Positions 1 through 64,000 of a DNA stretch of 64,000 nucleotides are shown here, piece by piece (the stretch's first letter is position 1; the number at the start of each line of letters is the position of its first letter). Under the pieces are notes generated by a model. It worked only from the letters and a program-made list of their open reading frames with translations, was not told the DNA's origin and ran no database searches. Position numbers and translations under genes: made by a program. This stretch comes from Polytrichum commune (lineage: Eukaryota; Streptophyta; Polytrichopsida; Polytrichales; Polytrichaceae): contig OX485808.1 in assembly GCA_950295325.1 (NCBI GenBank), positions 43,606,527-43,670,526 of the forward strand, in the 5' to 3' direction.

Positions 1-3000
1 TTTTTCTTTGATTGTTCATGGTTTTTTTTTTTGTATCGCAGTTTGTGTGATTTGTGCATATGTGCATTACGGTGTTGACCACAAGTAGTCGGAGATGGGG
101 GAGTGAACTAGTGGATTGTTGAGCCATTCCGATACATAGGGATACTAAGGTAGGATAGTGGTTGTGGGTTGGCATGTGTGTTCATGTTGTGCGAAGGGTT
201 AGAGGTGCATGATGAGGGTGGTGTGGGGGTGTTATGTAAGTATCTTGGAGTGCACAAATGGAGGTCGTATGTGTTTGTATGCATCGATATGTGGTGGGGG
301 TTGTTAGTGTCTTTACCAAGAATTTTCGACTATGCATGGATTTTCTACAAGATTTAGAGGATGGTGTGTGGCACACATACATTGCCTAAACTCAAATACA
401 CACCTTGCATGTCTAATCATCGTTGTCATATGTGTTTTTATATATACCGTGTCTTTTAAATAGGTTAAGATAAGCATGAAGTCAACACCAATTTAAAATA
501 TTTTCATACTTGTTGTGCATTGTCCAATATATCATGCATCCCATATAAACACACCTCCTAACCTCTATAGCTTAAGCATAGTGAAGTTCATATCATTGGT
601 CGAAGATGAACACAAGTTCAAACTCAAAATTAAATCTATTGTCTTTTGGCATTTGAACGAGAAATGGGCATTCTAGGCAACCATTTTGGGCAGATATGGA
701 CAAGGGCTTCACAAACACATCACCATGTGTCCAAGGTTGGGACATTCACACCATTTAAAAGAATAGAAGGGAGATAACAAGGTGTAAAGTGGCTTAAAAG
801 TGCTCATACGTGTTGCGATCTAAAGGTGGGCTCCCATTGGTTGAGGCCATGAATCACGATCCATAGTATGTCAAAAGAAGTGCCAAATAGGTAGATGCCA
901 CCAAAGTTTTGTACTCATATATATCTTGAGTGAAGAGCTTGCGTAAAGTTGTAGTGAGGTGACAACCAAGTTCAAAGTGACTTCACCTCCTTGATAGAAT
1001 TCGTAACCTTACGCTTGACAAATTTAGGGTTTAGGGAAATTGGAGTTATTACTATATTCCGAGAATTTGAATTTCAATTGGGGATTTCTTCATATATAAT
1101 TATTGGAAATTTCTATCATAGTATCATTTTCAATTCATTTAATTCTACTCTTAGATCGTGGTCAACAATCTCCTAGGGAGTCATAATTCAATTTTTGCAT
1201 CACATTTTAGACACTCCCCTTTGAACAATCACATACACCTCCCAAAATTGTTCAATGTTGGATTTAGAACGATCACTGCATTTTGTAGACATGGCCCAAA
1301 CTCATTGTAGACAACATTGGTAGTGCATTAGATTGGGAACGGTCTCCTCTCGTTAGTAGTTGTATATCAAAAACATTGTCGTTTCAACTTTCATGATTGG
1401 ATTTGGATTGCAAACTTATAATATGTCAAAGTGAAGATTCTCTACCCTTGTAACTGACCATATAGGTTCTCCCGATTATGTTAAGTATTGACTCATCTTA
1501 AACGGTGTTTAGATTAAAACACACAGTCCCATACCAACGCATTACATGTCTATTTTGGCGTACGTTCTTAGCAACAAGCATTCTCACCTACCATCCAAAA
1601 TGTATGTGTCTAATTAAGAAAAAATAACCATATTTGAAGCTCTCAAGCATGTATTTCATACTACACAGTGGATTCACTCTTTCAATCTCATTTGAAAGAA
1701 ATTAGACTACCTTCACCTCATGGACTTTCTTAACATTAGTTGAAACAATCATTGACACCTCCGCAAAATCATTGATGTTTATTGCACCTCAAATCATAGA
1801 CTTACGATTGATATTGGTTGGTGCTCACCAATTCCTAGATGTAACAAATTGTGCCACTTAAGCTCTTACGATATAGTTGAAAACAAGACAAATTGTGTGT
1901 TGGAGTGTCTCCTTTACGACGTCACTAGAATTATGTTTCTTTTCCTTACTCCAAAATGTAGTACTAAGGAGTCTCAAGCCTATCTCCCAATTAGATCAGT
2001 GAGTAGATATTAGCCTTTATCTCATAGAAGTCACCGCATGTTGTTACCCTATCAAAATCAACCTTTTTGTCACTATCTTGTTCAACAAACTTTCTAGTCC
2101 TGTGAGCCTTTTGGCTTCCCGGACTTGAAAATCGACGTCATTTCATTTCACAAGCCATGGCACATACTTTGATTGGAAGATATCTTACCCCGAGGTCGGA
2201 AACCAATGGCCCACCCATCCAAGTTGCTCGTAAGTTGCAAGTTGGTTTGGTACAATTGGGACGAAAATATATATTACTTTGGGACATGGGTACTTTCTTC
2301 CGACCAACTTTAACTTGATAAGTTAGTAGAGGTTACGGTGGGGGTGGCCGTCCATCCAATGGCGTTGGGGTTCGCGTACATACCTTAAAGAAAGATTGAT
2401 TTGGTAGCTCCAATGCCTCGCTTCACTACTCTTACTCCCATTTGTTAATACATGCCTTGGATGCATTTGGGGGGGTGTTTCGAGAGGGAACCTCGAACCA
2501 ATGGCGGTTATCATTTTTAGGGTTGTTTTCGGACCACGATGAACTTTCCCTCCATGGAGTCTACAAGTCATGTTGTTTACGTTGTCTAGGTTTAGAGCAT
2601 CATCACATGTTGTACACCGAGTGCTTTACACAAAGAGGTGTTGAGTAACTCTAGTTCATGAAAGAGGAGTTCAATTCTATGTGTATGATCACTTTAAAAT
2701 GTGGGGCATCATGATCAAGATTCGATTTATTAATAATAAATACTGATGTCGTATAATTACAATGTTTTGTAGAGAAAGACTTGAAGCAAAGATTCAATTT
2801 GACCATAGATTGTGAGATATTGACAGTTGATTCACTTACAAAGGTGTCGAAACTCTCTCTTCCATGAGTTTACATATTTGAAGGAGAGGAAGAATCCAAA
2901 GGGAAGAGAACAACGCTAAATCAGTGACAATAAAAACTCGTGGACACCTACTTTATGAAAATTCACCTTTAAATTGTTTAGAGGTATTCATTAGGATAAT

Positions 3001-4630
3001 AAGTGGGGAAGTCCTTACATGTGAGGGCATCCTATGGGCAAATCATATCTTATTTGTCTTGAACATCATATTTTTGCTAACTATGAAATCCCTAGTGACA
3101 CGCATAAGGGGTTTGACAAGCTCTAGTGGTCTAGATCGAGAGTAAGAGATCCAATTATATGTGGGACACAACATAAGAGCTATTTTCAACAACAAAAGTG
3201 GTTGTGGCCACACGGTGAAGAAGGTCAAAGCAACACATGCATTTGTACGTCATTTTGTGTATGTGTGTGTGTGTTTTTGGAGGGGGAGAGGGACCATAAG
3301 AAGCATAACCACATTGTGAAGCACATGTTGACATCTTGTCTTTTGTCAATTCTATGAATCAGTTTACAAGTGTTGACATCCCAATTTCACCGAGTTTGGT
3401 ATACTATGCATTTGAACATCTATGTATTAAAATATTATCATTTTATGATCGAAATTTGGATGAAGAATCACTTAGTAAGTGAGTGTAATCACAACATTGT
3501 AAATCCATAATGCCCAAACTTCTTTATAAGGAACGAAAAGTAATGTTAGGTTCACATTTAGTGTTGGTGGCACTACACAAGCGGTTTTCCATCGGTATTG
3601 AGCAAGACAAATGGAATCGGTGACACTAGATGCAACATTCACTGTATTTTGTTACATTGACACGCCTAAGGTAGATAGGTCTCAAGCGGCTTGTTTTCTT
3701 AATCGAACCCCTGTATTTGATTGGCATGTGGTTCGGTGAGGATGAATCAACAAACATGATAAAGACACATGTTCAAAAGAGATTGGACTACGTCTTCAAA
3801 TATTAATAGCTACTCTACACTTCATAGCGAGCACAATTGGGAGGACCTTCGTGTTCAGTTAAGAAATGAACAAACATGCACTTCCGTTAATCATAACTAA
3901 ATCAGGGGAGGTCCAATTCTCAATCTGATTTTTGCATATGTTCCATCATAGATTTGTTGATGCAACACACATTTTGTCATGTAATTCTTTTTTAGAAATC
4001 GGAACACATGAAACTCGAACCAAATAACACCCGCATGCTTCCCTAATTTATACCAATCATATATTTTTGACATGGATCATATACACCGGGCCCCACTCTT
4101 TGAAAAGAAACCATCGAGGAGGCATTGACGCCCCAAACCCGCTCGGCTCCAACACACACATATATACAATACATGATGCATTGTCCACCCAAATCTTTTT
4201 TCTTTTTCTTTTTTTTCCCCGTCAACCTAGAACTTAGGACCAAATAAGGGCCAAGGGGCCAATCACAAGGGCTTTTGGACCCCCACGTGGGACAAAACCG
4301 TGAGGGAGAGATTGAAGCACGGCAACCCTAAACGCCACTTTAGGGCCCGGCCTTTTACAACATCCGCTACTACTATGACTACTCCTACTACTACTACTAC
4401 TAGTTGTAGACCTAGTCAGAACTAAATATCTAGTATCGTTGAAAGGGCCAACAAGCTACAATAGCTTTTTGGCGAACCTTTTTCCTATTCTACCAAACCC
4501 CGGGCCCGGCCCAAAGAGAAAGTGGCGGGGGGGAGCATGGGTCCCATGGCCCATGTGGCCACTGAGCTTTATAAGCTCTAGTTAGGGTAGCATGGCATGT
4601 GATGGGCATGAGTCATGGATGGCCTCCCAA
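1..4630. other. Gene-free repeat region
   Basis: No open reading frame here shows a protein family I recognise, and the short ones overlap on both strands as expected of non-coding DNA. The sequence is AT-rich and looks like old transposon debris. Pieces of two dispersed families found elsewhere in the window occur here: family R1 near 1405-1530 and 3715-3870, and family R3 at 3425-3660. A trinucleotide tract of CTA units lies near 4372-4400. The rest, including the GC-richer piece at 4240-4560, I cannot assign. Confidence 0.6.
3425..3660 (+). repeat. Dispersed repeat R3, copy 1
   Basis: This stretch aligns by eye with 24790-24990 in the same orientation and with 50600-50800 as the reverse complement. 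Shared blocks include a GGATGAA/GGATGAAAAGTCACTT segment, a CAACATTGTAAATCCA block, a TTTAGTGTTGGTG block and a TATTGAGCAAGACAA block. No coding capacity is visible. It is probably a non-autonomous DNA element; the superfamily is not clear from this copy. Confidence 0.6.
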
Positions 4631-4631
4631 T

Positions 4632-4758
4632 AGTAGGAAAGCTAGGTCTACATGCCACACTAATTTAACACAAAAGTGTCCAAAACGACACCGGTTGGTG
4701 TCATTATGGACAACTTCATGTTAGATTAGCGTGCCGTGTAGACCCACTTTTCCTACTA
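4632..4758. repeat. Small hairpin MITE
   Basis: The left end reads TAGTAGGAAAGCTAGGTCTA and the right end, reverse-complemented, reads CTAGTAGGAAAAGTGGGTCTACAC without spacing gaps, giving inverted ends of roughly 40 bp with scattered mismatches. The element is about 127 bp with no coding capacity. No clear target duplication was found. Confidence 0.55.
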
Positions 4759-4964
4759 GTGTCCACCGGCCTTTGGGAACGAAACACGGTTTTGTTGCTC
4801 GTTATTATAACGCCTTTAAGGAAAGTCATGAAAGGGAGCTTTTTGTCTTGTTGTTCCCATGTAGATGAGTCGTGAGGTTATGAAGGGACGAAGCCGGGCT
4901 TGCGTGTGGGGTTGTTGACTTACGCATCTTTAATATTTCTATTTAAGATGGACGTGCCTTATGG

Positions 4965-5300
4965 TCTTAAAATGGACACCTATATTTGAGTGGCGTGTAG
5001 TGGGTGTGCATCTAAGAACGGGCACCGAAAAGAAGTGGTTTGAAAGAGGCTGAACTACATGCTCAATATTTGTTAACCACTCTAGACACAATCCTAATTA
5101 TCATTTATTGGGAGGACTTATATGATCTTTAGACGACTCCGAGAATTTGCACTTTGACAATTGATAGGATATTCATACAAGCCCTGCAAATTACGAGGAA
5201 AGTGGCTATGGGCACGATTCAAATTTTGCTAATCACCTCACGCAAATTTTGTGTTTCGTCTCTTACAACAACTAGGTGCAGAGAGAAAGTGCCCATTCAA
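4965..5300 (+). repeat. Dispersed repeat R1 (foldback family)
   Basis: This copy matches the family seen most completely at 58180-58720. Shared landmarks are a GGACACCTATATTTGAGTGG-like start, the TGCTCAATATTTGTTAACCA block, a TTGGGAGGACTTATATGATC block and the terminal part ATAGGATATTCATACAAGC. The family's inverted ends contain GGAGCTCATATGAATATCTT. The copy is diverged and has no coding capacity. Confidence 0.6.
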
Positions 5301-5339
5301 GATCGGTTCACCTTATTGTTACAAAGGAGAGAATAATAA

Positions 5340-7300
5340 TTAATAAATAAGATTAATATTTATGACCTACATCAGCTCGCCAATCCGTTGCAGTAAATGA
5401 GCATTTTACTATCCACTAGTGGGGGCGGCATTGTTGTTGGACTATTAGGTGAGGATCGTCACAAAATCAACTTTCTAATAAGCAATGAGGATATTCTATT
5501 AAATGAAGGCAAGGGATAGATGCCCACCTCTTTGAGTCGGGCCCCTACCATTATTACCAAGGTAAACGGGGTATAATAAAAACATGACCCCCAAAATCTT
5601 TGCGGTTTATTCATTTCAAAGTGGGTCCCTCTAGACTAAGTATGGACATCGATGTCCATCTCGGGGTTGAAATCTTCAAGAAAATTTAATGTTAATGTTA
5701 TAATTAAAAAAATTGCATTTCACATCATGTCTGAGGGGCCTAGCTAAAAGAGGTAGATGTCTAGTCATGGCCTTAAATGAGGGTATTGTGCACCTTTTGT
5801 GGAACACTTCTTACCACAATTGGTTGGGCAAGTAAATCCTAGATTAGCAATTGTGTTTGGTCAAAGTTGGTGTTATTTTGTACTCAATGCCACACGTGAT
5901 TAGTCATTTTAACTTGGACTTACTTAATGCACCTTCACACTCACTTGTAAATTGTTTAAGGATGAAAAATAGGCATTGCCAAAAGAGCCAACGTACTTAC
6001 ATGCGCACTTACCTTGTGTTTTATTCAAGTTTTGAGATTGAATTTGAGACACAAAAGTTATAAGAGATCAAAGTGACAGTGTTCATTTTTGAAGTGGTCA
6101 TATAGACCCTCTTAATCGAGTTAACTGTTGAACTCATGAATGGAGAAACCTATTGATGGGCCTAAATTGATAAAATGCACAAGAGTTGTAGCAATCCAAT
6201 ATCATTACAAAGATATATGGTTGAATGTATCACAACGACCTCAATCTTAGAACATAATATTGAGGAGTTGAGACCAAGCAAAATCACCACTAGACCTCTT
6301 TGATCTTGCATTGGTTGAGAATACTCTCTCTAGTCCAACTTAACGAAAAAACCACTTCAAACCTTACATGGCCAAAGCAATATCTTGTTGCTCCATATTT
6401 CTAAGAACATCATTTTCCCTTCCCATCTATTCGAGACACGCCTAAAGGAATTCCATGAGGTAATGATGTAGATTGTCAAATTATATTTTAATAGGTGCTT
6501 ACTAGTGTTGGTTTGCTATCCTCTTTTTCCAATATCATTCAAGTATCTTCAAAGAGGATTTCATAGTTTTTGACACTAGATGGATATGGACAATTGATTG
6601 TATTATGGGTTTGATGCCATCTGTGTTTAATTACCATGTAAGAACGTTCATACTTAGGCAAAGTCTCCCTAATAAAAATATTATTTATTATGGTACCGAC
6701 CATGATGTTATGTGGCTTATACAAAGATTCTCTTACCTTGAGATACCCACCAAATGTCAATGTTTGAGTGGTATTACAATTTTGATACCCACGATAGGAC
6801 TTTTGATACCATTGTTGATGTTGAATACGGCTACCATGCTATCACCTAGATACTAGATCAACATTGGAACACAATCCTAACACAACTTTCTATTATCCTA
6901 ATAAACTACCATATTGTCATCCAACATTTTCTTGGAGGGTCTTGGGCCCCAACTTCCGAAACAATCACACCCAACAACCAAGGCATCATTGAATTCTACA
7001 TCATCTTAAATGGTATCGGGCTTCGGTGTAAACTGCTCGTGAGTACATAGTAGTTGCATTTCATGTTTCTATAGACATATCTCAAACATTATAGATTATT
7101 TATATTTGGATGTGGTCAACGCTTCAAGCACCAAATCTACACTACCCTTAACTTTAAGCTAAATCAAAGTTTCATCATGATATACATGTGTTCCCATGTG
7201 TGTCTCATATGTGTTCGCATCCAACTAATTAAAAAACCATGTTGAGTACAATAGGCATAGGTCATATACATATACCTAATAATATGGAAGTGTCCATTAT
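5340..7300. other. Gene-free stretch
   Basis: Only short, unrecognisable reading frames occur. I see AT-rich unique-looking sequence with no strong inverted repeats, tandem repeats or protein similarity. Confidence 0.5.
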
Positions 7301-9940
7301 TGATTGTTACTCTTGGATGCCCATAATTATTCAAATACCTATGTTCCTCAAATCTTGGACACCCATGCATTTAAACCATTGTACTCCCACAAAAGTCACC
7401 CTAACCACAAGCATATAGGTCCCGGCCCATTGTCTAGAGTCACTAGAAGCTTGTATCATATCACAATGGTAGATTTGGATTCGTTTTTTCGTTCATCACA
7501 CTACACAACCCTCACCACCAACCTTTGGAGCATTGCCACCAAACAACCACAATCAATAGACTACATCACAAAACTGCACACGTTCACTAGACATCCCTCT
7601 CACACATATCACTACATTCAAAATGACTTTCAAAAAATACAAATGGGGAGCCTTGGAATGCACATACAAATTCAAAGCCAATGGACAACACAAGAAAACT
7701 TCCACACCAAATGGATACCACATAACATACTATTAAATCCATAAAATATCCTATATGAACACAACATACTCCTTATCACCAAACTCGCACAAACCACAAA
7801 ACAACAAGCAATAAAGACAAAAATTACTTAAGCGCAATAAATCCTACAATCTCATGAGGTGATACATCTGCCCAAGCCTAGACATCCCCCACCTTTCACT
7901 ACACACTCAAGAATGCAACATGGACAATATATCACGACACACGCCCCCACCATATAGATACCCCCCCCCCCCCCCATCTTCGCTCGCCCAAATACACAAC
8001 CAAGAAGGTAACCTCCAAACCGCCATCTTGCTTGATAGACTATATTGGCTATAGGAAAGATACCACATAAGCTTTAACAATCCCACACTCAACTTAAACC
8101 CACTCCCACAAGACTTTGCAACATAAACCCTCCTACTAACCAATCCATACATCAAACCAATACACAACCACCACACTCTCCCAACAACAATCTTAGAATC
8201 CATTATAACAACCTTCCAACTCACCCACTCTTACTTCTCAAGTCCACTGACTTGCCCTACCAATGTCACACAATTCCAAAGACAAAGACAATTATTTTTG
8301 GCTCCCTTGGCTTCGCATTCTCCACTCAATGGATGGGCCGGGGATATGCACATATAACAAATGCTACCCTTGTCCCCAAGGCCATCAAGCGGGCTAAAAT
8401 GGCAGCCCAAACAAACCGGCAAAGCAATACAATCCTTAATAACACACACAACGACTAGTCATACCACCAATTTGACCTCCAACAAGTATATGCAATCCCC
8501 ATCTCAACAATCCCGAACACATGTACCCCCCCCCCTCACTACCATCACAAATCACCAACATACACCCACTACGATACCCTTCCTAATCGTATTATACCAA
8601 CGGATCATTCACACACTCCGATAATGAAGGAAATGGCATCAGAGACTTTAACAACCCACTACAACTCCAAATAGCACCCAAATTTCCCGGTTGCCCAAAC
8701 ATACTCCGAGCAAAATTATATGCATTATTCCTACCAATAGAACACAACAATAATCTCAATACATATACTTAACTATTCATAGATATCCCTAACAACATAT
8801 ACCTCCTCCTCAACCACATCAAACACCCCTCATCCCAATATAACCACCTAGATGAATTGCTAATAACACATATAATAGCTACTATCAAAACGTCCAAACA
8901 CAATATAATAATCCGTAAAGTTAGGGCACATACAAATATTACAGGTAACGATGAAGCAAATAAACTTGCCAAAAAAGGCGCACAAGGACCATGTATACTA
9001 GAAACCCCCTTTCACCTCATAGGCCATTAGACACCATTTTGGCCTTCCATCTCACCAACATCCAACCAACACCATGGTTTTGTAAGAAACTTCAAAACCC
9101 ACAACGACAAAGAATACAAAAGTGCACTCATATAACTAGCCTCCAACACCATCCCATTACCTAACAAATGGCTCACCAAAGGACCTACACCCAAAAGGAT
9201 CAAACCTCTTATGGGACTCCAATTGGATAATGGACATGCAACTCTCATAAATCCTCAAATTTCACTATGGCCAATACATGGGCAACTACTGTGAAAAACA
9301 TGTACTCAAACATGACATCGCACCACTATGCAACCTCTGCAACCTACGAGGAAATGGCATGTGTCTACACCTCCTATCATGTTGCTAAAATAGATGCATA
9401 AATAACCTTGGAACCCAATGCCATAATAAAACCACACGCGCACTTGTCAACACACCTAGTCCACACATGCTAATCTATGAAGGCACCCATAATAAATGGC
9501 CCCCAGACAACACCATTCCCCCCCCCCCCCATGGCTCATCCCATGTGCATGCTACCTAACACGATCTACATGCCCTGCAAGACTCATTGGAGCCCCACGA
9601 GGTGCTAAAACCCCATTCAAACCAATCACACACCTCAAAATACAAATTATAGAATTCACATATTGCAATGATAGATTACAACCTGTGAACTCCATAAACA
9701 TGCCATAATACGACCCCTATTTATACAACAAAGATGGAATGTCCTCCCTCCTCTCATTATCATGGCAAGCATACGGGGCATCACACACATACCAGCCATC
9801 AAACCCTTAATTGACCTCAAGATACCACAATACAAAATCCATAAATCAATGGAGACCTTCTCACAAATTGCTATCAAATACCTAACATGCATGATACTAA
9901 ATCAACGTAAACTATAAAATAAACAATTGCCGTTAATACT
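7300..9940 (+). mobile_element. Decayed LINE-type retrotransposon (RNase H and C-terminal part)
   Basis: The block is A/C-rich on the plus strand, unlike its flanks, with many frameshifts and stops. Translating around them gives peptides of a non-LTR retrotransposon polyprotein in the right order: FGSLGFAFSTQWMGRGYAH near 8298-8355; an RNase H C-terminal motif, KVRAHTNITGNDEANKLAKK, at 8917-8976; a zinc-finger-like piece with Cys-x2-Cys and a downstream His-Leu-Leu-Ser-Cys near 9330-9387; an EFTYCNDRL motif near 9651-9677; and a long uninterrupted tail near 9715-9915 ending in NQRKL. I recognise these blocks from LINE polyproteins. The upstream part, 7300-8240, is assigned only by composition and continuity; no reverse transcriptase YADD box was found. 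It is not functional. Confidence 0.8.
7958..7976. repeat. Poly-C tract
   Basis: An uninterrupted run of about 17 C residues lies inside the decayed LINE. It is probably slippage in an already C-rich sequence. Shorter C runs occur at 8525 and 9518. Confidence 0.8.
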
Positions 9941-10560
9941 AGACTAAATATAAAAATAACCCTTGTTCCACCTACTAAAATAGGAATTAAGCCTCCCTAA
10001 CCCCCAATGACATGATCATAGATTGTATGACGTTAAACGGACATCGCATGTCTGTAGATAATATTGACATTCCTTTTAATTAATTACTAACCTTTGTTAT
10101 AGGTCATGTACACTACACTAAAGTGGATAATTAATGAAGATGTAGCTTGTTGTTTCATTTTTCGTATATTTGGTTTTTTTTACATATACACACACATATA
10201 AATATATGTTTTTATTTTATTATGGAAAAATACCTACATGAAGAATGAAAACCTTGGCATGCATCCATTGTTCTTCAAGACCTTATTCTTTGGAATACTA
10301 GGGCAAGTTATATTTTTGATCCTATAGTTCCAATCAAATGACTAAGGCAATTTGTAGAAGTTTAGGAACACATTTGACCCACACATAACATTACTCAACT
10401 CCTTGGTTGCGTTATGTGGAACCAAGTATCAAGTGAGCATACTTCTCCTCTAATTTTGAGGGTCCCCGTTTATGGGGAGCACTCATTTTGTGTACTGTAA
10501 ATTTTGCAACGAGCAATTGTAAATTATCATATTTACAAAAAATACAAAGTCTTTATTTGG
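9940..10560. other. Gene-free spacer
   Basis: AT-rich sequence between two retrotransposon remnants. No recognised gene or repeat. Confidence 0.5.
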
Positions 10561-10564
10561 AAAG

Positions 10565-10960
10565 AGACCACGAAATGAACTGAATTCTAGAGTCCATGAA
10601 GCCGAAAGGCTTATGGGACTAAAAGTACATCAAGATGGCGTCAAACCACCTAATTCCCTCGAGTGGCGTAGTGCGGTAGCCTACATGAGGTAGAGGCTAA
10701 TTTGAACTTGATGGTTCAATTGAAAGAAAGACTTTAGATTCCCTTCTACTACCTTCTCAAATAATGATTGAGACTTATCTCTAATGGAGTAATATAGGGG
10801 ACACTCCAACACAAAGTGTGTTTCATTTTCAACTACTTTATAAGAGCAAAAGTGGCTTAAGCTACTATCTCTAGAGATAGAGATAGTTGACCACCGTCCA
10901 ACTTCAATAGCAAGTTTTTTTGATTTGATGTGCGGTATGCAACAATGTGTGGTAATCATG
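10565..10960 (-). mobile_element. 3' end of an L1-like LINE
   Basis: A minus-strand frame starting near 10959 encodes a peptide with VGRWSTI, then CSYKVVENETHFVLECPLYY (a Cys-x-His-x-Cys zinc-binding motif of the zf-RVT type that closes many plant LINE polyproteins), then LFEKVVEGNLKSFFQL. Reading on past a stop gives ATALRHSRELGGLTPS. A related tail is present at 55380-55575. Only the C-terminus is preserved, as expected from 5'-truncated reverse transcription. Not functional. Confidence 0.8.
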
Positions 10961-11104
10961 TAGTTGCTTAGGAATGTTATGCATAGTATTACTCAACCTC
11001 ATCTTTGTGTATGTGAGTTATGGAAATCAAATGCCAAAATGTCAAATGTTGTGCATAACTCAAATCTAAATATAATCAATTTGAATACGAACTATGAACT
11101 AATG

Positions 11105-11248
11105 TAGAGGGCTCCCTATTTCATCTTTCCATGTGCCAGGTTGTAGTTTCCACATGGCATGCAAGTGGGTTTTGGCGAATGTGAGCATGACACGTGGCAA
11201 GTTTTGAGAAGCAAATCGTTATTTTGTCTCGGAATAGATAGCCCTCTA
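11105..11248. mobile_element. MITE family R5, copy 1
   Basis: The left end TAGAGGGCTCCCTATTTC is mirrored by the right end GAATAGATAGCCCTCTA, giving inverted ends with a TA at each border. About 144 bp. A second copy lies at 14585-14727 with matching internal blocks such as GAGCATGACACGTGGCAA. Its small size, hairpin ends and TA borders suggest a Tc1/mariner-like (Stowaway) MITE, but the class is inferred. Confidence 0.75.
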
Positions 11249-11249
11249 C

Positions 11250-12284
11250 AATATTGTATATCCCCATGCCATGTTTCACAATGTTGACCATATATCTTAA
11301 GCTTGATTGTCAACTCCAAGTCACTGTAGTTGGTTGTAAGCAACACAAATTATCCCAATTAGCGTGTGTTACTATTCAAAGTTACACAATGCTTCAACTA
11401 TTTGACGAGAGTGTAATAGTACATCAAGCAAAATCATTTATGTTCTATATGTCCAAACAACCTATTGAACTCATGAGGAAGACTTCATTGCATTGCATAA
11501 CTCCGAATACACCCTAACCTCTGTAATGTCCCTCGCTCTCTTATATCCTAAACCCTAGGGAACGGATGTGCTTAGTTTCAATCTCCCTCCTTGTTGTCAC
11601 AATTCCCCCCATATATCATGGGTTTGGACATAAAATAGACCACCAAAGAATTCAAACCACACACTCACACACATCACATTGTCATCATTGTAATTATTGT
11701 GATTATTACAATGTTTACTTTGTATTCTTCCATAATGTCACATGCTACAATAATTATCTATTATCATGCATCCACATTAACATTATATCACATACACTTT
11801 GGTTGCCACTGGTGTGATATTAGGGAAGTTAGAGCGTAGTAACACACACTAACTGGGATAATCGGTATAGTTCAATAGTCTTCCATCGTTTATGTTGTAT
11901 ACTTTAACCAAGCCCGTGTTTGTTGCTATTCAGGGAGCCAAATTGAATTCTGTGGGCTACCATCTAAGCCCACCATCATTGCCCAACTACAATGAATGCA
12001 AAACTCGAGGCCATTAATTTCTCGCAATGAAGATTAGTATGAAAACTAAAGAATCTCTCATAATAATGTTATGCACATGATGAAAATCTCCATAGAAGAC
12101 TCAACAATGTTTTTTCTAAACAAACATTTGACGTGGTCCACATTGTATTCAAGCTCGAGAATCACCATGGATAACCACTGAATTTGAGATTAGTGTGGCC
12201 CCCACTAACTCCACATGTTTAAGGTAGGTGTGCCTAATTCTATCACTTATCTTCATCAAACACCTTTTTTTTTTCTGAGTGGTT
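11250..12284. other. Gene-free stretch
   Basis: No supported gene. Short imperfect palindromes occur in the CACACTCACACACATCAC region near 11660, but nothing I can name. Confidence 0.5.
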
Positions 12285-12560
12285 TGTGGTTAAGTGTGGC
12301 TCCAAGAACATGTCTCATAAAGACACATCACTAAAAAAATTGGACTATGTGCTCGTGATATATGTTAGTAACCATTCTAGGCTTAACAATCAACATAATT
12401 GGGAGGACTCATTCGACGAGTTAACGAGCACGAGAATCTTCACCTTGACAGTGGGTAAGATATTCATAGGAACTCCAGACCTGATGAGGGAAGTGACTAT
12501 GGCCTCGATGCAGAGTTGGTAACCATTTTGTACTAACTACGTGATCCACATCCTAGGAGA
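12285..12560 (+). repeat. Dispersed repeat R1 copy
   Basis: It aligns with 4965-5300 and with the reverse complement of 14160-14450. Landmarks are a GTGGTTTGTGGTTAAGTGTGG start, the TAACCATTCTAGGC block, TTGGGAGGACTC, GAGAATCTTCACCTTGACA and GATATTCATAGGA. No coding potential. Confidence 0.6.
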
Positions 12561-12742
12561 AGTGGGATAGTAGGAAGATGTAACCATTTAAGACCCACCT
12601 ACCTTATTAGTGCAACTTTTCACTCATGCTAGTGTGAACTACCATAACACTTGTGGGTTTTGAGCCTCACAATATATGAACAATAAAATAAGCACACACG
12701 CACATATCTATCTCTCTTTCTCTCTCTATATATATATCTTTA

Positions 12743-13136
12743 GAGCATCCTCAGTCGGTCTAGGTAAAGCTCACTGCAAACCAAGACCTATCTTGCTTAA
12801 AATTGCTCAAAATTTAGAGGGAGTGCACCAAATCTTGCTTAAAATGGACAGATCCTCCCACACTCCCTCTAAATGTCAAAAATTTGGAGGGAGTGTGGGA
12901 GGATCTTTCCATTTTTAAGCAAGATTTGGTGCACTCCCTCTAAATTTTGAAAATGTGGTGTTTTCAATGAGGGATTTCACCTACGTCAAATTTTTACAAT
13001 TCTTTTTTCTTGAGAAATATCTCACGTTTATTTAGGTGTGCTTCTAATGATGGTAATTTCAGTTTCTAATTTTAGGTCAGTCAAAAGATAGGTTTTGGTT
13101 TGCAGTGAGCTTTACCTAGACCGACTGAGGATGCTC
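12743..13136. mobile_element. Harbinger-type MITE, copy 1
   Basis: A 394-bp element with inverted ends beginning GAGCATCCTCAGTCGGTCTA and extending about 50 bp, flanked on both sides by the trinucleotide TTA (12740-12742 and 13137-13139). A 3-bp TWA target duplication with GAGCATC-like ends is typical of PIF/Harbinger MITEs. Inside, a second inverted repeat (about 12813-12950) folds into a near-perfect hairpin around a GGAGGGAGTGTGGGAGGATC arm. The same element, also 394 bp, occurs at 51222-51615. Confidence 0.93.
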
Positions 13137-13139
13137 TTA

Positions 13140-14159
13140 TATATAGGGCAGCGGCACCATGCATGCCACATCCCCAAGTGCAAGTGGCGCTCGATGTGGT
13201 ACGGGATCCCCATGGCCATGCACCACATACCCGAACCTACACGACACTTATGTACCATGATCCTAGATTTGAAGTTTCCCAAATGTACAAAATGGGTACA
13301 TGGCGTTGGTCTTTCGGTACATGTACTCCGGGGCTACGAGAGTGGTCACGGTAGGGCCAATCATATCGGGTTGTTTATGGATGTGACGGCTTTCGGCCAA
13401 TGAGGAGGCAGGTAAGGATCCTTGGGAAGTTGGAACTTGAGGCCCTAGTTGGATCCCGGGTTAATATTACTTGAATAAATATCACACATCCCGGGCCCCA
13501 CCGGCCCACGTACAGGCTTTGCCCCGCCCTTTAGATGCTCTCCAATCCGGAAAGAGCATTAGATATTGACCCTCTTTCCCCATCGCCCCGTTCACACTCG
13601 GAGCCTCGTCTTGAGCCCCGATTCTTATTGGTATTATAAAAACCCTGGCCGGACCCGCCGCAATGGTTATCCTCGTAGGCTTATATAATTAAGAACACGG
13701 AACCCCCTTGGATTCCGCTTCTATGACGTGAACGAATTCTCGGAGGGCTGCTAAAGACGGCATTGGGACGTTGGGAGTTAATCCTTAACCCTCATGGATG
13801 GATGAAGCCGTCAACGTAATTAATGATTAAGGAACCCACTTAGTAGAAGTGATAGAATCTACTTGGATGATTTTTTGGAACATAATATCGGAAGCGTGGA
13901 CCGGAGGAGCAACGTCCGCCGTGAAGTACGGTTGGGGAGGGACCGATATTAACAATGTGAGGGCACCTTTATACTTTGGAATGGTGATGGATGGATGATA
14001 GATAGATTTGTGGATGACTCGCATCCCTTGACGTACAAACCAATGCATTGCCCACCGAGATAATTAAGTTGGCTAATACGCTAGATGGGTCTTGAATGGT
14101 TACGTTGTTTTCCCCGGCTAGTCCACGTCACCTAAGATAAGAAACTGGCAATTACCTAG
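13140..14159. other. GC-richer gene-free stretch
   Basis: The sequence is more GC-rich than its surroundings and contains short overlapping frames on both strands. No protein family was recognised and no splice-consistent gene could be assembled. It may be an old element of unknown type. Confidence 0.45.
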
Positions 14160-14450
14160 TAGGCGATGGTTTGCGAATCCATGTAGAGGCTGTAGCCTAC
14201 TTTCCTCCTACTACTTTTGGGAGCTCGTATGAATATCTTAATCATTGTCAAAGTGAAGATTATTGTGCTCGTTGAACGGATCATACAAGCCCCCCAACTA
14301 TGTTCACTATCGAGCTTACAATGGTTATCAAAATGTGAGCTCGTAATCTAATCTCTTTTAAGCATATGTTTTTCTTTGTGGTATTTGCTCTCGAAGCCAC
14401 ACTTACATGCATACCATTCAAATATCGGTTTCCGTTTAAGAAATTAACCG
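14160..14450 (-). repeat. Dispersed repeat R1, inverted copy
   Basis: It begins near a GGGAGCTCGTATGAATATCT block followed by CATTGTCAAAGTGAAGATTA, the same ends as at 58212-58260, and its reverse complement aligns with 12285-12560 along its length. No coding capacity. Confidence 0.65.
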
Positions 14451-14584
14451 GAGAGGGATGTCTACCTTGCTCATGGAGAATTTAATAGTTCTCATCTTCC
14501 TTGAGATAAGTGCATGTGCAACCATGAACCAATTTGGGAATTATGTGTATGTCCAAGCTAAGTTGTGTTGGCTTGCAAGTACAA

Positions 14585-14727
14585 TAGAGGCTCCCTATTT
14601 CATCTTTACATGTGCCATAATTCATGTAGTCTCCATGTGGGATACAAGTGGGTTGCAGCGAATGGGAGCATGACACGTGGCAAAATCGAGGGGAAAATTG
14701 TTTTGTGTTGTATTAGAGAGCCCTCTA
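14585..14727. mobile_element. MITE family R5, copy 2
   Basis: Ends TAGAGGCTCCCTATTTCATC and TATTAGAGAGCCCTCTA form an inverted repeat. Internal sequence matches 11105-11248, including GTGGGTTGCAGCGAATGGGAGC versus the GTGGGTTTTGGCGAATGTGAGC form in copy 1. Confidence 0.75.
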
Positions 14728-14841
14728 GGTTAATCACGTTTGTGACAAAAACATATGTAGCGATAGTCCTATAGCTTTCATTCTAACCCCAATTAGCACA
14801 CGTCTCACGTGAAGTGTTCCTCATTCACACCAACACTAGAG

Positions 14842-14844
<3 letters not shown>

Positions 14845-14873
<29 letters not shown>
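14845..14873. repeat. CT dinucleotide microsatellite
   Basis: About 14 uninterrupted CT units. Confidence 0.95.
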
Positions 14874-14875
<2 letters not shown>

Positions 14876-14879
14876 AAAC

Positions 14880-15830
14880 TTGAAACGAATTCGTTCCACA
14901 TCATTTGCACATCAAATAAATGAATTGTTAGAGAACATACATGGATTGGGGTTACGATTAGTGTTGGAGTGGTAATTTTTTTCTTCTTTCTTTCTTAGAT
15001 TTCATAATGTCATTTGGGTTTTCTTTAACGAGGATTCGACTTTTGTTGTTGTTGTTGATTCCAACATGTAGACTTTTCATCCATGATAATTTGTTTGGGC
15101 CCTCAAGTCTTCACCTTCAAGTGTGAAGTGAACTTGGACAGTCACAACCTTTTTGACCATTAAGAAATCTTAGACTGCAATGGTCACGGGCCTTTAGTCT
15201 CGTGGTGTGTGAAGTGGGCCCGAGATGTTTCATATGTTACAAGAAGTGCGATACCAAGATTGATTATCCCAATTAGCGCATGTTACCAATCGCAACCACA
15301 CAATGCTATAAGTATTTAATAAAATATAACAGTCATAGCATTACTCAACCGACGAGCTGACTTCATGGGCCCCTCAACAAATCCAAGAATAAAACCTCCG
15401 GCTGCCGGAATCCGGAAGCTTCAAAACACGTACGAAGACATGATAGCTGAACACAACTCATCAACTACGCAATGTCATGGTCTAGAACGTCCGAACAACC
15501 TCCTATTGAACGTTTGTTAGTCAAAAATTGAAGTCTCGAGCGAGGCGTTGTTGCATTGCATAGCTCCAAATAGTAAAACACGCTAATTGGGATAAGGAGC
15601 ATAGTCGAACGAGTGTAGTAGCCATTTAAGGCCCATGTACCGCATGATGTGGTTATGTGGAGAACAGGGGGAAAAATATGCAAGGGATGGATGGATCTAA
15701 AGAAGGGCAGGCATTCGTGGAGAGTGGAGAGAGATAAGTTAGGAAATCTTTACTACGGAAGTAGATGGGTGGCCAAAGGCGAAGCCTCCCATTGGCTGGG
15801 GGGACCAGATTTGGGGCCAGCTTGGCAAAT
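14880..15830. other. Gene-free stretch upstream of the PRR promoter
   Basis: A fragment near 15104-15235 runs from GGGCCCTCAAGTCTTCACC to GTGTGAAGTGGGCCC and resembles the element at 27311-27814. No gene is visible. Confidence 0.45.
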
Positions 15831-17276
15831 CAAATGCAGGGCTCAGAGGGGCCGACGGGGAAGGGGGGGGGAGGGGAGATATTTTCTCCCGCGGTTACCA
15901 GTCCCTCGCATCTAAAGCTTCCCACCACGCTCTTGGGACGTCACCCATTTAGCGGCATCTCGGAGCGCCACGTCGTACTTCCCCCTATAACCGTCCTTGC
16001 CTGAGGCCTACATCCGCGCCCCCCCGTTTCTGTGGCTCGCAGATTGTTTGCGCTGCATCGACGCTTCTTCGCTCTCATCTTTTTGTCACAGATATTGTGT
16101 GCGCTCGACGGCTGCTGTTAGGTTTGGTGCCTTGTGGAGTTTGGAGCTAGCTTTTCCGATTGCAACGAGCGCTCTCCCGCCGAAAACAACGCCGGGTGGA
16201 GCGAACGGCAGCTTTCTCTGAGAGGATTTGCGTTTGGGAAGCAGAGGAAAGGCAGGCTGCAAAGGACGTAGCAGGCGCGGAAAGGGGTTTCAGGTTGAGG
16301 AAGCCGGTCTCAGAGCAGAGCAGAGCAGAGCAGAGGAGAGGAGTTGCTTACAGCTGTGACAAAGATTTTTTTTGATTCTTGGAGATTTTTGTTTGGAGCT
16401 GAGTGGAGTGGAGGTCGGGGTACCGAACGAGAGTGTGTGGTTGAGTGAGTTGAGTGTATGGAGCTGGAGCTCTTGGAATGACGAGATAACGCTTGTGGAC
16501 CTAGGGTGGTTTGCGTGCTTGCTGGCAGTGCGTGTGACCAAAGAGTCTCTGTTTTCGGCTGTGCCTCTTTATTTATGGTACGGTGATTTCAGGAAGCGAC
16601 GTGTGTGTTGCCAAACATCGGATCTACACCTTTTAAGAAGACGGATGTTGTGAGCAAGTGAAAACTGCTGGGGCACAGGTGACACCACCTTATCATCATC
16701 CTCTTCTGTTATTGTCTTTGTCCTTGTTGTCGTCGTACTGTTAACTTTGGAGAGTTGGACTTCGAACTACAGGCTGGTGTATGTTGTGTTGTGCATTTTC
16801 GGAATTAGTGGAAGGCAGAGAGAGGGCTTATCGATGTCCGAGTTTGAAGAAAGATCTCCGCCTCCTTCTTTGCAAGTGGAAGTGTTGAAATTGACCTGCG
16901 CATATTCGATCCTGATAATATCTCGTGGTCCTCTCTGACGTTTAAGAGCAATGAGTAACTAGGACGTACACCTTCGTGCGCATACTTAGTTGAATGTTAG
17001 AACAAGTTGATGATGCGCACTTGCTGATGCAATTTTCGTTTACTTTGCCGGATTACTCTCAACAGCTTTTATCAACCGAGATTGTGCAATCCTCCCGACA
17101 CGAAAGAATCTTAGCGAATGTCTTGCGAACTGCGACGGAGACCCCCTGGAGTTCCGAGGTATCGACTAAGCGTGGGGCAGGGATCTGAAGGATAGCCTTC
17201 CTGCGAGAAACATACTAGGGGAGGGAGGGAAGGTTGTATCAGGAAACAGGGTGAGGAGGTAGTTTAGAGTGCTCTT
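15831..17276 (+). promoter_or_regulatory. PRR promoter and long 5' leader
   Basis: Base composition shifts abruptly to GC-rich at about 15.83 kb and stays so into exon 1. Candidate elements seen: an evening element on the minus strand (AAAATATCT, 15877-15885), a bZIP/HY5-type GACGTCA (15937-15943), an ACGT core CCACGTCG (15968-15975) and a TATA-like CCCCTATAAC around 15982-15991. If transcription starts just after the last of these, the leader is more than 1.2 kb and contains several upstream ATGs (for example 15997, 16160, 16372 and 16747), unless a leader intron removes them. A purine-rich CAGAG repeat lies at 16311-16345. The transcription start is not determined. Confidence 0.6.
15877..15885 (-). 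promoter_or_regulatory. Evening element (AAAATATCT)
   Basis: The plus strand reads AGATATTTT, the exact reverse complement of the evening element bound by CCA1/LHY/RVE MYB-like clock factors in plants. It sits about 100 bp upstream of a TATA-like box in the promoter of a clock gene, where such a site is expected. One 9-mer can occur by chance; the context makes it credible. Confidence 0.6.
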
Positions 17277-20200
17277 ATGACTGCGGATTTGCGCGAGGGT
17301 GAGGCGGAGTTACGGTCCTCATACCGTCCAACGGCGGCCAGGGGGACAGGGGGCACTGAGCACAATGTAGGAGCAGCTCCTGCTGCCGGAACGGCAGTGG
17401 ACGGAAGGTTGAAGGGCGTGTTACACAGGTCGTTCAAAGAAGTTGATAGAGGTAGGGAACTAGATAAGAACGGGGCTAATACACTGGAGAACAGTCGGCG
17501 ACAGCTCGTCGGGGATAATAATAAGAGCGGAGTAAGTGTGCCGAAGGCTCGAGAAGATGGAAAGGATATAGCGGAGCGGATTAGGAGGGAGCTGGACAGT
17601 CAGTTCCCGCCGGTGGTTAGGGGGTTGCGGACTTCAGACTCTGATGAAGATGGCGGTGGCCGAGAGAAAGACGTCGACGATGACCTAGAGGAAGGTGATG
17701 ATGCTGTTGCAGAGGCTGTCTGTCAAAAGCTCTCACCTTTGTTGAAGAAGGATGAGCAGCGGAGGTCGCAAAATGGTCGTGGAGGGGGTTGGGAGAGTTT
17801 TCTTCTCGAACGCCATTTGCGAGTTCTTCTTGTGGAGGATGATGATTCAACACGGCATGTTGTTGGTGCACTGCTCCGGAATTGCAACTATGAAGGTCGT
17901 TACCTTTGACCGGTCTTAGTTAGATGCAGTCTAGTTTTTGCCATCCACATCCGTGCTGTTGTGTTGGGTCATGTAATGGGTTTATGCTTTGCGTGAGTTA
18001 GCTGTTAGCAAACATTTTTTTTGTGTATCTTTTGGAGTTATGGGCTTCCTTCTACTGTTATTCCCATTGAGCACTCATAGCCTTTATACCTTATGACCCG
18101 GACCTTGAGCATCGGAGCAGATTGCTGCCGATCGTTGGTAGTCTGGCGTAGTGACCAAAAAGTTGGTCACCCTCCATACTGTCAACCATCTGCAGTTCTT
18201 GTTGTTTTCTGAGTCAACTGATGATTTACTGCTTGCAGTGGTCGTGGTCCATCAGTGAAAGTCGCATTATTTAGCAGGAACCTTTGTTCGTCTAGTAAGC
18301 TTGAAGTAAGCTCTGGCTGCTACTTAAGTTTTGCTGACATTGGGATTGCGCAAGTTTCCCCGCCCTTTGGGCATTCCTGGCTTTGAAAGAGAACTTCGCT
18401 GAAACTTTCAGACCATTTGCACTGTCTGCACTCTTGCTGGAGAAGATACTTGAAACGTCAAAACCAGATGAGATGTCCAGTACTCTGAGCTGGTTCATAA
18501 TCTTATGTGTTTAGAAAGCTATGTATGTGCTCTACCTGGAATCTAGACCTGAACTTGAAGGTTTGTGCCTGTCCCAGTCACCTCGGTTGCGAATGGTGCA
18601 ATAGCATGGGAGCTCCTGGAAGATGCAAATAGCTCCTTCGACCTGGTCTTGACGGATGTGGTGATGCCATGCCTCTCGGGTGTTGGTCTGCTCTCGAAGA
18701 TGATGACTCGCGAGCTGCGGAAGAGAATTCCAGTTGTCAGTAAGTTGCTTATCTTGGTGCCTATGAATGCTATCTGTATTCTCATTCACAATACTCAGGA
18801 GTTTCTAAGAGATGTAGAATTTGTTCACAGCTGTTGATACATGTTGGAGGACTAAAGATTGAATGATTGATTAAACAATTTCCTTTTTCCTTGCAGTCAT
18901 GTCTTCATATGACAGCCTGGATATTGTATTCCGCTGCTTGTCAAAAGGAGCTGCTGACTACCTCGTGAAGCCTGTGCGGAAGAACGAGCTGAAGAACTTG
19001 TGGCAACATGTGTGGAGGAAGTGTCACAGCGTAAGTCCTCAATTTGATCCTGTGATACTTTATTCGATGTAATTCTAAGAGTCTGCGCCCGGCACCTTTG
19101 GGAAAATATATGGATGGGAGGAGCATCTTTACCATGACATATTTTTAGTATGCCATGTTGGTGATTTGCTACTCAGTTGCATAATAACTGTTTGGAGTCA
19201 CACTTTGGATTCATTTAGGAGTGTCAATGTTTTTGCTGGTAGTAATGGAGGATATGGTGACGTTTCTGATGGTGCTAGTTCTTGGACCTCTTGCAGTCAA
19301 GTGGAAGCAGAAGTGGTAGTGGGAGTCGAACTGGGGAAGTCCTAAAGCCCAAGAGCTGCGGGGTTGTTGATATTAACAACGCAAGTGGAAGCACTGATGG
19401 AAGCGGCAGTAGCGATGGCAGTGAGAACGGCAGTAGCCGACTTAATGCCCAAGGTGGAAGTGATAATGGCAGTGGCAACCAAGTAAGTTGAATCGAGACT
19501 CATAAAGATGTCATGTCTAATGTATTGTGTTAGTCCAGACTGATTTGCTTCTCAACATTTTAGTAATCGTGGTCATGCTTTCAGCTAATAACTGGACAGC
19601 GGTTGTCTGAGAATATGATATGAATAAAATGGGATTTTCTCATGTAATACATACACAACTATGCATGTTTATGTACATGGAAGGGCTATGCTTGCATGCC
19701 ATACCATGCTTAAGCTTATATATATTACCGACCTTTAGTATGGGCTCACCAGGAGATTATGCCAATCAAGAACAGTAGTGTGGAGTTTCATGGTGACGAA
19801 TCATTCTGACTCTGATGGTTTTTAAAACAGGCTCACATGCAACCTGTGCAACTTCCAAGGAACAACACTGTGCCAGAAACTGCAGATGGGGATGAGGAGG
19901 GACAAGCCACCTCCCAATCAAAGGGTGGAAACTTGGGTATGCATTCATACGAGTGTCTAGTCCTGTTCCTACCTCTCATTAGTATGTTAGTTTAGTGTGA
20001 TCACTCTCCTGGTGCTGCTTAAGCTGTATTTTTGTATGATAAAGGTAATGGTCAGGTAGTGAAGTGCCAAAGGTAATGGTTTCTGCTAGAGCCTAGAACT
20101 GCCTTCTTATAGAGTTAGTTTTCAGGTTGAGGTAATTGAGGTGGTTCTCTGAGTTTGCTGAGTGTTTCCTTCTCCGTATAGGTGGTGCGTGTTTAAACTA

Positions 20201-23200
20201 AATTGTTCTAGAGTAAAAAATTTGGCATGTCGACTCTGTATAAAGAATAGAGTTAATTTCTCAGGCTACGAATTAGGTGTTTTTCTGATTTTGCTATGTT
20301 CCTGGTCTTGAAGTTCTACATGTTTAAAAGGTTATCATTTATTTCCAGTATCGTTTAGAGGAGAGATATGTTTGGAGTCTGCTGACCACCATTTCAGGGT
20401 AAGAACACCATGATGCTTGCAGTCAAGATGTAACATACTCCTTGGATTAGGAGCCTGATACTAGAATAGGTGGTACTTTTGATCCTGTATTCCCAATTTT
20501 AGAATCTACACATCCCCTTTGACACCCTTTAGGATCTAGACTAGTGTGTTACTTGTTGGAATGGGAGGAGCTGGATGCGTGCTGCTGTTGCTGTTGGATA
20601 CTTCTTACGACTTACTGGAAGATTTTTGTTTGCTGGTCCAAGGGTCTCAAGCTGTAGTCTGGTTGTCAGTTCTTTGAAGGCATAGTTTAGGATGCTGGAC
20701 GTCTTGATTTTAGTGTTTGGTGACATCAAGAGTGGGGATGGCTAAAAAATAAGTCTGGCTCTTGCCTCCTTGTGTTGCTTAAAAACGTCCTCCATCAAGT
20801 ACATGACTGAATATTCACCGACTAACATCAATCTTTCATCTTGTGATTCGGCTATTGAGAATCACTGGATGCATCATTCATATAATGCATGCCTGCAAAC
20901 GAGTATGAGATTTGTTTTGTTTTTAGGAGGTGTGGTTTTCATCTCAAACCTTATTCATGTTGTGTATGCCTGGTATGCTTCACTCTTTCCAATTTTAGAA
21001 TCAGAGTAATGAAAAGGTAGTGGATCAACTTCATCTTTTCCTTCCTTTCTCTTTTATTTTTGAATGAATCATATTTGATTTTAGTATGTTGTAGATCTAG
21101 CATGTTATGAATCTGATAGGCATCCTCCTAGGATTTCTGAGATTGCAGGTCAATGTATGTGATGTCTGTAGTAAGTGATTTATTGAGTGTGTTGTGATTT
21201 GTTTGGTGTAGAATCAGTGTGAAGGTTTTAGAAGTTTTGGTATTGAGATTAAGGTGCAGCTTAATTGGTGATGTCTCTGATGGTATTTGAACTTGGAAGG
21301 ATTGAGATTATGAGGTTTTCCTTTTCTTGTAATGTGTTGTTGTCCTGTATGATGCTCATGATTAGAATAGGTTAATGGTAAGGTTAGGATATTAAGCTTG
21401 AAGCTGGTAACCTTTGCACTTCTGGCTGTTTATTTTGTCAGCCATGCACTCCTTCACAAGCTGGTGAATTGTGTCCAGTGTGGGAGTGCATATGTTAATT
21501 CAATAGCACTTATACAGTAAACTTGTTTCCTTCAGTGCACATAGTAGAGACTAGAGTGTCAATTCCCACTTAATTAGATCTTCTCTATTACAGATGAAGA
21601 AATGGGGCATGATCTGGAGATGGCTACACGCCGGCCTGCCAGTCATGAAATGGAGAAAGCACAGCAAGCTGAACATGACTGCCAACTGGCTGAAGATGAT
21701 GTTGCGTGTGCCATGCAAGAGGATGGGCCTACACCAAGCAGTGACAATGGGGATGGACCATCAGCTTCAGGTGGGAATGCACCTAATGAGGAGTCCTCCG
21801 AGAAAGCGATTGACTTGATAAATGGCATTGCAAGTCAGCCACAAACACTGGGAGCAGTACAAGATGAAGGTAGTGAGGACGGTGATGATATACTTGATCA
21901 GAGGGGTAAGAGGACCCCTGATCGTGAGAATTTAGGGCCAGATTCTGGTCCTACACTTGAGCTGTCACTGAAACGGCCACGGTCAGCAGTTGATACCACT
22001 GGGGATTTTGAAGAGCGTCAGCCACTTCGTCACTCTGGGGGCTCTGCATTCTCCAGGTACTTCCTTGAAAATTGGTCACTTTATTTTTTTGGTCCTGAAC
22101 TCATCTTTCCTGTGTCCTAACAACATTTTCATTATGATCGTGCTCTTGCTCAAGTAGAAGTATAACTACACTAAATATGATATTTAGTGTCACTTGCTAT
22201 TTGGATTTACACAATGCTCTATATTTTCATTATTGATGTAATTTTTTACAAAGTAAACTTGTTGATGTTCTATAATGTCCAAACAACCAATCTAACATTT
22301 GTTGGTAAAATATGAGATATACAATAAATATGTAGCATTGTGTAATTTCAAATAGTAAGTGACACTAAATATCATATTTAATATAGTAACCATTGATCTA
22401 CTATCATACAATTGTGTCTCTGCTCACGGAATCTCCTTTCTACCTGCAGGTATAGTACTGGAGGAACAGTTATTCAACAAGTCCATGTTGGGGGGTCATT
22501 GCCCATTAGTGGCTATCCAATGGCTGGTGGATATGGACCTTACAGTCTCACTCCTGGGGGTTGTACTAGTTCTGGAGGGCCCCTTCGTCTTGGTGTGGGA
22601 CATGACCGGAGCGGCTCATCAAAAGGAAGTGCGGAGGGTTCAACTCCTCCTCCTTCCCATATTCAAAATTTTGAAACCCAGGATGGTCAGGATAATGGCT
22701 TGTCTACAGGCCAAGATGGGTACTCCGGTTCTCGGACCACCAAGGATGAGAGCATGATAGTACCTGGTATGCCTGTGGCCATTCCTATCCCACCACCTGG
22801 CATAATTGCATATGATGGAGTTTCTGGAGCATATGCTCCTGCAATGTATCCAGCGTACTATGCCCATCCTGGTGCATGGATTGCAGCTCCTGCTCAACAT
22901 ATGGCCGAGCATAATGAGGTCTACAGTCAGTCTGCTGCTTTCCAAGAACAGAACTCTGTTTCTGGACATCTATCTCAGGGAGGACATCAGCACCAGGGAG
23001 GACATCAGCACCAGAGGTCTCATCACCACCAAGGGAACCAATACCATCACCACCATCATCACCATCCGAATGCAACCAAGACCCCTGGGACTTTGGCCAT
23101 GCAAGAGGAACAACAACAGACGGTCACAAATGCTGGCTCAGGAGCACCATGCTGTGCATCAGGCAACATGGGGACAACAGGATTGGATGGTCCCAGTGGA

Positions 23201-23766
23201 AGCAGCAATGGGTATGGAAGTAATGGGAATGGTAATGGCTCCATGAATGGTAGTGCCTCAGGAAGTAATAACGGGCACACAAATGGTCAAAGTGGTGTTG
23301 GAGTGACACCCACTGCAAATGACAATAGCGGCAATAATGGAGGTAGTGGGGTCGACCAGACCATGGATGGCATGAGTGCAGGAAATGGCATGTGTTCTGA
23401 ACAAATGCGCTTTGCCAGAAGAGAAGCTGCCTTAAACAAGTTCAGGCAGAAGAGAAAAGAGCGATGCTTTGAGAAGAAGGTACATTATCTTTCTAATATC
23501 CCTCTCCTGGAAGTTTTTACTTTTCCTTTTTGGTCTGTTTCGTTTACCATTGTATGTAGTATTTGAAATGAGATCCAAAATATGGCAGGATTCAAAAACC
23601 TTTTTGCACATCTATACTTGAGGTCGTTAATTAAATGAGGCTTGTTGTTCTGTCCTCACAGGTGCGATATCAAAGCAGGAAGAGACTAGCTGAACAAAGA
23701 CCTCGGGTACGTGGTCAATTTGTACGGCAAGCAGTTTATGACCCAGCTGCTGGTGATGCAGAATAG
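17277..23766 (+). CDS. PRR: Pseudo-response regulator (circadian clock), PRR5/7/9-like
   Basis: Eight exons: 17277-17895, 18578-18739, 18897-19030, 19297-19482, 19831-19936, 21594-22056, 22450-23479, 23662-23766; 934 aa. An in-frame TAG 12 nt upstream supports the start. A receiver domain (about residues 181-300) carries the acidic pair after LLVE, Asp233 in LVLTDVVMP and Lys285 in LVKP. An EAR-type repression motif LELSL (524-528) is followed by a PRR-type [12 protein letters not shown] block, then a His-rich run, Asn/Ser/Gly-rich sequence and a C-terminal CCT domain (about 878-921, split by the last intron). Such proteins bind DNA through CCT in the nucleus and repress morning clock genes with TOPLESS-type corepressors. 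The repression motif favours the PRR5/7/9 side over TOC1. Oddity: angiosperm PRRs have Glu where this has Asp233, so it may still accept phosphate. Intron 6 is mostly a MITE. Confidence 0.95.
19937..21593. other. Long PRR intron 5
   Basis: This 1657-bp intron separates the exon ending GGNL from the exon starting [10 protein letters not shown]. It is T-rich in the sense direction with a normal TTACAG acceptor and holds no recognised gene or element. Short frames within it have no family similarity. Confidence 0.75.
22161..22390. mobile_element. MITE inside PRR intron 6
   Basis: Inverted ends of about 57 bp, beginning around ACTACACTAAATATGATATT on the left and, reverse-complemented, ACTATATTAAATATGATATT on the right, run through TTTAGTGTCACTT to ACACAATGCT with few mismatches. 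The 230-bp element fills most of the 393-bp intron (22057-22449), so the ancestral intron was about 160 bp. The terminal ACACTAAATATGATATTTAG block recurs near 24630, 26520, 50580 and 52690, marking a family spread through the window. Confidence 0.85.
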
Positions 23767-24620
23767 TAAATTGTTTCAGCTAATTTATTTGTGCTTTTTC
23801 CTTTCCTTTTAGACATCTCCAGTGGATCACCCCAACTTGGGTGGGATTTTCCTCCTATTGGGAGCTGAATATTCCATACTTGTTATGACACTCTGTCTTG
23901 TTGAATGTTGTGTTCTGAACCACTCGGCCGGGGCTTCCCTTTGTTTTCCACTCTAAATGTAACATTGTATTAAACCCTTCTCCAAGAGACTCCTCATCCC
24001 AGACCAGCTTCTGTGGGGCAACTGTGAAGCAAGTAGCTATAGGGTTCTTTTTGATGTGTGAAAGTTGTGGAGTATTTGAAATCAAATGGCAGCAGTTTAG
24101 TGCAGTAGCGCGGTGCTCAGCTTGGGACTTGTCTCATTATATGGGATACAGATCAGCTTCATGTAAGGAATATTCACACCATTAATTTGAGCCTTCTCCC
24201 TGATGAGTTTGGGAAATGGAGTTACAGCTATATGTATATCATGCCTTTGTAACATAATGTTCAGGGATGTTGCAATAAGTTAGATCAAAGTGGAAATATG
24301 CAGAAGAGTCCTTTATGCATCATCGTGCAAACATTAATTACACTGTCATGGATGATGATAATGGAGTGTAATTAATTTTCACATGGTAGAACTGAGCTGA
24401 TAACAAATTTGAGAGTGATAGAATTCTCTCTAAAGTTCATGGTTTGGTAGGGAGTTTTGGCCCACTGTTGAAAATTTACAATGTTTAAGGAAATTCAAGT
24501 AGTGTCAGACCTGCTAATTGTAGCAAAATGAAGGAGAGGCATTTGAATTTGATCAAAAGGCAACTACATAAAAAGGAGTTTGAACATTTGTATAGAGTTA
24601 CCTAACTTGGCATCTCAGTA
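23767..24620 (+). other. PRR 3' flank
   Basis: AT-rich sequence after the PRR stop, likely containing the 3' untranslated region. No gene downstream in this stretch. Confidence 0.5.
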
Positions 24621-24624
24621 AAGT

Positions 24625-24990
24625 GCGAGGGTAACCACACTAAATATGATGTATAGTGTCGCAAGGCATGTTTTGTCACTATGGTAACTTTTTGGAGGAC
24701 ACTTCTATCAATAAGTGAACAAATGTAGTCATTGATGATGGATGACTACATCCATTGGCCAAAACCCAACCTTCTCTTGTCACTAACTTGTGATGAAATG
24801 TTGTCATGGATGAATTGAAATTGGATGAAAAGTCACTTGGTAAGTGACAATAATTGCAACATTGTAAATCCACAATCCCCCAAAAAAATTGCAAGTAATG
24901 ACAAATAATGTTACCGTTTAGTGTTGGTGATACTATACCGTGGTTCACAATTAGTATTGAGCAAGACAATAGAATTGGTGACATGGAATA
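24625..24990 (+). repeat. Dispersed repeat R3, copy 2
   Basis: It starts at a CACACTAAATATGATGTATA block related to the ends of the PRR-intron MITE. Its right half (24790-24990) aligns with 3425-3660 and, inverted, with 50600-50800. Non-coding. Confidence 0.65.
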
Positions 24991-25079
24991 ACATACTTAG
25001 TGGAGCCATGAGGTGGAGTGCGGTAGTTAAGTACACTTAACAGTTCTATTACTATGGACCAAAATAATTTCTAATGAGA

Positions 25080-25360
25080 ATCATTTACAATGAGAATTAG
25101 TGTGGAGCATATTAATTTCTATCCATCCTAAATTTCTAGTAGCATGAGCCGCATTAATTGTTTTTCTAGAGAATTAATGTGGGTGATTATTTGATTTTGT
25201 GTTACTTTTGTCGTATGACTAGTACTCAATGTGTTCATTGCAGTCTTCATGAAGACTTAGGGGAACATTTAGGGTCTCAGATGCACATTGCTTCCACCTT
25301 AACTAGAAATTTAGTGTGCACGCTCTAATTTGTGACCTACACACTAAGAGTCCAACCACG
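25080..25360 (+). repeat. Dispersed repeat R4, copy 1
   Basis: An internal block from GGGTGATTATTTGATTTTGT through ACTCAATGTGTTCATTGCAG to CTTCATGAAGACTTAG aligns with 63195-63280. Flanking inverted segments around ATTAGTGTGGAGC and its mirror suggest a MITE. Non-coding. Confidence 0.6.
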
Positions 25361-27307
25361 TCACTTGGTTAAGAGAATTAGCTAACTCACGAGTTAGTGA
25401 AGATTAGCTAACCAAGATTCTATCTAACTAAAATCATGGCCGCACCATCTAGTTAGGAGAATCAACTAATAAATGAATTAGTGAGAATCAATTAACTCAT
25501 ATGCTAGCTAACAAATTGCAAGCCCGCACATCCCGGTTACCACTAACCAAAGGTGGACCAATTTAAGAGAGGAGTTAAGGTTTACTAAACAAAGTTTTGC
25601 TCAACTTGCAATAGTTTTGAACATGACATCGATTATGATGCATTACAATTTTGAGGTACACACCATTTTGTGTCTCATTATGATTATAAATGAAAGTAAT
25701 ATTATAACCGTAACTAATTAATATTAGTGATATGTACTTGAAGATTGAAAATGACATTGTAATACTATTCTATCATCAAAACATTAATTTACTATTTAAA
25801 ACATGCTAATGTAGGATAATGTAAGAAAGTGTGGTCCACCTCGTAGCATATTGGAGAAGAGATGGTAAAAAACAAAACACACACATTTAGGAAAAAGACT
25901 TGGACTACTCATTTGTAAAAGTTAGTGGACACATGACACTTGGCATCTCTTCCCCTTGCATACTAAAATGCAAAATATAATCTTGAGTAGCCCAATGTGC
26001 TATGCTCAATGTCAAAATGTAAAGCTTCACTTTAAAAAGTTACTTATGTTGACAAAGAGTACCAAATTGGTGATTAGCGAACATGACACTTTGAGACCTC
26101 TAGGCATCCAATTTAAGTCCTTCGCAAATAATGTATGTGACACTAAATACCTTAAATAGTCCACTGCAACTAATATCTTAGTCTAGACTAATTGTAAACC
26201 AAACTAGCTAAGTTCTTGACTTATCTTAGCCAATACTAGAGGGTTGTGTCTAGGTATAGCCACGAACCATTATTCCAATGGCACCTACTTAAGTCCTAAA
26301 TGCATTTGGGGTCATATATGACCACAAATTCCACGGGAACTTCCACTTAGGTATAGGGATTTATTCATTTTAGGGCGAATTTAGGTCAAACATTGCTTAT
26401 GCCAAGTGAACACTTTTTTTTGTGCAAAACAATCGTAGCATTCCAATTAAATCTCCACCCTTCATAGATTTTCAAGTGGGGGATCACACTCTCTCCTAGC
26501 ATGTTGTACCTTGTGTTGTCACTACACTAAATAGGATATTTAGTGTTTGATTATATTTAATGTTGTTACCACCCTACCTTGCTCAACACTAATTTTCAAT
26601 TCTTTGATAATTAATGTTAGAAGATTTCCCATTGCACTTCTTTTGACTACCCTGATCTACAATCACTAAACCACTACATATTTTTGTTTTTTGTTTTTCA
26701 ACTTCATTTTGTAAGAATATTGGGGTGTGTAATATACCGTTGGAAAGGTATTTTCAATACCTTTCCAACGGTATATTACAAGCCCAAAAATTCAAAACAT
26801 TACATTTGGTACACCAAAAAAACAAATCTGCACTTGAATTCTTGAGTTCTAGATGTCCCGCGTTGTTTGGTGAAACACGTGTGAGCCGGTTTAAGGGGTA
26901 GGGCAAGGTAGTGCTGGTATGTCTCATGGGCTATGGTATAATTAATGTTCTTAAAAGGTAGATTCATTAAAAATTTATTGACATGGTATTTCTCTGACAT
27001 GGGCCCTTTCCTTTTCCTACCATACCACCTCTCTTGCCTCTCTCAACGCAAAACCCGTTGGACCATGTCAGTGCATTTATTAGGCCTTAAAACCTCGACC
27101 TCCATGGTACCTCTGCCATTTTTTCCTTAGTGTAAACCGAAGTTGTCGCGGGAGAACTTCAACAGCCAATCAGTTGCCTTGTAGAGCCCTGGTCCAACTT
27201 CATGGTCCATAGTGTAAACCGCCCTTGAGATCCATGTTTTGGAGGCGTGCCTGATGATTCAATTGGCATAATTTACAAGCGTTGGGCAAATTATTGGGAG
27301 AAAATAC
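25361..27307. other. Gene-free repeat stretch
   Basis: No gene. Contains the perfect palindrome at 26728-26780, a short ACACTAAATAGGATATTTAG family fragment near 26522, and, at 26985-27228, a truncated relative of the element at 30517-31000 that ends in ATAGTGTAAACCGCCC. Confidence 0.55.
26728..26780. repeat. Perfect 25-bp-arm palindrome
   Basis: Left arm TGTAATATACCGTTGGAAAG continuing GTATT, a 3-nt loop, then its exact reverse complement. No mismatch was seen. It could be the whole of a tiny foldback element or the junction of one. Confidence 0.9.
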
Positions 27308-27310
27308 TAA

Positions 27311-27814
27311 GGGCCACTTCACACATGAGCCAAGAGACATGGCCCATAAAATTGTGAGAGCCCAAAAGAAAGTGTCCAAAGGCTGTCCCAAGACACCTCC
27401 AAAATCATGTAGTGTGGTCATGGGGCCTCAAGTATAGTGTGAAGTTATATGTGACCGGGCCCTCAACCAAATGCTATTTCAATGAATTTCTATTCACGTG
27501 GGTTCTCACACATGATAAAATGGAATAAATCAATGCTTGTGAACATTTGGAGTGCCATGACCTCCCAGTTTTGTGTTAGGCCTACCTCCAAGGAGTGGTT
27601 TTTGAAAATAGTCTACGTGAGCATAAAACATGGTCCATTCAATGCCATGTAGGAATCCACATAGACCTTACATCCATCTTGCATTCACATACTTACTCCG
27701 TTGGTCCCTCAAGCGTAGTGAGAAGCGAACTTGGACCAGCTCTGCCTTTTCCACCAATGAGAGTGCTTGAAGTGTAATGGTCACGGGCTCTCAGTCTCGT
27801 GTGTGAAGTGGCCC
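27311..27814. mobile_element. Harbinger-like non-autonomous element
   Basis: Ends GGGCCACTTCACACATGAG and, reverse-complemented, GGGCCACTTCACACACGAG form terminal inverted repeats, flanked on both sides by TAA (27308-27310 and 27815-27817). The 504-bp length, 3-bp TWA target site and lack of an open transposase frame fit a PIF/Harbinger-derived non-autonomous element. Confidence 0.75.
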
Positions 27815-28299
27815 TAAGAGTGCATATTTGCATAGCAACTCTTACTTGATTAATGTGAAAATTGAATAGTACATATTGGAAGATATTTCCAAAACATCCA
27901 TGGGGAAAAAAAATCATGACTAAATGTATACTTAGGGTTTTTCTAGGATCCTTGGTTTCAAGCATACGAAGATATTCCTTGTAGCTTTTAGGCAAACTCC
28001 AAAATTTGATATGCAATTTGTCAAAAAATTTATTTTTTTGGGGGGTAAAAAAAACCCCTAAGAATGAAGCCCAATTCACACAACCACATGTTCAAACACT
28101 ATAATCTTTCCGCTGGTGCCACATGGACATCCATACGGTTGAGGTTCACAAAAAGACATTCGATCTCATTAAAACTTCCACTAAACAATGGACATCAAGT
28201 TCGCCCGTTTTTTTTTTACCAAAGCATGTTCTTTGGACATTTATGAAGTGTCATATGAAAGTAAGCGAGTCTTAAACAACCACATTTAACTAGGGCAAG

Positions 28300-28560
28300 C
28301 TGATTAACCAAAATCCAAAATCGTGTTGATAGTTATTTTCCTCACAATATTGGGAGCTCATATGAATGTATTATCCATAACCAAATTGAAAATTCCCTTT
28401 CTTGTTAACGGTCATATAAGTCTTTCCAATCTTGTTGACAATTGAATTTTAAAATCAACATATTGTAAGCATGTAGTCCAATTTTTTTTGAATGGTTTTT
28501 TTTTATACACGTTTTCCTTAGATCTACACCTAACCACACATCACTCCAAGGTGTCCCTTT
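28300..28560 (-). repeat. Dispersed repeat R1, inverted copy
   Basis: A TTGGGAGCTCATATGAATGT block followed by TTGAAAATTCCCTTTCTTGT matches the left end of the R1 copy at 58200 and the order of blocks at 14215-14420. Non-coding. Confidence 0.55.
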
Positions 28561-29297
28561 AAGATGAGTAATTGAATTGGGCCCACTTATCTTATTTACT
28601 TTCCACTATGAACTTTCATATGTACAATAAAGCCTTGGCACGCATTCGATAGTGCCCATACCAATTGCCTTACATGGAGTATTTGCCCCACCATGAAGCA
28701 TGCTCAAACTTTATGCATAACAACACATCTATTGTAGATCACACCATGCATCCAACGGTTGAAATTTGTGCCCACACTTCACACACAGTAAGGTGGCCCT
28801 TGGGCCCTCGGGTGTGCCCTTATCCATGGAAAGCCCCTGTGGGACCTTTTCCATCACAAGATTACAACAAGTGCACCTTTCACACCTATTATTGTGGCCC
28901 ACTATCATTCTAACATATCATGATAATCTTGGTCAATGTAGTTTTCTCAACCCATGCCCATTTTTGAGCCCCCGTTATCATATGTTCAAAACAAAGAATA
29001 TGGAATCAATGGTTTATATATATATATATATGTAAATAAATATATAAATATATTATTTATAAATTGAATCACTATGGATTGAAAATTTATAATCATACTT
29101 ATTTATAGATTTTGCTAAAAGCACCTACAATTTTTGTATCATGTGTGTAATTTAATGTTGATTCTAAAAATAATGTACAAGCCTCCCTAGTTTTCAACCC
29201 ACGCTTAAAATACAATGGGCCATGGTATGTTATGCCCACGCTAAATTTCAGCCCACAGTATTAGGTGTGAACGATTTACTTATGGGTGACTCATGTT
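28561..29297. other. Gene-free stretch
   Basis: No gene. A TA dinucleotide run lies near 29013-29030. A fragment near 28770-28840 (GGGCCCTCGGGTG and a CTTCACAC block) resembles the 27311-27814 family. Confidence 0.45.
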
Positions 29298-29480
29298 GGG
29301 TTCATATTTGAGTTCATGTCCAAGAAACTTAGGGTCCAAAATACCTTTTAATGAAGGTTACTTTCAAACTGAAGATTGGACCCCATGCTGGAAGGTTGGG
29401 TTCTTAAACTTGGAGGAAAACCTATTTTCTTGAGTTGGGACAACTGAAATTTGGTGGGAAAGTGATGCCATGTCACCACC
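29298..29480 (+). repeat. Left arm of a long inverted repeat
   Basis: The arm reads from GGGTTCATATTTGAGTTCAT through TCCAAGAAACT, TTTAATGAAGGTTACTT and TTCTTGAGTTGGGACAACTG to TGATGCCATGTCACCACC. Its reverse complement is found at 31817-31990, with moderate divergence. Confidence 0.75.
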
Positions 29481-30516
29481 GTTGCAATTTCTAATACTTT
29501 GGACTCGAGGGTTGTGAGACCTAAACCCCCACCCTTATGCGTATGTGGTCCAGGTGGGGCCTTATGATTCACACGTAATCAGTACCTCATTTAACCCTCA
29601 GTCACGGCGCCCATTGCTCCATCAATACAAATTTCAACATAATTTTTTATTTAAATAAGGAAGGTCAAGTATTGAGAAATACTTACACCTTTAGATCACT
29701 CCCACACAACACATTTAGCCCCCTTCCTAATCACTAATGTAAGCCATCTACATTGAACCTTCCGGGTTAAACCCAGTCCCCATTGGAAGGCCCACCCAGT
29801 ACGCACTTGCCAACTGAATTCACCCTTGCTACGTCCTAACCTATGATCTAATGCCCTCTGCCACTAACCCAAACCTTGCTGGAGCATATTTAATATGCCC
29901 TGTCCTCGCAGCTGGAATCACAATCCAGGGGCGTCGTCTCGGGCACACCCTTCCCTCCCCTTGCTGGTAAGCCTTCCGAACCACCTCTGCTGGTTCCCCT
30001 GTCTACTGAACTGCCATTCAGCTACTCCTGATCCTCGACCAACAAGTGTTGGCTGCCCCCGATCCAACAGTCCCAATAACTACTGGTGCACATTGCGTTG
30101 GCCACCCGATGTGGCAGTTTCCCGCACTCCCCCAATTCTCCTACCTCACACCAGGTTATGGGCTAGTAAGGCAGCAGCAACCCCCGACTCCAGCTGCCGC
30201 AACCATCGGAAACAGGGTACCTGAATTGTGGCCGCATGGATGATCCCTTCTCCTTCCTTCCCTTGGGTGGACGATTCAGCAGGTCAGAGTTCGGCCTTCA
30301 ATTGCACCTTCCTCCAGCTGGATATCCTACTCCGAATTCAGAAATGCGCTACAATGCGGCACACAGATTCAAAGGCCATCAAAATTCTAATCTCCCTTCG
30401 CCCCTGTTTTACTCACTGCATTCCGTGGCATTCGGTTTGCATTCGGGATCATGTCTTGCCTTACTGAACATTGTTTTTTCCCCAGTGCACAGCCAGAAGA
30501 GGCGCACCCGAACTCA
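29481..30516. other. C-rich region of unknown origin
   Basis: From about 29690 the plus strand is C-rich, with Pro/Gln-rich conceptual translations broken by stops and frame changes (for example around 30046-30243). It may be a decayed gag-like or captured sequence, continuing after the inserted element at 31001. No motif was firm enough to name. Confidence 0.4.
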
Positions 30517-31000
30517 GGGGCGGTTTACACTATGGACCATGAAGTCGTCCCATGTAAGAGGCCTATTTTGCGTGGGACGACTTCCATGGTCCGAGTTACT
30601 AAAATATTAGTTTTCATGGTTCGTGGGCCCTTCACTAGGTGTAAACCGAATGTGGACCATGAAGAATGACCATGCACCAAAAAGTGGAGTCATTAACTAA
30701 GTTGGAAAAAAAATCATTAAAAAAATCCAAAAAAAATCATTAAAATGGCATTTTTCTGACATGGGCCCTTGCTATTTTTCCTAGACCACCTCTTTTGCTT
30801 GTCCCAACGGAAAACCCGTTGGACCATGGCAGTGGATAGAGTAGGTTTAAAAAAACAAATTTGTGGACCTCAACCTCCGTGGTCACTCTGCCATTTTTTC
30901 CTTGGTGTAAACCCAAGTCGTCCCGGGACGACTTCAACGTCCAATCACATCGCTTAGACGGCCGTGGGACGACTTCATGGTCCATAGTGTAAACCGCCCC
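30517..31000. mobile_element. Inverted-repeat element nested in C-rich block
   Basis: A 484-bp element with terminal inverted repeats GGGGCGGTTTACACTATGGA continuing through CCATGAAGTCGTCCCA, about 36 bp and near perfect. It is flanked by TCA on both sides (30514-30516 and 31001-31003), a probable 3-bp target duplication. Further GGGACGACTT palindromes occur inside. A truncated, diverged relative of its right half lies at 26985-27228. No transposase frame. The superfamily is uncertain: 3-bp duplications occur in both Harbinger and CACTA. Confidence 0.85.
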
Positions 31001-31597
31001 TCAGCTGTTCCTTCACAGCACCACCCCCGCTCTCTGGACCTCCACCTTGTTTTTCGCACATCCCCTTTCAATATGGATAGCCTGTCTTGACCAAATGGAA
31101 TTTCTGTCACCCGACTGCTTCCTCTAGCGGCTGCAGCCGACCGTTGCTGCTGGTGTAGCCCCTGGCCGAATGTGTCCTCGCAATCACACACTCCTCGCAG
31201 GCTGCCGCCCCGGCCGCCCCTCACCGCACTCCCTCTCACTCTTCCTCGTCCCACACAGTGCTACCCCCCGAACGGAACAGGGCCCCTTCCTTGATCCGGG
31301 AAACCAACTCCTTCCCCCCTTACTAACGACCTCAATGCTTAATAAGACCTTATCCAAGCCTAAAAGGAACACTACCTTTACTCAAGTAAATCAATAACAT
31401 CCCCGCACCTTAGGCCTAAGGCCCCTTAGCTTACTCCCTTCCTCCTAAGGTTCCTAATCCTAATGTTCAAATCTAATTAGTTAATTCTAGTCAAACTTGA
31501 GATATCACTCTTTTTATGTTTTCATTTATGAAGTAGCAATCAAATCCTAAAGTCTACAAACACTTAAACCTAAATCACATATGAGCACACAAGGGTC
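31001..31597. other. Continuation of C-rich region
   Basis: The C-rich composition resumes directly after the inserted element, then fades at about 31.4 kb. No gene could be supported. Confidence 0.4.
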
Positions 31598-31784
31598 TAG
31601 TGTAAACTCCGTGGGTCCAAAAACTTTACTCTTAACCAATAGGATTGCTGAAATTTGGAGTTTCTTTGGTCTTGGACCCTCATATAAACCCACCCGAACA
31701 ATACGGTCCAAGACCAAAGAAACTCCAAAACCGAGTGATCCTACCAGTCCAAAGCAAATTTTGGACCCAAGGAATTTACACTAA
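31598..31784. mobile_element. Small MITE
   Basis: Ends TAGTGTAAACTCCGTGGGTC and, reverse-complemented, TAGTGTAAATTCCTTGGGTC form about 25-bp inverted repeats. A central inverted pair, TGGAGTTTCTTTGGTCTTGG and its complement, makes the whole 187-bp element fold back on itself. Confidence 0.85.
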
Positions 31785-31816
31785 CGTCCAGCACAACCAT
31801 GGTATGAAAGAATGAA

Positions 31817-31990
31817 GTGGCACTACCATGGCATCACTTCCCCGCCAAATTTCAATTGTCCCAACTCAAGAAAATAGGTTGTCCTCCAAGTTTGAGAAAC
31901 AACCTTCAAGGATGGGTCCAATCTTAAGTTCGTAAGTAACGTTCATTAAAGGGTGTGCTGGACCCCGAGTTTCTTGGATTTGAACCCGAA
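31817..31990 (-). repeat. Right arm of a long inverted repeat
   Basis: Reverse complement of 29298-29480 in block order, at a distance of about 2.3 kb. Together the arms may be the ends of one larger foldback element holding the C-rich block and two nested MITEs. Confidence 0.75.
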
Positions 31991-32286
31991 TAGACTAAAT
32001 AATCAATGAAAGTAGAGTGAATGATGAACATGGAGTAGGAGCAACAAAAGTCATCCACCTACTTGAATCAGTGTTCAGTCATAACCAATCAACTCATGAA
32101 CATAGTATGGATGATATTGTATATCCATGGATGAGAAACATGACGAGTTCCGATAAATAACACTTGCGCATCTCGGATGAGCGATCGGTTTAAGGAAACC
32201 CACCCTAAAAGCACCCCTACAAAAACCCTTGCACTCACTTCTTGATCTCTCACGCCTTTAGGACCCATGGAAGTTTTATTGAAGCT

Positions 32287-32452
32287 GCCCGTGCCCGTGC
32301 CCGTGCCCGGCCATGGTGGCGGAGGGAGGGAACGAACTTCTTCACCTCGGTGCATCTCTCGCAGCTCGTCATTGGCTATGGCGCTCCTGTAACCCTAGCT
32401 CTCTCTCTCTCTTCTCTCTCTTCTCTCTTCTCTCTCTCGCTCTCTGCTCGTC
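32287..32452 (+). promoter_or_regulatory. Repeat-rich, CU-rich 5' leader of the PTB gene
   Basis: Four GTGCCC/CCGTGC-type hexamer units lie at about 32287-32310, followed at 32396-32452 by a nearly pure CT tract with interspersed TTCTCTCTC units. In RNA this is a dense CU-rich tract, the class of sequence that polypyrimidine-tract-binding proteins recognise. Its place about 90 nt before the chosen start codon of a PTB gene suggests, but does not show, self-regulation. Confidence 0.55.
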
Positions 32453-32540
32453 GCGTCTTCTCCTTCCCTTCCCCTCCGCTCCACCTTCCGCTCGCTTCGC
32501 TTCGCCTCGCCTGCGCATCGCTCGCCGGCCTGGAGTCACG

Positions 32541-35500
32541 ATGTCGTCTGCAGCCGGACAGCCGCAGTTCCGCTACACGCAGCCGCCGTCCAAGGTGCTC
32601 CATGTGCGCAACCTTCCGTGGGAGTGCAGCGAGGAGGAGCTCATCGAGCTCTGCAAACCGTTCGGCAAGGTGGTCAACACCAAGGTCAATGTCGGGGCTA
32701 ACCAGAACCAGGCGTTCGTGGAATTCGTAAGTGCCTAGGGTTTCCTTTTGTTACCCTCCGCATATCATCATCATGAGCATCATGTCTTAGGGTTTCGTTC
32801 CGGACGTCATGTCGCTGAAGCGTCTGGTCTCCTGTTTTGAATTATAGTGGAACGTGTTGCCGTGTTTCGATGTGCTGGCAGCTAATGAAATGTGAAAAGT
32901 CAATGTCGGGGCCAACTAGAATTAGGCGTTCGTGAAATTAGTATGTCTCTAGGTTTTTCTTGCTTGCTTCTTCATGCTCTCGTTTCAGATGCCGTGTAAG
33001 AGGCTTTAATGCTGTGAAATTTTTCCCCGGGATGGCAGGCTCAGAAAACTTAATTTTACTGAGTTTAGGGATGGAGATATAACTTAGGGTTTGGGTGGGG
33101 GCGAGGTTGCGGTTTCATTGCTACACAACTATTTATTGCATTGGTTTTGGCGTGGTGGTTTTGCATGTTGTGATATTAGAGTTTATAACCTCCAAGTTGC
33201 AGTTAGGTAGTTGTGTTTTCAAGTGTTAATCGGCTGTTGAATATATCTGGATGTGATCTGATCTGCGTGCATTGTCGATAGACGCGTTCTTACAGTGAGA
33301 GACTCATCATATTGTGCCTCGGAAGTCTCAATGCATTTTGTGGTGATCAGTTACCTGCGTTTCTATTATTGGTCATTATACTTTGGTGGAAGAGCATTTT
33401 TTCTATCGCGTAGTACAAGAGCATGGTGTGGACTGTGACAGCACCCTCGTGCTCATGTTGTTGCAGGCTGATTTGAATCAAGCGATTGCTATGGTGTCTT
33501 ATTATGCATCGTCATCGGAGCCAGCTCAAGTTCGAGGGAAAACTGTGTACCTGCAATACTCTAACAGGCAAGAAATCGTCACCAGTAAAAACTCTGGGGA
33601 TGTTGCAAGCAATGTCCTGCTCGTAACTATTGAGGGCGTAGAGGCTGGCGATGTCAGCATTGACGTCTTGCACCTGGTAAGTCTATCTATCTCAAATAGA
33701 GGTATAGGTTTATCATAGGGAGTTCTGTGATAAAGGGAAGCAGTTGGTCAATGGGTCTGTTGTGTTGCAAAGTGATTAAATGCTTCCACGCGATAGCTTT
33801 TAACCGAGAGGAGTCAGAAGAGGGCCGGTAAGACATGGATCAGTTACGGTTTCACATAGATTGTTTCTCACATTTCAGCGTTATTTTATGGGGTTTTGGT
33901 GGACACAAGGATTGAGTTTGACTTAAGACTACATGGATCAGCAGGTCCATGTGACGGACACATCGTCGATGGCAGCCTGGTGCATGGGAGAAAGCGCATG
34001 TGTGTTTGTTTTCCCTTCCCTTGCCTAACCCTGCCTCTCTACCCTACTCCTCTTAACCTTTATCCCCTGGCAACTTGAGATTGATGTGGATTCATCTCAT
34101 TTATGTTCCCTCTCACTCTCCTCAAAGGCCCTCAATCCTCTAGCCCCTCAACCCACTCATGAGAACTGACTATCTTAAAAGCTGAATGGCTAAGTTCGCC
34201 TTGTGGTGTATGAAGACCTCTTCAGTTTTACTTCCTGTAGTTTCACTTGCAGCTGTATAGTATTTGGGATGAAAGCATTTTATGATGATCTCCTTACATC
34301 AAATTCTGGACAACTTAACGTGTGCTACTCTCCAGTCTTCACACCAGATGTCGGTCTACTAGTGAAATTAATTACTGTCAGGGTGTTCACCCGACAGATG
34401 CAAAGCTATTGAGAGGAATTTTTCTTAACATTCATTTTTGCTGCCAGGGTCTGTAAAGAAATGAAGTCTGAAATCTGGGCTTTTGTTGTTGTGTGGTGGT
34501 GAATAGTGTGCGATGTGTTATAGTGGTGCACCACAATGTTAGTGGTAGAGGTTTCCTTGTTGAGAGTGTGCAGAAGACATGAGATTATATTTTGTTTCTT
34601 CATGATGGACACCATGGTGCCTTTAGGTTGATGCTTGGGTCTATTTGTCATCTGCTATATTCTTGCACAGGGACTGTTATTGTGGAATAGAGTATCTCAC
34701 ATATGTGGGGCATTTGCATGTAGTACTTATGTATGGTCAATATGCATTTGCAGGTATTTTCTGCCTTTGGTTTTGTGCATAAGATAGCGACATTTGAAAA
34801 AAGCGCTGGCTTCCAGGTGTGTATTATGGTGAGAGTCACTTGGCTTTCACCGATGTTATTGGCTTTATTCTTGACTTTTATCCCGTGGTGTGGTGCTGGT
34901 ATTGCTCTCAACCTTATGTCCTGTGCATTTTTGTAAAGATAGCTTAGTTGTCTTGTCTTTGTCCCTATCATTGTTTAGTCCACGAGTATCTTGTATCTGA
35001 TCAATAGTATTTTGGGCACAGGCGCTCGTCCAGTTTAGCGATGCAACCACTGCTAATGCAGCCAAATCAGCACTTGAAGGACGGAGTATTCCTAGGTATT
35101 TTCTGCTTGGGCAGGAGGTTCTTGGCTTTGAGTACTAGATTTTGAAGACTACGAATAGTTTTCTTCTTAGGAACCCAAATTTGATTAAATGTTTACTACA
35201 TATGCATATTGGGCAAAGTTATTTTGTAAGAAGCAGTTAATGATAACTCTTTTTGTAAACTGTAGATACCTATTACCCGACCATGTGGGTCCCTGCCACC
35301 TGAGGATATCGTTTTCTGCCCACAATGATCTGAATGTGAAGTTTCAGAGTCACCGAAGCAGGTATTTGGTTGTTGCTGTGAGAGGGAGTTGCTATTACTT
35401 TTTCTACTATTTCGTGAATGTCAATCATGCTTGTGTTCAGGAATGAGTCTCTGCAATTCAATAAAAATCTGTTCATGTTGAAGTTAATCGATATATATCA

Positions 35501-38080
35501 AAAGAAATTGGGCTTCTCGAGCTTATAGATCTTGTGTTCTCTCGTCACAGGGATTACACCAACCCTTACCTCCCAGTTGCCCCATCAGCCATAGATGGTG
35601 GAGGGCAGGTCAGCACATATCCCCTTTTGACTTATCTGTACTGTGGGGGTTTTAAGGCCATTTTTTCTGTTATGTTCAGAATTTCTTTTTGGTTCTCTCC
35701 TCATTTAGTTATGCTGTGAAAGTGTTGTCTGATGGTCAGGGTCTAATTTCTTGATGTTTGTATGGGAACAGTTTGGTATCGGACCTGATGGAAAGAGAAG
35801 AGAACCGGAGAGTAATGTGTTGCTGGTGTCAATTGAGAATATGCAGTACGCTGTGACCATCGATGTCTTACACACTGTATGTGTTTCCGAACTTGATCTT
35901 GTAATGTAAATCAATGCGGTAGGGTTTGTCTTGTGATCAATTCCCCTATTATCTGGATTTCGTGATGATACATCTGAGAAAAACAGTTCGGAAACATTCA
36001 ATTGCTTCTGTGCTGAGATGAAGAGAGGGATTGTATAATGCAGGTCTTTTCAGCTTTTGGAACCGTTCAAAAAATTGCAATATTTGAGAAGAGTGCAGGT
36101 TTTCAAGCCTTGGTGCAGTATCCAGGTTTTGTGCCAATGCTCTCTTCCTTCAAGTTTTTGAACATATTATAGTATATTCTTGATTATTCAGATGAGTGAT
36201 GAACTGCAACATATGAGGCACTTGAGACAACTGCTTCCAAGACCATCTAAATATTACAGTAGTATGATGTTCTTTTACAATTGAAAACATGATTCTGTCC
36301 ATTTGGCTGACCTTTCTTTTGGCTTCTGGGGATGTTAAAGAGAACTTGAGAAACTTGGCAGTATCTCCTAACCTGTTCCTATCATAACTCGTTTGTAACT
36401 CTCTGTCAGATTGCACTACAACCTTGTACTGGCGGTTATGTTTGCCAATTGTAGGTTCAATCTGTGGATTGTTGGTTTTCAGGAGTGCTTAAGATCATTT
36501 TGTGAAGAGATGCTTAATATAAATGTATTTGGAATATCATAATGATTATCTTCTGTATGTCAAACCCATAGGATGTATTTCTGAATCATCTGGGTTCTGG
36601 ATTTTACAGATGTACAGACAGCAGTGGGAGCAAAGGATGCATTGGAAGGACACTGCATATATGATGGCGGCTACTGCAAACTTCATCTATCTTACTCTCG
36701 GCATACTGACCTAAATGTAAAGGTATTGTGCCCCTTGGTATAGGTTTGTATGCTAGCCCATGCATGAGTGACTTCTTCATGTGGACTTAACTGAAACAGA
36801 AGAGTCTGCAGACTGGCACAACCATGTCAATAGCAAGAGGCCTTCACCGATTCAAGATCATCCACATGGTGAAGTCATTCATGCAGGAAGTCAATAGTTA
36901 GTGGATGATTCTTTATATCTGTAACAGTACTGCCTCTGTGTATCTCAATGCAGTGCACAGAGTCATTAAACATGCAGGAAGTGTTTGGAAATCATTCGTC
37001 CACCAACTATTGACTTCTAGTAGCAACATGCACTGGGCTAGCATGTCTAGCTTAGTGTGTATGGCATTAGTAGCGTGTGTCTATATTCTTAGGAAGCATT
37101 TTGACTCACGGGCTGGTCCAAGCACACAATAGAGATGCACATTCTATGAATCGAAGTGCTGTCCTGGCCGGGATTCCCAGGGCATGGGTATCTTCTGTGG
37201 AGCACCTGATTCACTCTGGGTACTTGTGCTGTTTATGCTTTGCTTGTAGTGTGCTACACTGAAATCCACAGTGGTCTACATAGTAGGGAAAAGATGAAGG
37301 TTCAGATGAACTGTAACTGTAAACTCGAGCGGGAGATGGTAGAGTACACAAAGATTGAAGAGCAGGATCGTAAGCAGGAGCATCTCTATCCAAGTTTTGT
37401 AGGCCAGTTTGTCATGCTGTACCATCTCACACAATCTACAATGCAGCAAGTTACAGCGCCTTTTTGACGGTACATCTGGGCATGTGCAGGTGAACAACGA
37501 CAGGAGTAGGGATTACACCAACCCTGGGCTGCCACCAACACAGCCCCCTGTCCTCGGCCAAGCCCCAGGAGTAGGCCCTGAAGCACTGCAAGCCTCCCCG
37601 ACTGCTGGTCCTACCTACCCTGGGCCCCAGTACGGTGCTGGACCACCTCCACAGGACTCTGGTGCCCAGCAACAAATGTGGGAGTATGAGCAAAACTCAA
37701 AAGCTCAACAGGGTTCAGGTCCCATGGCTGGACAGCCTATGCCTGGGCAGCAACCCATGTACATGAGCCATCCACAACATGGTGGAGTGCCTGGAGGCCC
37801 CTCTGGTCACCATGGCCCGCCTGGTGCACCACCAAGTCACTACCAGGGCCCTCCTGGTCCGCCCACTTCTATGGGACCCATGTCAGGGCCACCAGCTATG
37901 GGAGGACAAATGGGCCCTCCAGGCCACATGGGCCCTGGTGGCATGCTACCTCAAGGTGGCCAGAACCGGCATTTGGGGCCACCCCCGCCTCCTGGCCATT
38001 CGATGCCGCCGTACCAGCACATGCATGGACCAGGACCTCAGGGTATGCCTCCTTCAAATGGAGGTGGCTACTACATGTGA
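32541..38080 (+). CDS. PTBP3: Polypyrimidine tract-binding protein homolog (PTB3-like)
   Basis: Ten exons: 32541-32726, 33467-33676, 34754-34816, 35022-35095, 35266-35361, 35551-35608, 35772-35876, 36044-36125, 36610-36722, 37490-38080; 525 aa, phases closing exactly. Three RNA-recognition motifs are visible: RRM1 with VLHVRNLPW and QAFVEF, RRM2 with VLLVTIEG and GFQALVQF, RRM3 with VLLVSIENM and ALVQY followed by the HTDLNVK block. The order and wording match Arabidopsis PTB3, a regulator of splicing and RNA fate acting in nucleus and cytoplasm. The last exon adds a 196-residue Pro/Gly/Gln/Met-rich tail, clearly longer than I recall for PTB3 (about 430 aa in total). The chosen ATG begins MSSAAGQPQFRYTQ as in relatives; an in-frame ATG at 32313 would add 76 Ser/Leu/Arg-rich residues across the CU tract and is less likely. 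Confidence 0.96.
32899..32960 (+). pseudogene. Decayed duplicate of PTB exon 1 end
   Basis: Within intron 1, AGTCAATGTCGGGGCCAACT followed by AGAATTAGGCGTTCGTGAAATTAGTATGTCTCTAGG without gaps closely repeats the last part of exon 1 and its donor site (32684-32745). The copy has two in-frame stops and a weakened splice site, so it is a local partial duplication, not a usable exon. Confidence 0.85.
36749..37045. repeat. Nested inverted repeats in PTB intron 9
   Basis: TATGCTAGCCCATGCATG (36749-36766) pairs with CATGCACTGGGCTAGCATG (37027-37045). GGAAGTCAATAGTTAGTGGA (near 36886) pairs with a TCCACCAACTATTGACTTC block (near 36999). GTGACTTCTTCATGTGGA (near 36768) pairs with TCCACATGGTGAAGTCATTC (near 36870). 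The pairs are nested, so the intron RNA could fold into a branched structure. Confidence 0.7.
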
Positions 38081-39490
38081 CCCTCTTCTAACTCTGTCCC
38101 CTCGTCTGTAGTGAGATTTAGCAGTTGCCCACCGTTTTTCAGTTGCAAATAGATCTGGAGGTGAGTAGCTTTGAACTGTACAAGTTTTAATTTGAGTGTG
38201 GCAGTCGCTAGTAGGTAGCTTGACTGACAACAGGCTCTCAGAGTCCTGAAGCTGTGTAGATGTTGAGGTCTTCTCCCATTATCTTGAGCCATACCACCTC
38301 TGGAGGACAGACAGAAAGACAAACCTAGGCTTTTCATGACTCAGCACCGAGTTGGCTGAGGAACCACCATAGTACAGAGTTGTAGGCAGGCTAACATGGT
38401 AGAGATCCAAGCCTGTATCATAGTAGAGTACTCTAGAGTCTAGAGGTGGTCTAGCGGCTAGTCACTAGTCCCGTCCTACACAAATAATTATTATTCGACC
38501 CTATCAGTGGGATATTTTTGTACACTCTAGGTTTGCAGGTGTGAATGACACTCGTCTGTTCTTTGCCAAATTCTTAGATCACCAAAAGATTATAATGACA
38601 TTTGATCCCTTGTTTCCAATGCAAGCAGGGGCAACAATGCCCCATGTTGCAAGGCTTTTGCAGACTTGTGTACTCGGTCGGGTCTCCAGGTATACACAGA
38701 TACGATCCCCTGCTTGCACAGCCTGTGCAATTAACATCATTTCCAACTGGTTAACTCCTAATTTCCGAAGTAAGCAAAAGCCAATGACAGATGACAAACC
38801 AGTTCATCCTTCAATTCTCCTTATGATATCCAAATGGTAATCACGGATCATACATAAAAACATTTCGCTTGAACCACTACACCCTGTTTCACATTTTAAT
38901 ACCGAAGGTGATCCTCAATACACCATATTCGTTGCATGTGATCTATATTGTTGACATGAATGAAGGAACTTGTAAGGGTGTAGTGAAAACAGAGATGAGT
39001 TGTGAACACGAATGGGCTACACACAAAAAATCAATGATTACACAAGAAAGCTCTGTTTTAATATTTTGACCTCCTCTTTTGACCATGCAATTACAATCCT
39101 CTCTTATTCTTAACCCTTCATTTTCTAGGAACTCCTATGTGGTAAACTCAAACACTAATTGCTATTACCTTTTGGAACCGTACAACCGACACAACTGAAA
39201 CAAACCAAAATAACCCTAGTATCATGGACATATAACCAGGGTTGTCCCGTTGGATTGGATGGGATGGGATGGCAAAATTTGTAATATTTTGTTACCAACC
39301 GGTCCGCTTTACCAGTCGACCAAAAACTTCAGGTCGACTTGCTAGTTCATTAGTTGGCTTTAAATATTAGGTTGACCTCACTAGGTGATTGGTTGAATTG
39401 ACTAGTCTGGAGAATTCAAGTCAACATACTAGTTGACCGGGCATTGACCGGTTGAGCTTATGTGGTGTAATCTAATTCGGAGATTTGACT
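38081..39490. other. PTB 3' flank and gene-free stretch
   Basis: 3' untranslated region and then AT-rich spacer. A cluster of GGTTGACC/GACTAGT-like words (39290-39640) recurs irregularly, with no gene. Confidence 0.45.
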
Positions 39491-39499
39491 AGTTGACTG

Positions 39500-39544
39500 T
39501 TATTATTATTATTATGATGTTGTTGTTGTTGTTGTTGTTGTTTT
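39500..39544. repeat. Trinucleotide microsatellites
   Basis: A TAT/ATT run (39500-39514) followed by about eight TTG units (39518-39543). Confidence 0.9.
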
Positions 39545-39990
39545 GTTTTTTGGATGACTGGTCAAGTCCATAGTTGGGTCAACCGATCTGGTTATATGTA
39601 GTGTTTTGATTAGTCGGTTTGGTTGGTCGATTTGAATAGTAGGGTTCCTGTTTCGTTGTTGGACAAGACCGGATATGACATGATGGATAGGATGGGGATA
39701 ACCTTGCTTGTAACCAGGTCTTCGGACCTCCACATAAATTGGTAAGAATACGAATAATTTTCTTAGCAACCCAAGACCTAGCAAAACCATTAAAGGCACC
39801 TGGCCAAGAGATGTTGGGAGCTTTGATGTGCCCCTAAGCACCTACCCCATTGAATCTTGCCATGATCTAGAATCTTCAGAGCAAAGAATTTGGAAGACTT
39901 CCGGCTGTTACTCAATACAAGAGTTATGTCGATTCCCCTCTTTCCAACTCAACCAGGGACGAACTTATCGCAACCAAAATCCACACTTAG

Positions 39991-40366
39991 TTCAAAGGGG
40001 GTTCAAATGGGGTTCAAAGGTGGCCACCAAATGGGACTCAAATGGATTCACGATGCTAGTAATTTCGCACAACCAAGACCACGCACAAGTTAGTCCCATT
40101 TTCTTGAAGAAGCCTAAGTGTGGAACACATGGCATACGCCCTTGCTATGAGATACCCTGGACCTCAGTGTGAATATGGTTCAAAGGGGGTTCAAATGGGG
40201 TTCAAAGGTGGCCACCAGATGGGACTCAAATGGATTCACGATGCTAGTAATTTTGCACAACCAAGACCACGCACAAGTTAGTTCCATTTTCTTGAAGAAG
40301 CCTAAGTGTGGAACGCATGGCATACGCCCTTGCTATGAGATACCCTGGACCTCAGTGCGAATATGG
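39991..40366 (+). repeat. Tandem duplication, 2 x 188 bp
   Basis: Units 39991-40178 and 40179-40366 each start TTCAAAGGGGGTTCAAATGG and end with CTCAGTG(T/C)GAATATGG-type sequence; only a few substitutions separate them. Each unit also contains a short GGTTCAAAG direct repeat at its start. Conceptual translations are open but match no family I know. Confidence 0.92.
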
Positions 40367-41200
40367 TTTCAAGTTGGGAGTCACCCTGACTTGCAATCCT
40401 AGGAACATGCCTCAAACTTCCTACAAACTAGTATGGCACTCACTAGGCTTGACACTATCAATCAAGAATTTGGAACATGTCCTTATTGACGTAGGTAACT
40501 AAGGAGCCCAAATGGTTCCATCAAGACTAGCCATACTAGTATGGTGACACCACCCCGTGACATCACTACCGTTCCCAACTCACATAAGCTTCTAGTCCTA
40601 TGTGCATGGCTTCCACCTCACATCAAAGAGTGGAATGTCCAACCCAATGTGACGCCAACAACTAATTTTGGAGCCAACGCTCCTGCAAACTTTGACAGGC
40701 TTTGTAGGCCATGTTTTTTTTTGGGTCTAATTGGGACATTCTTTATACCATTGAAAAGCCCTTGGGAATAGATGTCTAGTGCTCTAGTAGGTAATCTTCT
40801 TAATAATGTTAACTGTCTAAGAATTCCTCCATGTTACTGACCTCAAATGATACACCAAATGTCCCCCCCCCCCAAAAAAATTAGAAAGTTCCCATGGAGT
40901 GCCCATTTCCACCTCTAAGAATGTAATCATGTAAGTTCTTCACACGGCCTATTGTGCCAATAGGCGGCATACTTGTTCCATTTGATAGTAAGGCCGGATG
41001 CATGTGAGCGTCAATCACCCTCACCCTTTAATTGCGTCCTAGTCCGGGTGAGGGATCATGAGCTACATGCCATTATGAAAGTCACAAGTGCAACAAGGAA
41101 AATATTGGGAGAAGTGGTGTGTATAACACCTTTTTCTTTTTATCTTTTATTTAAACCACTCAAGCATTCACAAATACTCTTACAACCCGTGTAAGTTCGG
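40367..41200. other. Gene-free stretch
   Basis: No gene recognised. A C-run followed by an A-run (CCCCCCCCCC then AAAAAAA) lies near 40862-40880. Confidence 0.45.
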
Positions 41201-43400
41201 TGAATCCTACACTACATCAATAAAGTCCTAAGCCTAATTATCCATCTTCACATCCCTCCATCTACTTATGCAGCTCCCCTTCCTTAACCCGACACCGACT
41301 GCTCTTCGGAACCAGCTCGCAGCAAGGATAGGAATGCAACCCCCCCTGGATTGGCCACCTCGCCACCCTTAACCGGCAGTCAACACTTCCTCCCGCGCAC
41401 CAGGGTCGCCAACCAGCCTGTAGCCACGTTCCAGCAGCAGCGCAATCCTACTTGTTGGCTCGGTCTTGCTCACTCCTCCTGCGCAATTGGTTGATACGCC
41501 GCTACACCGCCTAGCCACGCGATTGCCAGTGCACCCCCTTCCTGGTCCGTTTCAACCTGCCTCCTACATCCAATTCCACCACACACAAGAAAGAGACAAC
41601 ACACCCCCAAGCGCACCAACCCCGTCGTCCAAACAACATGCACCAACCGGTAGTCGGGGTGATTACTGTCCCTTCGCACTCACTTGGGTGGTCCCCCCTC
41701 GGACCCGAGGCATCTGCATTCGAGACCCTCGCAACCACCAATCGTCCCCTCTGAGGTCGCCCTACGCTCCTGATTCACCCCACTACCCTAGTTACCCCAA
41801 CAGCATAAACATGGAGCAATTGGCATACGAAATTGGACCACCGGTCCACTTACCATCTTCGAGACCCTCATCAATTCATTCTCTCCCTCATGTCGACTGC
41901 AACCTGTTTCCAGGTAGTCTGACCCTCATCCACTTGCTCCTAGAGCAACGGGGTTAGCAATTATTACTATACTTCATGGCACCCTTCCTTGGAATCCCGA
42001 CTCCTCGACAAGGCAACAATTCGTCCATCAAGACTGACCTCTCTCCCACACTAAGAGCATTTCCTATTTCTCAACCGGAGACCTCTCTGCGCCCGATCGC
42101 ACGTCTCAACCAAGCAGCGTTACTCACACGCAACCCCCCCCGAGAATGACAACAATTTGCAGTGGAGACCCCTATTGGTCACGCTTTGTCGATACCCTTA
42201 AGCACCGAATACTCAACCAGACCTCCGGATCGGGCAGCTATCTACGAGTGCACTCACAACATCTCATCCCCATTGCACATTATGTGACCATGAACTACAC
42301 ATCCTCTACCCATTTCCAACTCTCTAGACTGAACAATTGGAAGCATTGGGACAGAGATCATGACAACTTCCCTGCCGAGTGCCGCGATGTGCCAAGCCCT
42401 CCCCACTTGGTGTGGATGCTATGCACAAATTGCGGGTGGTAATTAGTGGATTTAATCTTGCAGCACTGATCGTCGGCCACCTCGGTAAGATATTCCCTTC
42501 CCTCGCCTTGTTTCACCACAACAGAAATCATTCCCTGCTCCCAGCCGTGTAGTGCGCCAGTGCGGCAATCCCCCGTATTGTCCTCGATCTCCGGTATTGA
42601 GATGGGTATGCTTGCTCAACGCCTCCCGGTGCTCCGCAAAGCTCAGTGGAATGCGACCTCCAACCATTCCTCCCTCATCACACCTCCATCCATCAGATCG
42701 CTGGATGCTTCCATCCCCGACCGTCAACTTTCCCCGGAAGATCACTACTGTGAAGAGCTCGACCAACGGTTCGGAGGCGCTGGCCAGGGTCTCCATTCCG
42801 CACTTGTCCACACGCTGAACCTCATGGCCTTCCGAGACTATCAACACATGGTCTCTCTGATGCCCTGAAGTGGCCTAGAATGACTTGGACATCCCATGCG
42901 GCACCAAGGTGTCTATCCAACCATTCTACCCAACCTGCTCTCCTGGAGCCTCCTCGAAGTTCTTTCGTCTCCTCGCACCCTTCTACCCCCTACGCTTCGA
43001 TCCCCAACGAGGCAGGCTTCTTGCCCTCCTCCCCCTCTCCCCTCTACTTCTCTAAGTGCATCAATCTCCAATGAGGCAGGGCTTCGCCCTCTTGCTTCAC
43101 ACTCTCCTATCCTTCATGCATTTGTTCCTCAACGGAGCAGGGCTTCGCCCTCTCTCCCTTCTCCCTCCTCCTCTACTTGCATAATGAGCTCCCTACCTCC
43201 TACCTCCCGAGACCCCTCCAACCTCTACCTTTTTTCCCGGGTTGCCCGGCATCTTTCGGGCCGCCCGAGAGAAAAACCGGGTGGAGACCTTTTCCCTTGG
43301 CCTCTCCCCCTTTCAAACCCACTTTCTCTTTTCTTCACTTGACTTCTTCTCCCCCTAGCCTCATACATAAATAAAACTTATAGATAGATAGATAAGAAGC
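41200..43400. other. C-rich region of unknown origin, plus strand
   Basis: The plus strand is C-rich and Pro/Ser/His-rich in translation, with frames at 41466-41957 (163 codons) and 42552-42868 that are open but show no domain; frame changes are frequent. It has the same compositional style as 29.7-31.4 kb, and may be a decayed retroelement region. Between 43000 and 43160 three diverged units of about 65 bp each carry the short hairpin AGGGCTTCGCCCT or a variant. Confidence 0.4.
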
Positions 43401-43444
43401 AAGGTTAATTAAGAATAACCCCCCGGAATCGTTAGCAACTCCTT

Positions 43445-43710
43445 ACGCTCGGTTAATGGTATAAATTGTGGTTTGTTGCCTTGGAGATCGCCAAGTCATG
43501 TCTCCTTGGTTGGTTGAGGGAGGGAATTTGTACAACACTTAAGCGGTCCGGGTTCGATCCCCATAGACTCCGTTTGACCGTTTAAGGTGTTATACATGAC
43601 TTGGTGCTGCTAGTGATTTCTAGGCAGGAAATTAGTACCCAACCAACCGGCGCTTACCCATCCTCTTGAGCTATTCATGTAACTATCGTTCAATAAATAA
43701 CGGTCATCAT
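43445..43710 (+). mobile_element. tRNA-derived SINE-like sequence
   Basis: GGTTCGATCC at 43551-43560 is an exact match to the RNA polymerase III B box of tRNA genes, in the context GTCCGGGTTCGATCCCC, and a weak A-box-like TTGGTTGGTTGAGGG lies about 45 bp upstream (43505-43520). The flanks do not fold as a tRNA: no acceptor stem is evident. A tRNA-derived SINE or degenerate tRNA fits best. The 3' end is not defined. Confidence 0.5.
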
Positions 43711-44079
43711 TATGACCCCTCCTTTATTCTATTGGCTTTTCTTGGTCTTTCTAAGTACGTTTTTACTAGACTTTTCATTAACCGCTTATGTCTTCACATT
43801 CCCTTTCTCCCCTAAGGTTAATTTCGCTTTTAGCTCCTAATTACCTCTTAGCCTAAGTTTACCGAGATATTCAACGCCTCACCTTTCTCATCACTTGATA
43901 ATTCTATTAAGCGTGAAATCAACGTATTAGCCATGTTGTTGCGATTAAGGATTAATGTGAGTACGATTTCGGGCTCACAATGCAAGACTAGAGTTATTGA
44001 GTGGAAGGGCGCAAGGGTTATCAAAGGCAATCACAAGGTCCTTTAGAGATTATTTGCAACCCCTCAGGAAGAAGACTTC

Positions 44080-44690
44080 AACCCACTCATAAACCCATCA
44101 TAGTTTGTGATCTCAATGGAGTGCTATGTCACACGAAACAAATCCCTAAAGTTCCTCATACTTCCTACCGTACTCCCCAAGAAATTGATTATGATGGGGA
44201 ACTTGACACTCTCATAAATCAAAAGGCAATCCGAACCCGTCCTAGCTTGTAGGCCTTCCTCCATGAGGTCCTCAACTTAGCTCACATTAGCATTTGGAGC
44301 TTCATGATGGTGGACAAACATGGAGCTCATTGTCAAGTTCATGTTTTGTGATCTCGCAAGCCCTTGCTTGGTTCTTGGATAAGAGGCATGTGATGAGCTC
44401 CTTGACGAGAATGGTATGCCAATGCCCAAATTTAGAGGGTGCAACAAACAACAATTCCTCAAGCCTCAAGGTTGGCATCACTATGTTAGAGGGGGTCCCT
44501 CACGGATGGTGGAAAACCCCAAAGAACACCCATCCTTGTGGATGATAGCCTTGCCTAAAGGGTCCCAAACCCCCTGAGCACCATCATCTTCCTTGACACA
44601 TGGACCATCAATAGAAAGGTCACCTTCTTAGTGAATGAGCTAGCTCCCCACATTAGGAGGCTTATGCGCCATCTTGGAAGTGTCCCAATT
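44080..44690 (+). pseudogene. Broken FCP1/NLI-interacting-factor-like phosphatase domain
   Basis: A reading frame contains KPIIVCDLNGVLCHT near 44094-44140, then RTRPSL and, past a stop, AFLHEVLNLAHISIWSFM, and after frame changes TPILVDDSLA and a NPLSTIIFLDTW block near 44545-44615. These follow the order of FCP1-type HAD phosphatases: the N-terminal catalytic Asp motif, an R-P-x-L segment, the IDDSP-like motif and the N-P-x-x-x-I block. The usual DLDET is DLNGV here, so the second Asp is missing, as in a plant subfamily carrying DLNGVL. Several stops and frameshifts make it non-functional. No introns are evident, so a retrocopy or capture by a transposon is possible. Confidence 0.55.
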
Positions 44691-44699
44691 TTTTTTTCT

Positions 44700-47236
44700 T
44701 CAACCCAATTGGCAATGGACCACTAAGCCTCTGTGATGATGTATATAGAAACGTATGTTGGTTTGCAAACCAGATAAATAAATTAAAAAAACCCTCCATG
44801 TTTGTGACTATATAATAAGTTGGCTTGACATTGTTATATCTAATATTTTTGTTTTGTTTTGTTTGTTTGTTGTTTTGCATGGATTTGTATTTTTCATAGT
44901 TGCATGTGCAAGTGTGTTTTGTATCCCAATTGCCCATCTCCATCTTTGTCTTCCCTTGGCTCCTCCTCCGGCAGTGTGGCGAACTTTCAATAGTTGTCAC
45001 TCTACCAATTCTTAGTGATGGATACCACCTCGGTTATTGATTACATGAAGGATGTTGAGGTTGAGGACGGTGTTGTAGATAGCCTACCTGCCAGAGTTTT
45101 AGCCCCACATATGCTCCATCGCCCTCTCCACCTGGCAAAGACAAACGAGGGCTCAAATAATGTCAAGATACCTTACTATTGTGGGATGATGACTTCATGC
45201 ATCAAGAGTTGAGTATGCATCTCCACATGGAAGCTCCCCCTATTGACCTCCTAGTTGATCATGTGCCACCTCCCGCAAACTTGTTTGCAATTCTGGAGCT
45301 TGCATGATCGTTGTTCCCCTGTTAGACACCACCATGCCCCTCTTGCTTGAAGCTGAGGTTATGCCGTCCAAGATGCGCATTCACAATTATTTTCTTTAGT
45401 CCTAGTAGGTTTAGGACTTATATCCTAAACTTATTCAATTTGGCTTCACGTTTACAAACTTTCATCCTAAACCTCATCCGTAGTCCTTCCTTTTGTAATT
45501 CGTTATCTAACATCACCCGTTGTACTTTGTCAACTCCTTCCATGGTTGGCCAATCTGAGTTCAACCATTGTCTTACTCTTTGCCTAAAATGCACGACAAT
45601 CCCATACCTTTCATAGCTCACGTGGATAATGTGGCCATCATGGAAGTGGAGATTGTCACGGCAATTTAATGGGCACACATGTCCCCACCATTATTTTGGC
45701 TATTGGACTTGAAATGATTACCGTATTTTGAGCACGCAATTCAATTTCTTTGAAGCACACCTCTATTTGGTATCCGCTATTGGAGTCATACCCAACTACA
45801 TATCATGCAAACATAGATGTCCGATAAAGACAAGAAACCTAATGAGGTACCCACCCTTATTCATTCCAAGTGCAAACATTTTCTCACAACAATGAATATA
45901 AGTCAAGTGATCAATGAAGACAAGTCATTGGATCAGGCATTTCAACATTCATTTGCACACAACCATTTTCAATATAGAATGAATGTGGAAACATGTATGG
46001 GAGTGGTATGTGGTATATAACCAAAAGTGACATTTATTTTAAAATTGGGAGAAGGCCAAAGACATACAAGTGGCTTGTGCCAAACCTAGGAAAATAAAAA
46101 ATCATTCAAAACTCAATCCACACATTGAATTGCTTTGACCTCCAACCATAATTTACTTACTGCTAGCAAAATTGAAGAGGCACACATGATTGCTTGCATT
46201 GGGATTTGTGTCTTGAAGCTTGCTTGGTGCGAACTTGCAAATGAAAGATCCATAATTAAACTGGATCCACCTCCAAAGCCCATTTCAACAACACTCTTGT
46301 CAACGGGAAAGTGGTGGGGATTGTTGATGTGAGGGCATTTGCCAAGAAAAATCTATGTTCATCCATTTAACCAGTGGATGTTGGGACATGACACCTGTGG
46401 TGGAGGCTTCTCCATTTCGAACGACGTAACCCTAGAAAGGTTGGGATGGGAGCAAAAGCCGTGGAAGACGTTATGACAAATGGCGGGGCTCTTTGAAGCT
46501 TTGTTCAAGGCAATATGGCTAGGAGTGGTTTGACATCATATGTCGGTGGTGACTTGGGCATGAAAGAGGGGGGGGGGGGGAGGGGACTTGTTATGTGGTG
46601 GTGCATTGACATTGGCATATATGAAAAACTCTTGGATGCTGCTGCCACCCTCAAAGAACCTACATCCTAGGAGTTCTGACTTTGTGGAAGACGTTATTGC
46701 GAAGGGAAGTCCGAACTATCATCATCGAGGTTGACGACAACAGGGGCGTCCGTGTGTGCAAACCACACTTTGACACCAACACCTTGTGGGTGATCCACAC
46801 GCTAGTCATGAGTAGAATACCAAACCACCAAAGATATAATTGTGATTGGAAATCACCACAACAAGCAATCCTTGCCCTTGGATACCCTCATGCCCATCCA
46901 CACCAAGAGCTGTGGTAAAATAGTTTAGTACGTGCTGACTTTGAATCAAATTTGCATAGGTACAAGGGGCATTCCAGACTGAAGCATGGCATTTGGGACC
47001 AGGTTCGGTGGACACAACTTACACCACCATCAACATTTTTTTTGGCAAGAGCAACACAAAATTGGCAGCAACAAACAATGTACAATGGCATAATGCAGGT
47101 ACAAAGCCAATAAACGAGCCTAAGGACTAAGTAAGATGAGATTGTTGAAAATGTGATGACATGGCCCAAGTCTAGCTGGGCACATTGAAGGTGTGGAAAA
47201 TAGTGCTTGAGGATTTAGATTTAGAATCAGTATGTT
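44700..47236. other. Region without a supported gene
   Basis: Short frames only. Around 46130-46900 several plus-strand frames join by frameshift into a coding-like text (for example HPFNQWMLGHDTCGGGF near 46350), which suggests an old protein-coding relic whose family I do not recognise. A poly-G run lies at 46568-46581. Confidence 0.4.
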
Positions 47237-47424
47237 AAGAAGCGATGATTAGTCTGTTACAACCCATGCTTGACTGTTATAGCCAACGTTCTTAAATGCA
47301 TGAAGCTCAAATGCTTCTCTTGTACTCTCATTGATTATGCAATCAATATACTAAGTTTCTTTGCAGTGAAACATCGCGTGTACAAGGAGTATGAATTTAT
47401 TGTCTTCCTTTTATATCTCTCACA
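47237..47424 (+). repeat. 5' LTR of decayed Copia element
   Basis: This segment is repeated in direct orientation at 49108-49292, bracketing a Copia gag region. A typical LTR start TGTTACAACCC lies at 47255 and a CA-type end near 47424, but identity begins 18 bp earlier, so the exact border is uncertain. Roughly 17 differences in the first 150 aligned bases, mostly transitions. Confidence 0.75.
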
Positions 47425-49107
47425 TGTTATGGGCCCATGCCTACATTGTATTCTTTTTGCAAGTTACAATGCATCCAAGGTCTAGTCACAGAGGATAATA
47501 TAAAAAACTATTTAAAGCATTTATGTGATCATTCTGCTTTTTTCTCCTTTTCCTCGTTTTACTCTCAAACTTCCTTCGTGTCCAATCAAATTCTTTTAGA
47601 ATTTTCTTAGATACTTGCCTGTATTTTTCCCTTCTTCCAAAATGGATGAAGAGATTGTTGAGAGACATCCTCACACACGTCCTATGCCAATACATGAAGA
47701 GGAGTTTCTTGACGGGTGTATCCGTAGTTGGACCCCGCCTCCTGTTACGCAACCTTGCAGACATGATCTAGGAAATCTTACAAATGTTGAGAAGATTTCA
47801 GGTGAAATTTTTTCAGTTTGGAAACTTCAAATGTGCATCCTACTACATGCTCAAAAGATGCTAGGCATAGTAGATGGATCAACAATGAGAGAGTCTTTTG
47901 CAGATGAAGAGGATTGGCTTGACAAAGATGCTACATGTTATACTTTCTTGATTTCTACTATAGACAACAAACTTATGCATAGACTCATGAATTGGCGCAC
48001 TGTTAACCAAATGTGGCACCGCTTTTGCACAATACACAAACATATTGCCACAAAGAATGTTCAAATTCTGCAGCAACAATTTTTTGACATGTGGATGAAG
48101 CCATATGCTACAGTGGTCAATTGCATTAGTTGCATTGAGCAGCTTGCGCATTAGTCAAACAACATGGGTGAGACCATATCGGACCAAGCTGAATCCGTAA
48201 GATCCAAAGCACGCTACCATTGTATTTCTAGCATTTGCATTCCGCATGGGACATTGTCCCACGCAATGAACAAACCATTGAGTCACTGACAATGCGATTA
48301 CTCAAAATCTAGCCCATGAGTTCATGGAAAACAAAGAAGATAAAGTTTTTTTCTCTAGCCGTAGCCAAGGATCAACTTCTAGTTGGAGACTTCTTTCAGT
48401 ACAAGAAAAGCGAAAGCATGCTGCCAAAATCACAAAGTTGAAGAAAACCAAATGTTACAGGTGAAAAAAACAAGGACACTAGGAGCGCAAATGCCCAGAA
48501 AACAAGAAGAACAATGACATTGACAAGTCTAGTGAGAAAGCAAACAGAAAGCAAGTTGAAACCAGGAGGAATGAAACCCATGCAGTCATCACCAAGGACT
48601 TTGACGAGGGCGACAATTAAACTTTCATGGTCCATGTGGACGAGCATTCTGATCATGATGCGTGGTATATGGATGGAGGAGCCACCGATCACGTGATCGA
48701 TTGATTGGAGTGGTTTGCCTCTTTCAAGCATGTACCTCACGGATGCTAGCCCGTCATGATTGCAGACATTTGGCGCCTTTGGGTCTGATGAGTGGAACGC
48801 ATCCAGATCCAATGCCAACTTGATGGACTGTGGAAACCATGTAACATCCACCGTGTACTTTACGTCCCTGAAGTATGGAAGAATCCCTTCTTGGTGGGAC
48901 AAAAAATTGACTGAGGCTTCATCATAACCTATACACAATGAACGTGTTTTCTCACCAACAATGAAGGACAAGGCAAGGTTGTCCTAATGGGTACCCGGGC
49001 CGACAAGCTCTATAAATTGGCGTTCATTGTTGATCACCCCACCATTACTGCTCACATAGTCACCACGCATGACCCAAATTTGCAAAGACCTTTAAAATCA
49101 ATCTATG

Positions 49108-49292
49108 AAGAAGCGATGATTAACCTGTTACAACCCACGCTTGACTGTTATAATCAATGTTCTTAGATGCATGAAGCTCAAACGCTACTCTTGTACTCTC
49201 ATTGATTATGCAATCAGTATACTAAGTCTCTTCGTTGTGAAACATTGCATGTACAAGGCATTTGAGTTTGTCTTTCTTTTATGTCTCCCACA
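49108..49292 (+). repeat. 3' LTR of decayed Copia element
   Basis: Direct repeat of 47237-47424. The TGTTACAACCC start is at 49126 and the end is near 49292. No matching target duplication was found outside the two LTRs. Confidence 0.75.
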
Positions 49293-50580
49293 AAGACCTG
49301 AGCGTCAACTACATTAAAGACCAACAACACTAGAAAGGAAAGAGGGACGTGAAGCTTCCAACTGGCTCTAATGGTGGAATAAAATTGTTGGACACTGCGC
49401 ATACAACAAATTGAAATTTTGGAATGCTTGAATCGTTCTCCCCATTGGGTAGAAACCGTGCAAACAATTTGAGAATCTTGGCAAACACAAGCACATGGTG
49501 AATCAAGAGAGTAGCAATTGAAGTTGAATGGAGGACCGAACAACGAAAGCCTAGAAGGGTGGAAGAAATATACAGGGGTCCAAAGAGCTCAACGATGAAG
49601 GAGAAGGGCCTCCTATCTTGCAGAAGCTCGCGCAATGTGAACACAAAATCGCATTTCAAGGTCAAATTCAACAAAGCGGAGGAGGTGGAGGGAATTGACC
49701 TTAAATTGATGTAGGTGCATTGCGACTGCACGGGATGGGAGTGTTGGACTTCTAAAGCGATGTCGCTGTTCGATCCACCTAACTTATGCTGCAAAAACCA
49801 CCTCAACCATGGGATCCTCCCGGAATGAAAACTACGAACACAATTTGGAAGCCCCATGGTCAATATTTGAGCAGGAAACTCAACCTGCTCGTTGGTGGCC
49901 AAGTCGCTTGAAGTTCTCCGTTGTAGTCCATGACCCCCTTACACGAACATAACTGCCATGTGGCATGTTGTAAGGGGAGATGCTAGATTTTCTTACTGCA
50001 GGACCCACCGACATGTTGCAACCTACCTCTCACAGATGGAGCCTTAGACTTTGCAAAACCACTTGGTGACTGGCTACTCCAAGTGCCCACAACACCGACA
50101 ATCACATTCATTGTGTAAACCCCACTATACATTTTCCCACAATATTTATCATAGATGTTTGTAGCGAAGTGGACCTCGATCTCCATGTCAACAAGCCGAG
50201 TCGACTAGTAAAGTTGACTGTTGGTTAAAATTTTTAACCGTTTCTCCGTCCCCGTCCTATCATCTGTCCAATGTGGCAACCCTGATTGTCGAGATTCCAC
50301 ATTCCTTCTTTACTTGTTGTAATGTTGAGATAACAATAGCTTTGACATCATGGTGGTGGAGACTTGGAGTGGAGTTCTATTACCAGCTGCCAAGCTGGGG
50401 CCAAGCTCGATTAACTTCTTGGGGTTTTCGATCACCAGACTTTGATAATATGTAACAATACTCAGGGTTGTGTGGGGTAGGAGTACAATGACACCCACTT
50501 AAGGTGCCATGATTGATAACTGGGTGAAATAACCATTTGAATAGTTAGGGTTCCAGTCGGCAATCCGCATGTGGAGGAGT
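49293..50580. other. Uncharacterised stretch with one long minus-strand frame
   Basis: A 190-codon open frame runs on the minus strand at 49330-49902. It shows no recognised domain. The plus strand of the same interval also gives coding-like fragments interrupted by stops. I treat it as a relic of unknown nature rather than a gene. Confidence 0.35.
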
Positions 50581-50800
50581 ACACTAAATATGAAACTTAA
50601 TTTAGTGTTACCGATATTAATCATCTTGCTTAATATTAATTGTAAGCCTTCGTGTTAGTGTCACCAACACTAAATGTGTAACCCACCATTGTTTGCCTTT
50701 CCTTATAAATGTTTTTTTTGGGGATTATAGATTTACAGTGTTGCAATTGTTGTCACTTACTAAGTGGTTTTTCATCTGGATTTCAACCATCCATGACAGT
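50581..50800 (-). repeat. Dispersed repeat R3, copy 3 (inverted)
   Basis: The reverse complement aligns with 3425-3660 and 24790-24990 through the CACCAACACTAAATGTG and TTACTAAGTGG blocks. Starts next to an ACACTAAATATGAAACTTAA block. Confidence 0.65.
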
Positions 50801-50831
50801 ATTTCATTACGGAAATGTTTAGAGTGCACAA

Positions 50832-51151
50832 TAGAGTTATCCTTTAACTCAAATGAGTTTGGTAGGGAGTTTCTTACAAAACCTTCCATGTTAGGTAAGC
50901 TTGAGGTGCATGCGTCGGAGGTCGTGTGGAGGTTTGAACCAATAACATTCTATATCGGTTCATTGAGGGTCAAACTCATTTTAGCACCGCATGCGTTGCT
51001 AAAATGAGTTTGACCCTCAATTCCCTTATATAGAATGTTATTGGTTCAAACCTCCACACGACCTCCGACGCATGCACCTCAAGCTTGCCAAACATGGAAG
51101 GTTTTGTAAGAAACTCCCTACCAAACTCATTTGAGTTAAAGGATAACTCTA
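50832..51151. repeat. Near-perfect 320-bp palindrome
   Basis: The left arm starts TAGAGTTATCCTTTAACTCA and the right arm ends with its exact complement. The arms run through GGTAGGGAGTTTCTTACAAA, ACGCATGCACCTCAAGCTTG (complement strand) and the GTGTGGAGGTTTGAACCAAT block to a centre at GCACCGCATGCGTTGC that is itself almost self-complementary, so there is practically no loop. The clearest mismatch cluster is about six bases near ATATCGGTTCATT. No coding frame. Confidence 0.93.
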
Positions 51152-51221
51152 ATATGCCAACTCTGTTTCAACGATTGGCATGGAATTCACAATTTCTGGC
51201 TCTCCAAATTTCATGTACTAA

Positions 51222-51615
51222 GAGCATCCTCAGTCAGTCTAGGTAAAGCTCACTGCAAACCAAGACCTATCTTGCTTAAAATTGCTCAAAATTTAGAGGG
51301 AGTGCACCAAATCTTGCTTAAAATGGACAGATCCTCCCACACTCCCTCTAAATGTCAAAAATTTGGAGGGAGTGTGGGAGGATCTTTCCATTTTAAAGCA
51401 AGATTTGGTGCACTCCCTCTAAAATTTGAAAATGTGGTGTTTTCAATGAGGGATTTCACCTACGTCAAATTTTTACAATTCTTTTTTCTTGAGAAATATC
51501 TCACGTTTATTTAGGTGTGCTTCTAATGATGGTAATTTCAGTTTCTAATTTTAGGTCAGTCAAAAGATAGGTTTTGGTTTGCAGTGAGCTTTACCTAGAC
51601 CGACTGAGGATGCTC
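51222..51615. mobile_element. Harbinger-type MITE, copy 2
   Basis: Same 394-bp length and ends as the element at 12743-13136, with only about three substitutions noticed by eye, and flanked by TAA on both sides (51219-51221 and 51616-51618). Near identity with independent target sites shows two separate recent insertions of the same source. Confidence 0.93.
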
Positions 51616-51619
51616 TAAC

Positions 51620-52740
51620 CTGTTTGGTTCTGAGTTCATAATTTTTGAGTTCATGGAGTCGAGTTGTGAATAGAAGAATGTAGTTGGGATATAAGATATG
51701 AATTCTTATGAGGATAGTACATACCCATTCCACTCTGAATCATAATCGGCTCGTTTGTGGCATCATCAGTAAATTTTGTCTTACAACTTGAGCTAAAGTC
51801 TCTAAAACTTCAAATTTCACATGCCTTCTCCTATTGAAGACCAACACTTGGATCTCTAGCTACATAGTAGCTCCAAAGGTGGTAGTTATGTACGAGAAAA
51901 TCGACCGGTCCAAACACAATAGAAGTGGCCGAGGGATCCTGTGAAGCTGCACAAATAAATAAATAAGTAACCAATGTCAGGCAATCCGACCTGAATTTGA
52001 GTCCTTTGGTCCTACCCTGCTCAAGAATCCTCTTGGTACATGATGGGGTTTACTGCCTACCTTGCAGTAGATGGGCTCTTGGCTTCCTACTTGCCTAGGT
52101 AGTTTTTTTGGTCAAATAAAGAGAAGATTTCACAATGGGAATCGAACTACCAACCACTCCATTTGAAAATGGGTACCTCTCCACTATCACTTAGTAGTTT
52201 AGAGTCATCTTGGACCTAAAGCTCCGCAAATTGGTACTTGATTTGAAGCTCAAGTGCTGAGCTTCAAAGATTGAAACCCAAATTTTGTGTAAAGAAGGTG
52301 CATAATGCAAGTGTGCTTGAGAGTTTGAGCTAGACTCTAGAAACTTTGAGAGATCTTTGGCTACACAATAATACTTCACAGTTGCCTCCATATATGTAAG
52401 AGAAATCCAATAGTGAAATTCAATAGAGTGTAACACATAATCTTGTTTGAAGCATCTAATTAGGTCAATTTGACAATGAAAATGAACCTACAACAAAGTG
52501 TAAAAGGAGGAGTCGTTAGGGTGGAGATGGTGCAACCAAGAGAAGAGTGGGCAAACAAGAGCATGTAGGGTTTTGGGCAAAGGACGAATTTAAAGTTATC
52601 ATCCATACTCCATGATAGTATTTGTACACTTATTCATAGTGATTGTCATCACAAAAGTTACAATAATGACATAAAATACCATATGACACTAAATATCATA
52701 TTAGTGTAGTTTTTTTTTGCGAGGGATTGTAGGTGCAGGT
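51620..52740. other. Gene-free stretch
   Basis: No gene. A short fragment of the ACACTAAATATCATATTAGTG family lies near 52685-52710. Confidence 0.45.
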
Positions 52741-52741
52741 T

Positions 52742-53450
52742 AGGCCCCAGGGGGTGGACTCTTCACGGGATACCTAAATGACATGCGTGGATCACTATGA
52801 AATGAAACTCCCTATATACAAGAAGTTTACGAAGAATAATAAAATGTATGCGTATTGACAACATGCTAGAAAATGGACTCATGTATTTATACTAGCTTTT
52901 TAGTTTAACGCGATAAATGCCTCCTCTACATATACAAAACACACATCACAAATTAACTATGCCTTCATAACTTATAATATCCATTTTCACTTTCCAATGA
53001 GAAAGTCATTGAACATTTTTTCATCCATAGCATGAAACTCAACCATTGCATCAAACAAACAAAGACAAGAGCATAATAAATTAGTCACATTCCAAAGAGC
53101 ACAACTCAAGGGAGCCCATGAGCGCTCCAAGAGCTTCAGTTTGAAAAACCTAGAACCCAAATGCAAACCACAACAAGAATGCACAAGATAGTCATTGAGG
53201 AATAACACCACATGACAACAATGGATGAAAACGTGAATTGGATGAAAAGAGCACATCTAGTGTCAAATTTCTCTAAACCTTAGGGCCCCTTTGTGTGTAT
53301 TTACAGTTCCTTCAAAATACTTAATAGCCTTTCTAAATGTACACACTAGACAAAAATAATACCTCTCTCTTACCAATGCCTCAAATAATACCCCTTTGTA
53401 CACTCATGTTAGTTCATACACTATATGAAGAGTCCACCCCCTAGGGGGGA
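52742..53450. mobile_element. Possible inverted-repeat element
   Basis: AGGGGGTGGACTCTTCA near 52751 is mirrored by TGAAGAGTCCACCCCCT near 53425, giving 17-18 bp inverted ends about 700 bp apart. A CAGGGG start would suit a hAT element, but no 8-bp target duplication was found. An 89-codon minus frame (52987-53256) inside has no recognised domain. Confidence 0.45.
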
Positions 53451-53806
53451 AGGGCAAGAGGAATTAGCGCTTGCAAAGTTCATCTCAAGCGATTTTGGGG
53501 GAAGATATGGTGACAATAACTCAATATTTGGTTTAATGGGATCATAAATGAAAAATGAGATGTTGGTTGACAATTTCTAATGATATGATGAATGGTGAAT
53601 TGAGATTTTGGATGGTTCGTGAAATTAGGGCTCATGAGTTTTTTTAAGTATACAGGTTGGATTGGGATTGGACAGAACTTTTGTGTTGGAATCTAATCAC
53701 CCCCTAACCACATTAGGTTGTCATATCAATTATATGACCCAAGATGCAATCTTCCATTGGCTATTGGTACTCATTATTCAATGAAATGATGATGCAATTG
53801 ATAGGC

Positions 53807-54086
53807 CATAAAATGATAAACATCAACCGTCATTGATATACCATAAAATGATAAACATCAACCATCATTGATACACCATAAAATGATAAACATCAACCAT
53901 CATTGATACACCATAAAATGATGAACATCAACCATCATTGATACACCATAAAATGATAAACATCAACCATCATTGATACACCATAAAATGATGAACATCA
54001 ACCATCATTGATACACCATAAAATGATGAACATCAACCATCATTGATACACCATAAAATGATAAACATCAACCATCATTGATATAC
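53807..54086 (+). repeat. 35-bp tandem satellite, 8 units
   Basis: Exactly eight 35-bp units starting CATAAAATGATAAACATCAA, the first near-consensus and the last ending TATAC. The main variant position is GATAAAC versus GATGAAC; units 4, 6 and 7 carry the G form, which traces amplification steps. Confidence 0.97.
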
Positions 54087-54668
54087 TATATTGGTTAGAA
54101 ATTATCTGGCTTTATACAAAAATTTTACATATAAATTAGAGCGTAAACAGATAATTTTCGCACCATTTGTTTGTCAAGAAGGGCCTTGATGATAAGTTAG
54201 CTCCACTTCTAAATGTTTTGAAGTCAGTCACAGCCCACCTCACTGCACAGTGCACATCCACTGATTTTGCAGAAACAACATGAATAACACTCTAATTTAC
54301 AACAAAGGTGGTTATAGTATCATATACTATGTCTCTGAGATCTTATTACTTAAACACACATTCTAAGATCTGGGACACTCTTCCTAACCTACCTTATCAA
54401 AATTGTCGGACAAAGCCGATATAATCCATATCATCCAGGCCTGTCCTTGACAGGGAAGGAATTGAAGAGAAAGATGGAACTTAATGGCTTTCAGAACAGG
54501 ATGCAATGGGTTCTACTTGGAACTCGTGTCAGAATAAATGGCATCTGGTTGGTTTCTCACCAGGATTCCAATCAGTAGATTAATAACCACCAAGGGTATC
54601 TATATACAACTTGTCTCTTGTTGTAATTAAGGTCTGTGTTATCTACAGTGATGTAATTTGAAATTTCA

Positions 54669-57600
54669 TCATCCAGACAGGCCGAGTTCCTTCCGAGTCT
54701 TTCCCACAAAAAGGTCCTTGCTTTTCAGCATTCCAGGAAGTCGACCGAGGATTGTTGCAAATGGCACTTGTGCAACAGCTTGTATTCTTCCCAACGACAC
54801 AATTCCGAATGGTGATGCCAAAGGCGTGTACACTGAAAGTTTTGGAGAGGCTGGATCCTTGCACAGCTTCTTAATGTTTTCTACGACCACACCCGCCTGC
54901 TTACCTGCAAGGAACCCTTGCTTGATTTCCTGCAGGTCCAGAAATAATCATCAGTACCACCAAACAAAATGTTACGTTGCTCCCTGCCAAGTGTTGCCCT
55001 GCGGAGTCAATGTGCAAACGGCCTTAAACCATCCGAAAGCGAACTGACACTCACAGGATGCATCAAGACATACCTCTCCACTGCTAGAAATATCAAGAGA
55101 GAACTGTACCTAGGATTACAACTCCTAAGTAATATGCAGGGTTGTTCAAATCATAAGTATTAGCTGTCGCCTATAATATGAATGCCTTATGTTTTCTAAT
55201 TAGAATATATATAATTCTATTATTCCAGTTTTGATATTTTATGGTTATGGCTGAATATATCTCAGCCCGTAAACTAATGCCCGATTATGATAATTCATAT
55301 GATTGATAAATGATCTGTTGTCTGACATAGTTTATCAATCTATTCCCGACAAATAGAAATGAAATTGATATTAGAGCCGGGAAGTCAAAAGGCTAATGCG
55401 ACTAAAAGTGCATCAGGATGGTTCAAACTGGCTAATTCCCTAGAGTGGCGGAGTATGGTAGCCTCCTTGAGATAGAGTTTAATGTCAAATTCTTGATCTG
55501 ATTGGAAGAAAGACTTGAGGCTCCTAATACTACACACTTAAATATTGATGGAAATTTATCTCTATAAATAAGATGTCGTAGGATCGAACGTCTCATGCAG
55601 TATCACAATTTGTTTTCCAAAATGTAATCATAAGGATCTAAGGAACTTTGATTAGTGATGGAAGATTTCAAAAATGAAAGTAAGTATTGCCACCCCGAGA
55701 AACTCTATTCTGTGCGAAAACCCAGAGAGTGAGACTGCACCTTGAAAAGCGCATGCTTGAATCACTGGTACATACCTTAGTATTTGCAATATCTCCTATA
55801 GCAAAGATGTTGCTCTTTCCTTCCACCCGGAGGTTGGCATCAACCTTTAAGCGGCCCTCCCCATCCAGTAGATTTCCCAACTCACAGTTCCTCAACCATG
55901 AAGAGCCCACACGCTTTCCAATACATACAAAATGGGTATCGGCTGTAATGCGAGTGCCATTCTTTGTGACATAGTCAGGTCCAGCCAAGCCATCCAATTC
56001 TACTCTGTCATTATAATGCCCAACGACATTTTTGTTAACAGAATGGTCAAACTCTATATAATAAATGCAAGACAAAAAATGTTCCTCTTATAATTATTTG
56101 TTATCAAAGTCAACCCAAGTGTGATTGACTTCAAGTGCCCAGATGTTACATTATCCCTGTACCTAAACATGAAAGAGATCGTGTCTGTCCATTCGGGGTA
56201 GGCAAAAATTCAATTTTAGGAATGCAGACTTAAACAAATTTGCGTCCAAGTTCTTATTGAGCAAAATGTTATGCATTCAGACTCGTGTTACATTTGTCAA
56301 CATTTTGGAAAAGTTCCTGACAGGTTTTGAGAATCTGTCGTAAAAATTCTAGTGTAAAACTTCAGAATGTAGTGCATGATGTACCTGTCATTCAGAATGA
56401 CCTCCACTTTCTTATCCTGCAACCATTTCAGACTTTTCTCTGACGCTTTGGGCCCAAGGAATTCAATAAGTCGCTTGCCTGAGTGGACCAAAGTGACCTG
56501 CAAAGCCAAATCAAGACTCATCAGTATCCCCAGCTTCGTTATACATGCTTAGAATAAACTTCAATGCCGCATTCTTTTCTTTGTAACTTGTCTTTACCTT
56601 TTTGGTAGGAAAGTCTACAACAATCTCTCCAGCTAGCTCTACACCCACTGGCCCACCGCCAATGATGAGGACCGAATTAGCTGCAACCAGCTTCTTATTC
56701 TCTGCACACCTCACAAATTGCACTATGTGAGTCCTACTCTGTTTTATATGTAGATAGATAGATACAAATGAAACGCTTAAATATCATTGCCAAGAAACAT
56801 ACAAGGCCACTGGGACCCGGAGACCTCTTCTGTATCTCTCAATTGCTGTTAATTGCAACCTATTTACAGCAGCTGAAGGGGCGTTTTCACACAACTACTT
56901 GATTGGTTGTGGTTGTGGTTAGGACCCATCTTCAACCACAACTGCGACTTTTCATTTATACACAAGGTGTACTTATAGTTGAAGAGTGGAATTGACCCCA
57001 ATTACCGACTCTCCTATTGGTGCAGCCCTTGGAGTGGAGACAATCAATTCATGGATTTTTAGTGTATAGTTTATTCAATAGCAATTGCTACCTACAAACC
57101 CTCTCTCATGCTTTGGGCTTGAAGTTTTCTCCCGGTGCCACTGAGTAGCTACAAGCAAAATAGCACCGAAGAAAGTAAACTGCCACCATCAACTACGCCT
57201 TGTGTCATAGTTGTGAACCAAATTCACGAACAACCATTAATTCAGTATTCTTCAAAACAACAGATTTCTTTCCGTTATAAATTCATGTATATCAACCAAC
57301 ACGTTATGTCCACAGGTAGATTAATAAAATTGTTGCTTTGCCCAGCTATCGACTTTCTATTCAGGGTTTTGGTTGTCATCAATGCACCTTATCCCTCTTT
57401 ATTCCATAAAACAATAGAGGCAAGGAAAGTAAATTAGAACCATCAACCACAGTTGTGAAAATTGCCTTGACACAAGGAGGCTTTCAGGGAGTCTACTAGT
57501 CAAAACAACTTGAGCAAATCTTTACATATACCTGCAGAAAATGATTAGATATATATGTCCAAATTCCATCTCCTCAAGCTCGCAAACAATACCAGGGGCA

Positions 57601-59485
57601 GTCAAGACAATAATAGCGAACACAAACATTTCATTAACACAAACACCATTTGTGTCAAAATGCGTTATCGAGTTCGACATAACATACAACGCACTATTTC
57701 ACATTTGATATGGGATAAACATCATGTCAAAAAAAATGTCAAAATAACAACAGGGGCGGTCTAGAGCGACCACTTACCAGCCCGATATTCTGCGAGTCGC
57801 TCTGCTCGCGTGGCTGGTCCGTGGTATGTGGAGCCTGTGCTGATGACAAGGAAATCAAATGGCGCACGGTCCCCTGCTACAGTCACAACCTCCGAGTCTG
57901 ACACACTTTCGGCTGCGCTCTGCACGACTTTTGCTGTCTTCAAATAATCCGAATGCAAAATGAGCGACTGCTCGGCAAACGACGGCTCCACAACACATCT
58001 CAACGCTGAGTACGGAATCTCGTAGTAGTCCTTTCTGTGACCAATACATGTTCACCGCATTAGCACCAAGACAGACGGATAAGAAAAGCGAGCCTAAAGC
58101 GGAAAATTTCATGTCTGCACCCACGTCTTAGAGGATATGAAACAGGCAATTAGTGCGAGATGATTGGCAACTCCAAATCGTGCCCGTGGCCATTTCCCTC
58201 ATCATATTCAGAGCTCATATGAATATCTTATTCATCGTCAAAGTGAAGATTCTCCTTCTCATTGAATAAACATACAGGTCCCTTAGAACCTTAAGCAGGT
58301 CCAAATCAGTGACTTATCGTAAACAGGCACCTGCTCATATGAATATCTTATTCATCGTCAAAGTGAAGATTCTCCTTCTCATTGAATAAACATACAGGTC
58401 CCTTAGAACCTTAAGCAGGTCCAAATCAGTGACTTATCGTAAACAGGCACCTATATTTAACTGGTGTGTGGTTAGGTATAGAACAGACACCAAAAAGACG
58501 TTATGTGTTCAATAGAGATTGGATCTCCATGCTCAATATATGGTAACCATTCAGGGCTCAATAGTCAACGTAATTGAGGGGGACCTAAATGACCATTTAA
58601 TCACAGAGGATCTTCACTTTGAAGAATTATAGGATACTTGTATGAGCTCCAAAAACTATGAGGCAAATGGCTACTGACAGGATATGGAATTGGCAATCAT
58701 CTCATACTACTTGCGTGATTCGCAACCCACAAGAAGTGGATGCAGAGCTTAAAGTGACCGTTTAACATCCGCTGATGTTACCTTACTTTAAATTACCACA
58801 CGACATCACAAGCAAGCAAGAATTAACGCCGTGTTGCCTGTGCACTCATCTAACTACAGCTAGCAAAAATCCAAATAAAATCTGTGACATGCATGGATGT
58901 GAAGATCTCAATGTTCGTAAGCTAAGACGATGCGTACGGGTCAATTAGCGTCACTTTGGCGTCTGACTCGAAGCTCTTGGCAAGGGTAGAGCCTGCCACT
59001 CCTCCGCCGATCACCACAATGCGTTTCTGGTCGATTATAACCTCCTCATCCTTGCTCCTGTACATGAAACCATATTTTCATCCAAGATTTTTTCAGTACG
59101 TTTACCAGATAAACCGAGAACTATAGCTCCAAAACCTCTCCCCTGAGCCGGTTTCACGCACACGATCATCACACCACATCACAACACAACCTCCGACCCC
59201 AAGCGCCCGTCAACAAAATTTCTAACGTCGAAACTCCGATAGAATCACACTAGTATAGCAATACATTCACCAGGGAAAAATTCATGACTGCAATCGCACT
59301 GAAACGCTTCGCATGCGGTCTAAACGTCCAATGTGTCTCCAATTTGTTACAGTTAGTTTTTCTTTTCTTTTCCCCAGGAAGTGTTCTGTCTAAATTTAAT
59401 TTTTCTGGTAGGAGGAGGTTGAGGAGTCTGACCCGAAGAGCAAGGCGAGGAGCTTGGAGGCGAGCTGGGAGAGAAAGTTGATCAT
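54669..59485 (-). CDS. AMID/FSP1-like FAD/NAD(P)H oxidoreductase
   Basis: Seven minus-strand exons: 59485-59433, 59057-58938, 58034-57778, 56701-56598, 56497-56385, 56004-55776, 54929-54669; 378 aa with phases closing exactly. Residues 31-41 form an FAD-binding Rossmann turn (VIGGGVAGS); 154-165 form the NAD(P)H-binding turn (LIIGGGPVGVEL); NIFAIGDIANTKEIKQG (281-297) is the second FAD contact. The remaining text (YYEIPYSALR, GPKASEKS, SKDLFVGKTRK) follows plant proteins named apoptosis-inducing factor homologs, related to animal AIFM2/FSP1, which reduce quinones with NAD(P)H at membranes. The N-terminus MINFLSQLASKLLALLF is short and hydrophobic, a plausible membrane-association segment. An in-frame ATG at 59692 would add 69 residues and is less likely. 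Length is normal and no lesion was found, so the gene looks functional. Confidence 0.93.
55380..55575 (-). mobile_element. L1-like LINE tail inside an intron
   Basis: On the minus strand the sequence translates to ATILRHSRELASLNHPDALL and, further upstream, a DIKLYLKEAT-like block, paralleling the LINE end at 10565-10960. It sits in intron 6 (54930-55775) of the oxidoreductase gene, in the same orientation as the gene. Severely 5'-truncated. Confidence 0.75.
58180..58720 (+). repeat. R1 foldback element in intron 2 of the oxidoreductase gene
   Basis: The most complete R1 copy. The left end around GGCCATTTCCCTCATCATAT and AGAGCTCATATGAATATCTT is mirrored at the right by ATACTTGTATGAGCTCCAAA and AACTATGAGGCAAATGGCTA, giving inverted ends of about 70-90 bp with mismatches. 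It fills most of the 903-bp intron 58035-58937. Confidence 0.75.
58213..58452 (+). repeat. Perfect tandem duplication, 2 x 120 bp
   Basis: 58213-58332 and 58333-58452 are identical as far as I can read, starting GCTCATATGAATATCTTATT and ending AAACAGGCACCT. The duplication lies at the left end of the R1 element. Perfect identity means it is very recent or an assembly artefact. Confidence 0.96.
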
Positions 59486-59760
59486 TGGCGGAGATGGCCT
59501 TGCCAAAGCTTGCGAGGGAGAGAGTGCGAGCGACAGCCAGTGAAGGAGAGAGAAGGCAGAGTGAGAGAGCAAGGACTTGGAAGAGCGGGGAGTCTTAAAG
59601 GCAGGGGGGACTTGGGGAGTCTTAAAGGCAAGGGGGGGGGGGTCTTGGCGCCAAAGAACGCACCAGGCTTCTATGGAGGGAATATGAGCCATCCCAAGGT
59701 TATATTCTCATGGCCCACATAATGGAAGTATGGGGCTGCGTAATAATCTTATGTAAGTTA
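59486..59760 (-). promoter_or_regulatory. Upstream region of the oxidoreductase gene
   Basis: GC-rich on average, CT-rich on the gene's sense strand, with a short direct repeat GGAGTCTTAAAGGCA (plus strand, near 59590 and 59616). No confident TATA box. Confidence 0.4.
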
Positions 59761-59949
59761 AGGAGCTCTGCAATTGTTTGGTTCCAAAAGACATAAGTAG
59801 ACAACTTCCATATAAAATGCAAGGGTGTTCAACATTCAAACATGGGATATCATGGGTTTGGTACTGTGATGGCAATTTTACAATTTTCTTAGCTAAAATA
59901 AAACTTCAGTGTAAATAGTGCCCTTTTTGAGCTTCAGAATTGCAAATGG

Positions 59950-61780
59950 ACGTGTGTGAAAAGGACTATAGGCTGAGGTTTCAGAAAGTAACTGTCAAAG
60001 ACTATGGCCTGATTTTAGGAGGTGTCAGAAGCAGATACAGGCCATTGCCTGGTAGAGAAGGAGGGCCATTATTAAGTTTGATTTTTGGAGAGAGGCAGGG
60101 AGAATGCCTGAGAGAGAGTAGAGACAGATTTTTTAAGTATTATAGAAATCTGTAAGAGGGAATTACATTTTTGCCGAGGAGTGATTCCTCGGATGCTGTC
60201 AGGCTATAGTCTGGCTATGTATTGAATTGTTTTGTCCAATCCAGGGTGTGCAACTGGATTGTGATAGTTACTGGTTTAGGCCATAGACTTTGCAGACTGA
60301 TTTTAGTGCTTGGCCAATATCTGAATATACTCCTGTTGAATTCTACTAAATATTAAATCTGTCGTGAGTGAGTTATGAAATTATAGGCTATAATCTGATG
60401 GGAAATTGATTGTGGAACAGAATGTAACTTCAATCAATAGGTTGTGCATGTGTGAATGTAATTACACATATGTTGGTTTCATCTAATGCACTTGTCGAAT
60501 TGTACAAGGACATTCTCATATGGTTGTTTATGGAAATCTGATCACCGCATAATTAACTTATGGATGACGAGTGAATAAAATTGATTAATGAATTGGGAAT
60601 GGGGAAGATTGTCTGATTGATGTGTGACAATGAAGTATCGAGAGAATACAGATTGTGTTCGAGAGACATAGGCTGATTAAGTTTACATTTATAAAGCCGA
60701 GTGTTTGCGCAGCTTCCATGTAGGCATCATTCGACTAACCTAGCAATCCTCATTTTGGAATTTGCGAGAATTGATTATCTGTGAATGAATATCTGGTTCA
60801 TTGGAAATGAAAAGGACTGATACATTTGTCTAAAACCGTTTATATAAGTAGAAAGGCCATAGCCTGTGTTCAATAACATTGATCTCGAAATGAAATTAAT
60901 ATATATATATATATATATATCTAGGCCATTGTCTGATTTATTTTGCTGATATGAAGCTATGCTTAAGTTCTGTAACTATGAGGCAATTGGTTGTGTGGAA
61001 GAAGGGCTGTGATTTTCGTTGCAGAGCGGGTATCAGGTAACTCTAAGAGTCCAGGCCATAGCCGAGTGATATTACAGGGGGAGCCTGTTGTAGGGTAACT
61101 GGTGGACATCAGCCGAATGGTTGAGTGAAGGCAATAGACTTCAAAGGGTGATCTGAACCTGTTTCCGAAGCCGAACAGACTTGACTATTGGTGACATGGC
61201 AAGTAAGCGTGATGTTTACACATAAGATGAAGAAGTAAAGTAAACTTAATCTGAACTAAAACGAAGTAAACTTAATTTTCAATTGAATTACGCGAATGTA
61301 CAGGACAATAATCTCCTGAAGGGTTAATGAAATACAAGTATGCATAATATTGTTTGAACCATAACTTCATGAAATTGAACTCTTAAGCACAACCGGGATG
61401 GAGTTATGACCTGGGTAATATGAGATATTACTACACATACGGGGTTTGGCCTATTGCTGTAAACTGAGGATGTTCTAGTTGATTTGACTAAGCCAAAGTA
61501 AGGACTATTGCCAGACGGCCTAATTTAAATGCGAAGATTAATTAAAGAATCTCGACAATCCCGAAGGGATGACAGCACCGCAACCTTCAAAGTTTCATTA
61601 AAAGGATTAATTAAATACCAGATTATTGACGATATCAAAGGGCCCTCGACTTTGATAAGCAAGACTGAAATGGGTTACTTTTGCAAATGACTATTGACAA
61701 TGGTGAGCCCTATGATTGTGCACCGCACTTGGTCCAATTAAAATGAACTCACTGCCAGACTATTGACCGGGAACTTAGAG
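59950..61780. repeat. Irregular array of an AGGCCATAGTCTG-like motif
   Basis: Variants of AGGC(C/T)AT(A/T)GTCTGATT recur, for example near 60001, 60039, 60201, 60278, 60385, 60669, 60853, 60922, 61053, 61446 and 61503, with the inverted or shortened form GACTATTG(CC/AC)AGAC or similar near 61685 and 61757. Spacing is irregular (about 40-280 bp). No gene or known element covers the region. Confidence 0.5.
60899..60920. repeat. AT dinucleotide microsatellite
   Basis: About 11 AT units. Confidence 0.95.
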
Positions 61781-63110
61781 TGAGGTGTGAGACTGTCACA
61801 TTTGCATGTACTGAATTGGAGAGACTTTTAGAGTTGTTATCCCTTACCCGTAATCTCATTGTCATCCATAATCCAAAATGAAGTGAAATAACCTTGTGTT
61901 TTTCCTAATAATCCTTATCTAAGACACCTAGATGATATAGAAATCACCTTTTAAGTCTTCCTTGATTGTTTCCCTGGGTTTGTTCTTATCCAAAAAACTA
62001 ACTACAGGTACATTTGAATTCAAAGTGTGAATTTTTTTAAATACTAAGAAATTGTCTCTTATTAGATTTAATTAAAAAATAATCACATTATTTATGATTT
62101 TTTGAAAATTCTCTATTTGACAAGTCTAGTTTAGTTTAAAAGTGAAGAAATTAATAAAATCTTAGTCCAAACCTTGATTCAAAAATCACTATGAAAAGTG
62201 GGTTCAAACCCCCTTGGACATTGCCTTTCTTATTAAAACCCGAACCCATAGAGTTGTTGAGTTTAATAAGATCATCTTATTATGATTTCGGTACAAGAGT
62301 CCAAAACTTGCCTAGTTTGACCCTTACACACCTACACGGAATGAGAGCTTAAATTTAGGTTTTGAAACCGTTTTCTATATCACGACAAGCTTAGTGTCTT
62401 CCTTGAAGCTAATTTTTTGGGATTCCTTACTTGATGGTTACAAGAGTTTCTATTACACTAAAGCAAATCCCATAACAATTGTTTTGTCAATGACAAGCCT
62501 TTCAACACTCAAGCTTCACAAGTAAGTCCTTAAAGACCCAAAACACTCAAGTCAAATGCTTTCAAACTCTAAACACGTCCAAACCTCTCAAGTAATTCTT
62601 TAAGCACTCAGTAACCTAATTTGACAGTGCTCACACGTTAGCTATGCGCCATATATCAACATGTGTCATGTCAATCTTGTAGCTCATAATAATGTAGAGT
62701 CAGTAAAGGGACTTAAAGGTTTCTAACGAGACTCAAGGTTCCGAAAGTAACATCCATTAAGAGGGCCTTTGAACCCTCAAACATTCTAAATCTTGGACCC
62801 TAATGTAAACTCAACCATGCATTTACGTGGAGATTTGACCGCTAGTTACAGATGGATCAGTTGATTTTGAGTGATAACCGGTTCAAGTTCAAGACTTCAA
62901 GCGAATTGTCGACTGGTTTAGAAGAATCTATAGAATATACCTCGAGTTAATAAAGGCGCACCAAAAGACATCAACATGTAGAGAGTTGAACTTCAAGGAA
63001 ACACTTGGATCTCAACCAATTTTGCCCATGAATCTATAGAGTATATGGAATTAAGAACACGCGTATCAATGAAGGATTCAATAATTAACAATACACCAAG
63101 TGAATGAGAC
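61781..63110. other. Gene-free stretch
   Basis: AT-rich sequence, no supported gene, no strong repeat. Confidence 0.45.
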
Positions 63111-63111
63111 A

Positions 63112-63397
63112 TGCAACACTACACTAAATAGTCCTAAATTATCGAGGCCACACTAATCTTCTAGAACCCACGCCAATTCTTGTAATGAAAATTGATGTGG
63201 ACGTTCATTTGATTTTGTACTGCTCTTGTCTTATAACTAATGTTCAATGTGTTGGTCAAAAATCTTTATGAAGACTAAGAAAAAGGCCAAGGGTTTTGAA
63301 CCCATGTTAATTCTAGAAGATTAGTGTGACCCATGCTAATGATTTTCACACGTATCTTCCCACCCACACTAATAGGACTATTTAAGTGTAGCTTTAA
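63112..63397. mobile_element. Dispersed repeat R4, copy 2 (MITE)
   Basis: The left end CACTACACTAAATAGTCCTA and the right end, reverse-complemented, GCTACACTTAAATAGTCCTA form terminal inverted repeats; a second inner pair is GACCCATGCTAATG-like sequence flanking CACACTAATCTTCTAGAA. Internal sequence aligns with 25190-25260. About 286 bp, non-coding. Confidence 0.75.
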
Positions 63398-64000
63398 GAC
63401 CCGGAATGTGGGTGTAGAGCTTCGGTTTATTGGCCCACACCGGACCACCACCTAAAACTCCACAAGCTTCTAGATGCTTTGGACATTTGACCGGGCCTAA
63501 GGAACGAAGCACAAAGTGTACCTGCCCTTTTGAGCATTTTCGGGTGTAGTTTACCCCAAATGCTTTAACTAGAGGAAAATATCCGGCCCCGGTATAAGTT
63601 ATATATTGTAAAGTATGCGTGAGTTTGAAAAACCTTCTTGACTTGAATGGTTGGTCACCTTCTCAAGTCCAACCCTAACTAGGTTTGTTGATTGACCTAA
63701 ACCAAGGGTGCTGCCTTTGTGGTTGAAATATAAAATTTTAAAATGGAAATAAAAATAGAGCTAATTGAATTGGATAATCCATACCATAGCTCTCTAGCAG
63801 CTTGGGCGGAAAATAATTAATTTTAAAGGTGCCTAAATTTTTGGGAAATTAATTTCGTTGAGTGTCCCAAAAAAGAAGAAGAAATAACCTTCAAAGAGTG
63901 CCTAAAAACACAAAATCGCCATAGTTGAAATTAGGAAAACCATCCATGAATTATAGAAATGACTTGGATGAATGTCTAACTCATTTTAAATTAATTTTTG
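63398..64000. other. Gene-free window end
   Basis: AT-rich, no recognised feature. Confidence 0.45.

Follow-up and report, generated by a model that had tools for sequence, protein, structure and literature searches.

A predicted PRR of the moss Polytrichum commune retains the phospho-acceptor aspartate of its receiver domain

The window that we analysed, a 64-kb (64,000-nucleotide) stretch of Polytrichum commune DNA, carries on its plus strand a gene that we predict from its sequence to encode a pseudo-response regulator (PRR). The model consists of eight exons in a single open frame, which splice to 2,805 nt including the stop codon and translate into 934 amino acids. The gene and the elements of its product are as follows.

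17277..23766, plus strand: predicted PRR coding span, a spliced open frame with GT..AG introns; receiver (REC) and CCT domains by Pfam
17277-17895, 18578-18739, 18897-19030, 19297-19482, plus strand: predicted exons 1-4
19831-19936, 21594-22056, 22450-23479, 23662-23766, plus strand: predicted exons 5-8
18578..18739, plus strand: exon 2, 162 nt, bearing Asp233, set by its splice sites and frame; the introns on either side match those of type-B response regulator (RR) loci in place and phase
17823..18997, plus strand: receiver domain, residues 183-294, exons 1-3 (Pfam PF00072, E 2.4e-22)
21956..21976, plus strand: repression motif 1, LELSLKR (EAR-like), residues 524-530, fitting L(E/D)(L/I)S(L/I)(R/K)R
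22034..22453, plus strand: repression motif 2, SGGSAFSRY, residues 550-558, interrupted by intron 6, fitting SXXSAF(S/T)(R/Q)(Y/F)
23420..23730, plus strand: CCT domain, residues 881-923, interrupted by intron 7 (Pfam PF06203, E 3.4e-17)

All seven introns of the model have GT..AG borders, and the donor of exon 1 reads GTCGTT, an uncommon form. The interval 18578-18739, singled out by the original prediction, is exactly predicted exon 2. It is bounded by phase-1 introns, one lying within the Val codon that follows 'NCNYE' and the other within the Ile codon of 'PVVI'. With 54 codons and phase 1 at both ends, exon 2 could hypothetically be skipped, which would drop the segment around Asp233 and keep the frame. 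Upstream of the start codon, between 16200 and 17276, there are 12 ATGs, several with short open frames (the longest has 64 codons), so the leader, if this region is transcribed, may carry uORFs. The same region holds two minus-strand copies of AAAAATCT, presumably a CCA1-type site, at 16363-16370 and 16383-16390, 20 bases apart. Over the whole window the CCA1-site scan returned 8 matches against a shuffle mean of 5.61, within shuffle expectation, and the evening-element scan returned one against a mean of 1.14.

Both domains scored well above their Pfam cut-offs, Response_reg (PF00072) at 79.7 bits against 30.2 and CCT (PF06203) at 62.6 bits against 28.4. The CCT domain also matched chains of HD1 and CONSTANS in the PDB; CCT domains are described as capable of binding DNA and proteins (PMC9486492). 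The protein thus has the N-terminal receiver-like domain and C-terminal CCT domain that define the PRR family. These two domains were the only ones found in a Pfam scan of all 934 residues at E values up to 0.01, in which no GARP/Myb-like domain appeared, and the receiver followed by such a domain that marks a type-B RR is therefore not seen here. Within the family, the two repression motifs are of the type known from the PRR5/7/9 subgroup, for which the forms given above are described, while PRR3 and TOC1 are listed without either motif in the relevant passage of the same source (PMC6895785). An EAR-type motif and a CCT domain on the receiver protein, as had originally been proposed, are thus borne out.

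By sequence (phmmer), the top two PDB relatives of the receiver come from the Arabidopsis type-B RR ARR1, namely 8xat (E 5.7e-25) and 9h6e (E 7.5e-25), and 53 of 121 aligned residues are identical to 8xat. In ARR1, Asp43-Asp44, Asp89, Ser116 and Lys138 form the site that faces the AHP1 histidine, as described in PMC11903765. We aligned six receivers, namely the P. commune PRR, four type-B RRs from its genome and Arabidopsis ARR1, and read the following positions from the alignment.

17835..17840, plus strand: acidic pair Glu187-Asp188, in the columns of ARR1 Asp43-Asp44
18655..18657, plus strand: Asp233 (GAT), in the phospho-acceptor column by alignment to ARR1
18902..18904, plus strand: Ser263, in the conserved Ser/Thr column, aligned with ARR1 Ser116
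18968..18970, plus strand: Lys285 (AAG), aligned with ARR1 Lys138

The Asp233, Ser263 and Lys285 columns are invariant, with Asp, Ser and Lys, respectively, in all six rows. Asp233 therefore occupies the phospho-acceptor position, as the original prediction held. Its further claim of a full active-site set stands for Asp233, Lys285 and also Ser263, all of which are in register, and needs correcting for the acidic pair: what had been placed 'after LLVE' is Glu187-Asp188, with a third acidic residue, Asp189, next to it. The other rows have Asp at both pair positions wherever they cover them (3/3 in the Glu187 column and 4/4 in the Asp188 column), these columns being partly unfilled because one type-B locus lacks exon 1 (L004) and another part of it (L006). 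Glu in place of Asp at the first acidic position is also seen in the FleR receiver. With the acidic pair, Asp, Ser/Thr and Lys all in register, the predicted domain has the make-up of a phosphorelay receiver, and the loss of the acceptor Asp that strictly defines a pseudo-receiver is not what the ARR1 Asp column shows. An E value of 2.4e-22, together with catalytic columns in register, rules out a chance string. The predicted P. commune protein is, then, a PRR by architecture that is not 'pseudo' at the acceptor residue.

Gene structure lends independent support. The four type-B loci (L004-L007) were so labelled from their translations, in which the receiver is followed by a stretch that we take to be GARP-like. 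The right-hand intron of the Asp exon is at the aligned place and in the same phase in all four of these predicted loci, and the left-hand intron matches in all three that contain exon 1 (L005, L006 and L007); in L004 the acceptor of the left-hand intron is alone visible. The Asp exon is 153 nt long in each type-B locus and 162 nt in the PRR, and the three additional codons agree with the alignment gap. The PRR receiver differs from those of type-B RRs in having three extra residues ahead of beta-4 and MPCLSG where they have MPDMDG. Other receivers of the genome (L029-L032) are split elsewhere, near the junction of 'DVQ' and 'MP'. ARR1 and the type-B RRs are 41-44% identical to the PRR receiver, whereas the full-length receivers L013-L015 share fewer residues with it (27/127, 36/120 and 28/128). 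Matching introns and higher identity together lead us to conclude from these gene models that the PRR and type-B RR receivers share common ancestry, exon by exon.

We searched the genome (407.8 Mb in 64 contigs, seven of which total 406.1 Mb) for further PRRs. The PRR receiver used as query gave 10 matches: its own three exons, four in the type-B loci and three weak ones that proved to be other receivers (L008-L010). A CCT profile search gave 10 matches at nine loci (13 of 13 candidates scored), one of which is the PRR. For the other eight we included between 5.6 and 9.3 kb of upstream sequence each, in which no receiver was found (best E 1.4); five carry B-boxes, one has a CCT domain alone and two presumably are of the ZIM type. 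The PRR receiver begins about 5.6 kb before its own CCT domain, and this upstream reading could therefore miss a gene whose introns are longer. TOC1 was not found among the nine CCT loci in these exon-wise searches. The window's own PRR exons were absent from the 40 matches listed in a PF00072 search of the genome (51 of 67 candidates scored); a search that misses a known PRR cannot show that others are absent. Since the copy-number searches worked exon by exon, the absence of further PRRs is unproven. Nevertheless, with a receiver at just one of nine CCT loci, P. commune looks like a moss with a single PRR and without TOC1. We also read 33 receiver loci (L013-L045), a set biased to good matches, 32 of which cover the 40 PF00072 matches and one of which (L042) came from the PRR-receiver query. 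The acceptor column, judged by eye, is Asp at all 30 loci where it is readable; at the remaining three (L022, L023 and L040) an exon edge cuts the acceptor region.

Potential phosphate donors are present as well. Two HPt-like loci each have an exon encoding VHQFKGSSS followed by a later SIGAQRVKQVCITFRQCC exon. The matches of the PDB-derived HPt peptide were weak (E 0.204 and 0.235) and not significant alone, although the loci also hold the histidine-motif exon; the HPt Pfam model gave no matches in the genome search. The active-site exons of the two loci, L046 (G000:C2 near 6705111) and L047 (G000:C5 near 46710246), are near-identical, and the loci are possibly a duplicate pair.

The original prediction stated that the acceptor Asp is Glu in flowering-plant PRRs. 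It also held that some moss PRRs keep the Asp and guessed that the state may be ancestral to land plants. In the moss Physcomitrella, Satbhai et al. reportedly found in 2011 that the DDK triad is present in PpPRR2, PpPRR3 and PpPRR4 and diverged in PpPRR1, and that the PpPRR2 receiver takes part in phosphotransfer in vitro. P. commune resembles PpPRR2/3/4, as reported, in having a moss PRR with the triad and a CCT domain, and differs from Physcomitrella as a whole in that one PRR was found, which bears the Asp, rather than four of which one has diverged. That flowering plants lack the Asp, the part of the first statement that literature supports, is recorded for Arabidopsis in passages of PMC9486492 and PMC3017809; its PRR5, PRR7 and PRR9 share the receiver, the CCT domain and both repression motifs with the P. 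commune protein (PMC6895785). The guess about an old state agrees with the moss report above and with algae, since Ostreococcus OtPRR and Chlamydomonas CrPRR1/2 are described as having a potential true DDK motif that is missing in higher plants (PMC5508029).

The Physcomitrella family is described as four closely related rhythmic PRRs, with TOC1 not present according to the same passage (PMC3017809). Linde et al. placed these PRRs in the PRR3/7 clade (PMC5638080), and clock-related effects of PpPRR2 in Arabidopsis are cited in PMC3610754. In 2010, Holm et al. described the Ostreococcus protein as unique among the PRRs known at that time in having a functional acceptor Asp (PMC3017809), which conflicts with the later moss report. 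Ostreococcus is described as having just one PRR, so there is an algal precedent for a sole Asp-bearing PRR; the algal hosts, however, are unicellular, and their PRRs, which we liken to ours by description, are said to differ from those of plants (PMC5508029). The hornwort Anthoceros agrestis, of a separate bryophyte lineage, likewise has a single PRR (AaPRR), which belongs to the PRR3/7 clade, and TOC1 was not found there either (PMC5638080). The apparent lack of TOC1 in P. commune agrees with what passages of PMC5638080 and PMC9486492 give for mosses and hornworts, though not for Marchantia. ARR1 shares the acidic pair, Asp89, Ser116 and Lys138 columns with our protein, but its output domain is GARP (PMC11903765), whereas the P. 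commune PRR has a CCT domain and no GARP-type match.

The Asp state has therefore already been published for algae and, reportedly, for Physcomitrella, and P. commune repeats it in another plant; the Asp-bearing PRR is a useful further example of a known state and not a surprise. It is worth following mainly because this land plant appears to have no second copy. In the literature that we consulted, which was not searched in those exact terms and left most subscription papers outside its scope, we found no land plant whose sole PRR is stated to bear the Asp. The four PRRs of Physcomitrella make it hard to settle there whether Asp-bearing PRRs are switched by phosphorelay; with one apparent Asp-bearing PRR and no TOC1 found, the question becomes a single-residue test in P. 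commune, and Ostreococcus offers a similar single-PRR case. If the Polytrichaceae origin of the DNA is right, two moss classes have the Asp state, in support of its being ancestral in mosses.

We suggest that the P. commune PRR is apparently the sole PRR-family clock repressor of this moss and that its ancestral receiver is chemically complete. Histidine phosphotransfer proteins, for which the two HPt-like loci are candidates, would phosphorylate Asp233. Phosphorylation may then alter the contacts of the receiver, through dimerisation or co-repressor access, and the altered contacts would tune the strength of CCT-bound repression at CCA1/LHY-type genes. A single moss repressor whose phosphorylatable receiver tunes repression is on balance the explanation that we favour. 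A complete active site does not by itself imply phosphorylation, and the departures of the receiver from type-B RRs count against this explanation; even so, we consider it quite likely, judging from the residues, that Asp233 is able to take up phosphate in vitro. That this phosphorylation matters for rhythm in the plant is a tentative proposal. More speculative, and in our estimate unlikely, is the idea that the whole PRR arm of the clock depends on a single receiver that can be phosphorylated, with a histidine-kinase/HPt relay acting directly on the sole PRR, and that flowering plants later froze the switch by replacing the Asp. If this were true, light or hormone input would reach the oscillator in one chemical step.

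The main competitor to a phosphorelay reading is that the Asp is an ancestral leftover, harmless or structurally useful, in a receiver whose sole function, as in flowering plants, is to interact with other proteins. PpPRR2 phosphotransfer, as reportedly observed, speaks against this, as does the retention of the remaining catalytic columns along with the Asp. On the other hand, one third-base change turns GAT into a Glu codon, so the Asp would be easy to lose, and flowering-plant PRRs work without it, their pseudo-receiver still being required for dimers (PMC9486492). We regard a leftover Asp as a real possibility that falls short of being probable.

It is improbable that the protein serves chiefly to read out a histidine-kinase phosphorelay driven by cytokinin or light, as a type-B-like regulator whose output domain is CCT, and is not a part of the clock oscillator. 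The sequence and intron positions that its receiver has in common with type-B RRs would fit such a role, as would the HPt-like loci, but the Pfam scan (E up to 0.01) gave no GARP/Myb-like domain, both PRR repression motifs are on the protein, and the transcripts of PpPRR1-4 are described as cycling in Physcomitrella (PMC3017809). Finally, although the gene model is a prediction with an unusual exon 1 donor, a mis-modelled exon-2 region, a decaying pseudogene or an assembly artefact is very hard to credit in a 934-codon open frame with regular borders at every intron and conserved domains at both termini.

Beyond the PRR gene, ARAGORN found no tRNAs in the window, and Pfam returned nothing for an open frame at 37403-38077 that is rich in Pro, Gly and Gln. 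An open frame at 32283-32735 (plus strand) contains an RNA-recognition motif (PF00076, E 8.9e-9) and is, we presume from its resemblance, perhaps polypyrimidine-tract-binding-like. A Copia-type gag fragment lies at 47600-48151 (PF14223, E 4.2e-12), and an open frame on the minus strand at 55671-56087 resembles a pyridine nucleotide-disulphide oxidoreductase (PF07992, E 1.4e-10). The window also has three tandem arrays:

39990-40368: 188-bp unit, 2.0 copies (97%)
53797-54090: 35-bp unit, 8.4 copies (96%)
58213-58452: 120-bp unit, 2.0 copies (100%)
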